Assembly (NCBI GenBank): GCA_902557645.1
Contig: CACEAP010000002.1
Coordinates: 1-64,000 of the forward strand
Length of the DNA: 64,000 bases
Source of the DNA: an uncultured SAR86 cluster bacterium
GTDB lineage: Bacteria > Pseudomonadota > Gammaproteobacteria > Magnimaribacterales > D2472
Reading direction: 5' to 3'
A model generated the notes under the pieces. It did not search any database. It was given only the letters and a program-made list of their open reading frames with translations, and was not told the origin of the DNA. This document shows positions 1 through 64,000 of this stretch, one piece after another. The number at the start of each line of letters is the position of its first letter. The first letter of the stretch is position 1. The position numbers and the translations under genes are program-made.

Positions 1-1028
1 GTTTGAACTTGAACTTCTATTGGAACGGCGTCTAAAGCTAATAATGCTGTATGAAGTCCCTGATAACCATTAGATTTAGGAATAGCTATATAGTCTTTAA
101 ATCTTTGCTCAATTGGTTTATAGCAATTATGAATTATGCCTAGGCAACGATAGCAATCATCAGCAGAATTAACAATAATTCTAAATGCATACACATCTAA
201 AATTTCTGAGAATGGTTTATGCTTTACTTTTATCTTTCTATATATGCTATAAAGATTTTTTTCTCTACCCTGAACAGTACTTAAAATGCCATTATTTTTT
301 AAATGAGCTTTAATTTCCTTCCTAATTTTATAAATAATTTTCTTTCGGCCGCCGCTTGATTTTTTTATAGCAGACTGGAGCATTTTTGCTCTTAATGGAT
401 GAAGGCACTTAAAAGCTCTATCTTCAAGCTCCGCTCTAACATCTTGCATTCCTATTCGAAGTGCTAGTGGCCCAAATATCTCAAGTGTTTCTTTGCATAC
501 ATATATTTGTTTATATCGTGGCAAATGATTAATAGTTCTCATGTTATGCAGCCTGTCACATAGCTTTACAACAATAACTCGAACATCATTAGCCATAGCT
601 AAAGCCATCTTTTGAAAGTTATTTGCATTCCTTTCAGCTTTATCTTCGAGCTCTATTTTTCCAAGCTTGCTAACGCCATCAACTATATTTGCAATATCCT
701 TATTAAATATTTTTTCTAAATTAATTTTTTGAACATCGCAGTCTTCTAAAACATCATGCATAAAGCCAGCACATATAGAATCTGCATCCATGCCTAACTC
801 TAAAAGAACTTGAGCGACTGCTGTGGGGTGGGAAATATAATCTGATCCGTCTTTCCTTTTTTGACCCTCATGAGCTTGATGAGCAAATGTATAGGCTTTT
901 CGAATTAATCGAATATCTTTTTTACTTAGATATGATTTAGCTTCTATATAGAAGTCTTTTGGAAATTTTAATAAAGATTCAGGACTATCAAAATTGATTA
1001 AGTTATTTGGAAGAACTCTATCATTCAA
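1..1028 (-). CDS. spoT: Bifunctional (p)ppGpp synthetase/hydrolase SpoT/RelA family, N-terminal part (3' end truncated by window edge)
   Basis: Minus-strand translation reads NDRVLPNNLINFDSPESLLKF...AHQAHEGQKRKDGSDYISHPTAVAQVLLELGMDADSICAGFMHDVLEDCD...: HD hydrolase motif then synthetase domain. Probable TTG start with GGAG upstream. Adjacent to rpoZ. Confidence 0.9.
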   Translation of the reverse strand, partial: MNDRVLPNNLINFDSPESLLKFPKDFYIEAKSYLSKKDIRLIRKAYTFAHQAHEGQKRKDGSDYISHPTAVAQVLLELGMDADSICAGFMHDVLEDCDVQKINLEKIFNKDIANIVDGVSKLGKIELEDKAERNANNFQKMALAMANDVRVIVVKLCDRLHNMRTINHLPRYKQIYVCKETLEIFGPLALRIGMQDVRAELEDRAFKCLHPLRAKMLQSAIKKSSGGRKKIIYKIRKEIKAHLKNNGILSTVQGREKNLYSIYRKIKVKHKPFSEILDVYAFRIIVNSADDCYRCLGIIHNCYKPIEQRFKDYIAIPKSNGYQGLHTALLALDAVPIEVQVQ

Positions 1029-1047
1029 AATAGCTCTCCTTTATATA

Positions 1048-1317
1048 TCACCTAGCTACTTCTGAGTCCTTTTCTTCAGGTGCTGCAAACTCATCTAATA
1101 GCACATCTTCTTCTAGGGTTTTATTAAGAGTCTCTCTATCAATTAAACCTTCCTCTATTTCTCTAAGTGCAACGATAGTAGGTTTATCATTATCCCACTC
1201 CACCATTGGCTCTCTGCTAGTTGTTGAAAGTTGTCTGGCACGCCCTGCAGCAAGTAAGATTAATTCAAATCTACTTGGAACTTTTTCTAAACAACCTTCT
1301 ACTGTAATTCTTGCCAT
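1048..1317 (-). CDS. rpoZ: DNA-directed RNA polymerase omega subunit
   Basis: [30 protein letters not shown] is a classic RpoZ N-terminus; syntenic with gmk and spoT. Confidence 0.95.
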
Positions 1318-1354
1318 AATTTTCTCCTGGGGGCGTATTCTAAAGCTTTTATAC

Positions 1355-1981
1355 CTAATTAGACAATAAATCTTCTAAAACTTCAGAAATATGCTTAGCC
1401 TCATTATTTTGCACATTTCTATTTATGATTAAATTGTATAACTCATCTGCTGCCATATCAAAATTATCGTTTAAAACTCTGAAATCATAATCACTTGCAC
1501 TGTTAAGCTCTTCAATTGCGTTTTTTAATCTTTGATCTATGGCTTCTGGCGCATCTTCATTTCTATTTTCTAATCTTACTTTAAGATCTTTTATGCTTGG
1601 GGGTACTATAAAAATAGAAGTATTGAGTATATTTTTCCGTTTTATTTGATGAAAACCTTGCACATCAATATCAAGAATTAAATTAATGCCCTTTGATAAC
1701 TTGGAATTTACATAATCCTTAAGGGTTCCATATTTATTTCCGTGCACAATTGCAGATTCGATAAAAGCATCCTCTTCTTCAAATGTTGAAAATTTTTCTT
1801 GTGATATAAAGAAATAATCTTTGCCCTCTATATCATTTGATCTTGGAGATCTAGTAGTTGCTGATACAGATAATTCTATTAAAAAGCCGGATGCAGAGCC
1901 TCTTTTAATTATTTCTTGTATTAAAGATGACTTTCCTGCCCCTGATGGAGCTGAGATTATAAATAATTCTCCTTTATTCAT
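1355..1981 (-). CDS. gmk: Guanylate kinase
   Basis: P-loop [29 protein letters not shown] motifs; likely start is the internal Met ([17 protein letters not shown]) rather than the longer ORF start at 2020. Confidence 0.95.
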
Positions 1982-1982
1982 A

Positions 1983-2834
1983 TTATTCAATATTCTGGGC
2001 TTGCTCACGCATTTCTTCAACAGTTAGTTTCATTCCTAAAGCTAAATCTTTTAATGTTGGTTTATCTAATTTTACCGATAAAGTGCTAGTCTCTCTAAAT
2101 AGCTCTTGAAGAATAAAATCGATTTTCTTTCCTTTGGCTTGCTTTAATGCGAGCTCTTTGCTCAAAGCAATCAGATGAAATTCAATGCGTTCTAATTCTT
2201 CTGCAACATCGTGCTTAAGAATAAGTATTGCTGCCTCTTGGTGAAGTTTATCAATATCTAAATTAACTTCGAGTTGTTTTACTTTAGCGCTTAATGCTGC
2301 AATCCTATTCTTATTAATGGCTGGAATTGCACTTAATAATTTCTTTTTTGTGGTCAGCATCTTTTGAATCTTTTTTTCAAAAACTGCCTGGATTCTCTTA
2401 CCTTCTTCGAGTCGGTTCTCTTTAAATTCCTTATATGCATTCAAAAAAACTTTCTTTAAGGTTACATCAGATATTTTATTATCTTGACGTGTTTCAAAGA
2501 TCCCTGGAAAATTTCTTATATCGGATAAAGAAATATTGTCTGAATTAATAATAGAAAAATCCTTTAGGACTTTTTGTAAGTTTTGCATAGATTTACTATT
2601 AATTGAGTATGAGTATGTTGGCGAATGATTAAATCCAAACCTAACATCTAAAGCACCTCTTTGAATCTTCTTTTGAAGAGTGCTTCTAATAAAAATATCT
2701 AACTTACTATTAAGATCATTTGGTTTAGTAGTAATTTCCATAAACCTATGATTGACAGACTTTATCTCACAAGTAACCTCGCCTGTTTTATCAATGTGCT
2801 TATACAAAGCATACCCTGTCATACTATTTAGCAT
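1983..2834 (-). CDS. yicC: YicC family endoribonuclease-like protein
   Basis: MLNSMTGYA N-terminus and C-terminal VEEMREQAQNIE typical of YicC; adjacent to gmk. Confidence 0.9.
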   Translation of the reverse strand: MLNSMTGYALYKHIDKTGEVTCEIKSVNHRFMEITTKPNDLNSKLDIFIRSTLQKKIQRGALDVRFGFNHSPTYSYSINSKSMQNLQKVLKDFSIINSDNISLSDIRNFPGIFETRQDNKISDVTLKKVFLNAYKEFKENRLEEGKRIQAVFEKKIQKMLTTKKKLLSAIPAINKNRIAALSAKVKQLEVNLDIDKLHQEAAILILKHDVAEELERIEFHLIALSKELALKQAKGKKIDFILQELFRETSTLSVKLDKPTLKDLALGMKLTVEEMREQAQNIE

Positions 2835-2882
2835 TTCTACATTGTATTTTTTCTAACAAAGAAGTTCTATATAAATTGCTTA

Positions 2883-3662
2883 TTAAAATACAAAACCTAA
2901 TTCTCTTAATCTCTCACTAGAGATCTTCCTTATCGAGTCATTTGTATTATTAAAATATTTGTTGAAATCTTGAGATCCAATAATATTCATGAAATATTCT
3001 TCGTAAGTTATCGAGCTAGACGAGCAATTGAATAAGTGATTATTTAAATATAGCTCTTCTTTTAAAGCAAAAGCTATAATCCTTGCACATTCATCTCTAT
3101 GTAACCTATTTAAATATTTATTGGATAAATCTCTTTTAATGCCATTAAAATTTTCAACAAAATCTTTTAGCCAATTAGTATTATCATCATACAATCCGCT
3201 TAGCCTTAAAATTAAAGAATTGGATTGAAAAAGTGATTGGATATTTTTTTCATATTCTAGGATGATGGATCCGCGATAGTCTGAAGGCTCAGGAGTATTT
3301 AACTCTGTCAGCTCCCCTTCTTGATGGGAGCCATAAACTCGGGTTGAAGAAATCCCTATGAAGGATTTAAATTCAATATCTTCCAAAGATTTATTGATGG
3401 TTTTAAGAGGTTCGATAAAACCTAACTTATAGCCATTCTCAGAAAAATCGGTTGGCTTTGGAAAAAAAATAACCGAATCAAATTTTTTCTCTGGAGCTTT
3501 GAATGGTTCCTGATTTAACCAATCCCACTCTATTAATTTAGTGCCTTTATATTTTTTAGGTGACCTAGTTAATCCATAGATAGCTACATCCTTGTCTAAA
3601 AGCTGTGCTTCTAGTCTTTGCGCTAGATCACCAAAACCAATAATTAATATATTCTTTTTCAT
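2883..3662 (-). CDS. NAD(P)-binding Rossmann-fold epimerase/dehydratase (YeeZ-like)
   Basis: Nucleotide-binding N-terminus NILIIGFGDLAQRL, SSTRVYGSHQEG. Confidence 0.7.
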   Translation of the reverse strand: MKKNILIIGFGDLAQRLEAQLLDKDVAIYGLTRSPKKYKGTKLIEWDWLNQEPFKAPEKKFDSVIFFPKPTDFSENGYKLGFIEPLKTINKSLEDIEFKSFIGISSTRVYGSHQEGELTELNTPEPSDYRGSIILEYEKNIQSLFQSNSLILRLSGLYDDNTNWLKDFVENFNGIKRDLSNKYLNRLHRDECARIIAFALKEELYLNNHLFNCSSSSITYEEYFMNIIGSQDFNKYFNNTNDSIRKISSERLRELGFVF

Positions 3663-3705
3663 AATTTAATTTAACAAATGTCTATATTAAAAGTAATATC
3701 TAATC

Positions 3706-5766
3706 GTGGCTAATTTTGATTTAGAAAATATTCCTGGCATTGGGCCCTCTTTAAAAAATAAACTTAATAGTATTGGTATTTTTAATAGTAATGACCTTTG
3801 TTTTCACTTGCCTATTAATTATCAAAATAGAACAAAACTTATTCAGTTAAGTAATGCTGAGATAGGTAATGAAATTTTTATTGAATGTAAGGTATCAAGT
3901 TGCCAAGTCTTATATCGACCAAGGAAAATGATGATTATCAAAGCTGCAGATCCTTCTAGATCTATTTTAATAAGATTTTTTTATTTTAATCCTGGTCAAG
4001 CAAAACAATTTAAAGCTAATAAAATTATAAGATTGTACGGTGTATTAAGAATAGGTAACTATGGATTAGAAATGATACATCCTGAATACGAGATTATAGA
4101 TAATCCTAATCTACCAACAGAACAATCTTTAACTGCGGTTTACAGAACTACTAAAGGGTTAAGTCAAAATCAGCTTAGAAAATTTATTAAGATTGCAATT
4201 AAAAAGTATGATCATAATAATGAGATTGATTTGAAAAAATATGGGCTTGTTTCAAAACTATCTTTGATTAACGCTCTTGGTCATATACATTTCCCTGATC
4301 AAAGTATCGCTATTGATGATATTGCCCCTGGAGGACATCATCCAGCTAGACAAAGGTTAATCAAAGAGGAAATGATAGCCTTTCAAGTTGGAATGGCTTC
4401 ATTAAAAGATAGGCAAGCTCATCTTAAATCACCAGCTCTTGATTGCCAGAGAGGTTGGTATGACAGTGTTCTAAATAATTTTCCTTATAGCCTTACTAAG
4501 GCTCAACAGAAAGTTGTTGAGGAGATAAAAAATGATATTAGTAGGACTGCTCCTATGATGAGACTAGTTCAAGGTGATGTTGGTTCTGGTAAGACTATTG
4601 TGGCAGCTATTGCTGCAGCTCAGTCTATAGATAATAATTCTCAAGTTGCTTTTATGGCTCCAACTACCTTATTAGCCGAGCAGCATTTCATAAATCTGCA
4701 AAACTATTTTCCGGACTATAAGGAGTCCATAGCATTATTAACTGGTGTAACTAAAGCCAAAGAAAAAGTAAAAATTAAAAATGGTCTCAAATCTGGATCT
4801 ATCAAATTAGTAATTGGGACGCATGCTTTATTCCAAGATGATGTAAGTTTTTTACTTTTAGGTTTAATTGTTATTGATGAACAGCACAGATTTGGAGTTA
4901 ATCAAAGACTATCTTTAAGATCAAAAAATATTGAAACTGCCCTACTGCCTCACCAACTTACACTAACTGCAACACCAATACCTAGAACAATGGCAATGAG
5001 TGTATATGCAAATATGGATATATCAATTATAGATGAATTACCTCCCGGCAGACTTCCAATACAAACTTCAACCTTAAGTCTTAACAAGAAAGACCAGTTA
5101 ATTGATAGGATTGAAAAAGCTTGCTCTGCGGGAAGCCAAGTTTATTGGGTTTGTGCACTTATAGAAGAATCTGAATTAATGAATGCTAATCCAGTTGAGC
5201 AAACATATGAGCAAATTACAAAGAGCATTCCATCGATTAAATGTAGCTTCCTGCATGGCAAAATGAAAGCTGAGGAAAAACTTGAAACCATTGATAATTT
5301 TAAAAATGGCAAGGTGCAAGTTTTGGTATCAACAACTGTTATAGAAGTAGGAGTCGATGTACCTAATGCTGATATCATGATTATTGAAAATGCTGAGAGA
5401 TTTGGTCTAGCTCAGCTTCATCAACTTAGAGGAAGAATCGGAAGAGGCAGTAAGCAAAGTCACTGCATCTTGCTTCACAATGACTCAATAGGCGATATTG
5501 CATATCAGAGGATGGATATACTTAAAAATTCTACAGATGGTTTTTATATTGCCGAAAAAGATTTACTAATACGAGGTCCTGGTGAAATTATGGGGTCGCA
5601 ACAGACTGGAGTAATTCCATTTAAGTATACTGATCTTATGCGAGATAGTGCATATCTCGAGGAAACCAAAGAAATTGCCGAGAAAATTTATAAAGATGAT
5701 AAAACAAATTCTGATAAATTGATCCAGAGATGGCTCTCTGGATCAATTGAATTTGCAGATGCTTAA
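3706..5766 (+). CDS. recG: ATP-dependent DNA helicase RecG
   Basis: GTG start; helicase motifs [51 protein letters not shown]-terminus. Confidence 0.95.
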
Positions 5767-7784
5767 AATAATATTCCGTTAAGTGGAAGCAGTGAAGAAA
5801 TTACAAGACTTACCATAGCCATAACATTAATTAAAATGTTCATTGATGGTCCTGAAGTGTCTTTAAAAGGGTCTCCTACCGTATCTCCAACAACTACTGC
5901 TGAATGAGTATCTGAACCTTTGCCGCCTAAGTTACCTTTCTCTACATATTTCTTTGCGTTATCCCATGCGCCGCCTGCATTTGCCATAAATAGAGCTAAA
6001 GCCACACAACCTAATAAACCTCCAGCCAACATGCCACCAAGTGCTATAGCGCCTAAACCGAAGCCAACTACTGCCGGCATAGCTACCGCTATAATTCCAG
6101 GCAACATCATTTTTTTAAGCGCTGCTTTTGTAGCAATTTCAACACATTTTTCAGAATCAGGATCAGCAGTGCCTTCCATTAAACCTGAAATCTCTTTAAA
6201 TTGTCTTCTGATTTCATTAATCATTTCGAATGCTGCATCTCCTACAGCCGTCATAGTTATAGATGATATTAAAAATGGAATACATATACCTATAAACATT
6301 CCTACAAGAACCATTGGATCAGTTAATGACAGAGCAAAAGCATCGCCATATGCAAATGCAACTTGAGCAGAATATGCTGAAATAATTGCTAAGGCGGCTA
6401 AAGCTGCAGCTCCAATAGCAAACCCTTTACCGATTGCTGCAGTAGTATTACCTAGCTCATCTAATGAATCTGTTATGTCTCTTACTTCTTTGCCCATTCC
6501 AGACATTTCTGCAATACCTCCAGCATTATCTGCTACAGGACCATATGCATCAATTGCCATAGTAATTCCAACAGTAGAAAGCATTCCAACAGCTGCTATA
6601 CCTACCCCATAAACACCAACAACCCCAGCTCCACTTGCTAATGAGGTAGAAACAAGAATTATTGTGGCTAAAATTAAAATAGGGATTACTACAGATTGCA
6701 TTCCAACTGAAAGTCCAGAAATCATAACTGTTGCAGAACCTGTTTCACCAGATTCAGCGATCTTTTTAACAGGAGCGCTGCCTGTATAGTATTCAGTTAT
6801 TAATCCAATAAGAACTCCACCAACGGCACCTGAGATTACGCACCATAATACAGCCATTGGTATATCCCCCATACTGTTCATTAAAAAATATGCCATCACA
6901 ATAAATATTGCTGGTGCAAGCAAAGTACCTGATCTTAAAGCGCTGGCTGGCTCTTTAGCAGATCTTAATTTGACTATAAAAATTCCTAATATTGAAGCAA
7001 CTAAACCAGTTGCAGCAAGACCTAAAGGGAGAAACATTAAACCTGAGTCTTTCATGGTGTATGCAATAGCAATAGAGGCAATCATTGATCCGCAGTAGGA
7101 TTCAAAAATATCAGATCCCATTCCAGCAACGTCGCCCACATTATCTCCAACATTGTCGGCAATAACCCCTGGATTTCTTGGATCATCTTCTGGTATACCA
7201 GCTTCAATCTTTCCAACTAAATCAGCTCCAACATCAGCACTTTTTGTAAAGATGCCTCCTCCAACTCTTGAAAATAAAGCTACAACTGATGCTCCCATTC
7301 CAAAACCTTCAAGGGCATGAACATGCGTACCACCATCAGCTGCATAAAAATAATATAAACCACCTAAACCAATTAAACCTAGCGAGGCTACACAAAGGCC
7401 CATCACAGATCCTCCGTAGAAAGAAACTGAAAGAGCTGCTGCTGCACCATCTTTTTGCGCTGCAGTTGCTGTTCTAACATTTGCCTTAGTGGCTGCATAC
7501 ATTCCGATAAAACCAGCCAACGATGAGCATGCCGCACCTACCACAACTGCAATAGCAGTTTCTGTACCAAGAAACATTTGAGCTAAAACTACAAGAACCG
7601 CAATAAATACTAATAAATATTTATACTCTGTTTTCATAAAAGCTAGAGCGCCAGCATGAATTTGATCGCCAATTTTTTTAACTTTATCTTCTCCATCAGG
7701 ATATTTCATAACAAGCATGTACACAACGAATGCTGCAATCATGCCAATAAGGCCTAATAGTGGTGGAAATAGTGCTATGTTCAT
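5763..7784 (-). CDS. hppA: Membrane-bound ion-translocating pyrophosphatase (K+-dependent type by motif)
   Basis: [63 protein letters not shown]. Start likely at [11 protein letters not shown]. Confidence 0.93.
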
Positions 7785-7848
7785 ACGAACCCCCGTTTTT
7801 TTAAAAATGCATTCTATCAAATAAATCTATAAAAAGACTTATTTTTAA

Positions 7849-9099
7849 CTAATTATCGAATACTGTTTTATCTAGCATCTCTTCTGATTGTGCAACGATA
7901 CACGCCACCGTAGCATCCCCCGTAACATTTACAGAAGTTCTGATCATATCCAGAATTCTATCAACAGCCAAAATGATACCAATTGCTTCAAGAGGCAATC
8001 CAAATTGCTGAAGTATTATTACAAGCGTAATTGTTCCAGCCGAAGGAACTGCAGCTGCACCTATAGATGCAACTACTGCTAGTAAAACAACTTGAACATA
8101 TTGAAAGATTGATAAATCGATCCCGGACATCTGTGCAATAAAAACTGTAGCCATGCCTTGCATAATTGCTGTTCCATCCATATTAATGGTAGCTCCAACA
8201 GGTATAACAAATGAGCCTATATTTTTATTTACTCCAAGATCAGTGGTAACGGTTTTAAGAGTTACTGGAATAGTTGCAGCACTTGATGATGTTGAAAAAG
8301 CAAAAATTGCTGTCTCTTTAATTTTCTTAAAGAAGACAATGGGGCTCAAGTTAGTAAATATTTTGAGAAAAATTGAATACGTAACTATTGCATGAAAAAT
8401 TAGAACTGAGATAAGTAAAACAACATACATGACAGCTTCTTGAAAAATATCTAGGCCATCTGTAATTACAAATTTACCAATTAAACAAAAAACTCCTATT
8501 GGAGCATAGGACATTATCATTAAAACTAATTGCATAAATACTGTATTCAATCTTTCAAAAGATTCGCTAAGATTACCAGTTAGATGATTAGTTTTATTTA
8601 AAGCTAATCCAAATAAGATACTAAAAAATACAATTGCAAGCATTTGATTATTTGCCATTGCTTCAATTATGTTAGATGGAAAAATATCTAAAATTGTTGA
8701 ATAAACGCTTTGGCCTTCTGGTAATTTTTCTGGTGCAGCGATATTTGAAGAATAGCCTGCCCCTGGTTTAAATATTGAAGCAACCAATAGCGAGATGCTT
8801 ACTGCTATAGCAGTAGTCCCAAGATACAGACTTATTGTTTTGATTGTAATATTACCAAGACTGGTCAAGCTGCTTAGTGAAGAAATGCCAGATACGAGCG
8901 AAAAGAAGACCAATGGCACTATCAACATTTTAAGAAGATTTATAAAGATTGATCCGCCAAGATTAAAAATATAAACCTGAATGAAATTTTCAATAGAACT
9001 TGGGATAATATCTAAATAATATGCAATTGAGCCTAAAACAAAACCAAGAAACATTCCGAGTAAAATATTTCTTGTTAGATTTTTAGGCGTTTCGAGCAT
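7849..9099 (-). CDS. Dicarboxylate/amino acid:cation symporter (DAACS family)
   Basis: Hydrophobic protein with FSTSSSAATIPVTLK serine-rich loop and PVGATINMDGTAI motif. Confidence 0.92.
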   Translation of the reverse strand: MLETPKNLTRNILLGMFLGFVLGSIAYYLDIIPSSIENFIQVYIFNLGGSIFINLLKMLIVPLVFFSLVSGISSLSSLTSLGNITIKTISLYLGTTAIAVSISLLVASIFKPGAGYSSNIAAPEKLPEGQSVYSTILDIFPSNIIEAMANNQMLAIVFFSILFGLALNKTNHLTGNLSESFERLNTVFMQLVLMIMSYAPIGVFCLIGKFVITDGLDIFQEAVMYVVLLISVLIFHAIVTYSIFLKIFTNLSPIVFFKKIKETAIFAFSTSSSAATIPVTLKTVTTDLGVNKNIGSFVIPVGATINMDGTAIMQGMATVFIAQMSGIDLSIFQYVQVVLLAVVASIGAAAVPSAGTITLVIILQQFGLPLEAIGIILAVDRILDMIRTSVNVTGDATVACIVAQSEEMLDKTVFDN

Positions 9100-9269
9100 T
9101 AGATCTCTACCATGTCAAAATCTTCCTTTCCAACACCACATTCTGGACACAGCCAATCTTCAGGAACATCTTCCCAAGCTGTTCCTGGTTCTATACCGTC
9201 ATCAGGCCAACCTAATTCTTCATCGTATATTAGACCACATACGATACATTCCCATTTTTTAAAATCCAT
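9099..9269 (-). CDS. Rubredoxin
   Basis: Minus-strand translation [56 protein letters not shown]: CxxCG...CPxCG. Its TAA overlaps the ATG of the downstream symporter (TAATG). Confidence 0.93.
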
Positions 9270-9351
9270 AAAATACTCTTATAAAAATTTATAGCTAGTC
9301 TAAATATAAAAAAACTTCCGCGTATAATATCAGATTTACCTATATTAATTA

Positions 9352-9840
9352 ATGAAGCTACAACAAATATCATCTTGGGATTTATTTGATAATATCAAAA
9401 ATAAATTAAATAGCAGCATAATTAAATCCTGGCTGCTTGAAGATGGTCCGATAACAAAAAGAATAAAATCATCATATGAATTTAAGCTTGAATTAATTCA
9501 AGATGAGGTTACTGAAGTCATTGATGCTGATAAAAAATTTCTTAATACTAATTCTAATGAGATAAGAGTTAGAGAGGTTATCTTATTAGGCAATGATAGG
9601 CCTTTGGTATATGCTCAAACTCTAATACCAGATACCACAATAGATAAAGGCCTGGCTGAACTTGGAAAAATTGGTAATAAGCCACTTGGGGATATTTTAT
9701 TTGAAAAAAATATCTTCACAAAAAAAGACGTAGTTTACGCTCAGTTTATTTTTGATAATAATTCTTTTTGGGGAAGAAAAATTAAATATACCGTCAAAAA
9801 TCAACCCTTTTCAGTTATGGAAGTATTTCTAATTAAATGA
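9352..9840 (+). CDS. ubiC: Chorismate lyase (ubiquinone biosynthesis)
   Basis: REVILLGNDRPLVYAQTLIP, IGNKPLGDILF; directly followed by ubiA. Confidence 0.85.
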   Translation: MKLQQISSWDLFDNIKNKLNSSIIKSWLLEDGPITKRIKSSYEFKLELIQDEVTEVIDADKKFLNTNSNEIRVREVILLGNDRPLVYAQTLIPDTTIDKGLAELGKIGNKPLGDILFEKNIFTKKDVVYAQFIFDNNSFWGRKIKYTVKNQPFSVMEVFLIK

Positions 9841-10745
9841 ATAAGCTAAAATCTATTATTGCTATAACTAGACTTAATAGGCCTATAGGTATTTATTTAT
9901 TGGTTTACCCTTCCCTAATTGCTTTTATATTTGCAAGTCAATTATTGGCAAACACGGAAATAATGACTCTTCAATCTTTAAATATTTTCCTCTATAAATC
10001 TTTTGCAATAATTATTATTGGCTCTGTTTTAGTCAGATCAACTGGTTGTGTGATTAATGATATTTTTGATCGTAAATTTGATAAAGATGTAGAAAGAACC
10101 AACGATAGACCTCTTGCAACTGGTGATATGAGTTTAAATGAAGCGCTTTTACTTTTTTTGATTCTGGGAGTATTTTCTTTTCTTCTTTTGCTACAAACAA
10201 ATCACCAAACTATTTTAATTGGTCTGTTTACCGCTATCATGATTATTTTTTATCCTCTATCTAAAAGATTTATTTTAGGTCCGCAATTCTTCTTAGCATT
10301 AACTTTTGGCGCATCAGTACCAATTGTTTTTTCTATCTTAGGTCAATTAAATTATGAAAACTTAACTTCAATACTACTCTTATTTCTATGGAATGCTTGT
10401 TGGATAATCTCTTACGATACTATCTATGCTTTAGGAGATGCTAAAGACGATATTAAAATTGGAGTAAATTCTACTGCACTAATGTGGGGCAACAAATCAA
10501 AAGATAATATTAAAAATTATCGAACCGTCTCTATATTACTTTTATTATTGTTTGGGGCAATAGAATCCTTTTCATTAGTCTGGTCTATAGGTCTTTTGTT
10601 GGTGCTTTATATTTCTAATCAATATCAAAATAATTTAATAGAAAACAAAAATTTTCTTCTGGCCTTTAAGAGTAATAATTATACTGGGCTGGCAATTTTG
10701 ATGCTTATGATCGTAGAGATTTATATTCTTCCTTTACTTTTTTGA
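9837..10745 (+). CDS. ubiA: 4-hydroxybenzoate polyprenyltransferase
   Basis: NDIFDRKFDKDVERTNDRPLATG and YALGDAKDD prenyltransferase motifs; overlaps ubiC by ATGA. Confidence 0.95.
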   Translation: MNKLKSIIAITRLNRPIGIYLLVYPSLIAFIFASQLLANTEIMTLQSLNIFLYKSFAIIIIGSVLVRSTGCVINDIFDRKFDKDVERTNDRPLATGDMSLNEALLLFLILGVFSFLLLLQTNHQTILIGLFTAIMIIFYPLSKRFILGPQFFLALTFGASVPIVFSILGQLNYENLTSILLLFLWNACWIISYDTIYALGDAKDDIKIGVNSTALMWGNKSKDNIKNYRTVSILLLLLFGAIESFSLVWSIGLLLVLYISNQYQNNLIENKNFLLAFKSNNYTGLAILMLMIVEIYILPLLF

Positions 10746-11887
10746 TGAGTGTTTTAATTAAACAATCATTTGGAGAAATATCTAAAGAAAATTATCAAAA
10801 CTTAGATTCAGAAATTGAATCGCCTTTTATGCAATATGATTTTTTATATGCTCTAGAAAAAAGTAAATCAGTCTCTATTGATAATGGATGGGAGCCACTT
10901 CATTTTGTGAATGAAGAAAATGGAAACTTAAATGGTTTTATGCCTTTATATAAAAAATATAATAGCGCAGGTGAATTTGTTTTTGATCACTCTTGGTCGC
11001 ATGCATTAGAGCAAGCTGGTAGGCGGTATTATCCAAAATTATTAAGTGCAATACCCTTTACTCCATGTGCAAGTGAAAAAATTTTAGGAAAAAATAAAGG
11101 TATTAAGGACCGAATTATAAAAAACATACAAGATTATATGGCGCTAGAGGCAATAGAAAGTTGGCATGTTTTATTTCCAAATGAAGCTACCTCTAAAATA
11201 TTGAGTGATTACAATTTTATTGAGAGATTTGGATGCAAATTTATATGGAAAAATAGAAACTTTAAAAATTTTGATAGTTTCTTACAAATATTTACAGCCA
11301 GACAGAGAAAAACTATAAAAGCTGAGAGAAAGAAATGCTCAGATGCAAAAGTTAGTTTTCAAATCATTGAAAGTAAAGATATAACATATGCAGATTGGAG
11401 TATCTTCTATGAACTTTATTGTCAAACCTATCTTGATAGATGGCAGAAGCCATATCTTGAAAGAGAATTTTTTGATCTCTTAACGCAAGATTCTAGCTCA
11501 TGCCAGCCTATATTATTTTTTGCACTTCAAAATCATGAAGTTATAGGTGGTTCCTTGTGTTTTAAAAATGAGGACACCCTCTATGGTCGTCATTGGGGCA
11601 GTATAAAAAAGATTGATTCTCTTCATTTTGAAACATGCTATTACCAAGGCATAGAATACTGTATAAACAATAAACTAAAATTTTTTGACCCAGGGGTTCA
11701 AGGTGAACATAAAATCAGAAGAGGTTTTGAGCCAGAAATAACCTCATCTCTTCATTATTTTTTAAGAAATGATTTAAGAGAGGCTGTAAAAATATTTTGC
11801 AATAAAGAAAAGCATGGAATCCTGCAATACAAAAAATCATGTGAAGAATATACTCCTATTAAGAAAGAATATAGAATCGTATTATGA
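10742..11887 (+). CDS. GNAT-like N-acyltransferase, DUF482/peptidogalycan-recognition family
   Basis: SPFMQYDFLYALEKS, GWEPLHFV, FDPGVQGEHKIRRGFEP typical of this family. Confidence 0.8.
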   Translation: MMSVLIKQSFGEISKENYQNLDSEIESPFMQYDFLYALEKSKSVSIDNGWEPLHFVNEENGNLNGFMPLYKKYNSAGEFVFDHSWSHALEQAGRRYYPKLLSAIPFTPCASEKILGKNKGIKDRIIKNIQDYMALEAIESWHVLFPNEATSKILSDYNFIERFGCKFIWKNRNFKNFDSFLQIFTARQRKTIKAERKKCSDAKVSFQIIESKDITYADWSIFYELYCQTYLDRWQKPYLEREFFDLLTQDSSSCQPILFFALQNHEVIGGSLCFKNEDTLYGRHWGSIKKIDSLHFETCYYQGIEYCINNKLKFFDPGVQGEHKIRRGFEPEITSSLHYFLRNDLREAVKIFCNKEKHGILQYKKSCEEYTPIKKEYRIVL

Positions 11888-12324
11888 GGAATAGGCATTC
11901 TAAGACCGCACACCATATAGCAATATGTGAAGCTAATTATTTAAGATTAGAAAATTTATTAATAAATTTTTTAAATGATAGATATAAATTTGAATTGCAT
12001 TTAAATGATCTTGATATTCAATATATTTCTTTTCTAATTCTTGAAAGAACAAAACATACCTTGGTAATTGAAGCAAAACAAAATGATATATCATCATCTC
12101 TGAATGATTTTGTTATAAGAATAAACGTTTTTATAGATGCTGGTTTGGCAGAGGTTGCTTCATACCAAAGCGAGAAACCATTACCATTCTTTTTCAAAAA
12201 ATCTTCTATACAGTCCAAAGATGAAAAAGATCAACAAAACAGATTTCTTACAGAATGGTTGGAAAGTATTTTTATTTCGGGAATAGCTCCTAAGTCCGCT
12301 ATAGAAAAAATATTTGATGATTAA
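11884..12324 (+). CDS. yqiB: DUF1249 (YqiB-like) protein
   Basis: CEANYLRLENLL motif; followed by YqiA-like esterase, matching the enterobacterial yqiB-yqiA neighbourhood. Confidence 0.7.
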   Translation: MRNRHSKTAHHIAICEANYLRLENLLINFLNDRYKFELHLNDLDIQYISFLILERTKHTLVIEAKQNDISSSLNDFVIRINVFIDAGLAEVASYQSEKPLPFFFKKSSIQSKDEKDQQNRFLTEWLESIFISGIAPKSAIEKIFDD

Positions 12325-12892
12325 ATCGATATTTTATTTCCATGGATTTATGTCTTCTTCAGATTCAACTAAAGCTCAAATATTTAAAGAATATATAGTT
12401 AAGAATCACAAAAATATAAAACTATACATACCTAATATTGCTGATAAATTTACAGAAGCAATACCTCAACTTAATAAATTAATAGAAGAATCAAATGCTA
12501 ATGAAATGGTATTTATGGGAAGCTCTCTTGGTGGATTTTTTGCAACTCATTACGCAGAATGTTTTAAATCAAAAGCGGTTGTTATAAATCCTGCAATTAA
12601 TCCTTCAGATGGTTTAAAGATATATTTAGGTGATAATGAAAATTATGCAAATGGTAATAAATTTGAACTTACTATAGATGATATTGATGCTATTAAAGCT
12701 TTAGAGGTTGATTCTATTAAGAATCCAAAGAATTATCTTTTATTATGTGAATCCGATGATGAGGTCCTGAATTATCTTGATGCAGTTAGATTTTATAAAG
12801 CATCATATCAAGATATAAGCTTTGGTGGAGATCACTCTTATAGTCGCTTTAAAGAAAAACTGGAAATTATAAAGAAATTCATTAAAATATAG
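12314..12892 (+). CDS. yqiA: YqiA/YcfP family alpha/beta-fold hydrolase
   Basis: FYFHGFMSSSDSTKA, GSSLGGFFATHYAE, GGDHSYSRF; nucleophile elbow GxSxGG. Confidence 0.8.
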   Translation: MMIKSIFYFHGFMSSSDSTKAQIFKEYIVKNHKNIKLYIPNIADKFTEAIPQLNKLIEESNANEMVFMGSSLGGFFATHYAECFKSKAVVINPAINPSDGLKIYLGDNENYANGNKFELTIDDIDAIKALEVDSIKNPKNYLLLCESDDEVLNYLDAVRFYKASYQDISFGGDHSYSRFKEKLEIIKKFIKI

Positions 12893-12896
12893 CATA

Positions 12897-12964
12897 TGCG
12901 CAATATAGGTGCATAAATTAATTAATGCACTATAATAATACTTAAAATGCACTAAAAAAGTACT
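12897..12964 (+). promoter_or_regulatory. Candidate NtrC-binding sites (TGCGCAATATAGGTGCA 12897-12913; TGCACTATAATAATACT 12926-12942; TGCACTAAAAAAGTACT 12948-12964)
   Basis: Resemble the NtrC consensus TGCACC-N5-GGTGCA; upstream of a sigma-54-like promoter and a glutamine synthetase gene. Confidence 0.65.
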
Positions 12965-12980
12965 TTTTTTAATATAATTG

Positions 12981-12998
12981 TGGCACTGTTATTGCATG
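12981..12998 (+). promoter_or_regulatory. Sigma-54 (RpoN) -24/-12 promoter
   Basis: TGGCACTGTTATTGCATG, matching TGGCAC-N5-TTGCA with GG and GC 12 bp apart. Confidence 0.85.
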
Positions 12999-13031
12999 CT
13001 ATATGTTAGTTAACTAATTTTAGGAGAAAAA

Positions 13032-14012
13032 ATGTCAGAATTTAAAACATATGAATATGTTTGGTTAGATGGTTATAAACCAGAACCATCAATGCGAAGT
13101 AAAGTAAAAGCAACTAAAGCTGATACACCACCTGAATGGTCTTTTGATGGATCATCAACTCAACAAGCAGAAGGCGGAAGTTCAGATTGCTTATTGCTTC
13201 CAGTCCAAACATATGTAAATAAGAATGGTCATGATTTAGTAATGACGCAAGTTCAAGCTGCTGATCATACTACTCACCCATCAAATTTTAGAGCAGCAGC
13301 TGAAGAAGTTGTTACTGATGAATGGTGGTTTGGTTTCGAGCAGGAGTTCTTTTTTACTGACCCTCAAACAGGAGAGCCTTTAGGCTGGGAAGATGGAGAG
13401 CCTAGAGAACAAGGTGATTACTATTGTGGAGTTGGAGCCAGTAATGTTGTTGGTAGAGAAATCTCAGATGTCCATTTAGCGGCATGCCTCGATATGGGTA
13501 TTGAACTTACAGGTACAAATGCTGAAGTAGCATTAGGACAATGGGAATATCAATGCTTTGGAAAAGGTATTAAAGCTGCAGATGACCTTTGGATAAGCAG
13601 ATACTTGCTTTATAAGATTGCTGAAGAATTTGGAGTTGGTGTGAATATTCATCCAAAACCAAAGACTGGTGACTGGAATGGTTCTGGTATGCATTGTAAT
13701 TTCTCAAATGAGGCTATGAGAACTGCAGGTTCAGAAGAGTTATTTTCATCAATGTGTGACAAATTAGGTGAAGTGCATGAAGAAGGTATTGCAGCCTATG
13801 GTTCTGATAATGATATGAGGTTAACTGGTTTACATGAAACTCAAAGCATTGATACTTTCTCATACGGAGTTAGTGACAGAGGTGCGAGTATTAGAATTCC
13901 AGTATACACAGTTGAGCATGACTGGAATGGCTACTTAGAAGATAGAAGACCTGCTTCAAATGCTGATCCATATAAAATTATTGCTCATATCGTAGGGACA
14001 TTAACAAAATAA
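13032..14012 (+). CDS. glnII: Glutamine synthetase, type II (eukaryotic-like, beta-grasp)
   Basis: YEYVWLDGYKPEPSMRSKVK, WSFDGSSTQQAEGGSSDC, NIHPKPKTGDWNGSGMHCNFS, LTGLHETQSIDTFSYGVSDRGASIRIP; about 326 aa, GSII size rather than GSI. Confidence 0.9.
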   Translation: MSEFKTYEYVWLDGYKPEPSMRSKVKATKADTPPEWSFDGSSTQQAEGGSSDCLLLPVQTYVNKNGHDLVMTQVQAADHTTHPSNFRAAAEEVVTDEWWFGFEQEFFFTDPQTGEPLGWEDGEPREQGDYYCGVGASNVVGREISDVHLAACLDMGIELTGTNAEVALGQWEYQCFGKGIKAADDLWISRYLLYKIAEEFGVGVNIHPKPKTGDWNGSGMHCNFSNEAMRTAGSEELFSSMCDKLGEVHEEGIAAYGSDNDMRLTGLHETQSIDTFSYGVSDRGASIRIPVYTVEHDWNGYLEDRRPASNADPYKIIAHIVGTLTK

Positions 14013-14025
14013 AAATCCAAATTAT

Positions 14026-14047
14026 CGACTCCTCGAAAGAGGAGTCG
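14026..14047 (+). promoter_or_regulatory. GAAA-tetraloop hairpin overlapping the ntrB SD
   Basis: CGACTCCTC-GAAA-GAGGAGTCG: perfect 9-bp stem; the right arm contains GAGGAG, 13 nt before the ntrB ATG; no T-tract follows. Confidence 0.75.
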
Positions 14048-14057
14048 TATCTACTCC

Positions 14058-15146
14058 ATGGTTGATTTAGAAAAGTTAGATATATCATTACTAAATCATT
14101 TAACTACTGAAATTATAGTATTAGATGAATCTAAAAAAGTGTTATGGATTAACGATTCTGCTCAGGCAAATGGTTGGAGTAAGGATTCAAATGATCTTTC
14201 TTCTTTTTCAGCAATGTTATCTCCTGATACTGAAGAAGAGATACGAAGAATTATTAATATGGCTATTGATGATCGAAAATCAATTACCAAAAGAGATTTT
14301 GAGTTAAAGGCTAACAAAGAAGATTCACGTGAAGTAGATCTTACAGTTTCTTACTCGCCAAAGGACAGTCTAATTATCGTAGAGGTAATGAGTGTTGATA
14401 ATTTAAATAAAATTATTGACTCCTCAAAATCAGCTTCCTCGCAAAGAATAGCAGCAAACCTTGCACGCACTCTTGCCCACGAAGTAAAGAATCCATTAGC
14501 TGGTATTAAAGGGAGTGCGCAAATACTCAGCTCAAAAGCAAAAGATGATTTCTCAGAAAAATTTCTTAAAATTATTATTGAAGAGACTGAAAGATTAAAT
14601 TCAATTGTATCTAAAATATTAACGCCTCCACAAAAACCAAACATGGAACCATTTAATATTCACTCTGCTCTTGAAAGAGTACACTCCCTTGCATTAGCAG
14701 AAGGAATATCAAATGCAAATCTATTAAGAGACTATGATCCTAGCATTCCAGATATTAATGGAGATGAAAATTTATTTATTCATGCAATATTAAATATAGT
14801 AAAAAATGCTATACAAGCTATAGATATTAATAATAATGAAGCTTCTATAACTATCTCTTCAAGAGTAGGATACAGTAGACCTATAAACGGGAAAGTCTTC
14901 TCAACTATATGTCAAATTGACATAAGTGATACAGGTCCTGGTATACCTGATGAAATCCAAGAACAAGTTTTTTTTCCAATGATGTCCACAAAAGATGATG
15001 GATCTGGGTTAGGTCTATCAATTGCTCAAGATATAATAAGGATTCATGGTGGCTCAATAGCATTCTCAAGCAAGCCCGGTAACACAGTTTTCTCTATTTT
15101 ATTACCACTGCCAATTGTTCAATTAAAGGGGGTAGCGAATGCATAA
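14058..15146 (+). CDS. glnL: Nitrogen regulation sensor histidine kinase NtrB
   Basis: H-box LARTLAHEVKNPLAGIKGSAQIL, N-box IVKNAIQAI, GxG boxes; followed by ntrC. Confidence 0.93.
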   Translation: MVDLEKLDISLLNHLTTEIIVLDESKKVLWINDSAQANGWSKDSNDLSSFSAMLSPDTEEEIRRIINMAIDDRKSITKRDFELKANKEDSREVDLTVSYSPKDSLIIVEVMSVDNLNKIIDSSKSASSQRIAANLARTLAHEVKNPLAGIKGSAQILSSKAKDDFSEKFLKIIIEETERLNSIVSKILTPPQKPNMEPFNIHSALERVHSLALAEGISNANLLRDYDPSIPDINGDENLFIHAILNIVKNAIQAIDINNNEASITISSRVGYSRPINGKVFSTICQIDISDTGPGIPDEIQEQVFFPMMSTKDDGSGLGLSIAQDIIRIHGGSIAFSSKPGNTVFSILLPLPIVQLKGVANA

Positions 15147-16518
15147 GATATGGGTAGCTGATGATGATGCAGCCATTCGAACAATCTTAGAAGAAAGCCT
15201 AAATACTGCTGGGTTTGAAACTACTATATTTCCTGATGCTGATAGTCTTATAGATAATCTAAATACATCTCAACCTGACCTAGTTATAACAGATATTAAA
15301 ATGCCCGGAACTCATGGATATGACCTTTTAAAACATTTTAATGATAATTACGAAGATATCCCTGTAATAGTTATGACTGCATTTACTGATATGCAAGCTG
15401 CAATTGATTCTTATGGAGGTGGAGCATTTGAATATATGCCTAAACCTTTTGATTTAAATGAAGCAACAGATATTATAAATAGAGCTCTTGAAGGTAAGCC
15501 AAAAACTAAAGGCTTAAAAGGCAAGCCTTCTTCTGAAATTATTGGAAATGCTAATTCTATGCAGTTAGTTTTTAGAGCTATAGGAAAGTTATCAAATACA
15601 AATGCTACTGTTCTAATCCAAGGAGAGTCTGGAACAGGTAAGGAGCTTATAGCCAAATCACTACATAAAAATAGCCCAAGACATGACATGCCATTCGTTG
15701 CTCTTAATATGGCAGATATCCCAAAAGAACTAATTGAATCAGAATTATTTGGCCATGAAAAAGGCGCTTTCACAGGAGCAGTTGAAAAAAGAATTGGTAG
15801 GTTTGAGCAAGCAAATGGTGGAACATTATTTCTAGATGAAATTGGAGATATGCCCTTAGAATGTCAAACAAGATTATTAAGAGTCTTATCTAATAAAGAG
15901 TTTTATAGAGTAGGTGGTGATAAACCCATTAAAGTAGATGTGAGAATCTTGGCAGCAACACACCAAGACCTTCATAGTTTAGTAAGCTTATCTAAATTTA
16001 GAGAGGATCTTTTCTATAGATTAAATGTCATTAGAATTGAGGTTCCAAAACTCAAAGAAAGAATTGATGACATAAAATTACTAGCTACAGCATTTCTAAA
16101 GATGCATTCAGACTCCCTAGGTGAAGAATTAAGAGTGCTCAGCAAAGAAGCATTAGAAGTTTTGGAGAAATATAATTGGCCAGGCAATGTAAGGCAATTA
16201 GAAAATATTTGTTACTGGTTAACACTTATGTCTCCAACTCAGAATATAAAAGTTGAAGACTTACCAAATGAAATTAAAGATTTTGATAATCTTGAAGATG
16301 ATCTTCCAACTGATTGGGAAAAAGGATTTTCTATATGGTTAAAGAATTTATCTAATAGCAAGGACTCAAATTTATTAGATATAGTTGGGCCTAAATTAGA
16401 TAAAATGTTAATAAAAACAGCTTTAGAAAAAACAAATGGTCGTAAAAATGATGCAGCTGTTTTATTGGGCTGGGGAAGAAACACTCTTAGCAAAAAGATT
16501 AAAGAATTAGGGCTGTAG
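15139..16518 (+). CDS. glnG: Nitrogen regulation response regulator NtrC (sigma-54 activator)
   Basis: Receiver DLVITDIKMPG, AAA+ GESGTGKELIAKSLH, ESELFGHEKGAFTGA, C-terminal Fis-type HTH. Confidence 0.95.
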   Translation: MHKIWVADDDAAIRTILEESLNTAGFETTIFPDADSLIDNLNTSQPDLVITDIKMPGTHGYDLLKHFNDNYEDIPVIVMTAFTDMQAAIDSYGGGAFEYMPKPFDLNEATDIINRALEGKPKTKGLKGKPSSEIIGNANSMQLVFRAIGKLSNTNATVLIQGESGTGKELIAKSLHKNSPRHDMPFVALNMADIPKELIESELFGHEKGAFTGAVEKRIGRFEQANGGTLFLDEIGDMPLECQTRLLRVLSNKEFYRVGGDKPIKVDVRILAATHQDLHSLVSLSKFREDLFYRLNVIRIEVPKLKERIDDIKLLATAFLKMHSDSLGEELRVLSKEALEVLEKYNWPGNVRQLENICYWLTLMSPTQNIKVEDLPNEIKDFDNLEDDLPTDWEKGFSIWLKNLSNSKDSNLLDIVGPKLDKMLIKTALEKTNGRKNDAAVLLGWGRNTLSKKIKELGL

Positions 16519-16935
16519 TTATTTTGTAATTAAAGGTAGGCCTTCTTGCTGCCAAGTCATAACGCCACCAGTTAGAATATTTATGTTTGTATACTTCATA
16601 TTCTTCAACTTTTCTCCGATATTTGCTGATTGTCTCCCCATTGCACAAACTAAAATAATTGGTTGAGTTAAGTCAGATGATATTTGATGAGAATGATTAT
16701 CAAAATTATCAAGAGGCATATTAATAGAATTAGCTATATGACCGACTTCAAATTCTTCTGAAGTCCTTAAATCAATAACTGTTGCTGAGCTTTTATTGGT
16801 TAATCTAGTTAAGTCTGCACAAGAAATTTTACTTCCACCTCTATTCATTTCATAGCGAGACCATAAGATAATGGTTAAAAAAAGTGGAAATGATAGATAC
16901 CAATTGTCTATTAAGAATAAATTGAATTCGAACAT
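16519..16935 (-). CDS. Rhodanese-like domain protein with N-terminal membrane anchor
   Basis: VIDLRTSEEFEVGHIANSINMPL ... ILVCAMGRQS, GGVMTWQQEGLPL. Confidence 0.88.
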   Translation of the reverse strand: MFEFNLFLIDNWYLSFPLFLTIILWSRYEMNRGGSKISCADLTRLTNKSSATVIDLRTSEEFEVGHIANSINMPLDNFDNHSHQISSDLTQPIILVCAMGRQSANIGEKLKNMKYTNINILTGGVMTWQQEGLPLITK

Positions 16936-16985
16936 AGTGTTATTATCTCTTAAAATAAGTCACTTGTGTTTAATGGAGTAAAGAA

Positions 16986-17612
16986 ATGGGCTTAAAAAGT
17001 AATCTTGTTTTAGTGAGGCATGGGCAAAGTGAATGGAATGAAAAAAATCTTTTTACTGGTTGGAAGGACCCAGGATTAACTGAGCTAGGATATGAAGAAG
17101 CAAAAAAAGCTGGAGAGCTTATAAAGGCTACTGAAATAATTTTTACGTCTATGTTTACATCAGCGCTAAAAAGGGCTCAATTAACTGGTGAAATAATTTT
17201 AAAAGGGATCGGCCAAGTAGAAATTCCTGTTATAAAGGACCAAGCACTTAACGAAAGAGATTATGGAAGCCTATCAGGCCTCAATAAGGACGATGCAAGA
17301 GAAAAATGGGGTAATGAGCAAGTTCATATATGGAGAAGATCCTATGATACGCCTCCACCAGATGGAGAAAGTCTTAAGAATACTGCTGAAAGAGTGCTGC
17401 CCTACTTCAATGAATTAGTTATGCCTATGATATTTAATGGGGACAATATACTTGTAGCAGCCCATGGGAATTCATTAAGGGCATTAATTATGCAACTAGA
17501 TAAAATATCTGAAGAAAATATCGTTAAGTTAGAGATACCTACTGGAGCTCCTATACATTATCAATTTGCTGAAGATGGCTCTGTTGCATTAAAGCAAAAT
17601 CTATATGAATGA
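16986..17612 (+). CDS. gpmA: 2,3-bisphosphoglycerate-dependent phosphoglycerate mutase
   Basis: [54 protein letters not shown]. Confidence 0.95.
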
Positions 17613-18631
17613 TTAATCTCCAAAAAAATAATATAGACATTGCCAATTATATTGTTGATTGGTATTTGCATGCAGGTAGGCAAGATTTACCCTGGCGAAA
17701 TAATATATCGCCATACAGAGTATGGATTTCTGAGATCATGCTGCAACAAACTCAAGTCAAAACTGTAATTCCATATTACAAAAGATTTCTACACAAGTTT
17801 CCTACATTGGATAGCTTAATGGTAGCTACCGAAGATGAAATCATAGCACTATGGTCAGGTCTTGGTTTTTATAGAAGAGCGAAGAATATATTTAAGGCAA
17901 AAGAAAAAATTAGATTAGAGCTAAATGGCAAATTTCCAAAAGACTTTGAAGAGCTAAAATTATTACCTGGTATTGGTGAATCAACTGCTGGTGCAATAAT
18001 GTCCATTGCCTATAAAAAATCTTATCCAATTCTTGATGCTAATGTAAAAAGAGTTTTATCTAGATTTGCAAAAGTTAAAGAAACCTCTTTATCAAAGAGA
18101 GATAAAAAATTATGGGAAATTTCCAGTAATGTAACCCCAAAATCAGATATATTTGAATATACACAAGGAATCATGGATCTTGGAGCAACAATTTGCACAA
18201 CTAAAGATCCTGATTGTCTCCAATGTCCATTAAATGAAATATGTGCATCTTCTTATAATGTAAAAGCTCCTAAAAAAATATCTAAAGTTATCAAAATTAA
18301 GCCTATTCGAGAATTAGACTTTACTCTTGCTTATACAAATAAGCACATACTATTATTTAAAAGAAATCAGGAAACTTTTTGGGAGGGTTTGTGGCTGCCT
18401 TCAGATGATCCAAAGAGTCACAATATATATAATTCAAAATCAATAAAACAGCATAATGTTAATGTGCATCATAAACTAACCCATCTAGATCTAAATCTGA
18501 ATATAAGTCTATTGAGCTATAATAATATTTTTAAAGTAAAAACAAATGCCGAGCATTGCTGGATAAAGAAAACACAAATTGATTCTTTTGGTATGCCTGC
18601 TCCTATTAAAAAGATTATCTCAACATTATGA
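17609..18631 (+). CDS. mutY: A/G-specific adenine glycosylase
   Basis: [66 protein letters not shown] (4Fe-4S cysteines). Confidence 0.95.
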
Positions 18632-18897
18632 CAAAGACAGTGTTCTGTAAAAAATATCAAGAAAACCTCCCAGCCCTGGAGATGCCCCCAATGCCAGGAG
18701 CTAGGGGTCAAGAGTTAATGGATACTGTTTCTAGGAAAGCTTGGGATGAATGGAAGTCACATCAAACAACCTTAATAAATGAAAAGCATCTAGATATGTC
18801 TAATCCTGAAAATAGAATGTGGCTTTTAGATCAAATGGAAAATTTCTTTAATAATGAAGATTATGAAAAGCCAGCTGGGTTTAAACCATTAGATTAA
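18628..18897 (+). CDS. yggX: Probable Fe(2+)-trafficking protein YggX
   Basis: VFCKKYQENLPALEMPPMPGARGQEL, AWDEWKSHQTTLINEKHL; mutY-yggX synteny. Confidence 0.95.
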   Translation: MTKTVFCKKYQENLPALEMPPMPGARGQELMDTVSRKAWDEWKSHQTTLINEKHLDMSNPENRMWLLDQMENFFNNEDYEKPAGFKPLD

Positions 18898-18900
18898 TTT

Positions 18901-18921
18901 TTTTGTTCTTTGATAAATAAA
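18901..18921 (+). repeat. Left arm of inverted repeat flanking tRNA-Phe
   Basis: TTTTGTTCTTTGATAAATAAA; reverse complement matches 19066-19086 at 20/21 positions. Confidence 0.85.
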
Positions 18922-18941
18922 CTATGGGCTCCAAGAACCTA

Positions 18942-18970
18942 ATGACAATATACATAAACTTGCCTATAAT
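18942..18970 (+). promoter_or_regulatory. Sigma-70 promoter of tRNA-Phe
   Basis: ATGACA (-35), 17-bp spacer, TATAAT (-10), about 17 nt before the tRNA 5' end. Confidence 0.65.
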
Positions 18971-18986
18971 CCACAATTCACTTTAA

Positions 18987-19062
18987 GCCCAGATAGCTCA
19001 GTTGGTAGAGCAAAGGACTGAAAATCCTTGTGTCGGTGGTTCGATCCCACCTCTGGGCACCA
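18987..19062 (+). tRNA. tRNA-Phe (GAA anticodon)
   Basis: GCCCAGATAGCTCAGTTGGTAGAGCAAAGGACTGAAAATCCTTGTGTCGGTGGTTCGATCCCACCTCTGGGCACCA: cloverleaf arms, GGTTCGATCC T-loop, encoded CCA. Confidence 0.97.
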
Positions 19063-19065
19063 TCA

Positions 19066-19086
19066 TTTATTAATCAAAGAACAAAA
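19066..19086 (+). repeat. Right arm of inverted repeat flanking tRNA-Phe
   Basis: TTTATTAATCAAAGAACAAAA; see left arm. Confidence 0.85.
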
Positions 19087-19158
19087 TAATAACTAATAAG
19101 CATAGGTTTTTACATATTTATGGCCTGTTAAACAGGTATTTTCTGATATAATGTCAAT

Positions 19159-19617
19159 GTGATTGACAATAATTCTGATGAAAATTTCCTTGAATCTAAT
19201 CTTTTAAGATTATTAACAAAAACATCCCAATGGATGGAGTCTGAGATACATAAATTAAATAAAACTTATAAGCATGAATTCTCAATTGCTGAAATTAAGG
19301 TGCTTGATGGTCTTAAAGGTAAACAAAAATCTATTGCAGAGCTTGCTAGAGTTTTACAGATTTCTCGCCAAGCAGTTCATAAGACTATTCATAAACTCAA
19401 GGATAAGGGGTATTTAGAATTAGTAATCGATAAAAACAATAAAAAAGACCGAAAAGTAATAATTACTCAGAATGGAAAAAATGAGAGGAATAAAAGACTT
19501 GAGGATATAGTTGAAATTGAACAAAAAATTTCTTGGGTTATAGGTGAAAGAAATTTAGATTACGTAAAGGAGATATTACTTGAACATATTAGATATATAA
19601 AATCTCAAAATAGTTGA
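19159..19617 (+). CDS. MarR family transcriptional regulator
   Basis: KSIAELARVLQISRQAVHKTIHKLKDKGYLELVIDKNNKKDRKVIITQNGK: winged HTH. GTG start, or ATG at 19234. Confidence 0.85.
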   Translation: MIDNNSDENFLESNLLRLLTKTSQWMESEIHKLNKTYKHEFSIAEIKVLDGLKGKQKSIAELARVLQISRQAVHKTIHKLKDKGYLELVIDKNNKKDRKVIITQNGKNERNKRLEDIVEIEQKISWVIGERNLDYVKEILLEHIRYIKSQNS

Positions 19618-19647
19618 AGAACATGCTTATAAACCTAATAATAAGTT

Positions 19648-20601
19648 ATGCAAAATCTATCTACTTTATATCCTAAAATTAAACCTTATGATTCAGGATT
19701 TCTGAATGTTGATGAGCATCAAGTTTATTTTGAGCAATGCGGAAATCCAAATGGAAAACCTGCTGTATTTCTTCATGGGGGCCCTGGCGGCGGAGGCAGT
19801 GAAGAAGTTAGAAGATTTTTTAATCCTAATGTTTATCGAATAATAGTATTTGATCAAAGAGGTTGCGGAAGAAGCAAACCTCATGGATGTCTTGAGAATA
19901 ATACAACCTGGGATCTTGTTTCTGATATTGAGCTTTTAAGAAAAAAACTTGATATAAATAAATGGTTAGTCTTTGGAGGGTCTTGGGGCAGTACTTTATC
20001 GCTAGCTTACGCTCAGACTCATCCAGATTCAGTAAGCGAATTAATATTAAGGGGTATATTTCTTTTAAGAGAGGAAGAGCTTAAATGGTTTTATCAAGAT
20101 GGATCGAGTCGAATATTTCCTGAAGCTTGGCAAGAATTCATAGACATTATTGATGAAGATGAGCGTGATGATTTGATGGGTGCATACCATAGAATATTTA
20201 ATAGCGATGACACAGCAAAGAAACTTTCTGCAGCAATTGCATGGACAAAATGGGAGGCTTCAACTATTAGTCTTTCCTATAGCCCAACAACTGTAGAGGA
20301 GATGTCAAATCCTGAGTTTGCTCTAGCTTTTGCTCTAATAGAAAATCATTATTTTATAAATAAAGGATGGTTTAAAACTGAGAATCAGCTTATTGAAAAT
20401 ATCGAGATAATTCGATCAATACCTTCGGTTATAGTTCAGGGGCGATATGATGCTGTATGTCCAATGAAGACTGCATGGGAATTATCTCAAGCATGGCCAG
20501 AAGCAGAAATGATTATAGCCCCAGCATCTGGACATACTGCTTTTGAAAAAGAAATTACTCATGCATTAATATCAGCAACTGACAAATTTGGAAAAAAATA
20601 A
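19648..20601 (+). CDS. pip: Prolyl aminopeptidase (proline iminopeptidase)
   Basis: LYPKIKPYDSGFLNVDEHQVYFEQCGNPNGKPAVFLHGGPGGG, VFDQRGCGRSKPH, GGSWGSTLSLAYAQ. Confidence 0.93.
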   Translation: MQNLSTLYPKIKPYDSGFLNVDEHQVYFEQCGNPNGKPAVFLHGGPGGGGSEEVRRFFNPNVYRIIVFDQRGCGRSKPHGCLENNTTWDLVSDIELLRKKLDINKWLVFGGSWGSTLSLAYAQTHPDSVSELILRGIFLLREEELKWFYQDGSSRIFPEAWQEFIDIIDEDERDDLMGAYHRIFNSDDTAKKLSAAIAWTKWEASTISLSYSPTTVEEMSNPEFALAFALIENHYFINKGWFKTENQLIENIEIIRSIPSVIVQGRYDAVCPMKTAWELSQAWPEAEMIIAPASGHTAFEKEITHALISATDKFGKK

Positions 20602-20603
20602 TC

Positions 20604-20634
20604 TTGACCTCAAGTAAACTCTAAGGAGTATAAT
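20604..20634 (+). promoter_or_regulatory. MerR-type promoter: -35 TTGACC, 19-bp spacer, -10 TATAAT, with partial dyad in the spacer
   Basis: TTGACC-TCAAGTAAACTCTAAGGAG-TATAAT; elongated 19-bp spacer with ACCTCAAGT...AACTCTAAGG half-sites. Confidence 0.6.
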
Positions 20635-20662
20635 TTTTCCATAGCATAAATAGGGGACAGAA

Positions 20663-21799
20663 ATGACAAAAGAAACTTCAAGAGAAATAAGATCTGAGAT
20701 TACTAGCGAAGGAAAGTTGCATATATCTATTGCAACAGTAGATAAACCGGTACCAAAAGAAGACGAGGTGCTGATTAAGGTTGAAGCAGCACCTATTAAT
20801 CCTTCTGACCTAGCTCTATTAATTAGTTTTGCATCTGATCCATCAACACTCTCTGTTTCAGGCTCTGGAAATGACACAGTTGCAAGTATGGATATTCATA
20901 AAGGATTAATGAAAGCTATGACTCCAAGGCTTGATCAATCAATGCAGGTTGGAAATGAAGGTGCTGGTATTGTCGAAACTGCAGGAGCAAATGCAGAGCA
21001 TCTAATTGGAAAAACCGTTGGCGTTGCTGGAGGTGCTATGTATTCAGAATATAGATGTGTGCCAGCAATGAATTGCTTAGTTATGGAAGATGGGACTTCT
21101 TCTAGAGATGCTGCATCATCATTTGTAAATCCGCTAACTGCACTAGGCTTTATAGAAACAATGAAATTAGAGAATCATACAGCTCTTGTGCATACTGCAG
21201 CTGCCTCTAATCTGGGACAAATGCTAGTAAAAATTTGTAAAGATGATTCGGTTCCATTGGTTAATATTGTTAGAAAAGAAGAACATGTTGAATTATTAAA
21301 AGATATCGGGGCCGAGTATGTTTGCAATATGAGCTCAGATACCTTTATGGATGACCTCGTGGAGGCAATTGTAGCAACAGGAGCTACTCTTGGTTTTGAC
21401 GCGACTGGAGGAGGAAATAAAGGTCAATTAGCAGGTCAAATTCTTTCAGCTATGGAAATAGCAGCTAATAAAACTGCTGCAGAGTATAGTCGATATGGGT
21501 CTGATACTTATAAGCAAGTATATATTTATGGCGGCCTGGACCCTTCTCCAACTATTCTCAAAAGAGCCTATGGAATGTCATGGGGACTTGGAGGATGGCT
21601 TTTAACGCCTATGATTGGGAAGATTGGAATGGAAAGATTTATGGCTATGCGAGAAAGAGTTGCTAAAGAAATCAATACAACTTTTGCTAGTCATTACACT
21701 CAAGAGGTTTCCTTTGAAGAAATGCTTCAGCCCGAAGCAATACAAAGCTATGGTAAACAAGCTACAGGGACTAAGTTTTTAGTTACTCCTCACAAGTAA
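20663..21799 (+). CDS. Zinc-type alcohol dehydrogenase/quinone oxidoreductase (MDR superfamily)
   Basis: MDR N-terminal domain KPVPKEDEVLIKVEAAPINPSDL, VGNEGAGIVE, nucleotide-binding region LVHTAAASNLGQMLVKICK. Confidence 0.85.
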   Translation: MTKETSREIRSEITSEGKLHISIATVDKPVPKEDEVLIKVEAAPINPSDLALLISFASDPSTLSVSGSGNDTVASMDIHKGLMKAMTPRLDQSMQVGNEGAGIVETAGANAEHLIGKTVGVAGGAMYSEYRCVPAMNCLVMEDGTSSRDAASSFVNPLTALGFIETMKLENHTALVHTAAASNLGQMLVKICKDDSVPLVNIVRKEEHVELLKDIGAEYVCNMSSDTFMDDLVEAIVATGATLGFDATGGGNKGQLAGQILSAMEIAANKTAAEYSRYGSDTYKQVYIYGGLDPSPTILKRAYGMSWGLGGWLLTPMIGKIGMERFMAMRERVAKEINTTFASHYTQEVSFEEMLQPEAIQSYGKQATGTKFLVTPHK

Positions 21800-21813
21800 T
21801 ATAGGATTGAATT

Positions 21814-21933
21814 ATGGAAGCTTTTGCAATATTGGGTTTTGTCTTTGGACTAATAGCATTTGTTCGAGTAGAAAAACTAACAAAAACCCTTAAAGAAAAA
21901 GACATTCTTGAGAAAAATTACAAGGAAGAGTAA
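21814..21933 (+). CDS. Small single-TM protein, 39 aa
   Basis: MEAFAILGFVFGLIAFVRVEKLTKTLKEKDILEKNYKEE*; preceded by AGGA; hydrophobic N-term and charged C-term; below the ORF-track cutoff. Confidence 0.5.
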   Translation: MEAFAILGFVFGLIAFVRVEKLTKTLKEKDILEKNYKEE

Positions 21934-21964
21934 AAAGTTGTGTAAATAGTTACAATATCCCAAT

Positions 21965-22276
21965 ATGTTTGAATTTTTCTTGCCTGTTGGGCTTGTAAGC
22001 TTGCTTTACTTAGCGATTGGTTCTTTTATTAATAGGAATAACGCTCGTTATCTGCTTGCAGGCTATAACACTATGAGCGAAGAGAAAAGAAAAAAATTTC
22101 CAATAGATAGCTACCTTGTCTTTTTTAAAAAATTCTTTAATCGCATGTCAATATTTACATTACTTTCAGCTTTATTTTTTTATTTAATTTTTATAGAACA
22201 AACTGCAGTTACTATATGGGCAATCTTTCAAATTATTCCCTATGTATATTTTGTATTTCAAAGTTTAAAATACTAG
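21965..22276 (+). CDS. Hypothetical membrane protein
   Basis: Open frame with TM segments, no family recognised; immediately upstream of fatty acid hydroxylase gene. Confidence 0.6.
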   Translation: MFEFFLPVGLVSLLYLAIGSFINRNNARYLLAGYNTMSEEKRKKFPIDSYLVFFKKFFNRMSIFTLLSALFFYLIFIEQTAVTIWAIFQIIPYVYFVFQSLKY

Positions 22277-22280
22277 GCTT

Positions 22281-23123
22281 ATGACTGATATAGATTTATA
22301 TGCATACGGATTCCCGATCATATTAAGTATGATTGTTGCTGAAGCTATTTATTCAAAAACTCATAATCTATCTTTATATAAATTAAATGACAGCATGGCA
22401 GGATTTGGTCTTTTGGCAGGGAACATTTTTGTCAACATTGCTACAAAGGGTGGAATTTTATTTTTTTACTTTTATTTATATGATTTCAGAATAATAACTA
22501 TCAATGATCTAATGCCAAGTATAGCTGTTTGGGTAATTACATTTATAAGTATAGATTTTGTATATTATTGGTACCACAGATTCTCACATAGGGTTAGATT
22601 TATGTGGGCTGTTCATATGAATCATCATTCAAGCGAAGAGATGAATTTTACTGTAGCCCTTCGCCAGGCTTGGTTTGGCCCAATAACTAAAGTGCCATTT
22701 TTCTTTATTCTTCCAATTATAGGATTTGATCCTTTTATAACTGCTCTGGCTGGTGTTGCTGCTACCATGTGGGGAGTAACTGGGCATACTCAAGTAATTA
22801 AAACATTAGGTCCACTTGAGTATATTTTTGTTACTCCTTCATCGCATAGAGTCCATCACGGCTCCAATCCTGAATATATTGATAAAAATTATGGCAATAT
22901 GTTTATCATATGGGATAGGTTGTTTGGAACTTTTGCTAAAGAAGATTCTAAAGTTATATTTGGGATAACTAATAATGTTAAAACATTCAATCCTGTAAAA
23001 ATAACTTTCATGAATTGGCTGCAAATAGTTAAAGACTTTAGCAATTCATCAAATTTTAATGAAAAATTAAAATCAGTATTTGGCCCTCCTGAATGGAATC
23101 TAGATAAGAATAAAAGTCTATAG
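22281..23123 (+). CDS. Sterol desaturase / fatty acid hydroxylase family protein
   Basis: Histidine boxes WYHRFSHR, HMNHHSSEE, HRVHHGSN. Confidence 0.9.
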   Translation: MTDIDLYAYGFPIILSMIVAEAIYSKTHNLSLYKLNDSMAGFGLLAGNIFVNIATKGGILFFYFYLYDFRIITINDLMPSIAVWVITFISIDFVYYWYHRFSHRVRFMWAVHMNHHSSEEMNFTVALRQAWFGPITKVPFFFILPIIGFDPFITALAGVAATMWGVTGHTQVIKTLGPLEYIFVTPSSHRVHHGSNPEYIDKNYGNMFIIWDRLFGTFAKEDSKVIFGITNNVKTFNPVKITFMNWLQIVKDFSNSSNFNEKLKSVFGPPEWNLDKNKSL

Positions 23124-23179
23124 CTGTAAAAAGTGAAATTTTAGCTCCTTAGTGTAGAATTACCCCAAGGGAGAAGCCC

Positions 23180-24328
23180 ATGAATGAAAAAAAAGATCTT
23201 TTAAATGATCTTAAAATAGACAGATCAGAAGATAATGAGCCTGGAAGTTCATTTATAAAAAGATCAGGTTTTGTTCTTGTTTCAATTATTATTCTTTTTC
23301 TTGTACTCACCCAACTCGGATTTTTGTCCCAAGATGAAATTATTGAAGTTAATGCATATAAAGCGAAATCGGCAAATCAATCAAATAATTCAACATCTAG
23401 TGTTCTAGACGCTTCTGGTTATGTTACGGCTAGAATGCAGGCAACTGTTTCTTCAAAAATAACTGGTAAAGTTTTAGAGGTTTATATAGAAGAAGGAATG
23501 TTTGTAGAAAAAGATCAAATCCTTGCCCAATTAGATGACAGCACAGTGCAAGCAGAGCTTAAGTTCGCAGAAACTCAACTACAGGAAGCTAGAAGAGTTT
23601 TTAATAGAACCCTCGAACTTAGAAAAGATAATCTTGCAAGTCAAGCCTCTCTTGATGCTGCTGAATCTCAGTTAGATGGATTGAAAGCAAGATTAGACAT
23701 AAGTAAACAAATAGTTTCAGATATGAAGATACGCGCTCCATTTTCAGGAGTTGTTATCAATAAAGCTGCTCAACCAGGTGAAATGATTTCTCCTGTTTCA
23801 GCAGGTGGTGGTTTTACGAGAACTGGAATAGGAACTATTGTTGATATGGATTCTTTAGAGGTTGAGGTTGATGTTAATGAATCTTATATAAATAGGGTTC
23901 AACCTGGTCAACCAGCTATAACAAATCTAAATGCTTATCCTGAATGGGATATTAATTCTGAAGTAATAGCTATTATTCCTACTGCAGATAGAAATAAAGC
24001 AACAGTCAAAGTTAGAATAGGATTATTAGAAAAAGATCAAAGAGTTTTGCCTGATATGGGTGCAAAAGTTTCATTTCTAAAAGAGCAATCTAATACAAAA
24101 TCAGTTGTTCTTGAAGGAGTAATTGTCCCATCAACATCGGTAATGAAAGAAGGCGCTTCTTCTTTTGTCTTTTTAATTAAAAATGGAATTATAGTCAAAA
24201 CTAAAGTCCAGGTTGAAAGCACCTCTGCTAATTATGCAAGAATAATAAATGGCATAAAAAATGGAGATAGTGTTGTTATTAATTCAAATAATGGATTACA
24301 AGATGGCCAAGAGGTAGTAATTAAGTAA
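23180..24328 (+). CDS. HlyD/RND-type periplasmic adaptor (membrane fusion protein)
   Basis: N-terminal TM, KVLEVYIEEGMFVEKDQILAQLD lipoyl-like motif, APFSGVVINKAAQPGEMISP. Confidence 0.88.
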   Translation: MNEKKDLLNDLKIDRSEDNEPGSSFIKRSGFVLVSIIILFLVLTQLGFLSQDEIIEVNAYKAKSANQSNNSTSSVLDASGYVTARMQATVSSKITGKVLEVYIEEGMFVEKDQILAQLDDSTVQAELKFAETQLQEARRVFNRTLELRKDNLASQASLDAAESQLDGLKARLDISKQIVSDMKIRAPFSGVVINKAAQPGEMISPVSAGGGFTRTGIGTIVDMDSLEVEVDVNESYINRVQPGQPAITNLNAYPEWDINSEVIAIIPTADRNKATVKVRIGLLEKDQRVLPDMGAKVSFLKEQSNTKSVVLEGVIVPSTSVMKEGASSFVFLIKNGIIVKTKVQVESTSANYARIINGIKNGDSVVINSNNGLQDGQEVVIK

Positions 24329-24336
24329 GGAGTCAT

Positions 24337-25014
24337 ATGTCAGAAATATTGGTAGACGTTAAAAATCTTTCGAAGGAATATAAAAGAGGTGGCGAAACTC
24401 TTGTTGTGCTGGATAATTTAAATCTAGAAATACCTAAACAAGACTATTTAGCTTTAATGGGCCCTTCAGGTTCAGGTAAATCAACTCTATTGAATCTCAT
24501 AGGTGGACTTGATACACCCTCTAATGGTTCTGTATCAATAAATGGAGAGAGGATTGATAAAATGAATTCAAGACAACTGAGCAACTGGCGTGCAAGTAAT
24601 GTAGGTTTTATTTTTCAATTCTACAATTTGCTTCCTGTGCTTTCTGCACAAAAAAACATAGAGCTACCTTTGCTTCTAACAAAATTATCAAGCTCGCAAA
24701 GAAAAAAACATGTCGAAACAGCCCTAAGTATTGTGGGCTTATCCGATAGAGCTAGTCATAAACCAAATGAGCTCTCAGGCGGCCAACAGCAGAGGGTAGC
24801 AATTGCCCGAGCCTTGGTTTCTGATCCTGATATATTGGTATGTGATGAGCCCACAGGAGATTTAGATCGAGATACCGCAACAGAAATCCTTAACTTGTTA
24901 AAGAGTCTAAATGAAGATCATGGAAAAACTATACTTATGGTTACGCATGATCCTGCTGCAGCAGAATCTGCAAAAAGATCTCTCCATCTTGATAAAGGTA
25001 AACTAATAGCTTAA
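24337..25014 (+). CDS. ABC transporter ATP-binding protein (MacB/LolD-like)
   Basis: GPSGSGKSTLLNLIGGLD, LSGGQQQRVAIARAL, LVCDEPTGDLD. Confidence 0.95.
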   Translation: MSEILVDVKNLSKEYKRGGETLVVLDNLNLEIPKQDYLALMGPSGSGKSTLLNLIGGLDTPSNGSVSINGERIDKMNSRQLSNWRASNVGFIFQFYNLLPVLSAQKNIELPLLLTKLSSSQRKKHVETALSIVGLSDRASHKPNELSGGQQQRVAIARALVSDPDILVCDEPTGDLDRDTATEILNLLKSLNEDHGKTILMVTHDPAAAESAKRSLHLDKGKLIA

Positions 25015-25016
25015 TT

Positions 25017-26168
25017 GTGTATTGGGTCCTAGTTAAAGCAGGAGTTTTTAGAAAAAAAGTTAGAAGCCTTCTAACAACTTTTTCAGTCATAGTTGCCTTT
25101 TTTCTATATGGGCTGCTTCATTCTGCTGATCCATTATTTGATGGTGCTGTTGGTGAAATTAATGCAGAACGTATGATTATGATGCCAAAACATGACATGA
25201 TGTTTGGCAGAATACCGCAATCACATATTAATTATTTAGAGTCTATTGATAGTGTTACTGATATAGCCTGGATTGATATGCTTTCAATGGATATAAATTC
25301 AATGATGGAAAACATTCCCATCTTTGCTATCAGCGATGATTATTTTGAAGTAATGGATAGATTCAAAGCATCTGCGGATGAAAAAGAAGCTTTCTTTTCA
25401 AATAGGACAGGTGCTCTAGTTGGCAAAGCGGCTGCTGATATAAAAGGCTGGAAACCAGGAGATCTTATATCGATACCTACTTTTTCTGCAAAAAACGATG
25501 GGTCTAATGTATGGGAGTTTTATGTAGAAGGAATATATACAACAAGCCCTGCTGCCGATGAGCTTGGTATTATGGTAAGGCATGAATATGTTGAGGAAGC
25601 AAGAGCCAACAATAAAGGAACTGTCTCAATGATTATTTTCAATTTAGATGATCCTACAAAAGCTGACCAAATAAGTAATATTATTGATAATAATTTTAAA
25701 AACTCAGCTTATGCAACCTTTACTGGTAATGAGATAACTTTATCTCAAAAGATGTTATCTGATATTGGAAATATAAAACTTATCATCACTTCAATTATTT
25801 CAGCCGTATTTTTTACATTGCTTTTGGTTACTGCAAATACTATGAGTCAATCTGTAAGAGAAAGGACAAGTGATATAGCAATACTTAAAAGTCTAGGCTA
25901 TAAAGATATGCAGATATTCATTTCAATTCTTCTTGAAAGTAATTTTATTATTTTAATCGGTGCTGCTTTTGGCCTTGGATTTACAGTAATGACAGTTCCT
26001 CTTATAGATCAGGCTAGCGGAGGTCTGACTGGTGGATTAATAGTTTTTGATATCTTTCAAGTTTTAAGAGGAATTCTGATTGGTGTCCTTATGGCATCAT
26101 TAGCTGGCATACTTCCAGCTTATCAAGCATACAAATTAAAAGTTGTAGATGCTTTAGCAAAAGGATAG
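25017..26168 (+). CDS. ABC transporter permease, FtsX/MacB-like
   Basis: N-terminal TM plus periplasmic domain, C-terminal FtsX-like TMs (SVRERTSDIAILKSLGYKD); GTG start. Confidence 0.88.
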   Translation: MYWVLVKAGVFRKKVRSLLTTFSVIVAFFLYGLLHSADPLFDGAVGEINAERMIMMPKHDMMFGRIPQSHINYLESIDSVTDIAWIDMLSMDINSMMENIPIFAISDDYFEVMDRFKASADEKEAFFSNRTGALVGKAAADIKGWKPGDLISIPTFSAKNDGSNVWEFYVEGIYTTSPAADELGIMVRHEYVEEARANNKGTVSMIIFNLDDPTKADQISNIIDNNFKNSAYATFTGNEITLSQKMLSDIGNIKLIITSIISAVFFTLLLVTANTMSQSVRERTSDIAILKSLGYKDMQIFISILLESNFIILIGAAFGLGFTVMTVPLIDQASGGLTGGLIVFDIFQVLRGILIGVLMASLAGILPAYQAYKLKVVDALAKG

Positions 26169-26170
26169 AT

Positions 26171-27331
26171 ATGAAATATTGGATTATTATTCTTGCTGCC
26201 TTAAATAGAAAAAGATGGCGAACAGGCTTAACAATCTCATCTCTTGTAATTGCTTTTTTATTATTCGGCTTGCTGCGATCTGTTGCCGTAGTCTTTACCG
26301 AAGATATTGAGCTATCTGGTGATGATAGATTAGTAGTTGCCTCAAAGTATTCAATAATCGATTCAATGCCAATATCTTATTTACAAAGAATAAAAAGCAT
26401 TGAAAATGTTGATATAGTTGCTCACCAAGACTGGTTTGGCGGGACTTATATTGATAGAGCTAATTTTTTTCCAAAATGGCCCGTCCCGCCTAAAGATTTT
26501 TTAGATATATATCAGGAATTCAATATTAGTAGTGAACAAAAAGAAGCTTTCATCACTACGAGAACTGGAATGATTGCAGGAAAAAAATTAGCTGAAAGAT
26601 TTAATTGGAAAATTGGAGATCGTATTCCTGTTATTGGTGATATTTACTTTATGAGCAATGGATCTAACCTATGGGAATTTGATTTAGTTGGAATTTTTAC
26701 TGACATAGAAAATCCTGGAAATGAAGAACAGGTATTTATGAATTATCAATATTTTGATGAAGCAAGAGAGAGTTATACCAAGGGCACTGTGGGTAACTTT
26801 ATTGTCAAGCTAGATAGTAAAGATGAGGGTGCAAGAGTTGCACAAGAGATTGATGCAATGTTTGCTAATTCAATGGATGAAACAAAAACATATACTGAAA
26901 AAGCTTATCAACAAATGTTTGCAAGCCAAATTGGTGATATTGGTTTAATAATGAACTCCATTCTTGCAGCTGTTTTCTTTACCATTCTCTTAGTGACGGG
27001 AAATACTATGAGTCAATCTATAAGAGAAAGAACATCTGAGTTAGCTGTATTTAAAACAATTGGTTTTTCAGACATGACAATGCTGATATTAGTTTTAATA
27101 GAATCAATGGTCTTATGTCTTATAGGCGCAATATTAGGACTTGGTATTACTGCTGTATTAATGCCAGGGCTTTCAGAATTAATTTCTGTGTCGTTAGGAG
27201 AAATATCATTGGACTCTTCTGTAATAATTTCAGGAATTGGGATAGCTATAATTACTGCATTTATATCTGGATTTCCTCCAGCACTTGGTGCTATGAGGTT
27301 AAAGGTAGTAGATGCTCTTAGAAAGGACTAG
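26171..27331 (+). CDS. ABC transporter permease, FtsX/MacB-like (second paralogue)
   Basis: NTMSQSIRERTSELAVFKTIGFSD; same architecture as the preceding gene. Confidence 0.88.
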   Translation: MKYWIIILAALNRKRWRTGLTISSLVIAFLLFGLLRSVAVVFTEDIELSGDDRLVVASKYSIIDSMPISYLQRIKSIENVDIVAHQDWFGGTYIDRANFFPKWPVPPKDFLDIYQEFNISSEQKEAFITTRTGMIAGKKLAERFNWKIGDRIPVIGDIYFMSNGSNLWEFDLVGIFTDIENPGNEEQVFMNYQYFDEARESYTKGTVGNFIVKLDSKDEGARVAQEIDAMFANSMDETKTYTEKAYQQMFASQIGDIGLIMNSILAAVFFTILLVTGNTMSQSIRERTSELAVFKTIGFSDMTMLILVLIESMVLCLIGAILGLGITAVLMPGLSELISVSLGEISLDSSVIISGIGIAIITAFISGFPPALGAMRLKVVDALRKD

Positions 27332-27334
27332 AAA

Positions 27335-28522
27335 ATGAAATGGTTTAGACAAGTATTGGCGGTCACAAACATGAACTTATTGTCTATAAGTCAACGTTTT
27401 GGATCTTCGTTGGTGGTAATAATAGGAATTGCAGGCTCTGTTGCTGTTATGGTATCTCTCTTAGCAATGGCTAGCGGATTAGAATCTACAGTAAAGGGAA
27501 CTGGAGAGGATGATAGAGCTATTATTTTAAGATCAGGTTCTAATTCTGAATTAAGTAGTGTTATCTCTATTGAGGAAGCCAATGTTTTATCAAATGCACC
27601 AGGATTGAGACAGTTCGATGAAAAGCCTATGATTTCCTTTGAAGTTTATACTGTTGTTGATCTTATGAAAAAAGGTGCTGAAGATACTTCAAATCTTCCA
27701 TTAAGAGGTGTTGATGCAATGGGTTTTGCTATAAGACCCGAAACTAAGATAATAAAAGGAAGAAATTTTGAGCCAGGTAAAGCTGAACTAATTGTTGGGA
27801 AAGGTGCCTATGATCAGTATCAAGGTGTCGAATTAGGTGACGAAGTTGTTTTTAGGAATAGCACATGGACTATCGTTGGTGTTTTTAGTTCTGATGGAGA
27901 CGTTCATGAATCAGAGATTTGGGGTGATGTAAAAGTTGCTCAATCTGCATTCCAGCGCGGCGCAACTACATCAAATGCAATAGCAAGGCTTGAATCAACA
28001 TCAAGCTTCGATACTTTTGCAATTTATGCTGAAAATGATCCAAGATTAGAAGTTAAGGTTGAGAATGAGCTAGATTATTATACTAATCAAGCATCGGGTG
28101 TATCCGGTATAATTAATTCTTTTGGGTATCTCGTTGCTGTCATTATGGCCATTGGATCTATCTTTGCAGCTCTTAACTCTATGTATAGCGCAGTTTCTAC
28201 AAGATTGGTTGAAATTGGGACTTTGAGAGCGGTTGGTTTTAGAGGAAGCTCTATCTTAGCTGCATTAATGATTGAATCAATGATTTTAGCTCTTTCTGGA
28301 GGTTTGCTAGGAGCAACTTTAGCTTACCTAGTATTTAATGGATATACAGTATCAACACTTGCTGGTGGCACTTTTAGTCAAACCTCTTTTGATTTTGCTG
28401 TTACTAGTGAGATCATTATTCAAGGGCTTATTCTTGCATTAATAGTTGGATTCCTTGGTGGGTTTTTGCCTGCATTAAGAGCAGCAAGGCAAAATATTAC
28501 TGATGCCTTAAGAGCATTGTAA
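27335..28522 (+). CDS. ABC transporter permease, FtsX/MacB-like (third, more divergent)
   Basis: MYSAVSTRLVEIGTLRAVGFRGSSIL and ALRAARQNITDALRAL C-terminus. Confidence 0.88.
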   Translation: MKWFRQVLAVTNMNLLSISQRFGSSLVVIIGIAGSVAVMVSLLAMASGLESTVKGTGEDDRAIILRSGSNSELSSVISIEEANVLSNAPGLRQFDEKPMISFEVYTVVDLMKKGAEDTSNLPLRGVDAMGFAIRPETKIIKGRNFEPGKAELIVGKGAYDQYQGVELGDEVVFRNSTWTIVGVFSSDGDVHESEIWGDVKVAQSAFQRGATTSNAIARLESTSSFDTFAIYAENDPRLEVKVENELDYYTNQASGVSGIINSFGYLVAVIMAIGSIFAALNSMYSAVSTRLVEIGTLRAVGFRGSSILAALMIESMILALSGGLLGATLAYLVFNGYTVSTLAGGTFSQTSFDFAVTSEIIIQGLILALIVGFLGGFLPALRAARQNITDALRAL

Positions 28523-28528
28523 TAGTTT

Positions 28529-28753
28529 TTAGAATTTACCTCTCTGGAATCTCATACGAATTGAATACACTCTAAGGAGTGCTACAAAAGTTAATATTGC
28601 TTGAGTAAAAAGAGAAATCATAATTGTGTTTGTCCAAGACCATTGATCTATAGTTAACCATAATAAAAAAGTCTGAAGTGGGAAATTAATAACACAACCC
28701 ATAACTACAATTATTATTGCTTCCCTAAAAGCAGTTTTCTCAGTTTTATTCAT
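28529..28753 (-). CDS. Small two-TM membrane protein, unknown function
   Basis: 74-aa ORF, IIIVVMGCVINFPLQTFLLWL ... FTQAILTFVALLRVYSIRMRFQR; convergent with permease 3. Confidence 0.6.
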   Translation of the reverse strand: MNKTEKTAFREAIIIVVMGCVINFPLQTFLLWLTIDQWSWTNTIMISLFTQAILTFVALLRVYSIRMRFQRGKF

Positions 28754-28790
28754 TGGTAATACCTTCTTTGTAATAATTAATGATTCTTTT

Positions 28791-29114
28791 TTAAATTCTT
28801 ACGGCTGTTCCGTATGCCACAACTTCAGAGGCTCCTTTAGCGATAGTGGATGTTTGGAACCTAAAGGCAATGATCGCATTTGCACCCTTAGATTTTGCAT
28901 CTTCTATCATTCTTGCATATGCATCATCTCTTGCCCTTTGAAGCAACTTAGAATAACCCACTAACTCGCCTCCAACTATACTTTTAAGACCTGCAAAAAT
29001 ATCACTACCAACATTTCTTGATTTAACAATACTTCCTGCAGCCAACCCTAAGTATTCTTGAATAGGCTTACCTTCAATGTCGTTTGATGAAACAACTAAA
29101 ATATCTTGATTCAT
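28791..29114 (-). CDS. YbjQ family (DUF74, heavy-metal-binding domain) protein
   Basis: MNQDILVVSSNDIEGKPIQEYLGLAAGSIVKSRNVGSDIFAGLKSIVGGELVGYSKLLQRARDDAYARM; start moved to internal Met versus ORF-track start 29258. Confidence 0.93.
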   Translation of the reverse strand: MNQDILVVSSNDIEGKPIQEYLGLAAGSIVKSRNVGSDIFAGLKSIVGGELVGYSKLLQRARDDAYARMIEDAKSKGANAIIAFRFQTSTIAKGASEVVAYGTAVRI

Positions 29115-29154
29115 AATATTTCTCTTTTTACTATAGCAATATATTATATAAATA

Positions 29155-29487
29155 ATGAAAGAATTAATAGAAGCAAAATTTTCAATTGGGAATGTAATTA
29201 AGCATAAGTTTCTTGATTTTAGAGGAGTTATTTTTGACTTAGATCCTGAGTTCAACAATACAGAAGAATGGTATCAAGCTATTCCTGAAACAATGCGACC
29301 CTCTAAAGACCAGCCTTTTTATCATGTATTAGCAGAGAATAAAGAGATCTTTTACATTGCGTATGTTTCTGAGCAAAATCTTTTATTAGAAAATCTAAAT
29401 AAGCCTGCAAATCATCCAGATATCTCTACCATATTCTCTCATTTTGAAAATGGCAATCACGTGCCGGCCTCTAGAGCTAAAAATTAA
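29155..29487 (+). CDS. hspQ: Heat shock protein HspQ
   Basis: AKFSIGNVIKHKFLDFRGVIFDLDPEFNNTEEWYQAIPETMRPSKDQPFYHVLAE. Confidence 0.95.
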   Translation: MKELIEAKFSIGNVIKHKFLDFRGVIFDLDPEFNNTEEWYQAIPETMRPSKDQPFYHVLAENKEIFYIAYVSEQNLLLENLNKPANHPDISTIFSHFENGNHVPASRAKN

Positions 29488-30698
29488 ATTTCTATATCAA
29501 AATGCGCTAGCTGAACTGAGGCAGCAAATACCTCTATAGCTTTTTGTAATTCTTCTGCTTCTACAAATGTTGGTGCAATACGTATAACGCTATCATTAGG
29601 ATCATATCCATATGGAAATGTAGCTCCAGCAGGTGTTATTAGAACTCCAGCATTCTTGCATAATTCAACTACTTTGGTTGCTATAGGTTTTGAAGTTGTA
29701 TAAGTAATGAAGTACCCACCAGTTGGATTTGAAAAGTTACCACATTCTGATGGAATATTCTTAAGTACAGTTGATGTTAATTTAAATTTTGGCTCAATAA
29801 TTTCAGCATGATTTTTCATATGAGCAATAATATTTTCTTTATTTTTAAAAAAATTTACATGCCGCATTTGATTAACTTTATCTGGGCATATGACCATTGA
29901 TGTTCTAATTTCTTTTAATAAAAATAAAGATTTATCTCCAGCTGCACAAAATGCAAGGCCGCCCCCTCCAAATGTGACCTTTGAAAAAGATGTCAGGACT
30001 AGCGTCTGATCTTTTACATTTGCCTTATCGGCTAATGACCATATTGATGATTGCTCAGGAGCATTAGGCAAATCATGAATAAGGTATGCATTGTCAAATA
30101 AAAATACCAAATCACTTGAATATTTAGAGCAGATTTCAAACATACTTAAAATATTCTTATCAGAATAAATGTCACCTGAAGGATTTGAATGTCTTGGAAC
30201 ACAAATTATTCCAACAACATTTTGATTTTGAGACAAAACGTCTTTTAAGGTACCTAGATCAACTCCATCGCCAATTAAAGGGACTGATAACATTTCAATG
30301 CCAAGTTCATCTAACATCCTAAAATGCCTATCAAATCCCGGGGTTGGACAAATAAATTTAGGTTTTTCTATTTCTTTCCAAGGCTTGTTATTTAAACCAT
30401 AAAGGTAATTAGCTAGAAGATACTGATAACTCAATAACAAACTTGATTGTTCGGCTGCTATGGTATTTTCTATCGGAGCTTCAAGCAATTCAGCTCCTAA
30501 TTTTCTTGCCTCATTAATACCAAAAGGTTCGCCATAGTTCCTAATGTCAGCTCCACTTTGTGTATGAGTTTCAATATCTATGCTTAATAAATCATTTGAG
30601 AGATCTAATTGAGAAGAGCTGGGCTTGCCTCTAGTTAAATCAATCTTAAGATCTTCATTCTTAAGACTTTTGTATTGAGAAAGGATAACTTCGTGCAT
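29484..30698 (-). CDS. PLP-dependent aminotransferase, class Ic Asp aminotransferase-like
   Basis: LTRGKPSSSQLDLS, CPTPGFDRHFRMLDELGIEM, VLTSFSKVTFGGGGLAF (PLP Lys region). Confidence 0.88.
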   Translation of the reverse strand: MHEVILSQYKSLKNEDLKIDLTRGKPSSSQLDLSNDLLSIDIETHTQSGADIRNYGEPFGINEARKLGAELLEAPIENTIAAEQSSLLLSYQYLLANYLYGLNNKPWKEIEKPKFICPTPGFDRHFRMLDELGIEMLSVPLIGDGVDLGTLKDVLSQNQNVVGIICVPRHSNPSGDIYSDKNILSMFEICSKYSSDLVFLFDNAYLIHDLPNAPEQSSIWSLADKANVKDQTLVLTSFSKVTFGGGGLAFCAAGDKSLFLLKEIRTSMVICPDKVNQMRHVNFFKNKENIIAHMKNHAEIIEPKFKLTSTVLKNIPSECGNFSNPTGGYFITYTTSKPIATKVVELCKNAGVLITPAGATFPYGYDPNDSVIRIAPTFVEAEELQKAIEVFAASVQLAHFDIEI

Positions 30699-30731
30699 AA
30701 TATAGATGTATTTTATAGGAAAAATTTACGA

Positions 30732-31847
30732 GTGGTAGCAACATTAATAATCTTAGTAATCTTGTTGATTTTAATGATTGGCTGTCTTTCATATTTTTTG
30801 TGGGGATTTCTTTCAAAATCTGAAGAAGAAAAACAAAAACAGCAACTCAGTTTTTTAGAAAACTATGCAAATGAGATGCTTTTGAAAAAAGGTAAATCTT
30901 TATCTGATTCAAATATCAATGAACTTAATAAAACTTTAACTCCTTTTACTGAAAAATTTCAGCGCGAATTAGATTTGCTTAAAAATCAAATTGAAAAACA
31001 AAATAAAGAAGCAACTGAAACTAGAGTGACCTTAAAGGCGCATATGGATGATCTTTTAGATGCTACTCAAACTATGCAAGAAGATGCTCAAAATCTAACA
31101 AAGGCGTTAAAAGGTGATTCTAAGACTCAGGGTTTATGGGGTGAAGAAGTATTAAAGAAAACTTTAGAAAATTCTGGTCTGATTGAAGGAGAGCATTATG
31201 ATCTTCAAAAGGGATTTAAATCAAAAGACGGTGATACATTAATTCCTGATGCAATTATTTATCTTCCTGAAAATAAAAATATTATTGTTGATTCTAAAGT
31301 CTCGCTTTCTGCTTATGAGCGTTTTGTTAATTCTGAGGATGAAGAAACTATGGCTAAGAATCTGAAAGATCACATAACCTCATTAAAAAATCATATGAAA
31401 GAGCTTAAAGGTAAGTATTCTAATATTGAAGGAATAGAAACGCCTGAGTTTACTTTCATTTTTATTCCAATCGAATCAGCCCTTTCGGCAGCAATAAGTA
31501 GCGAGTGGGACATACAAAAAGAAGCCCAATACAATCAAATCGCTTTCACTAGTCCTTTAAACCTAATAGGAGCCCTGAGAATAACTTATACATTATGGAG
31601 AATGGATAAAGCTAATGAGAATGCAATAAAGATAGTAGAAAGAGCGGGAATGATTTATGACAAATTCAATGGTTTTAACTCAGACCTAGTAGATGTTGGG
31701 GATCATATAGATAAAGCTAAAAAATCATTTAATACTGCTCAATCAAAGCTTACATCTGGGAATGGTAATTTATTATCTCAAATAGAAAAGCTAAAAAAAC
31801 TTGGTGCTAAAACAACCAAATCTATAGAAAAACCAAAATCAGACTGA
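30732..31847 (+). CDS. rmuC: DNA recombination protein RmuC
   Basis: N-terminal TM, coiled coil, GLWGEEVLKKTLENSGLIEGEHY, PDAIIYLPENKNIIVDSKVSLSAYERF. GTG start at 30732 proposed, since the ORF-track start overlaps the divergent aminotransferase. Confidence 0.9.
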   Translation: MVATLIILVILLILMIGCLSYFLWGFLSKSEEEKQKQQLSFLENYANEMLLKKGKSLSDSNINELNKTLTPFTEKFQRELDLLKNQIEKQNKEATETRVTLKAHMDDLLDATQTMQEDAQNLTKALKGDSKTQGLWGEEVLKKTLENSGLIEGEHYDLQKGFKSKDGDTLIPDAIIYLPENKNIIVDSKVSLSAYERFVNSEDEETMAKNLKDHITSLKNHMKELKGKYSNIEGIETPEFTFIFIPIESALSAAISSEWDIQKEAQYNQIAFTSPLNLIGALRITYTLWRMDKANENAIKIVERAGMIYDKFNGFNSDLVDVGDHIDKAKKSFNTAQSKLTSGNGNLLSQIEKLKKLGAKTTKSIEKPKSD

Positions 31848-31848
31848 T

Positions 31849-33393
31849 ATGGAGCATTTAAAAATTTGGAAATATTTATCAATTCCTTGGATAGTCGCTT
31901 CCCTTTTATTTTTTATAACTTTTCTTATTTTAGCTTTTTTCCAAGAAGTTTCTGATATCTTTCTTACTTCTAGTCTCATATTTAGATTATTAATTAATAC
32001 AATATCATTAACCATATTGGTGGGATTTTTTACATTTATAATAGCTGCACCTTTTGCATTGTTAACAAGCTTATATAAATTTCCTGGGCATAGATTTTTT
32101 AGCTGGTCCCTAAGTCTACCGCTGGTTTTCCCCGCATATATTTATGCTTTTATCTTTGTTGGAGGTCTTGAATATTCAGGGCCAATAGCAACCTGGCTAA
32201 GAGAATTTAACATCATTATGCCTTCTATAAGAAATATCCTAGGAGCATCTTTAATAATGTCTCTCTCGCTCTATCCATATATCTTTCTTCTGATGAAAGC
32301 TCAAATTAGGCATACAGGAATTCCTATCTTTAAAGCTGCTAAGACTCTAGGAAAGTCAGATATAACAGTTATAAAAACTATCTTACTGCCTTCATTAAAG
32401 CCTTCTATTATTGCCGGTATGATTTTAGCTATGCTTGAAACGCTTGCTGATTTTGGTGGAGTTTCTACCCTTAGAATTGAAACTTTTACTGTAGCTATTT
32501 ATAACGCTTGGTTTGGATATCAAGATTATTATAGTGGAGCAAGACTAGCAGGTATTTTATTTATATTTGTTATGCTATTGGTATTGTTAAGTAAGAATTT
32601 AACTGACTCAAGAAAAATTGGATCTATATCAAATGACATCTTTGAAAAAATATCCTTAAGAAGATCAACAGGTTTTTTATGCTCATTTCTATGCTTATTT
32701 CTGCTATTGATATCTTTTGTGTTTCCACTAATTCAGTTAATAATTTGGAGTGATTTAAGTATTACTTTTTTTTCAAGTAAGAATATTACTTTATTCTTAA
32801 ATTCAGGCTTCCTAGGATTGATTTCAGCTTTGATTATTTGTTTTATTGCTTTAGCTTTGTCACTTGCATATATAGGCTCTAGCAAGATGAAGGGTTTTAT
32901 TTCGGCCTCTTCAATGGGATATGCAATGCCTGGATCAGTTATAGCTGTTGGTCTATTAATAGTTATCAATGAAATTTTTGGTATTTCAATAACATCTTTG
33001 GGAATGCTTGGATTAATAATAGCTCTATCGATTAGATTTATTACTCCGGCATTTCAATATCTTGTTTCTGCATCTAAGAATATATCTGAATCAAATATCA
33101 AAGCTATAACTACGCTTCCTAATAACCCTTTAAAAGCTTTTAGATCTCTTTATTTTCCAGCATTAAAACCTGCTTTATTCGTTGCATTTTTAGTTGTATT
33201 TATTGAAGTTGTAAAAGAGCAGCCTGCAACTTTAATTTTAAGGCCAGTTGGTTTTGAAACTCTTTCTTCTAAAATTTATAACTTTACTAGTGAGGGTCAG
33301 TGGGAGTTAGCTGCAAATCCAAGTTTATTGTTAGTCCTACTCAGTTTTATTTTGGTATATTTTTTAAATAAAAAATTAGATGGCGATAAATAA
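31849..33393 (+). CDS. FbpB/ThiP-like ABC iron(III)-type permease
   Basis: Two binding-protein-dependent permease modules (AAKTLGKSDITVIKTILLPSLKPSIIAG; FRSLYFPALKPALFVAFLVVFIEVVKEQPATLILRPVGFETL). Confidence 0.88.
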   Translation: MEHLKIWKYLSIPWIVASLLFFITFLILAFFQEVSDIFLTSSLIFRLLINTISLTILVGFFTFIIAAPFALLTSLYKFPGHRFFSWSLSLPLVFPAYIYAFIFVGGLEYSGPIATWLREFNIIMPSIRNILGASLIMSLSLYPYIFLLMKAQIRHTGIPIFKAAKTLGKSDITVIKTILLPSLKPSIIAGMILAMLETLADFGGVSTLRIETFTVAIYNAWFGYQDYYSGARLAGILFIFVMLLVLLSKNLTDSRKIGSISNDIFEKISLRRSTGFLCSFLCLFLLLISFVFPLIQLIIWSDLSITFFSSKNITLFLNSGFLGLISALIICFIALALSLAYIGSSKMKGFISASSMGYAMPGSVIAVGLLIVINEIFGISITSLGMLGLIIALSIRFITPAFQYLVSASKNISESNIKAITTLPNNPLKAFRSLYFPALKPALFVAFLVVFIEVVKEQPATLILRPVGFETLSSKIYNFTSEGQWELAANPSLLLVLLSFILVYFLNKKLDGDK

Positions 33394-34447
33394 AACTAGA
33401 TTGTATAAACAACACATTGAGCATAATGCAAAGATGGTAGATTTTAGTGGTTGGAATATGCCAATAAATTATGGATCTCAAATTAATGAACATAAAATTG
33501 TAAGATCTAGCGCTGGAATTTTTGATGTCTCTCACATGACAGTTTTTGATCTCTTTGGATCTGAGCAAGAAGCATTTCTAAGAAAACTCTTGCCCAACGA
33601 CATAGGTAAAATTATTAATAATCAAAAAGGTTTATATAGCCCATTGTTGGATGAGTCTGGAGGTATTTTAGATGACTTGATTGTTTATAACATGGGCAAT
33701 AATTTTAGAATAATCTCTAATTGTGCAACCTCTGCTCAGAATCATGAATGGTTTATTAAGCAATCTAGTAAATTTGATGTTGCTGTGTCTTTTAATGAAG
33801 ATGTTTCTATTATTGCGGTTCAAGGGCCTGAATCAGTTAAGAAGTTAAATAAGATTGGTTTTAACGATATTAATAATCTATCTAATTTCGACATCAAATG
33901 TGATGCATCTGTAATGATTGCAAAGACTGGATATACTGGTGAAGAAGGTTTTGAGATCATTGTAAATAACTCTGAAGTTATTTCATTATGGAAAAAGTTA
34001 ATCGACGTTGGCGCTTCACCAATTGGTCTTGGTGCAAGAGACACTCTAAGACTTGAAGCTGGACTAAATCTTTATGGTGTTGATATGGATCAAACAAATA
34101 ACCCTTATGAATCAAATCTATCATGGACAATTGATTTAAATGATACTGATAGAGATTTCATAGGCAAAAAAGCCTTATCATTAATTGATAAAAATATATC
34201 TAAAGAATTAAAGGGGGTTATTCTTAAAGAAAGGAGCATCCTCAGATCTGGTCAAGTAATTAGTCATGAGAATGGAACTGGTGAAATTTTGAGTGGGACT
34301 TTCTCGCCAACATTAGGATATAGTATTGGTATGGCAAGATTAGATAAAGGTCATAACAATAAAGGGAAGGTTCAAATAAGAAATAAAGAATTTAATATTG
34401 AGATAATTTCCCTACCATTTCTTAGAAAAGGTAAAATAAAAGTATGA
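33380..34447 (+). CDS. gcvT: Glycine cleavage system aminomethyltransferase (T protein)
   Basis: [61 protein letters not shown]. Confidence 0.95.
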
Positions 34448-34830
34448 ATGAAATACCTGGTGATCTAAAATTTAAAAAATCACATGAATGGGTTAGAGTT
34501 GAAACAGACGGCTCAGTAACAATAGGAATATCTGATCATGCGCAAAATCTGTTAGGTGATATTGTCTTTGTTGAACTGCCTGAGATAGGAGCTCAGATGA
34601 GTACGGAAGATGAAGTTGCTATAGTCGAGTCTGTTAAAGCTGCATCGGATGTTTATTCTCCTATTTCTGGTGAAATTATAGAAGTAAATGAAGTCTTATT
34701 AGATAATCCTGAGATTATAAATGAATCCCCTTATCATGAGGGATGGTTTTATAAACTTCAGCCTAGTGATTCTGAAGAAATAAATGAATTGCTTTCACCC
34801 GAGCAGTACGGTGATATTTGCGAGGAATAA
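34444..34830 (+). CDS. gcvH: Glycine cleavage system H protein
   Basis: [50 protein letters not shown]. Confidence 0.97.
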
Positions 34831-34869
34831 TCTATTCCTTATATTCCAATTCTTGGATGATGTTAGATA

Positions 34870-37725
34870 ATGTCAAAAAAAATAGATCGAAGTAAGACGC
34901 AAGCTAAAAATTATGATTCTTTTGCTAGAAGGCATATAGGCACATCGGAAGAGACGTCTTTAAAAATGCTTAATGATTTAGGTTTTAACTCAATGGATAA
35001 TTTTATTCAATCAATTGTCCCAGAAAGTATTTATAGCAATAAAGATCTTAAAATTGATGGTGGTCTTTCTGAAGAAGCTGCTTTAAGACATATAAAAAAA
35101 ATTAGTAAGAAAAATCATCTCTTTAAGTCCTATATTGGACAAGGCTTTTACAACTCTATAACACCTTCTCCTATTCAAAAAAATGTATTTGAAAATCCAG
35201 GCTGGTATACATCTTATACCCCATATCAACCAGAGATTGCTCAAGGAAGACTTGAAGCTTTAATAAATTATCAAACAATGGTTGCTGATCTCACTGGAAT
35301 GGAAATTGCCAATGCTTCTTTACTTGATGAGCCTACAGCTGCCGCAGAGGCAATGACTCTAACAAAAAGACTTAGCAAATCTAAATCAGATGTATTTTTA
35401 GTAGATGAAAATTGTTTTTCTCAAACTCAGCATATTATCAAAACAAGGGCCAAGCCTCTTGGTATAGAAATAAAAGTATTGGAAGCAAAAAATATGCTTG
35501 ATCAAGAGTGTTTTGGTGCATTTTTACAATATCCTGATACTAATGGTGTTATTAATAATTATTCACATCTTGTAGAAGGTCTCCATAAAAAAAAGGCTTT
35601 AGCTATTTTTGCAACAGATTTACTTGCTTTGACTTTATTAAGGCCTCCAGGTGATTATGGTGCAGATATTGTCATAGGATCTTCGCAGAGATTTGGTATA
35701 CCTTTAGGTTTTGGCGGTCCTCATGCAGCCTTTATAGCAACTAAAGACTCATATAAAAGATCTTTACCAGGAAGAATTGTTGGAGCTTCAATAGATGCAC
35801 ATGGCAAAACTGCATACAGGCTTGCCCTCCAAACAAGAGAACAGCATATTAGAAGAGAAAAGGCTACTAGTAATATCTGTACCTCCCAAGCTCTCTTGGC
35901 AATTATGGCAGGATTTTATGCTGTGTATCATGGCCCTGAAGGCCTTAAATCAATAGCTTTAAGAGTTCATAGCTATACAGTAACTTTAAAAGAAATACTT
36001 GAAAAAAATGGTATAGAAATACAATCCTCATCATTTTTTGACACACTCGTTATTCACTCAGGCGATAAAACTAAAGACTTTATAAAAAGAGCTAAGGTTA
36101 AAAAAATAAATCTAAGAATCATTAATAAAACTTCATTAGGAATTTCCATGGATGAGAGCGTATCTTTTGAAGATTTAAAAGAAATAGTAGAGATCTTTTG
36201 TGAAGATAATGAATTAATAGTGCCTAATGAAACTTTATCCTCTATCTCTATGGATGTTAGGAGAACTTCTAATTACTTAACTCATAGTATATTTAATAGT
36301 TACCATTCTGAAACAGAATTGATGAGATACATTAAAAAATTATGTAATAAAGATATTGCACTAGACACTTCTATGATTCCTCTGGGTTCATGCACAATGA
36401 AACTTAATTCAGCTTCAGAAATGGAACCTGTCAGTTGGCCTGAATTCTCTGCTATACACCCTTTGGCTCCAACTAATCAGATAGAAGGCTATTTAAAGCT
36501 AGTTAGTGAGCTTGAACAAATGCTAAAAGTTATTACTGGTTATTCTGCGATCTCGTTACAGCCAAATGCTGGATCTCAAGGAGAATATGCTGGTCTTCTA
36601 GCAATAGATGCCTATCACAAGAAAAACGGAGAGAACCAAAGAAATATATGCCTCATTCCAAGATCAGCCCATGGAACAAATCCTGCATCAGCTCAAATGG
36701 TTGGACTTAAGGTTGTTCCAATTGAATGTAATAAAGAAGGAAATATTTCTATCAAAGATCTCAAAGAAAAAATTAAATTGCATAAAGAAAACCTATCAGC
36801 AATTATGATCACTTATCCCTCTACTCATGGAGTATTTGAGTCTACTATCATTGAAGTTTGCGATATTATTCACGATGCTGGTGGTTTAGTTTATATAGAT
36901 GGAGCTAATCTTAATGCAATGGTGGGAATATGTTATCCAGGTGCATTTGGTGGTGATGTATCTCATTTAAACCTTCATAAAACTTTTTGCATTCCACATG
37001 GTGGAGGTGGTCCAGGTGTTGGGCCAATTGGAGTTGTAGATAAGCTAAAAGATTTTATTCCAGGCTTTCATGAAAATCCTAATAATAATATTGGGCCTGT
37101 TTCAGGTTCAAATTATGGCAGCGCAAGCATCCTGCCTATAAGCTGGATGTACATTAAAATGATGGGGTCAAAAGGCCTCAAAAAAGCTACAGAGAGCGCA
37201 ATACTTAATGCTAATTATATTGCTTATAGATTAGAAGGCCATTATAAAGTTCTTTATAAAGGTCAGAATGGTCTTGTTGCTCATGAATGCATTATTGATG
37301 TTAGATCTTTTAAAGACTCTGCAAATATTGAAGTAGAAGATATTGCTAAAAGGCTTATTGATTATGGATTCCATGCGCCAACAATGTCTTGGCCAGTAGC
37401 TGGCACTTTAATGATTGAGCCAACTGAAAGTGAATCAAAAGATGAAATTGATCGTTTCTGTGATGCAATGATCAATATAAAAAGAGAAATTCAGGATATT
37501 GAAAATGGTGATCTTGATATCACAGATAATATGCTAAAAAATGCTCCGCACACTGCGGAAGAAGTGTCTAAAGATGAATGGGATCATAGCTATACCAGGT
37601 CAAGAGCTGCTTATCCATTAGAGGTCTTAAAAGAAAATAAATTCTGGCCACCTATAGGCAGAGTTAATAATGTGTACGGTGATAAGAACTTAATGTGTAG
37701 CTGCCCTTCTATGGACGAATTCTAA
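34870..37725 (+). CDS. gcvP: Glycine dehydrogenase (decarboxylating), single-chain P protein
   Basis: [53 protein letters not shown]; about 951 aa. Confidence 0.97.
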
Positions 37726-38390
37726 TGAATCGGTAGCTCTATTATCTCCCAGTCAGATTCCCAGCATATAGCTCTTAATTGTTCGTCAGGGTTTACGCCA
37801 ATTGGATTTGAAACAGCAGAAAGGAGTGGTAAATCATTAATTGAATCTGAATAAAAAGTAGTATTTTCAAAGTTTCTAAATCCATGCTTATTCATCCACT
37901 CTTTTACTTTATTAAGCTTCCCAGATCCTAAAGCAGATTCACCAACAATATTACCAGTATATTTACCATCTATAATTTCAACCTCAGTAGCTATAATATT
38001 TTTGAAGCCAAGTCTTTCTGCAATTGGCTTTACAATTACAGAATTAGTTGCAGAAGCTAAGAGCATAAAATCATTATCATGAGAGTGTTCATGGAGAAGT
38101 CTTAATGCATATATGTTGATCATAGGCTCAATAATAGAATTTAAAAATTCTACTAAAAGTTTCTCAAGTTGGTCTGGAGTTTTACCACTAAATGTTGATA
38201 AAACAAATAATGCCCATTCATGATAATCTAATTTACCAAGATAATATTGTTCATAAAAATAATCATTTTTCTTTGAATATTCCTCATAATTAACATTGCC
38301 TGAATCAATCATAAATTTAATCCATGAATAATCAGAATCTCCATTAAGAATGGTATTATCTAGATCAAATATTATTAATTTATCATTCAT
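37722..38390 (-). CDS. HAD-IB family phosphatase (SerB-like)
   Basis: [18 protein letters not shown] motif [28 protein letters not shown]. Confidence 0.9.
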
Positions 38391-38407
38391 ATAAACTTTA
38401 CCTTACT

Positions 38408-38890
38408 ATGATTAATGAACCAGGATATAGATTGAACGTAGGCCTTATAGTTATTAATCATAAGGGTAAATTATTACTTTGCAAAAGAAAAAATTCTAAT
38501 AATTGGCAATTCCCTCAAGGTGGTATTGATCATAATGAAAAACCCAGAGATGCAGCAATAAGAGAGCTTTATGAAGAGGTTGGAATTAAAAGTAATGAAA
38601 TCAAAGAAATTGCAATATCTGATAAATGGTATAAATATGATCTACCTGAAGGAACTATAAAGAAAAATTTCTTTAATAATAGATTTAAAGGTCAAAAACA
38701 AAAATGGTTTATGTTTGAATTAATAAAAGAAGCTAAGATTGATTTTACTATTGATATTAATCCAGAGTTTGATGAGTTTATTTGGTGCTCTTACTGGTAT
38801 CCTCTTTCAATAATAGTAGAATTTAAAAAAGAGGTATATCGATCAGTTCTCAATGAATTTTGTATGGCTTTTATAAAAAGGAATTTATAA
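38408..38890 (+). CDS. rppH: RNA pyrophosphohydrolase
   Basis: GYRLNVGLIVINHKGKLLLCKRKNSNNWQFPQGGIDHNEKPRDAAIRELYEEVGI Nudix box. Confidence 0.95.
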   Translation: MINEPGYRLNVGLIVINHKGKLLLCKRKNSNNWQFPQGGIDHNEKPRDAAIRELYEEVGIKSNEIKEIAISDKWYKYDLPEGTIKKNFFNNRFKGQKQKWFMFELIKEAKIDFTIDINPEFDEFIWCSYWYPLSIIVEFKKEVYRSVLNEFCMAFIKRNL

Positions 38891-39682
38891 ATGGGTATAG
38901 AGATATTAGTTTTTCTTTTAGTAGGAATTTTTGCAGGAACTTTGGCGGGTATGTTTGGGATAGGTGGAGGAGTGATAATTGTTCCAGCTTTAATCGCTAT
39001 ATTTTCATATCTAGAGTTTCACGAAAACATAATTGTTCATCTAGCTATTGGAACTTCTTTGGCGAGTATATTCTTTACAGGACTTGCCTCGGCATACTCT
39101 CACAATAGCAAAAAAGGAATTATCTGGGAGGCCTTCTACCCATTAGCGATAGGTATTTTTGTGGGTGCTATTGGAGGTGCTATTATCGCCAATAATATTT
39201 CTGGTAGTACTTTAAGATCTATTGTTGGAATATTTTTATTGATCTTGGCTATTCAATTAATTATTAATCGTAAACTTAAAGAATATAAGAATAATGAGAA
39301 TTATCTTTTATCTATTTTGTCTGGAAGTGGGATTGGAGCTGCGTCAGCAATAGTAGGTATTGGAGGAGGAAGTTTTTCAGTCCCGTATCTCAGAACTTTT
39401 GGGTATGAAATGAAATTATGCATTGGTACTTCAGCTGCTTGCGGGGTTCCAATAGCACTATTTGGATCTTTAGGTTATCTTTTTACAGGCTTCGATAAAA
39501 TAAACTTACCAGAAATGTCTATTGGGTATATCTATATACCAGCTGTATTGGGCATTGCTGTTACTAGTATTCTTTCAGCAAATATCGGTGTGAGGATTAC
39601 ACATGCACTTAGTGATATGACATTAAAAATTCTATTTTCTGTGTTCCTTATGGTTGGTGCATTGTATATGCTAGCAATATGA
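38891..39682 (+). CDS. TauE/SafE family sulfite/anion exporter
   Basis: GMFGIGGGVIIVPAL and AIVGIGGGSFSVPYL repeated halves. Confidence 0.92.
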   Translation: MGIEILVFLLVGIFAGTLAGMFGIGGGVIIVPALIAIFSYLEFHENIIVHLAIGTSLASIFFTGLASAYSHNSKKGIIWEAFYPLAIGIFVGAIGGAIIANNISGSTLRSIVGIFLLILAIQLIINRKLKEYKNNENYLLSILSGSGIGAASAIVGIGGGSFSVPYLRTFGYEMKLCIGTSAACGVPIALFGSLGYLFTGFDKINLPEMSIGYIYIPAVLGIAVTSILSANIGVRITHALSDMTLKILFSVFLMVGALYMLAI

Positions 39683-40476
39683 TTATTGAGCTTTCAGATT
39701 TTTTTAACAATCCAAGCTTAATCTCTTTGGGCCCGTTAAAAATCCAATACTATGCGGTTACTTGGGTTCTCTCAGCATACTTGATTTATTTATTTCTTAA
39801 AGCTCACCCTATTCCAAAAGAATTAGGTTTATCAACAGATCAGATTAATGATTTGGTTTTTCTTTATGGCTTAATTTTCGGAGCTATGTTTGGGGGTAGA
39901 GTTGGCTATATGGTTTTTTATGGCACTGATCAATTAATGAATAATCCTCTTTCATTATTCTTTATATGGGAAGGTGGTCTGAGTTTTCATGGTGGTCTTG
40001 CTGGTGTTATTTTAAGCTCTATAGTTTTCTCTAATAAACTAAAGATCAGTTTCTTTAGGCTTACAGATGCTATTACATTAGCTATGCCTATTGGATTAGG
40101 CTTGGTGAGGATAGGTAATTTTTTAAATGGAGAATTGTACGGGCGAGCAACTTCAGGAGATTGGGGTTTTATATTCCCAAATGATCCATTTGGGCTACCT
40201 CGACATCCATCGCAATTATATGAGAGTTTGCTCGAAGGAGTTGTCTTGTTTTTAATCTTATCTATTATTCATACTAAAACTAAAAAGACTGGAATTATTT
40301 CTGCATCATTTTTAATTTTATATGGCTTAATGAGATTTTTTATTGAGTTTTTTAGACAGCCGGATGCACATCTTGGCTTTGTTGCTTTAGAATGGTTAAG
40401 CATGGGTCAGTTGCTATGTTTGCCAATGATCTTTGCTGGGTTTCTATTACTAATTTATTTTTTACGAAAAGCATGA
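39679..40476 (+). CDS. lgt: Prolipoprotein diacylglyceryl transferase
   Basis: FFIWEGGLSFHGGLAGVI, RIGNFLNGELYGRATSGDWGFIFP, RHPSQLYES. Confidence 0.96.
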   Translation: MIIELSDFFNNPSLISLGPLKIQYYAVTWVLSAYLIYLFLKAHPIPKELGLSTDQINDLVFLYGLIFGAMFGGRVGYMVFYGTDQLMNNPLSLFFIWEGGLSFHGGLAGVILSSIVFSNKLKISFFRLTDAITLAMPIGLGLVRIGNFLNGELYGRATSGDWGFIFPNDPFGLPRHPSQLYESLLEGVVLFLILSIIHTKTKKTGIISASFLILYGLMRFFIEFFRQPDAHLGFVALEWLSMGQLLCLPMIFAGFLLLIYFLRKA

Positions 40477-41339
40477 AAGCATATTTAGATTTACTTGCAC
40501 ATATTCTTGAGCATGGAGAAGAAAGAGAGGATAGAACAAATACTGGTACACTTTCCTCATTTGGACACCAATTAAAATTTGATCTAAATGATGGATTTCC
40601 AGCTGTAACAACTAAATCTCTTGCTTGGAAAGGAGTAGTATCAGAACTTTTATGGTTCTTAGAAGGTTCGGATGATGAAAGAAGGCTAGCAGAAATAAGA
40701 TTTGGAAAAAATAGAGAGGATCTAAAAGATCTAGAGAAGTTTTCAACTATCTGGACAGATAATGCAGATAATCAAGGAAAAGATCTTGGCTATCAAAATA
40801 ATGCAGTTAAAAAAATTCTTGGTCCTGTTTATGGTGTTCAGTGGAGAAATTGGGGTGATATTGATCAAATTAAAATTTTAATTACAGGGATAAAGTCTAA
40901 TCCTTTTGGAAGAAGGCATATCTTAAGTGCATGGAATGTAGCCGAGCTTGATAAAATGGCGTTACCTCCATGTCATGTCATGTCGCAATATTATGTTACT
41001 AAGAATGGTTCACTAAGTTGTCATATGTATCAAAGAAGTGCTGATATGTTTTTAGGCGTTCCTTTTAATATTGCTAGTTATGCCTTACTCGTTTCAATTC
41101 TTGCAAAAATATGTGGTCTTAGGCCTGGAACTTTTACTCATTCTTTTGGTGATGCGCATATTTATAAAAATAGCATTGCGCAAGTTAAAGAACAATTAAC
41201 AAGAAAGCCTATGAAATTACCAAACTTAAAATTTCCTGATATCTCATCTCTAGAAGAATTAAATTCTCTTAGTGTGGACGATTTTTTGCTTGAGAACTAT
41301 GAACATCATCCTGCTATCAAAGCAAAAATGGCTATCTAG
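40473..41339 (+). CDS. thyA: Thymidylate synthase (insertion-bearing, phage T4-like variant)
   Basis: [38 protein letters not shown]...[13 protein letters not shown]...[20 protein letters not shown]. Start at 40473 overlaps lgt stop (ATGA). Confidence 0.95.
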   Translation: [288 protein letters not shown]

Positions 41340-41342
41340 TAT

Positions 41343-41840
41343 ATGCAACTAATAATCTCACATGTCGTAGCTATGTCTAATAATCAAGTAATTGGTATCA
41401 ATAATGATTTACCATGGAGCTTAAAGGATGATTTAGCTCATTTTAAAAAATATACAACTGGCAAAATAATAATTATGGGCAGAAAAACATTTGAATCTAT
41501 CGGAAGACCATTGCCTAATAGAGATAATTTTGTAATTTCTTCAACATTAAATTCAGTAGATGGAGTATCTATATTTCCTAGTCTTGATGATGCCTTAGCA
41601 GCAGCTAATGCACAAAATACTCATGACGAAATTGCAATAATAGGTGGAGGGTATTTATTTAGAGATTCTATTAATATCTTTAATAAACTAGTGCTGACTC
41701 GTGTAAATTGCTCTATTGAAGGCGATGTGTTCTATCCTGAGATTGATTTCAACAGATGGAAATTAGAAGGAAAAGAAGATTTCTTTAAAAATGATGATAA
41801 TCAATATGATTTTTCTATAGAAACCTATAGTAAATTATGA
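41343..41840 (+). CDS. folA: Dihydrofolate reductase
   Basis: AMSNNQVIGINNDLPWSLKDDLAHFKKYTTGKIIIMGRKTFESIGRPLPNRDN. Confidence 0.96.
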   Translation: MQLIISHVVAMSNNQVIGINNDLPWSLKDDLAHFKKYTTGKIIIMGRKTFESIGRPLPNRDNFVISSTLNSVDGVSIFPSLDDALAAANAQNTHDEIAIIGGGYLFRDSINIFNKLVLTRVNCSIEGDVFYPEIDFNRWKLEGKEDFFKNDDNQYDFSIETYSKL

Positions 41841-43337
41841 TTGCTGGATATAGTCTCTTCTTAACTGTATATTTTTAATTCTAATTTCTTCGTTTTCAGT
41901 GTATTTAATCCAGCTATTAGCTGTTTTCTTGATTTTCTTGTCTTTATCTCTTGCCGCCATCCTAAATTGTTTTTTAGCTTCTTCAAAATTTTTCAATTCA
42001 AATTGTGCTTGCCCTAGTGTTAGATGTGCTTGAGATATTTTTTTTAGCTTTCCTTTTTTAATGCCCTTTTGGATTGCATCTACAGCTTCATTTAACTTAT
42101 CTTCTACTAAGTAAAGATTGCCTAGCAGGATATAGTTCTCACCTTCTTCAGAAATTTTAGCGGCCCTTTCTAATACCGGTATAGCTTTATCTATCTCTTG
42201 CGCCATTCTCCATGAATCTGCAAGCAATTTAAGATTTTTTTCCGAGTCTTTGACTACTGGCTTTAATTCTTCTTTCTTAGTCTTCTCATTAGTGACAAGA
42301 ACTTCTTTCTTTTGTCCACTGACGATAACAGAGGCGGCTTGATAAGGATTGCCATTCATTAGTAATAATTGCGCAAGCGTTAAGTACTCGCCCTCTTTAT
42401 CTAGATAATTACTCATGTAGGCAGCATTGAGAGTGACCATATAGTCCTTCTCTCTTTCAAGGGCTCCATAAGCTTGTCCTAGTTGAAGGAAATAGCGTTT
42501 CTTTGGATAAAGGTTAACTAAAATTTCATAAATATCTAGTTGTTTTAATATTGTTTCTTTCTCACCGAGTTCTTTTTTTAACTCTTCATAGGAAGCAGCT
42601 AATGTGACATACCAATTTTCTTTTGGTTTATACCCCTCTAGTTCTGCAAGGTCTATAGCAGTAATGAATGCATCACGAGACTTTCTATAATCTTCAACTT
42701 GAAAATATGCAGTTCCTAATAATGACCAGGATTGAGCTGTTACTGTTTCAACTTCATCCATCCATATTAGAATTAATTCAATGCCTCTTCGATAGTCCTC
42801 TTCAATCAAATGTAATGTTGCTAAAGTCAGCAGCGTGCCATTTCTAAGTGGCAAGGTTACTTCTTCCTCATTTATAACCTTGGTATAAGCATCAATTGCC
42901 AAAGAGTAATCTGCATCTTCTGAATTTTTTTTATCAGCTTCCTCAGTATAGTAAATATAACCCCAATAGTTCCAGAGTATGGATCTATCATAACTTTTCA
43001 TGTCTTGAGCTTTAGATCTCATTTCTAGAAGAATTTTCTTAGCAGTAACGTAATCTGGATCAGGTTCTTCTGTAGGAATCATCTGACCAAATGTTTCTGA
43101 TTTCTTATTCTTATCCTCAACCTCAACAATTTTTACCCGTTCAAGAGCTTCTGTAACTTTTGCGATTTTTTTTGCAGTAGCAGTTTGAAGCACTCGTGCT
43201 TTTTTATATGTGGTTTGTTTTTTTGGCTTGCTTGATTCATTTGATTGCGCGAAGGATTCAATAGGTGTAAATATAAAAATTGTCGCTAAAACAACACATA
43301 GTCTGGTTAACTTGAATTTTGTTATTTTAATCTTCAT
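41835..43337 (-). CDS. TPR-repeat protein of TonB energy-transduction cluster
   Basis: Signal peptide then repeated TPR-like helices; directly downstream of tonB-like gene. Confidence 0.8.
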   Translation of the reverse strand: MKIKITKFKLTRLCVVLATIFIFTPIESFAQSNESSKPKKQTTYKKARVLQTATAKKIAKVTEALERVKIVEVEDKNKKSETFGQMIPTEEPDPDYVTAKKILLEMRSKAQDMKSYDRSILWNYWGYIYYTEEADKKNSEDADYSLAIDAYTKVINEEEVTLPLRNGTLLTLATLHLIEEDYRRGIELILIWMDEVETVTAQSWSLLGTAYFQVEDYRKSRDAFITAIDLAELEGYKPKENWYVTLAASYEELKKELGEKETILKQLDIYEILVNLYPKKRYFLQLGQAYGALEREKDYMVTLNAAYMSNYLDKEGEYLTLAQLLLMNGNPYQAASVIVSGQKKEVLVTNEKTKKEELKPVVKDSEKNLKLLADSWRMAQEIDKAIPVLERAAKISEEGENYILLGNLYLVEDKLNEAVDAIQKGIKKGKLKKISQAHLTLGQAQFELKNFEEAKKQFRMAARDKDKKIKKTANSWIKYTENEEIRIKNIQLRRDYIQQS

Positions 43338-44025
43338 CTAGCATCTCATATCTAAATCTGTATAAAACATTGTCCACCTTTACAGGATTTCCATCAACAA
43401 TTTTAGGTTTGTATTTTAATTTTGCAGAAGCTCTAATTGAAGAGTTATTAAAGATAGAGCAATCTCTCATAACCACATTAGGATCATTAACATCTCCGCA
43501 CTTACCCTCTACAACAACTGGGTTCTCTGCTGTGCCTTGCTCAGTGATTGTAAATGAAATGATTGCATAACCTTCCGTACCTCTTTCTTGAGCTCTTCTA
43601 GGATATTGGGGCTGAACTGCAAATAAAGGCATATACTCACCATCTTTAAAGAAAGATCCTCCAGCTTGAATATTAGCCTTTGGCTTTGCAATAGTCACAT
43701 CAACTCCAGTAAGGGGTTGAAGTTCTACCTCGGGCTGAGCAATATCATCTGGCTGTTCTTCTGGCTCATCAGGCTTTTCAACTTCTTGTAATAAAGTATC
43801 AATATCTCTATCTGGCATAACAATATCTACAAGTTTCACTGATTTATCCTCTTTTATACCACTGTCGCCAAGAGATATTAAAAGGACCATAATGAAAAAT
43901 AACCCAAACCCAACAATAGCTGCTAAAACACCGCCTGAAATATATTTAGTCTTAGATAAAAAAGATAGTGAATCTGAAAGATCTGGCTTAAATGGTATTT
44001 GGTTTTTAGCTGTTTTCGAAGCCAT
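43327..44025 (-). CDS. tonB: TonB-like energy transducer
   Basis: N-terminal TM, Pro/Glu-rich linker, FAVQPQYPRRAQERGTEGYAIISFTITEQG C-terminal TonB domain. Confidence 0.88.
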   Translation of the reverse strand: MASKTAKNQIPFKPDLSDSLSFLSKTKYISGGVLAAIVGFGLFFIMVLLISLGDSGIKEDKSVKLVDIVMPDRDIDTLLQEVEKPDEPEEQPDDIAQPEVELQPLTGVDVTIAKPKANIQAGGSFFKDGEYMPLFAVQPQYPRRAQERGTEGYAIISFTITEQGTAENPVVVEGKCGDVNDPNVVMRDCSIFNNSSIRASAKLKYKPKIVDGNPVKVDNVLYRFRYEMLDED

Positions 44026-44034
44026 GTTAAGAAA

Positions 44035-44445
44035 CTATTTGGGTTCTGATGCAAGTGAGATAGCAGAAACGCCAGCTTCTCTTGCTCCATCCATAACTTT
44101 AATAATTGTATCGGCTACTGCTTTCTCATCAGCTTGAATCACTACAGAGCCTTGAGGATTATCGGCAAGCATTTTAACAACATTTGCCTTTACTTGTCTT
44201 ACATCTATTCTTCTGCCATCCATCCATACTTCACCAGTTGGTCCCACAGCAATAAGAATAGCAGCATTCTCTTGAGTCTCTGCAGTATCAGAATCTGGTC
44301 TATTAATTTCTAAACCAGGTTCTTTGATAAAGTTTGCAGTAACAATAAAGAATATAAGCATAATAAATACAACATCCAACATGGGTGTCATATTAATTTC
44401 ACTTTCTTCTTCTTTTACCGCGCTTGCTATTGAACCTCTTCTCAC
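44035..44445 (-). CDS. exbD: ExbD/TolR biopolymer transport protein
   Basis: EINMTPMLDVVFIMLIFFIVTANF. Confidence 0.95.
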   Translation of the reverse strand: MRRGSIASAVKEEESEINMTPMLDVVFIMLIFFIVTANFIKEPGLEINRPDSDTAETQENAAILIAVGPTGEVWMDGRRIDVRQVKANVVKMLADNPQGSVVIQADEKAVADTIIKVMDGAREAGVSAISLASEPK

Positions 44446-44454
44446 AATTATCTC

Positions 44455-44979
44455 CTAATATCTTTTAATAACATCATTTAACATCTGCTCTCTCTTAACG
44501 CTAGCGCTAGTTAAATAAATTGTTGCAAATACTCCAGATAGTGCAACGACCATTCCTGCCATAGTTGGGAGCGTTGCTTTAGAAACTCCCCCTGCCATAG
44601 ATCTAGCATCGCCGCCACCATTAAAAGCCATAACTTGAAAAACCTCTATCATCCCAGTTACAGTTCCTAAAAGACCAAATAATGGTGCTACAGCAACACA
44701 ACATTGAATAAGTGAAAGATTTCTATTAATTTCTACTTTGGCTTGGGACATGTATTTTTCACGAATTTGTAGGGCATACCAAGAGGTCTTATCTTCTCTT
44801 GACTCCCATTTTTGAACTAATCCGGAAATGTATTCATCATAACCTTGAGCATAGTAAAAAATTCTCTCAAAAATCATAGTCCACATAAATAGAACTAATA
44901 TAGCAATGCCCCACAAGACATCTCCACCTTGTTCCATAAAGTCCCTTATAGAGACAAATGCTTCACTTATTTCATACAT
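44455..44979 (-). CDS. exbB: ExbB/TolQ/MotA proton-channel family protein (short)
   Basis: CVAVAPLFGLLGTVTGMIEVFQVMA, GVSKATLPTMAGMVVAL. Confidence 0.93.
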   Translation of the reverse strand: MYEISEAFVSIRDFMEQGGDVLWGIAILVLFMWTMIFERIFYYAQGYDEYISGLVQKWESREDKTSWYALQIREKYMSQAKVEINRNLSLIQCCVAVAPLFGLLGTVTGMIEVFQVMAFNGGGDARSMAGGVSKATLPTMAGMVVALSGVFATIYLTSASVKREQMLNDVIKRY

Positions 44980-44988
44980 AAATAAAAC

Positions 44989-46380
44989 TTAACTACTTTC
45001 TGAATGCTCAGCTAGTATCCCTGTACTTTGTTCCTCTAATATACTGATAATTCCTTTAGATGAAGATGCAGTAAAGGAATGAAGAAGTGTTGTTGGAATA
45101 GCTACCAATAAACCTAGAACAGTTGTAACTAGGGCTTGAGATATACCACCAGCCATTAATTTTGGATCGCCTGTTCCATATAATGTGATTTGTTGGAAAG
45201 TTACGATCATTCCAGTAACTGTTCCTAATAAACCTGCTAATGGAGCAACCACTGAGATTATCCTAACAACACTTATGCCTCTTTCTATAGATGGTCTTTC
45301 AGCCATGATCGCTTCTGCTAAACGTAATTCAAGAGTATCTATATCTTTCTTGAAGTTATCTTGTCCTACTTTAAGAACTCTGCCTAATGGATTACCTAAG
45401 TCAGCTGTTTTAGACTTTGTTTGCTTATTAACAGCAATACCAACCATGTATAAGCTGTAGAGCTTCCAAAATGCTATGGCAACACCAATAATACCAACAA
45501 CAATAATTGCATAACCAACCTCTCTACCTTGAGCAGCTCTTTCTGCAAGAGATGGGGTTTGAATTAAATTAGCTAACAAACTACCGCCAGTAGGGCCAGT
45601 TGGATCGACACCAAATTTAACTTGATCGCCGCCTTCTGCATTTCCTAAATTCTTAGCGCTCTTTGTATATCTCCCAGCTGGTTGTCTTGGAAGAAAAGCA
45701 TATTGTCCTTTTGATGATGCAAATTCTAAATACTTACCATCACAAACAGCATTAAATAAACCCACACGTGTTACTTCACAATCGCTTGTTTCACCATCAA
45801 CATCTATTACAGTAGTATTAAATTTAACAACATTGCCACCTGCAACCATTTCATTTTGGATTTCATACCAAAGTCGCTCAATCTCTCTAATAGTTGGTAA
45901 TTCAGTTGTCTCAGACATCTTTCCAGTTAGCTCATTTAAAAAAGCAACTCTTTCTAAGCCAAATTCTGCAGAGGTTAATGAATTAGCAAACATAGAAGAA
46001 GACTCACCTGCTGAGCTTTGTAAATGACCAAATAACTCTACCAATGAACCTAATTCTTTTTTATAAGCTTCTTCTTTAACTCTTAAAATTTCTTGATTTG
46101 CTTTGTATTCTGCTTCTAATTTGTCTGCAATTCTTTCTTGTCTTGCAAGTTCTCTCTTTTCTGCAGCTAAAATACTAGCTTGTTTATTTTTATCAGCTAA
46201 AAATACAGCTTCCCGTCTAGCGTTTTCAGCCTGCTCTTTTACTTTACCTTCTTTAACAAGAGCTAAAAGTGCTTCAACAGTAGTAGGCTCTTGATCAACA
46301 ACCTCATCTGCATCTTGAGATAATGCTGGATTGGCAAAGGTAACAATTACTAAAAAGTAAAATAAATTTAAATATTTCAT
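44989..46380 (-). CDS. ExbB/TolQ/MotA family protein with long periplasmic N-terminal domain (TtpC-like)
   Basis: Signal peptide, coiled-coil N-domain, C-terminal VVAPLAGLLGTVTGMIVTFQQITLYGTGDPKLMAGGISQALVTTVLGL. Confidence 0.9.
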   Translation of the reverse strand: MKYLNLFYFLVIVTFANPALSQDADEVVDQEPTTVEALLALVKEGKVKEQAENARREAVFLADKNKQASILAAEKRELARQERIADKLEAEYKANQEILRVKEEAYKKELGSLVELFGHLQSSAGESSSMFANSLTSAEFGLERVAFLNELTGKMSETTELPTIREIERLWYEIQNEMVAGGNVVKFNTTVIDVDGETSDCEVTRVGLFNAVCDGKYLEFASSKGQYAFLPRQPAGRYTKSAKNLGNAEGGDQVKFGVDPTGPTGGSLLANLIQTPSLAERAAQGREVGYAIIVVGIIGVAIAFWKLYSLYMVGIAVNKQTKSKTADLGNPLGRVLKVGQDNFKKDIDTLELRLAEAIMAERPSIERGISVVRIISVVAPLAGLLGTVTGMIVTFQQITLYGTGDPKLMAGGISQALVTTVLGLLVAIPTTLLHSFTASSSKGIISILEEQSTGILAEHSESS

Positions 46381-47138
46381 TAGCTTTGCTCCTTAACAAC
46401 TACTGGCAACATTAGCATATCTGTTGGAGCTAATTTTTTTGCCATTCTGATTCCATCTCGAATAGCGGTTCTATATCCACTATCTAATTCGACCCAGTCA
46501 TTAGTTTTTTTGTCCCAAATACCGCTAGTCCTTTCATCTTTGGTTTGATAAAACATGCCAATTCTTCCAACAACTAAAACATTAGCAACAATCTCTTGGC
46601 CATCAATAACAATAGGTGATTCAAAAGCGTCTATCTTTCTGCCGTATTCACTTTCAATATTGTAGGCTTCTAGTATCTGCCTAACTTGCTCTGAAGCTGT
46701 AACTTTAGGATTTGATAAAGAGCTTCTAACTAGATCAAGTCTTTGCTTCCTTTCTTCAAGATGAAAGGGAATATCTAAATCAACAAACTTTTCAAGCCCC
46801 TCTAACATTCTTTGTGCTAGCGGCGGTATTTGTCTTTGCATTACAACAACTTGAGTTAACTGATCATCTAGCTTATCCATTAGCTCTAATTGAGCCTGAA
46901 TTTGGATTCTTTTTTGCTCGTTATATATCTTAAGTCCCTCTACTTGCTTAGAGACGACTTTCCATTCATTAATTATCTTGTCAGTTTGTTTTTCTGTGCT
47001 GTCAATCTTGTCTTGAGATATAGCAGATTCATTTGAGTTATCTCTTCCAACCTCTAACACCAATTCCATTTCTGTAGCATTAATTACAAAAGGCATTATC
47101 AAAGCAAGAGACATTATTATGGCTCGTAATTTCAACAT
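46380..47138 (-). CDS. DUF3450 domain protein
   Basis: Coiled-coil periplasmic protein upstream of the ExbB-ExbB-ExbD-TonB cluster, the characteristic DUF3450 location; KTNDWVELDSGYRTAIRDGIRMAKKLAPTDMLMLPV. Confidence 0.85.
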   Translation of the reverse strand: MLKLRAIIMSLALIMPFVINATEMELVLEVGRDNSNESAISQDKIDSTEKQTDKIINEWKVVSKQVEGLKIYNEQKRIQIQAQLELMDKLDDQLTQVVVMQRQIPPLAQRMLEGLEKFVDLDIPFHLEERKQRLDLVRSSLSNPKVTASEQVRQILEAYNIESEYGRKIDAFESPIVIDGQEIVANVLVVGRIGMFYQTKDERTSGIWDKKTNDWVELDSGYRTAIRDGIRMAKKLAPTDMLMLPVVVKEQS

Positions 47139-47279
47139 ATTTAGTTGCTCCCTATTACTTTATAGTTACATCTAAAATAACTACTTTTAAAGTTTAGACA
47201 TTCTAACAAGTTAGTATTAAATTTAACAAATTTATTTATTGAGATTAGTCTCACTTTCTTGCAAATTGATAAAAAAAGT

Positions 47280-48125
47280 TTACCAAAATTTAATCATAAC
47301 TGTGGGTGTATTTTTCATATAAGCGATATAATCTGGGTCTTCTCCCCATTTTTTCTTACCTATACCCTCAAGCATCCTAACTCCACTAATCTTTACAAGT
47401 AATAGATATGTCCAGATTGGAGATATTAGAGTTAAAAATTCTAGGCCTGACAATGAAGAAAATGACATAACGGCAACACCAGTCCATAAAGTAATCTCAC
47501 CAAAATAATTTGGGTGCCTAGATCGGCTCCATAGGCCACTAGTTATAAATTTATCTCTATTTTCAGGAACTGCTCTAAAGATTGTTTTTTGACGATCAGC
47601 AATTATTTCTATAGCAAGCCCGCCAATAAACATTAATAAACCTGTATAAAAAATAGGATTAATGATGATACCTGTTTCGCTTGCTATTGCGGTTATGGCG
47701 CATAAAGAACAAAGTGCAACCCAAGTTCCTTGGATAGTCCATGCCATAAAGAACTGAGCTATATCAGGTTTTATGGTTGTAAATCGCTTATCTTTTCCAT
47801 CCTTAGCTATTCTTAAGAATAAAAAAGATCCTAAACGAACTGCCCATAAAATAACTAAAATTGAAATTGTTATTGAGCCCCAATTAATATCGCCTGTTGT
47901 TGTTAAGTATATACAATATGCGAATACACTAGAGTAAGTAAGACTGCCAGTTAAATCATAAAATTTTTCTGTTTGAAGTATATAAGCTGGGACAAAAGCA
48001 ACCCATTGAATTATATAGATAAATAAGACTACATTTTGGACAACTTCATTGCCAATAGCTAAGCTAATTCCATAAGGAATAACAAAACCAATAACTGCAA
48101 AAGCTAGATAAATTAATGATTGCAT
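47280..48125 (-). CDS. DUF1295 / steroid 5-alpha reductase-like membrane protein
   Basis: LWSRSRHPNYFGEITLWTGVAVM motif. Confidence 0.9.
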   Translation of the reverse strand: MQSLIYLAFAVIGFVIPYGISLAIGNEVVQNVVLFIYIIQWVAFVPAYILQTEKFYDLTGSLTYSSVFAYCIYLTTTGDINWGSITISILVILWAVRLGSFLFLRIAKDGKDKRFTTIKPDIAQFFMAWTIQGTWVALCSLCAITAIASETGIIINPIFYTGLLMFIGGLAIEIIADRQKTIFRAVPENRDKFITSGLWSRSRHPNYFGEITLWTGVAVMSFSSLSGLEFLTLISPIWTYLLLVKISGVRMLEGIGKKKWGEDPDYIAYMKNTPTVMIKFW

Positions 48126-48128
48126 AAT

Positions 48129-49943
48129 TTACTCCCAACCGCATGAGCGGCCTTTATTTTCTTCTTCAAGCCAATCTTGAAGAGGTTTATAATAATTTAA
48201 AATTGATCGTCCACTTAAAACTCTATCTCCTGTTAAAGCTTCAAATGCATCTTGCCATGGCTTGCTCTGTCCAAGAGCCAACATATTTCTAATCTTAATT
48301 CCTACTTCAGGATTATTATATATTGAACATTCATGCAGAGGACCTTCAAAATCCATTTCATTACATAGCGCTTCATGAAATTGATATTGCATAATTTTTG
48401 CTAAATAGTATCTAGTATATGGAGTATTTCCAGGAATATGATATTTGGCACCAGGATCAAAATATTCTTCACCTCTTGGCATTGGCGATGTTATACCTTG
48501 ATATTTCTCTCTTAACTCCCACCAACTAGAATTTAGATTATCTTCTGATATCTCACCAGTAAAGACTCCTGATCTCCACTTATCAAGCATTAGAGTCCAT
48601 GGAAGAGAAACTACACCATCTAAAGCTTGCTTCATTAGAAGTGCTATAGGGTCTTTTTCAGCAGCTTCTGCCTCTGCCTCAGTAACAAAACCAATCTGAG
48701 TAAGATAATCAGGCGTAATTGATAAAGATAATAGATCGCCTACAGCTTCATGAAAACCATCGTTTGCACCACTTCTATAAACTGATGGGAGGTGATTATA
48801 TGCCTGATAGTAAAATATATGACCTAGTTCATGATGAATTACTACAAAATCTTCTGCATTTTTTTCAATACACATTTTAATTCTAATGTCTTTGGTTGCT
48901 GGATCTAGATCCCATGCTGATGCATGACATACAACATTTCTATCTTGAGGTTTAACAAATAATGATCGCTCCCAAAAAGTATCTGGTAATGGCTCAAACC
49001 CTAAGGATAAGAAGAAATCTTCTGCTATTTCAACCATTTCAATTTCAGTTAATTCTTTATCTAAAATAATTGAAGTCAAATCTATTGATTCAGTATTTGG
49101 ATCTTCTTCAAACACAATATCATAAATATTTGCCCAAGATTGTCCCCACATATTCCCTAATATATGTGCAGGAAGCATACCTTCGGCAGGTACTACATCA
49201 TCACCATATTCTTCATTAAGCTCAGCTCTTACATGGCATTGCAAAGCATCATACAAAGGTTTCACCTCTTCCCAGACTCTATCGGTGTCAGCAAGAAAAT
49301 CTTCTGCTGGCATGTCATATTTACTAAACCATAAATCTGTTAATCCATCATACCCAAGATCTTTAGCGCCAAGTTCTCCTATTTCAACCATACGCAAGTA
49401 CTTATCTTTCATAGGCTTGCCAATTTCTCGCCAACCTGTCCATGCCTTTAAAAGCTCATCAGGATTTCTTGAAAAATCTATTATTTGCTCAAAAGCTTCA
49501 AGATCATAACAATCATCTTCGCTAAAACAGTGTTTTCCTGAACCATACATTGCGCCTAATTCGGATTCTATATTTGCTAATTCTCCAGCAAGCGCATCAT
49601 CTAGCGGCGCTGGCATCACAAAACCACCTTTTATAAGATCTAATTTTCTTCTCATGTCCTCTGGAAGATCTAAATGATCAAATGTTGCAGCTTCATTTGC
49701 CCTTTGAACAGACATAAGAGAGTAGCGTTTACCATAATCAGCAACTATCTTTTGTGAATCGTAAGTTATAAAATTAGAACTAATCCAATATGCAGAAGAA
49801 ATAACTGGACCAAGGGCTTTATCCTCTTGCTCTACTTTCTCTAAAAAAGACTCTGCATCAGATATAGTTTTAACTTTAGGATCATTTGTAGAACAGGAAA
49901 CAGTAATAAAAATTGTTATAACTAAGATAAATAATTTGTTCAT
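48129..49943 (-). CDS. Peptidase M2 (angiotensin-converting-enzyme-like) lipoprotein
   Basis: Lipobox TVSC, zinc motif VVIHHELGHIFYYQAYNHLPSVYRSGANDGFHEAVGDLLSLS. Confidence 0.92.
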   Translation of the reverse strand: MNKLFILVITIFITVSCSTNDPKVKTISDAESFLEKVEQEDKALGPVISSAYWISSNFITYDSQKIVADYGKRYSLMSVQRANEAATFDHLDLPEDMRRKLDLIKGGFVMPAPLDDALAGELANIESELGAMYGSGKHCFSEDDCYDLEAFEQIIDFSRNPDELLKAWTGWREIGKPMKDKYLRMVEIGELGAKDLGYDGLTDLWFSKYDMPAEDFLADTDRVWEEVKPLYDALQCHVRAELNEEYGDDVVPAEGMLPAHILGNMWGQSWANIYDIVFEEDPNTESIDLTSIILDKELTEIEMVEIAEDFFLSLGFEPLPDTFWERSLFVKPQDRNVVCHASAWDLDPATKDIRIKMCIEKNAEDFVVIHHELGHIFYYQAYNHLPSVYRSGANDGFHEAVGDLLSLSITPDYLTQIGFVTEAEAEAAEKDPIALLMKQALDGVVSLPWTLMLDKWRSGVFTGEISEDNLNSSWWELREKYQGITSPMPRGEEYFDPGAKYHIPGNTPYTRYYLAKIMQYQFHEALCNEMDFEGPLHECSIYNNPEVGIKIRNMLALGQSKPWQDAFEALTGDRVLSGRSILNYYKPLQDWLEEENKGRSCGWE

Positions 49944-49981
49944 TTGATAATCACCCCTTTAAAATAGACTTATAGTATATT

Positions 49982-50542
49982 ATGAAAATTTCAACAAACC
50001 AGTTTAAAAACGGAACTAAATTATTATTAGATGGAGCTCCTTGCTCTATTATTGATCATGAGTTCCATAAACCTGGCAAAGGCCAAGCTGTAATGCGAGT
50101 AAAATACAGAAACTTGTTAACAGGTAATGTTATTGATAAAACTTTTAAGTCTGGGGAAAGTGTTGAGGCTGCGGACATAAATCATAGAGAAATGGATTTT
50201 CTATATTCTGATGGAGAGATATGGAATTTTATGGATCCTGATAATTTTGATCAATTAGAAGTGGGCTCTGAGTTAATGGTTGATGCTAAAAAGTGGCTGG
50301 TAGGACAAGAAAGATGTGAGATTGTCTTATGGAATGATCAACCAATCAGCGTTGAGGCTCCAGTATTTGTAAATCTTGTAATAAAAAATTCTGAACCAGG
50401 TGTTAAGGGTGATACTGTTTCAGGAGCAACAAAAGTAGCTGAACTTGAAACCGGTGTAAGTATTCATGTTCCACTGTTTGTTAATGAAGGAGAGACTATA
50501 AAAGTAGATACTCGTTCAGAGAGCTATGTAAGTAGAGTTTAA
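49982..50542 (+). CDS. efp: Elongation factor P
   Basis: NQFKNGTKLLLDGAPCSIIDHEFHKPGKGQAVMRVKYRNLLTGNVIDKTFKSGE. Confidence 0.97.
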   Translation: MKISTNQFKNGTKLLLDGAPCSIIDHEFHKPGKGQAVMRVKYRNLLTGNVIDKTFKSGESVEAADINHREMDFLYSDGEIWNFMDPDNFDQLEVGSELMVDAKKWLVGQERCEIVLWNDQPISVEAPVFVNLVIKNSEPGVKGDTVSGATKVAELETGVSIHVPLFVNEGETIKVDTRSESYVSRV

Positions 50543-52287
50543 TGATGATAACTTTTTTTGATAAGCATATTTGTAACTATCTAGATAATGAAAGTGGTTA
50601 TGATGAATCTGATATTAAGCTAATTAAAGAAAAATATAAAACTGAAATAACAGATGATTTATCTAAGGGTCATATAACAACAAATGTTGGGCTGGTTGCT
50701 GGGAGTATTCTTGAAGAAAATCCAAAAAACTTAGCTAAAAATATTAAATCTTATTTAATAAGTCTAAGTGAAATAGATAATATAGAAATTGCGGGTCCAG
50801 GCTTCTTAAATATTTTCTTGGATAGGTCTTATTTTGCAAATGTTATTGATGATTCTTTAAAATTAGGCCGAGACTTCGGCTCTTCACAAAATGGTAATGG
50901 TAAAAAAATTCAAATTGAGTTTGTTTCAGCAAACCCAACAGGACCCCTTCATGTTGGGCATGGAAGAGGAGCTGCCTTTGGCGATGCTATAGGAAAAATA
51001 CTGCAAGCGAATGGTTACTTGGTTTCTAAAGAGTACTATATTAATGATGCGGGCAGACAAATTGATATCCTTACAGTAAGTGTCCTGCTCCGACTATACG
51101 ATTGTTTTAATGATAAAGAGTTCCCTGATAGTGGCTATAAAGGCAAATACATAATTGAAATTGCAAAAGAGCTCAACTCAGAAAAGAAACTTTCAAATGA
51201 AGAAATAAAAGAAATCATAACTAATCTTCCAAGTGATTCTGAAGAAGAAATTGATCTACTAATAAGAGAATTCAAAGCAAAAGATTCTATTTTATGGAGC
51301 AGGACAAAACAGGAATCTCTAAAAGTTGTTTTAAAGAGTATTAAAGAGGACCTTAAAGATTTTAAAGTTGAATTTGATGAGTGGTATTTTGAATCTAGTT
51401 TAGGGACTCTTCAAGAAAAAGATTCTAAAATTTCCTCTGCAATACAAGAATTGCAAAAGAAAGAATTAGCATATAAAAAAAATGGGGCTCTTTGGTTAAA
51501 AACCAATCATGCTGGAGACGATAAAGACAGAGTCTTAATTAGAGAGGATGGGAGAGCTACATATTTTGCTTCAGATGTTGCTTATCATAAACATAAAGTT
51601 GATAGAGGTTTTGATAAGCTTATAAATGTATGGGGATCTGATCATCATGGCTATATAAAAAGAATTGAAGCTTCTCTTGAAGGTTTAGGATTCTCCAAAG
51701 AAAAACTATTTGTTCAATTAGTTCAATTTGCTAATTTATTTCAAGGTGGAAAAAGACTAAAGATGTCTACAAGAAGTGGAAGCTTTTACACACTTAAAGA
51801 TCTTATTAAAGAAATTGGTGTCGATGCGGCAAGATTTTATTATTTATCCAAACAAGCTGATCAACATCTTGATTTTGATATTGATTTAGCGAAATCAGAG
51901 AACAAAGAAAATTTAATTTTTTATATTCAGTATGCTCATGCAAGAATAAGCTCTATTCAAAGTAAATATCTTTCCAAAAATAAAATTTTACCCAAAAATC
52001 ATCTTTCAATACTAGATGGATCCTATTTGGCTTGTGATCAACTAATTCATGAATCTTCAAAATTTCCAGGGGTTGTTCAAAGAGCTGCGGATACTCTTCA
52101 GCCACACTTGATAGTATTTTATTTAAGAGATTTAGCTCAAATGCTACATAGTTTTTATAATGACCACCCTATTTTAAAAGAATCAAAAGAAAATCAAGCT
52201 TCAATAATACGAAGTTTATCCATAGTCCAGCTTGTTATTTCAAATGGATTAAATCTTTTAGGAATAAAAGCATTAGATAAAATGTAG
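50542..52287 (+). CDS. argS: Arginyl-tRNA synthetase
   Basis: FVSANPTGPLHVGHGRGAAFGDAIG, VWGSDHHGYIKRIEAS, KMSTRSGSFYTLKDLI. Confidence 0.97.
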   Translation: MMITFFDKHICNYLDNESGYDESDIKLIKEKYKTEITDDLSKGHITTNVGLVAGSILEENPKNLAKNIKSYLISLSEIDNIEIAGPGFLNIFLDRSYFANVIDDSLKLGRDFGSSQNGNGKKIQIEFVSANPTGPLHVGHGRGAAFGDAIGKILQANGYLVSKEYYINDAGRQIDILTVSVLLRLYDCFNDKEFPDSGYKGKYIIEIAKELNSEKKLSNEEIKEIITNLPSDSEEEIDLLIREFKAKDSILWSRTKQESLKVVLKSIKEDLKDFKVEFDEWYFESSLGTLQEKDSKISSAIQELQKKELAYKKNGALWLKTNHAGDDKDRVLIREDGRATYFASDVAYHKHKVDRGFDKLINVWGSDHHGYIKRIEASLEGLGFSKEKLFVQLVQFANLFQGGKRLKMSTRSGSFYTLKDLIKEIGVDAARFYYLSKQADQHLDFDIDLAKSENKENLIFYIQYAHARISSIQSKYLSKNKILPKNHLSILDGSYLACDQLIHESSKFPGVVQRAADTLQPHLIVFYLRDLAQMLHSFYNDHPILKESKENQASIIRSLSIVQLVISNGLNLLGIKALDKM

Positions 52288-52294
52288 TTAAGAT

Positions 52295-52825
52295 ATGAAA
52301 GATTTTGCTCAAAGGGTTAATAAGAAAAAGGGGAAGAATAAAAGTAACAAAGCTATCTTTAGATCTAAAAATAGACAAAAGCCAGTCTTTAAAACAGGGA
52401 TTATAACTTCTCTTTTTATTGCTTCATTTATAGTTATTTCAATATCTTTTTATTTATTTGATACAAACTTAGAAATATTCAAACCAAGCCCAATTTCAGA
52501 AAATAACGTTTCAATAACCTTTCCAGAAAAACTTAAAGACCAAACAGTGTTAATTGAAATTGAAGAAGTAATTAACAAATCAAATTGTGAATACCTTCTT
52601 CAGGTTGAGGCTTATGGTAAAGAAAAATTTGCATCTGAAATGTTATATAAACTTAATAGTATGGATTTAGAACCATTTATTGAAAAAATAGATTCTATTG
52701 ATAGAGTTTTATTTGGAATAATGCTTGGTCCTTATAAGAATAAATCCGAAGTAAATAACGCAAGAGAGGTTATTGTTAGAATTGGTCTCTCGCCTATCGT
52801 AAAAACAAAATGCATGATTCAGTAA
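52295..52825 (+). CDS. SPOR-domain protein
   Basis: Basic N-term, single TM, YLLQVEAYGKEKFASEMLYKLNSM...LGPYKNKSEVNNAREVI; downstream of argS. Confidence 0.85.
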   Translation: MKDFAQRVNKKKGKNKSNKAIFRSKNRQKPVFKTGIITSLFIASFIVISISFYLFDTNLEIFKPSPISENNVSITFPEKLKDQTVLIEIEEVINKSNCEYLLQVEAYGKEKFASEMLYKLNSMDLEPFIEKIDSIDRVLFGIMLGPYKNKSEVNNAREVIVRIGLSPIVKTKCMIQ

Positions 52826-53496
52826 ACGATAATCTTCAATCTTTTCAAAGGATCTTTCTAGGGGCTTGCTCAGAATCAGATGTTAAACCAAAAAATATCT
52901 CTATAGTTGCAGTATCTAAGAAAAAAGACATATCTTTAATAAGAGCTGTTTATGAAAATGGCTTTAGGGATTTCGGAGAAAACTTTGCTCAAGAATTATC
53001 TGAAAAATCAAACCAATTAAAAGACTTAAATATCGTATGGCACTATATTGGTCCTATTCAATCAAATAAAGTTAAATTAGTTGCGGCTCATGCTAATTGG
53101 GTACACTCAATAGATAGAGAAAAGATTATTTCAAAGTTGAACTCTTATTGTTCTGAAATCCAAAAAGTTATGAATGTATGTGTTCAGGTTAATATAGATA
53201 ATGAAGCATCAAAATCTGGGATACATCCAGATGAATTATTAAAATACTCATCACTTGTAGATAAACAAAGCCATTTAAACTTAAAAGGCATGATGGTTCT
53301 TCCAAAAATAACAAGCGATCAAACAGAAAATGAGAATGTAATGAAAAAATGTTTTGCACTTCATGCCAACTTAAAATTGGCATACCCCAATGCTAAAACC
53401 TTATCCATGGGAACAACTTCTGATTTTGAATCAGCAATTAAATGTGGTTCTAATATGATAAGAATTGGCGAGTCTATTTTTGGTAAAAGGCAATGA
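52810..53496 (+). CDS. yggS: YggS/PROSC family PLP homeostasis protein
   Basis: IVAVSKKKDISLIRAVYENGFRDFGENFAQEL, WHYIGPIQSNKVKLVA, LSMGTTSDFESAIKCGSNMIRIGESIFG. Confidence 0.95.
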   Translation: MHDSVNDNLQSFQRIFLGACSESDVKPKNISIVAVSKKKDISLIRAVYENGFRDFGENFAQELSEKSNQLKDLNIVWHYIGPIQSNKVKLVAAHANWVHSIDREKIISKLNSYCSEIQKVMNVCVQVNIDNEASKSGIHPDELLKYSSLVDKQSHLNLKGMMVLPKITSDQTENENVMKKCFALHANLKLAYPNAKTLSMGTTSDFESAIKCGSNMIRIGESIFGKRQ

Positions 53497-54293
53497 ATCA
53501 GATCATATTTTACGGTTGTGGCAATATTAGCCAAACGATTATTAAAGGTTTGATTTTAGATGGTTTCGCTAAAAAAAATATTCTTTATATTGATAGAAAT
53601 CCTCTAAATAAAAAAAAATTATCTCAATATGGCATCAAATCTGCAGATAAAAGTGAATTAACTACTACTAAAAATCTTATAATTCTTGCTGTAAAGCCAA
53701 AAGACACTCTTGCTGCCTGTAAAGAAATTTCGGCTGTTATTTCAGCGCCACAGTTAATAAGTTTAGTAGCTGGCATTAAGATTAAAAGCCTTAAAAAGAG
53801 CTTTTCTTCAAAAGCTAGCATTGTTAGAGCTATGCCAACTTCTGCATCAACATATAAAAAAGGAATAACAGCAATATATGGAGAGCGAAATTCTGAAGAA
53901 TTGATACTAAATACAAAAAAACTTTTCTCTCGAGTAGGAATAAGCATTCTTCTTCAAGAAGAAGTGGAAATGAACAATTTCACTGGTCTTATAGGAAGTG
54001 GCCCTGCTTATTTCTTTTATTTACTAAAAATCTACAATGAACATTTACTAAACTTATGTGGTGGCAAGCAAAGAGATGTTGATGCAATTATCGTTAATTT
54101 CTTAGAGGGTATCTCATCATCAATATCAGATGGAATTGATTTAGATATGGCAATTGATTTAATTGCCTCAAAAAAAGGAACAACAGAAGCTGGAATTAAT
54201 TCTTTAAAAGATAATAATGTACTTCAATTATTTGAAAAAGGCATAATAAGTGCCATAAACAGATCAAAGGAAATAAGTAATGAATATAAATAA
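53493..54293 (+). CDS. proC: Pyrroline-5-carboxylate reductase
   Basis: FYGCGNISQTIIKGL, AVKPKD, GSGPAYFFYLL, KKGTTEAGINSLKD. Confidence 0.92.
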   Translation: MNQIIFYGCGNISQTIIKGLILDGFAKKNILYIDRNPLNKKKLSQYGIKSADKSELTTTKNLIILAVKPKDTLAACKEISAVISAPQLISLVAGIKIKSLKKSFSSKASIVRAMPTSASTYKKGITAIYGERNSEELILNTKKLFSRVGISILLQEEVEMNNFTGLIGSGPAYFFYLLKIYNEHLLNLCGGKQRDVDAIIVNFLEGISSSISDGIDLDMAIDLIASKKGTTEAGINSLKDNNVLQLFEKGIISAINRSKEISNEYK

Positions 54294-54308
54294 AAGAGGT
54301 TTTTTAAT

Positions 54309-54824
54309 ATGGCTTCTATAACAGCACTTTTAATAGGCTCCTTAAGCTATGCTTTTATTATCTTATTGGTATTAAGATTTTTAAGAGTTAATTACTATAA
54401 TCCTGTTGTTAAGAGTTTTGTCAGGCTGCTGAGTCCACTTGCAAGTATTTTTACATTCATTGCAGGTGATTTAGTTGGCATATTCTTAGCAGCTGTTGTT
54501 TTCAAATTTATTAGTTTTTATATCATGGCTGGATCTGCATACGGATTATTTGATCTCATGATATATGCGCTCTTCAATATATTTTCTAGTATTAGCCAAA
54601 TTTTATTATTTGCTGTTATAGGTGGAGTTATCTTGAGCTGGGTTTCAGCTGGAAATCCTCATCCACTACTTCAACTTATTGAAGAAATTTCTGACAAAAT
54701 CTTGTCGCCTATTAGAAACTTCATTCCCTCTATGGGGGGATTAGATTTCTCTCCATTGTTGGTTTTAATAATCTTAAATCAGATAGATGTTCTTTTAAGC
54801 TCAATAGTAAGAGCCTTATTATGA
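54309..54824 (+). CDS. YggT family membrane protein
   Basis: Two YggT repeats, NPHPLLQLIEEISDKILSPIRNFIPSMGGLDFSPLLVLIILN; proC-yggT synteny. Confidence 0.93.
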   Translation: MASITALLIGSLSYAFIILLVLRFLRVNYYNPVVKSFVRLLSPLASIFTFIAGDLVGIFLAAVVFKFISFYIMAGSAYGLFDLMIYALFNIFSSISQILLFAVIGGVILSWVSAGNPHPLLQLIEEISDKILSPIRNFIPSMGGLDFSPLLVLIILNQIDVLLSSIVRALL

Positions 54825-55915
54825 AAACTGAAACTACAAATTATCATTTTAATTCAGGAATAACGCTTGAGTCTGGAGAGTCTCTGTCAGCATTTGATCT
54901 TGTAGTTGAAACTTATGGGGAATTAAATGCTGATAAATCGAATGCAATATTAGTCTGTCATGCTTTTTCTGGAAGTCATAATGCTGCAGGTGAGTCAGAT
55001 ACCGATGGTAAATTGGGTTGGTGGGATGAGATAGTAGGACCTAATAAAGCTATAGATACAAATAAATTTTTTGTTGTATCTCCAAATAATTTAGGTAGTT
55101 GTTTTGGCTCAACAGGGCCAACTTCAATTTGCCCAAAAACAAATGAGATATATGGAAAAGATTTTCCAGACATTTCGGTGCTTGATTGGGTTAATTCGCA
55201 AGAAATGTTGCTGAATAAATTAGGTATTAGCTCTTGGGCCTGTGTTTTAGGTGGAAGCTTAGGAGGCATGCAAGCATTGCAATGGGCGATTACTTATCCA
55301 GATAAAATAAAAAGAGCCGGTGTTATTGCTGCGGCTGCAAAGGCAAGTTCTCAGAATATTGCTTTAAACGAGGTAAGTAGAGAATCTATAAGAAAAGATA
55401 TAAATTTTTATGAAGGCGATTATCTGAAAAAAGGTGCATTTCCAAAAAGTGGTCTAAAAGCAGCTAGGATGTTAGCACATATAACCTATCTTTCTGAGGA
55501 CAACATGAATAAAAGATTTGGAAGAAGAATGCAAGATGCTGATTCAAAAGTAGATGAATCTGTAGATTATCAAGTAGAAAACTACCTTCAGTATAAAGGT
55601 CAAAAGTTCTCAGAAACTTTCGATGCTAATACCTATATATTAATGACTAAAGCAATGGATGGATTTGACCCTGCTAAAGACTTTAATAATAAATTAGAAG
55701 AAGCTTTAAAAAATGTAAAAGCAAAGCTATTAATTATTGGATTTAAAACTGACTGGTTATTCCCTCCTGAGAGAGGAAAAGAAATACAATTGGCAGCTAT
55801 GCAATCAGAGATATCCTCTTCTTATCTTGAGCTGGATGGAAAGCAGGGTCATGACAGTTTTTTATTTAAATCTAAGAGGTATGAAGATAATATTAAGGCC
55901 TTCTTGAGTAGTTAA
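54821..55915 (+). CDS. metX: Homoserine O-acyltransferase (MetX family)
   Basis: HAFSGSHNAAGESDTDGKLGWWDEIVGPNKAIDTNKFFVVSPNNLGSCFGSTGP, LGGSLGGMQALQWA; followed by metW. Confidence 0.93.
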   Translation: MKTETTNYHFNSGITLESGESLSAFDLVVETYGELNADKSNAILVCHAFSGSHNAAGESDTDGKLGWWDEIVGPNKAIDTNKFFVVSPNNLGSCFGSTGPTSICPKTNEIYGKDFPDISVLDWVNSQEMLLNKLGISSWACVLGGSLGGMQALQWAITYPDKIKRAGVIAAAAKASSQNIALNEVSRESIRKDINFYEGDYLKKGAFPKSGLKAARMLAHITYLSEDNMNKRFGRRMQDADSKVDESVDYQVENYLQYKGQKFSETFDANTYILMTKAMDGFDPAKDFNNKLEEALKNVKAKLLIIGFKTDWLFPPERGKEIQLAAMQSEISSSYLELDGKQGHDSFLFKSKRYEDNIKAFLSS

Positions 55916-56509
55916 ATGAATAATCCAATTACAAATATCATTACAAAATGGATAGAGGATAACAGTAGAGTTATTGATTTTGGTTGTGGTGATGGATCCT
56001 TACTTACTGAGCTTAGAGATAATAAACATATTCTAGGTTATGGGATTGAAATTGATCCAGATGGAATAAATGAATGCTTAAAAAATAATATTTCTGTTGT
56101 TGAAAAAGATATCGATGACGGGATTGATGAATTTGTAAATTGTAATTTTGATGTTGCAGTAATGGCTAGCTCAATTCAGTGTCTAAAAGAGCCAAATATT
56201 GCACTAAAGAAAATCTTAAATCTATCTAATAAATGTATCGTAACTATTCCTAACCTAGGCTATTGGAGATGCAGGCTTGCTCTATTGCTTGGCAGGATGC
56301 CGGTTACTCCAAGTTTACCTTCAAGTTGGTATGGCACAGAGAATATCCATTTATGCACTATTAAAGATTTTGAAGACCTCTGTAAAGAGGAAGATTTTAT
56401 AATTGAAGAAAATATGCATTTAAATAAAAAAAGACAGGTTAGCTCATTAGCTAAATTGATGCCTAATTTATTATCATGTGAAGGAGTGTATTTACTTGCA
56501 AGAAAATAA
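55916..56509 (+). CDS. metW: Methionine biosynthesis protein MetW
   Basis: VIDFGCGDGSLLTEL, YGIEIDPDGINECLKNNISVVEKDIDDG, PNLGYWRCRLALLLGRMPVTPSLPSSWYGTENIHLCTIKDF. Confidence 0.96.
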   Translation: MNNPITNIITKWIEDNSRVIDFGCGDGSLLTELRDNKHILGYGIEIDPDGINECLKNNISVVEKDIDDGIDEFVNCNFDVAVMASSIQCLKEPNIALKKILNLSNKCIVTIPNLGYWRCRLALLLGRMPVTPSLPSSWYGTENIHLCTIKDFEDLCKEEDFIIEENMHLNKKRQVSSLAKLMPNLLSCEGVYLLARK

Positions 56510-57101
56510 GAAGATTCTTTTAGCGACTTCAAATCAAGGGAAAATAAAAGAGTTTAAAAAAATATTTTCTAACTTCCATTTAATCTCTCAAGATGAGTTG
56601 GGTATAACTGAGCCTATTGAAGATGGTCTTACATTTATTGAAAATGCTCTTATTAAAGCTAGAAATGGTGCAAATAAATCTGGGGTATACACCATTGCAG
56701 ATGATTCAGGAATTGTAGTTCCTGCATTAGATTTTGCCCCAGGAATATATTCAGCAAGATACGCTGGCAAAAATGCTAGTGATTTAGATAATAGAAATAA
56801 GATTATCTCAGAACTGAAGAAGCATAATTTAACTTCTTCGCATGCATATTATGTTTGTGTGCTAGTAGGGGTGCATTCAAAAGATGACCCAATGCCAATA
56901 GTTGCAAGTGGTGAAATTCATGGAGAGATTTCAATTGAAAGTTCTGGTGAAGGAGGATTTGGTTATGACAAAATTTTCTATCCTTCTGGGTATAGCTTTT
57001 CTATGGCAACTATGGATCCTGAAGAAAAGAATAAAATTAGTCACAGAGCAATTGCAGCAAATCTTTTCTTAAAGCAGCTTGAAAATCTTAAATCCAACTA
57101 G
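56496..57101 (+). CDS. rdgB: XTP/dITP diphosphatase
   Basis: LLATSNQGKIKEFKKIF, YTIADDSGIVVPALDFAPGIYSARYAG, GFGYDKIFYP. TTG start at 56496 proposed, 9 nt after AAGGAG, overlapping the metW end. Confidence 0.9.
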   Translation: MQENKKILLATSNQGKIKEFKKIFSNFHLISQDELGITEPIEDGLTFIENALIKARNGANKSGVYTIADDSGIVVPALDFAPGIYSARYAGKNASDLDNRNKIISELKKHNLTSSHAYYVCVLVGVHSKDDPMPIVASGEIHGEISIESSGEGGFGYDKIFYPSGYSFSMATMDPEEKNKISHRAIAANLFLKQLENLKSN

Positions 57102-58212
57102 GATTCCTTTATCTTTATATATACACCTCCCATGGTGTGAAAAAAGATGTCCATATTGCGACTTTAATATTGAAATTAATAAGCAAGAAGGAGACGAAGA
57201 GGCCTTAATCAATGCAATTTTAAGTGACCTAGATAATTCAAAAGACTACATAAATAATAGAAAGTTTATCTCTATATACTTTGGAGGAGGCACTCCATCA
57301 TTAGTTTCTATAAAAGTTATTAGGCGGCTTATCACTAAGCTTAAAAATGACTTACTTATTCACAGAGATTGCGAAATAAATTTTGAGCTCAATCCAAAAG
57401 AAGTGAACGAAAAATATATCAATGGCTTGATAGCAGCTGGTATCAATAGAATTTCAATAGGTATCCAAAGCTTTGATCAAGCAACACTTTCTAGTCTTGA
57501 AAGAAATCATAATGAGAACGATTCTTTAAAAGCGATAGAAATTATTTCTGCTATAGATTCAATAAATACAACTATTGATCTGATATATGGGGTTATGGGT
57601 CAAACTTTAGATTCTCTAAAAAAAGATATAGAGATCTTTTGTAACTATTCAATTGACCACTTATCGCTATATCAATTAACTATTGAACCAAATACTATTT
57701 TTTATAAGAAAAAATTACTTTTACCTGAAGAAAAATTAATTGCGGATATGGAAAAAGCTGCTAAAAATATATTGAATTCAAATCAATTTCATCAATATGA
57801 AGTTTCTTCTTGGTCAAAAAAAAATAAATATAGTAATCATAATTTGAATTATTGGATGTATGGCGACTATTTAGGTGTCGGACCTGGAGCTCATAGCAAA
57901 ATTACTATAAATGAAAGCATTAAGCGTATGATTAAACTGAAAGCTGTGCAATCGTATATAGATAATCCTATTAAAACTAAAGATTTATTTATCAATTCTG
58001 AAACTTATGATCTTGATTTAGCAATGAATCTTTTAAGAATTAAGCAAGGGGTTTCTTTCAAAGAAATAGAAGAAAAAGGTGTCTATATTTCAGATACATT
58101 TATGGATAAAAGACTAGAAGGTATTGAGAAAGGCTTGCTTGATAAAGAAGGTGTAAAAGCTACTAGTATTGGATATAAATTTTTAAACGATACTATAAAT
58201 TTATTTAGTTAA
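57079..58212 (+). CDS. hemW: Radical SAM family heme chaperone HemW
   Basis: LYIHLPWCEKRCPYCDFN, YFGGGTPSL, GVGPGAHS; overlaps rdgB. Confidence 0.93.
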   Translation: MKILNPTRIPLSLYIHLPWCEKRCPYCDFNIEINKQEGDEEALINAILSDLDNSKDYINNRKFISIYFGGGTPSLVSIKVIRRLITKLKNDLLIHRDCEINFELNPKEVNEKYINGLIAAGINRISIGIQSFDQATLSSLERNHNENDSLKAIEIISAIDSINTTIDLIYGVMGQTLDSLKKDIEIFCNYSIDHLSLYQLTIEPNTIFYKKKLLLPEEKLIADMEKAAKNILNSNQFHQYEVSSWSKKNKYSNHNLNYWMYGDYLGVGPGAHSKITINESIKRMIKLKAVQSYIDNPIKTKDLFINSETYDLDLAMNLLRIKQGVSFKEIEEKGVYISDTFMDKRLEGIEKGLLDKEGVKATSIGYKFLNDTINLFS

Positions 58213-58851
58213 CTTTTTTAAATTAAAGGTATATATATCTCTGCCCTCTTCTTTCGCTCTTTGCTGGAATTTAGTTAAATCTGAATTTTCATATTTAGAA
58301 TTTTGAAGTTCCTTATAACCGTCTGATATAGCAATAACATCTTCAATTGATTCCGCATAATTCTCCCAATCAGTTGATATAAATAATTCGCCGTTAAGTT
58401 TGATTGTGGGATGTATTAACTCTAAAAAATCAGATTGTATTAATCTTCTTTTGTGGTGTCTTGCTTTTGGCCATGGATCTGGGCAGATAATTAAAACATT
58501 ATCAAAAACTGGTTCCTTTATATCTTCTATTAATAGCCTAATGTCGCCCTTATGAATCCTAATATTATTTATATTGCGTTCTTGTATTTCTCCAATAAGG
58601 TAACCTATGCCAGCTAAATATACTTCGGAACCTATAAACAATGTATCTGGGGACTGCTCAGCTAAAAATATTAGGTTTTCACCGTTGCCAAAACCAATTT
58701 CTAAGATAGTTTTTGAAAATAAAGAACTGCTTGTATAAAGCTCATCATAATTACGAATGCGAAATTCTTCCAGTGAAGTTAAGTTTTTTTCTTGGTATTT
58801 GGTGATCCTTCCTCGTCTTTTAACAAAGGATGGTAAAAACTTATAGCGCAT
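58201..58851 (-). CDS. trmB: tRNA (guanosine(46)-N7)-methyltransferase
   Basis: ILEIGFGNGENL, ICPDPWPKARHHKRRLIQSDFLELIHP. Confidence 0.95.
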   Translation of the reverse strand: MRYKFLPSFVKRRGRITKYQEKNLTSLEEFRIRNYDELYTSSSLFSKTILEIGFGNGENLIFLAEQSPDTLFIGSEVYLAGIGYLIGEIQERNINNIRIHKGDIRLLIEDIKEPVFDNVLIICPDPWPKARHHKRRLIQSDFLELIHPTIKLNGELFISTDWENYAESIEDVIAISDGYKELQNSKYENSDLTKFQQRAKEEGRDIYTFNLKKLTK

Positions 58852-58873
58852 TTTATCTTATAAGCGATAATTT

Positions 58874-59734
58874 CTATGCGGCATCAGACATAAATGCCTT
58901 AAGTTTTTTTAATGCTCCATTTTCTATTTGTCTGACCCTTTCTGCAGAAATATCATATTCGGCTGCTAGGTCATGAAGAGTTACTTTATCTTCGGATAGG
59001 AATCTTCTTTGGATAATATCTTTACTCCTGTCATCAAGCGTTTTGATTGCTTCGCTTAATTCAGCTAGATTTAATTCTTGTAATTGGCTGCTTTCAACTA
59101 AAGAAGCTGGATCAGATCTCTTATCTTCTAAATATTGAGAAGGTGACATCGTCTCATCTTCAGAATCACCACCAATTGGCGCGTCAAAGGCTGCATCGGT
59201 AGAAGATAGTCTATTTTCCATGTGTAAAACATCTTTAAGCTCTACATTTAAATCTTTTGCAATTTTCTCGGCTTCTTCTTTAGTTAACCACTCTAAGCCT
59301 TTCTTTTTGCTTCTAAGATTAAAGAATAGTTTCCTTTGAGCTTTGGTTGTAGCAATCTTAACTAATCTCCAATTTCTTAAAATATATTCATGAATTTCAG
59401 CCTTAATCCAGTGCACTGCGAAGGACACAACTTTAACTCCTCTATGAGGATCAAACTTATCAACAGCTTTCATGAGACCAACATTACCCTCTTGGATAAT
59501 ATCAGCAAGGGGAAGCCCATAGCCTTGATATGATCTAGCTATGTGAACAACAAATCGTAAATGATGAATAACTAGCTGCCTTGCAGCATCTAAATCATCT
59601 GCTTCATATAATTTTAAGGCGAGCTCCTGCTCCTGTTCTTTTGTGAGAATAGGTATTGAATGCACGCATGCTAGGTAGGATTCTATATCCTTACCCGGCG
59701 TAGTTAACTGAATTGGCTGTAATTCTGTTCCCAT
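58874..59734 (-). CDS. rpoH: RNA polymerase sigma factor RpoH (sigma-32)
   Basis: HLRFVVHIARSYQGYGLPLADIIQEGNVGLMKAVDKFDP, TTKAQRKLFFNLR (RpoH box region), region 4 HTH. Confidence 0.95.
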   Translation of the reverse strand: MGTELQPIQLTTPGKDIESYLACVHSIPILTKEQEQELALKLYEADDLDAARQLVIHHLRFVVHIARSYQGYGLPLADIIQEGNVGLMKAVDKFDPHRGVKVVSFAVHWIKAEIHEYILRNWRLVKIATTKAQRKLFFNLRSKKKGLEWLTKEEAEKIAKDLNVELKDVLHMENRLSSTDAAFDAPIGGDSEDETMSPSQYLEDKRSDPASLVESSQLQELNLAELSEAIKTLDDRSKDIIQRRFLSEDKVTLHDLAAEYDISAERVRQIENGALKKLKAFMSDAA

Positions 59735-59753
59735 ATATAAAATATTTATAATT

Positions 59754-59778
59754 AAATATATTAATAATTAATATATTT
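59754..59778 (-). promoter_or_regulatory. All-A/T perfect inverted repeat 20 nt upstream of the rpoH start
   Basis: AAATATATTAAT-A-ATTAATATATTT (12-bp arms), lies between cysQ stop and rpoH ATG. Confidence 0.6.
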
Positions 59779-59785
59779 AGATTAA

Positions 59786-60607
59786 TTATACCAATTTTTT
59801 ATAAAATTCGCTTATTAGAGGTAAAAATTGCTCTTTTAGATCCTCATCACGGAAAGCAACGAAGGCTGGATTTAAAATAGATTCTGGTTTTGAATACTCT
59901 AAAGGCTCTCCTGAAAGCATTTGACAAACATGCCCGCCTTTTTCAAGCAAGCAAGCGTTGCCTGCAGCAATATCCCATTCAGATGTGGGGCCAAACCTTG
60001 GATATATATCCGCCTCATTATCAGCAAGTGCACATAATTTAAGAGAACTACCCTTTGCAACCAGGGTAAAAGCAATATCTTTGCTAGACAGAAGATCTAA
60101 AAACCTTTTATCTGTTTCTGTTTGATGATTCTTGCTCATTACTATTCTTAATGAGTTATTTAATGGTCGATTGCCAATATCTAAATCTAAATTATTAAAA
60201 ATAGAACCGGACCATACTTTAGATGTTGATGGCGCGCAGATAATTCCAAAAATGGACTTAGAGTCTTTAATTAAAGCAATATTTACCGTAAAGTTGCCAT
60301 CTTTATTTATAAAACCTTTAGTTCCATCAAGAGGATCGACCAACCAATATGGACCGACTGGCTGTAAAATATCAGGATTAAAGGTTTCTTCTGAAATAAT
60401 GGGAAGATCAGGCGTTATAGCACTCAATGATTTTAAAATAATATTATTGGCTAAATTATCTGCTTTAGTCACAGGAGACCCATCATCTTTAATTTCTGTA
60501 TCAAAAGAATCTGAATCGTATACTTCCATAATTACTTTTGAAGCATCCATTACTGTTTCTTTTAAAGATGGGAGAATATTATTAATGAAGTCCTGGTCAA
60601 TGATCAT
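59786..60607 (-). CDS. cysQ: 3'(2'),5'-bisphosphate nucleotidase CysQ (inositol monophosphatase family)
   Basis: DDGSPVTKADNLAN, PIISEE, YWLVDPLDGTKGFINKDGNFTVNIALI, SEWDIAAGNACLLEKGG. Confidence 0.95.
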   Translation of the reverse strand: MIIDQDFINNILPSLKETVMDASKVIMEVYDSDSFDTEIKDDGSPVTKADNLANNIILKSLSAITPDLPIISEETFNPDILQPVGPYWLVDPLDGTKGFINKDGNFTVNIALIKDSKSIFGIICAPSTSKVWSGSIFNNLDLDIGNRPLNNSLRIVMSKNHQTETDKRFLDLLSSKDIAFTLVAKGSSLKLCALADNEADIYPRFGPTSEWDIAAGNACLLEKGGHVCQMLSGEPLEYSKPESILNPAFVAFRDEDLKEQFLPLISEFYKKLV

Positions 60608-60614
60608 GCTTAAG

Positions 60615-61448
60615 TTAAGGTTTTAAGTTTTTTATTCTTAATTCTGTAGCAATAGTTTCATCCGTAGGATAGTCAAAATCATATATAGCAGCTTCCCAAC
60701 CCCCATACATAGGGTTAGTGATCATAAACCATTTAGTACCCCACATATCTTTGTACTTTAGAGCTAATAATTTTCTTTCGTTTGGTTCCAAAGCTGTTTC
60801 AGCTCTTGGTAAAAAATCATTTAATTGATCCCCAACAATCATGATAATCCTATAATCATTTGCTATGAGACTTCTTCTTTTAGTTTTATCTGAACCCCAC
60901 CCTGATTCTCCCTTCATCATCAAAACATCTCTATCAGTGTCTAAAGGCAAGCCTAATTCAAGCATATTTTTTCGCGTTGCTTCTTCAAGTTCTGCAACTC
61001 TATTAGTTACATAAAATATTTTTACTCCCTTTGATTGAGCCTGCAATAAAAAGTCCTTAACCCCTGCTACTGCGGGAGCTTCACCTTCATTTCCCCAGTC
61101 TATCCATCCATTAGGGTATGACAGACCAGTTAGAATAGTTCTAGCTTGAAATGCTGAGTTATCTAAAACAGTCTCATCGATATCTAAAATGATAGCAGGC
61201 GGTTTGTCTGCATAATTATCTTTTTGTTCAACAGCGGCAATCCACTCTTTATTATTAATGGCTTGTTCTAATTGAGAAGTGGCTGATGTGAAAGTTTGAA
61301 TGTTATTTGCTACAAATTCGGTAGAAGTTTGAGTATATAAAACTCCCAATAATGATTGTTTTTGAAACTCATTATTATTTGAATCAATACTGCATCCACT
61401 TAGTATTGTTAATAGAAAAACTAAATATAATGACTGACGTGCTTTCAT
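60615..61448 (-). CDS. HAD-type acid phosphatase / 5'-nucleotidase lipoprotein e(P4) family
   Basis: Lipobox LSGC, ILDIDETVLDNSAFQA, VTNRVAELEEATRKNM, IVGDQLNDF. Confidence 0.92.
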   Translation of the reverse strand: MKARQSLYLVFLLTILSGCSIDSNNNEFQKQSLLGVLYTQTSTEFVANNIQTFTSATSQLEQAINNKEWIAAVEQKDNYADKPPAIILDIDETVLDNSAFQARTILTGLSYPNGWIDWGNEGEAPAVAGVKDFLLQAQSKGVKIFYVTNRVAELEEATRKNMLELGLPLDTDRDVLMMKGESGWGSDKTKRRSLIANDYRIIMIVGDQLNDFLPRAETALEPNERKLLALKYKDMWGTKWFMITNPMYGGWEAAIYDFDYPTDETIATELRIKNLKP

Positions 61449-61493
61449 GAGTTAGTCAGATTATAATGCTTTTAAAACATTTAAAGTAAAAAT

Positions 61494-61655
61494 ATGAACT
61501 TAGAACTTATAGAAAATTTAAAGCAAATTGAGAACGGCTTGGTAAAGCTTAGTAAAGATAGAAAGGTCGTATTGCCGCATCATAAGACATTTGAACTAGT
61601 TGAACAGATGCGAGAATCAGTTAAAAAATCATTGGAGATTTTAAACAATGAGTAA
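61494..61655 (+). CDS. Small conserved-looking soluble protein, 53 aa
   Basis: MNLELIENLKQIENGLVKLSKDRKVVLPHHKTFELVEQMRESVKKSLEILNNE*; ends overlapping the ATG of the next gene (ATGAGTAA). Confidence 0.55.
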   Translation: MNLELIENLKQIENGLVKLSKDRKVVLPHHKTFELVEQMRESVKKSLEILNNE

Positions 61656-62502
61656 ATATAAATGTTTTGAGCTTAAAGTTGCTAATAATGTTGCTAATTT
61701 GGTCTTATCTCGTCCCGATGAGCTTAATACTATGACAAGAGATTTTTGGGTTGAGCTTCCTGAAGTACTAGATGAAATTAATAGAAATTCTGAAATAAGA
61801 GCGGTTATTTTATCTTCTTCTGGTAAACACTTTTGTGCTGGCATGGACTTAAATGCATTTTCAAATGGAGTTGAAAATATCCCTGATGATAAGAAACCAG
61901 ATCATGCAAGAGTTGGGGAAGCTTTGTACAGAGTTGCAAAAGAATTACAAGGATACATTAGCACTTTAGAAAAAATCCGAGCGCCTGTCATTGCTGCTGT
62001 GCAAGGCGGCTGTGTTGGAGGTGCTTTAGACTTAATAACAGCTTGTGATATCCGATTAGCTTCTAAAGAAGCTTTCTTTTGCATACAAGAAATTAATATA
62101 GGTATGGCAGCAGATGTAGGTACATTACAAAGATTGCCTAGAATTATTCCAGATTCAAAAATGCGAGAAATGGCTTATACCGGTAGAAAAATGCTTGCCG
62201 ATGAAGCAAAAGAATCCGGATTAGTAAGCAATGTATATGAATCTCAAGAAGATATGCTTAAAGCAGCTAATGAGCTAGCTGAAGATATTGCAACTAAATC
62301 ACCTGTTGCAATTTATGGTCTTAAAGCGTTAATGAACTATTCAAGGGATCATTCTATCGATGATAGTTTAGACTTTAATGCTCTATGGAGTGGAGCTATG
62401 TTAAGTCAAAAGGATATGGCTGAAGCTATGACTGCCCAAATGGAAAAACGAGATGCCGCTTTTAATAAAATGGTAGACGTTAAGAAATTTAACGAAAAGT
62501 AG
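61648..62502 (+). CDS. Enoyl-CoA hydratase/isomerase (crotonase) family protein
   Basis: SSSGKHFCAGMDLNAFS, APVIAAVQGGCVGGALDLITACDIRLAS, EINIGMAADVGTLQRLPRII (dienoyl-CoA isomerase-like). Confidence 0.93.
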   Translation: MSKYKCFELKVANNVANLVLSRPDELNTMTRDFWVELPEVLDEINRNSEIRAVILSSSGKHFCAGMDLNAFSNGVENIPDDKKPDHARVGEALYRVAKELQGYISTLEKIRAPVIAAVQGGCVGGALDLITACDIRLASKEAFFCIQEINIGMAADVGTLQRLPRIIPDSKMREMAYTGRKMLADEAKESGLVSNVYESQEDMLKAANELAEDIATKSPVAIYGLKALMNYSRDHSIDDSLDFNALWSGAMLSQKDMAEAMTAQMEKRDAAFNKMVDVKKFNEK

Positions 62503-63258
62503 TTAAGATTTTCTTAAGAAAACTGGATTATCCGCAGTTGATTCAGCCTTAGAATATTTATAACCATCTAAATCAAAATTTATTAGGTCTTTTGTTTTTT
62601 TAACCCTATTTTGGATAATCCATCTTGCCATCAACCCTCTGGCTTTCTTTGCATAAAAACTAATAATTTTATATTGACCATTTTTATAATCTTTAAATAC
62701 TGGGGAAATAACTTCTGCATCATTTTCTATGTCGCCAAGTGCTTTAAAGTACTCTACAGAAGCTAAATTTATAATTACTTTAGAATCTTTCAGAATTCCA
62801 TCTCTAATATTATTGCCCCAAAATTCATACAAATTACTAGTATTGCTAACTTTTAACTTAGTGCCCATCTCAAGCCGATATGGATTAATAACATCTAATG
62901 GTTTTAAGGATCCATAAAGACCAGACAAAATACGCAAATGTTTTTGAGCAAAATTCATATCCCCTTTAGTAAAATCTTCAGCATTCAAGCCTTGATAAAC
63001 GTCACCCTTAAAAACTAAAAGTGCAGGCTTTGAGGTATTACTTTCTTTTTTGGATGCTTTCCAGTTTTGATATCTATCAAAATTAAGCGTAGCTAATTTA
63101 TCACTTAACCCCATTAAAGATGCTATATCTTTTGGTTCTTTTGTTTTTAAAGTTTTTATTAACTTACTTGATTGATTCAAAAATTGAGGCACTGTATATT
63201 TCTCATTTGCTGGAATTGAGTAATCTAGTGTTTTTGCAGGTGAAAGAACTATAATCAT
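62503..63258 (-). CDS. yaaA: Peroxide stress protein YaaA
   Basis: MIIVLSPAKTLDYSIP, FKGDVYQGLNAEDF, LRILSGLYGSLKPLDVINPYRLEMGTKL. Confidence 0.96.
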   Translation of the reverse strand: MIIVLSPAKTLDYSIPANEKYTVPQFLNQSSKLIKTLKTKEPKDIASLMGLSDKLATLNFDRYQNWKASKKESNTSKPALLVFKGDVYQGLNAEDFTKGDMNFAQKHLRILSGLYGSLKPLDVINPYRLEMGTKLKVSNTSNLYEFWGNNIRDGILKDSKVIINLASVEYFKALGDIENDAEVISPVFKDYKNGQYKIISFYAKKARGLMARWIIQNRVKKTKDLINFDLDGYKYSKAESTADNPVFLRKS

Positions 63259-63297
63259 GTAAACAATTCTAACGAAATCTTGAAGAGACTTCTAATG

Positions 63298-63768
63298 AAA
63301 ATTATAGAAAAGTATATAAATCTAATAGGTAAATGTATTTCTTACCTAATTCCAGTGATAACTATGCTTATGGTTGTAATAATTGTAAGCCGTTATTTTT
63401 TTGGAACAGGAAGAACTGACTTACAAGAGTTGGTTATGTATTTTCATTCACTTATCTTTCTAGGCTGTGCTGGATACGTCTTTAATCAAGATGAGCATGT
63501 TCGAGTAGATATATTTTATCGTGATGCTGCAGATAAATATAAAGATATTGTAAATCTAGTATGTGGAATAATTTTCTTATTGCCAGTATGTGTAATAATT
63601 ACCATCTATAGTTTTGATCTGATAAATATGTCTTGGGACATTAAAGAGACCTCAACTGAACCTGGCGGGCTTAAATATGTATATATTCAGAAAACGTTTA
63701 TATATCTGTTTCCGTTAACCCTTATAGGCGCTTTTTTATATAAAGCTTCCCGCATCTTATGGAAATAA
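63298..63768 (+). CDS. TRAP transporter small permease (DctQ)
   Basis: Four-TM DctQ profile, LQELVMYFHSLIFLGCAGYVFNQDEHVRVDIFY; start moved to internal ATG. Confidence 0.9.
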   Translation, partial: KIIEKYINLIGKCISYLIPVITMLMVVIIVSRYFFGTGRTDLQELVMYFHSLIFLGCAGYVFNQDEHVRVDIFYRDAADKYKDIVNLVCGIIFLLPVCVIITIYSFDLINMSWDIKETSTEPGGLKYVYIQKTFIYLFPLTLIGAFLYKASRILWK

Positions 63769-64000
63769 TTCCTTTATTATTATTGGTGCTTATCTGCTGC
63801 ACTTTATTGCTAGGCTATCCCGTTGCAATGACTCTTGCAGGGGTTTCGATCCTTTTTGCATTGGTCTGTATACCTGTTGGAATATTTGATCCAAATATAT
63901 TTAAAAGTATTCCTCTTAGGATTTTCGGCATTATGAATAATGTTACCTTGCTTGCCGTGCCATTATTTATTTTTATGGGCACCATTCTAGAAAGGTCCGG
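63759..64000 (+). CDS. TRAP transporter large permease (DctM), N-terminal fragment (window edge)
   Basis: Translation MEIIPLLLLVLICCTLLLGYPVAMTLAGVSILFAL...NNVTLLAVPLFIFMGTILERS. Confidence 0.9.
   Translation, partial: MEIIPLLLLVLICCTLLLGYPVAMTLAGVSILFALVCIPVGIFDPNIFKSIPLRIFGIMNNVTLLAVPLFIFMGTILERS

Follow-up and report, generated by a model that had tools for sequence, protein, structure and literature searches.

Predicted sigma-54/NtrC control of a type II glutamine synthetase in SAR86 bacteria and its apparent exchange for glutamine riboswitches in related lineages

Introduction

In enterobacteria, the glnA-ntrB-ntrC operon (glnALG) combines a sigma-54 promoter (glnAp2) and enhancer boxes with a type I glutamine synthetase (GSI) that is adenylylated. 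The SAR86 locus described here shares with glnALG the gene order, a predicted sigma-54 promoter, and similar enhancer distances, but its enzyme is a type II glutamine synthetase (GSII) instead of an adenylylated GSI, and glnE is absent. A GSII is also encoded by glnII of Sinorhizobium (meliloti), a direct target of phosphorylated NtrC and sigma-54 (PMC5127829). Rhizobial glnII therefore resembles the SAR86 gene both in the type of enzyme and, as predicted for the latter, in mainly transcriptional control via NtrBC and sigma-54 (PMC5127829); however, rhizobia also keep a GSI with GlnE, whereas the SAR86 GSII is the sole glutamine synthetase found and lies directly before ntrBC. Because rhizobial glnII is likewise controlled, sigma-54/NtrC control of the SAR86 GSII would by itself be a modest variant.

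The glnA RNA (RF01739) is known to occur in tandem copies and with genes for glutamine synthetase, ammonium transporters, and glutamate synthase (PMC2864571). The glutamine riboswitches of SAR86 agree with this pattern in their tandem copies and gene set (PMC2864571), but they sit on nitrogen operons that are under predicted sigma-54 control in sister lineages, including that of a TonB receptor. In a full-text search of the open-access literature, which leaves most subscription journals outside, no paper on SAR86 and a glutamine riboswitch was found, and only one on SAR86 and sigma-54, which concerns oil degraders; nor was any earlier account found in the open-access literature of riboswitches taking over a whole regulon, or of an NtrC from which the AAA+ domain is missing. 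The comparisons below make it very probable that GSII-ntrB-ntrC is an operon-like nitrogen cluster controlled by NtrC and sigma-54, and that this circuit has been repeatedly dismantled in SAR86, with riboswitches present in two of the lineages concerned (genus g7 and family f4).

Locus structure and promoter

The window (the whole 64,000-nt stretch of DNA that was analysed) opens contig C2 of a 1.25-Mb assembly in 17 contigs (G000), which is 87.5% complete, so that absences from this genome are provisional. Among named records, those closest to its GSII protein come from SAR86 cluster genomes, in keeping with an origin of the DNA in SAR86. The ORF table, NCBIfam, and Pfam together give the gene order yqiA-GSII-ntrB-ntrC on the forward strand: a yqiA-like esterase (12314-12892), which is a conserved upstream neighbor and anchors the locus across SAR86; GSII (13032-14012; 326 aa); ntrB (glnL; 14058-15146), encoding the sensor kinase NR(II) with its HEVKNPL and GSGLGL motifs (NF008293, 250.9 bits; cut-off 240); and ntrC (glnG; 15139-16518), encoding NR(I). 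The last of these exceeds the TIGR01818 equivalog cut-off (633.6 bits; cut-off 558.6) and has the expected architecture of a receiver, an AAA+ domain with GAFTGA, and a Fis-type HTH. All three nitrogen genes are adjacent and in order, which confirms the original prediction that GSII occupies the position of glnA in glnA-ntrBC.

By sequence and by length (~330-370 aa for the type), the enzyme belongs to GSII rather than GSI, scoring 349.6 bits with the GlnII model versus 51 with that for type I GlnA. Amongst solved structures, the nearest by sequence (4bax, the closest, together with 3fky, 2d3a, and 2ojw) are GSII-length chains, and longer GSI-type chains match only at 1e-9 or weaker. The score lies below the GlnII equivalog cut-off of 500 bits. 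Matches were obtained in 26 Pseudomonadota genomes, and all of these stayed below that value too; the cut-off therefore looks specific to another branch of GSII.

The sequence TGGCACTGTTATTGCATG (12981-12998) carries a GG doublet at 12982-12983 and a GC doublet at 12994-12995, i.e., at the canonical spacing of a sigma-54 promoter, and the -24/-12 element itself (TGGCACTGTTATTGCA, 12981-12996, forward strand; TGGCAC-N5-TTGCA) falls within the consensus TGGCAY-N5-TTGCW. It begins 51 nt upstream of the GSII start codon, with a predicted transcription start at ~13007, as projected from the -12 element, and a ribosome binding site, read directly from the sequence, at 13021-13028 (TAGGAGAA, forward strand). 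The exact motif (TGGCAYN5TTGCW) occurs once in the 64-kb window and at least once in 17 of 100 whole-window shuffles (mean 0.18); when one mismatch is allowed, five motifs are present versus 5.4 expected. Since the latter count shows no excess, the motif string alone is weak evidence and conservation must carry the case. The position 51 nt before the start codon, together with the conservation described below, raises the motif above chance, and dependence of the promoter on RpoN is predicted.

Three NtrC-like 17-mers lie upstream on the same strand: box 1 (TGCGCAATATAGGTGCA, 12897-12913; 10 of 12 consensus positions), box 2 (TGCACTATAATAATACT, 12926-12942; 9 of 12), and box 3 (TGCACTAAAAAAGTACT, 12948-12964; 10 of 12), centered at approximately -102, -73, and -51 from the predicted transcription start. 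Three boxes of at least 9/12 within 180 nt were seen in none of 200 dinucleotide shuffles. The boxes had been predicted with 22-bp offsets and box 1 as a fit to the NtrC consensus; all three are present, but they follow one another at 29 and 22 bp, and box 1 fits well in one half only (TGCGCA instead of TGCACC). No NtrC-like boxes were detected near the promoters of TorF or the TonB receptor, two further candidate sigma-54 targets.

Nitrogen-control genes of the source genome

In G000, the rpoN gene is present at C3:147641-148093 (PF04552, E 3e-45; RpoN of 424 aa), GlnD and three PII genes are encoded, and no glutamine synthetase other than the window GSII was found in this 87.5% complete assembly. 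GlnE was found in none of 61 genomes of the SAR86 order, with E. coli and Caulobacter as controls that do return it. The suggestion that control rests on transcription alone therefore stands as far as adenylylation is concerned, but not for sensing, which is kept in the form of GlnD and three PII genes to feed NtrB. The sigma-54/NtrC reading is supported in that the findings named in advance as speaking against it (absence of rpoN, promoter and NtrC boxes not conserved in orthologues, or an intact glnA-glnE system elsewhere) were all sought and none holds for G000.

Six exact sigma-54 motifs occur in G000 genome-wide, four of which lie 51-83 nt before nitrogen-related genes: GSII, TorF-glnK-amtB, a second glnK-amtB, and a TonB receptor that adjoins purine-uptake genes (a xanthine/uracil-type permease and phosphoribosyltransferases). 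The other two lie within ORFs. Of the proteins matching PF00158, NtrC alone scores strongly (244.6 bits; others at most 23). As the one strong sigma-54 activator of the genome, it would also have to fire the TorF-glnK-amtB, glnK-amtB, and TonB-receptor promoters. The number of exact motifs per genome was rejected as evidence for sigma-54, because genomes without rpoN have similar genome-wide counts; motif position alone is informative.

The observed gene content and motif positions suggest a sequence of events in which binding, direction of regulation, and function are all inferred from sequence. Under nitrogen scarcity, GlnD would uridylylate PII and NtrB would phosphorylate NtrC; NtrC would then bind the boxes at 12897-12964, its AAA+ domain would open the sigma-54 RNA polymerase at 12981-12996, and transcription of GSII (perhaps also of ntrBC) would increase. 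Given that neither GSI nor GlnE was found, control would act on how much GSII is made and not on adenylylation of the enzyme.

Distribution among SAR86 families

Genomes of the order were assigned to four families, namely f1 (that of the window, with g5 and g7 as genera within its set), f2, f3, and f4, which probably correspond to Suzuki, Magnimaribacteraceae, RedeBAC7D11, and CHAB-I-7, respectively. The published tree is ((Suzuki, CHAB-I-7),(Magnimaribacteraceae, RedeBAC7D11)) (PMC11582366), and a seven-protein tree made here has the same shape, with a weakly supported split (65) between f1+f4 and f2+f3. A strain of Magnimaribacteraceae, HIMB1674, has been cultured (PMC11582366); its family is not that of the window. 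The original prediction treated conservation in orthologues as a check. Outside g5 and g7, the -24/-12 motif before GSII is exact in 22 of 26 f1 genomes and near-exact in three more, the single failure being an assembly with a broken GSII frame. It is not conserved in g5, g7, f2, f3, or f4. Within the f1 lineage bearing rpoN, a sigma-54 motif precedes TorF in all 27 genomes and the TonB receptor in all 20 that could be scored (an exact match in 19, one change in the remaining genome). The region before GSII is enriched in NtrC-like boxes in f1, f2, and f3; g7 and f4 have none there.

These patterns bear on the explanation that the -24/-12 and NtrC-like strings are mere coincidences of AT-rich DNA. 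The lack of a one-mismatch excess in the window and the similar genome-wide numbers of exact matches in rpoN-less genomes are what coincidence would produce, but the elements are conserved in position and sequence across genera, recur at other nitrogen operons, and are missing at GSII in g7 and f4, both of which are without rpoN and ntrBC, so that this explanation is hardly credible.

Other lineages are less straightforward. Genus g5 (L061, L068, L074, L079, and L083) speaks against sigma-54 control of GSII, in that the core of the -24/-12 element is lost at this gene in five of five genomes, yet the genus retains rpoN, ntrBC, the NtrC boxes at GSII, and its sigma-54 sites before TorF. NtrC boxes at GSII also occur without a sigma-54 core in f2 and f3; f2 encodes rpoN, ntrBC, and GlnD and has sigma-54 sites at TorF and glnK. 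In three f2 loci (L090, L103, and L106), the 17-mers before GSII are perfect in two of the three, and no sigma-54 core is present. Boxes without a core in g5, f2, and f3, as well as a TATAAT inside box 2 of the window, would fit a gene transcribed mainly from a sigma-70 promoter, with NtrC as an ordinary activator or repressor there (as at E. coli glnAp1) and the -24/-12 element secondary. Sigma-70-like sites between 12700 and 16700 do not, however, exceed those in shuffles (21 versus 17.7, sd 4.3), the scan reported none over box 2, and a sigma-70 promoter in the window was rejected as a candidate for lack of this excess. Together with the sigma-54 core conserved in 22 of 26 genomes and the intact GAFTGA loop of the window NtrC, this makes a mainly sigma-70-driven GSII quite improbable, and control by NtrC and sigma-54 is preferred for the window.

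Probable replacement of the circuit by riboswitches

Within SAR86, rpoN has been lost at least three times (genus g7, family f4, and family f3). Searches of g7 and f4 for rpoN, ntrBC, GlnD, and PII found all of them missing. In both lineages, GSII is preceded by single or tandem RF01739 glutamine riboswitches scoring 62-71 bits, well over the gathering cut-off of the covariance model (35 bits). RF01739 is also placed before TorF-amtB. This holds for f4 and for both g7 genomes in which a TorF could be located, and the g7 leaders of TorF-amtB comprise three aptamers. In four g7 genomes, RF01739 likewise precedes the TonB receptor that is a candidate sigma-54 target in f1 relatives. The g7 and f4 leaders were folded in silico; as riboswitches, they would bind glutamine and change expression. 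With the protein circuit gone, glutamine would be read directly in the mRNA leader of the same operons.

The two kinds of control did not coincide in 80 loci from named genomes (a set partly overlapping the numbered one): eight have a riboswitch before GSII, all without ntrBC nearby; 31 have the sigma-54 motif, all with ntrBC; and none has both. On the tree, however, two riboswitch gains are set against at least three rpoN losses, independent events too few for a significant phylogenetic (sign) test of the association.

Riboswitches were also observed in other settings. One f4 genome (G039; L280:11164-12570) has a type I GlnA in place of GSII next to yqiA, where it is preceded by a tandem glutamine riboswitch, and GlnE is absent from this genome. 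Some rpoN-bearing f1 genomes (L273, L284, L274, L282, and L283) carry glutamine riboswitches, often tandem, before other genes, in these cases a two-gene pair or short ORFs.

Riboswitch control of GSII could instead be ancestral in SAR86, f1 having gained sigma-54 control later. Downstream of the aptamer, the GSII leaders of g7 and f4 are almost the same in sequence, with a related one in a further locus (L235), and a placement of g7 as sister to the other f1 genera was not rejected (p-AU 0.18); nesting of g7 within f1 is nevertheless favored over this alternative. Grouping g7 and f4 as one clade was rejected (p-AU 0.0004), and as the shared leader thus lies in separate clades, it may have spread horizontally. 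An ancestral riboswitch is also at odds with f2, where rpoN, ntrBC, and GlnD are encoded and both TorF and glnK have sigma-54 sites, and with an rpoN remnant in f3. That remnant, of ~78 codons with an RpoN box, is the only trace of rpoN in f3 and was found in one genome of g12 (L180, ~2857-3085; G038:C1:833391-833573) as a short in-frame ORF between lptB and mgtE, where the full rpoN of G000 also lies; the equivalent position points to loss rather than gain. The remnant may be either a pseudogene or a stand-alone DNA-binding remnant. Overall, an ancestral riboswitch is unlikely, and replacement of an older sigma-54 circuit is the preferred reading.

The origin of GSII in SAR86 is a related matter. 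Amongst 299 genomes sampled from the phylum, GSII matches at E <= 1e-60 were not seen in any gammaproteobacterium outside SAR86; the remaining ones come from large genomes outside Gammaproteobacteria, and GSII of other Pseudomonadota is ~45-51% identical to the window protein. Single-cell contigs labelled SAR11 (Pelagibacteraceae) encode a GSII that is 87-90% identical to it and falls inside the SAR86 cluster in the tree. These loci (L214, L215, L222, L240, L245, L246, L248, L249, and L252-L254) are without yqiA or ntrBC. Taking the SAR11 identity as given by the contig labels, transfer of GSII between SAR86 and SAR11 is likely. That the riboswitch arrived together with a GSII from SAR11 was considered and rejected, since no glutamine riboswitch was found in the five SAR11-labelled GSII loci tested and the GSII of g7 does not cluster with theirs.

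NtrC after the loss of sigma-54

In f3, sigma-54 is gone, and NtrB and a remodelled NtrC remain. NtrB retains its histidine and ATP motifs, and the loop of NtrC reads GAFTGA in g12-like genomes and GAFKGA in g15-like genomes. In g16-like genomes, NtrC is 256 aa long, and Pfam finds only Response_reg and HTH_8; the AAA+ domain that interacts with sigma-54 is gone in its entirety. The same short form occurs in G044, G053, and the named loci L237, L239, and L250. Most likely, the remodelled NtrC of f3, together with NtrB, works as a conventional transcription regulator at sigma-70 promoters. The nearest precedent is the NtrC of Rhodobacter capsulatus and Caulobacter, which is without GAFTGA and acts on sigma-70 promoters (PMC10274813). 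The g15 protein resembles these in its changed GAFTGA loop and in the retention of ntrB; f3 differs from them in that rpoN itself is lost and in that the 256-aa receiver-HTH protein of g16 is without the entire AAA+ domain. Two g16 loci additionally have a glutamine riboswitch directly before gltB, the gene for glutamate synthase (L275:1466-1524 and L285:4466-4525).

Conclusions

The observed riboswitch homology and NtrC domain loss suggest that, within one order, glutamine riboswitches probably took the place of a complete NtrBC/sigma-54 regulon one operon after another, and did so at least twice. In a third lineage, NtrC probably persisted beyond the loss of sigma-54, with the GAFTGA loop lost in one branch and the entire AAA+ motor in another; it would now be a plain receiver-HTH regulator and may still bind the old sites. 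More important than the promoter of a single GSII would be these two changes: glutamine riboswitches appear to have taken over operons once served by a protein circuit, and NtrC appears to have shed its motor after sigma-54 had disappeared. SAR86 is amongst the commonest bacteria of the surface ocean, and nitrogen sensing in such streamlined cells is poorly known. Sister lineages that place either a protein circuit (sigma factor, kinase, activator, and PII cascade) or an RNA switch on the same operons would provide a natural record of one type of gene control replacing another, and their comparison makes it possible to test how shrinking genomes rewire whole regulons and what becomes of an activator once its sigma factor has been lost.
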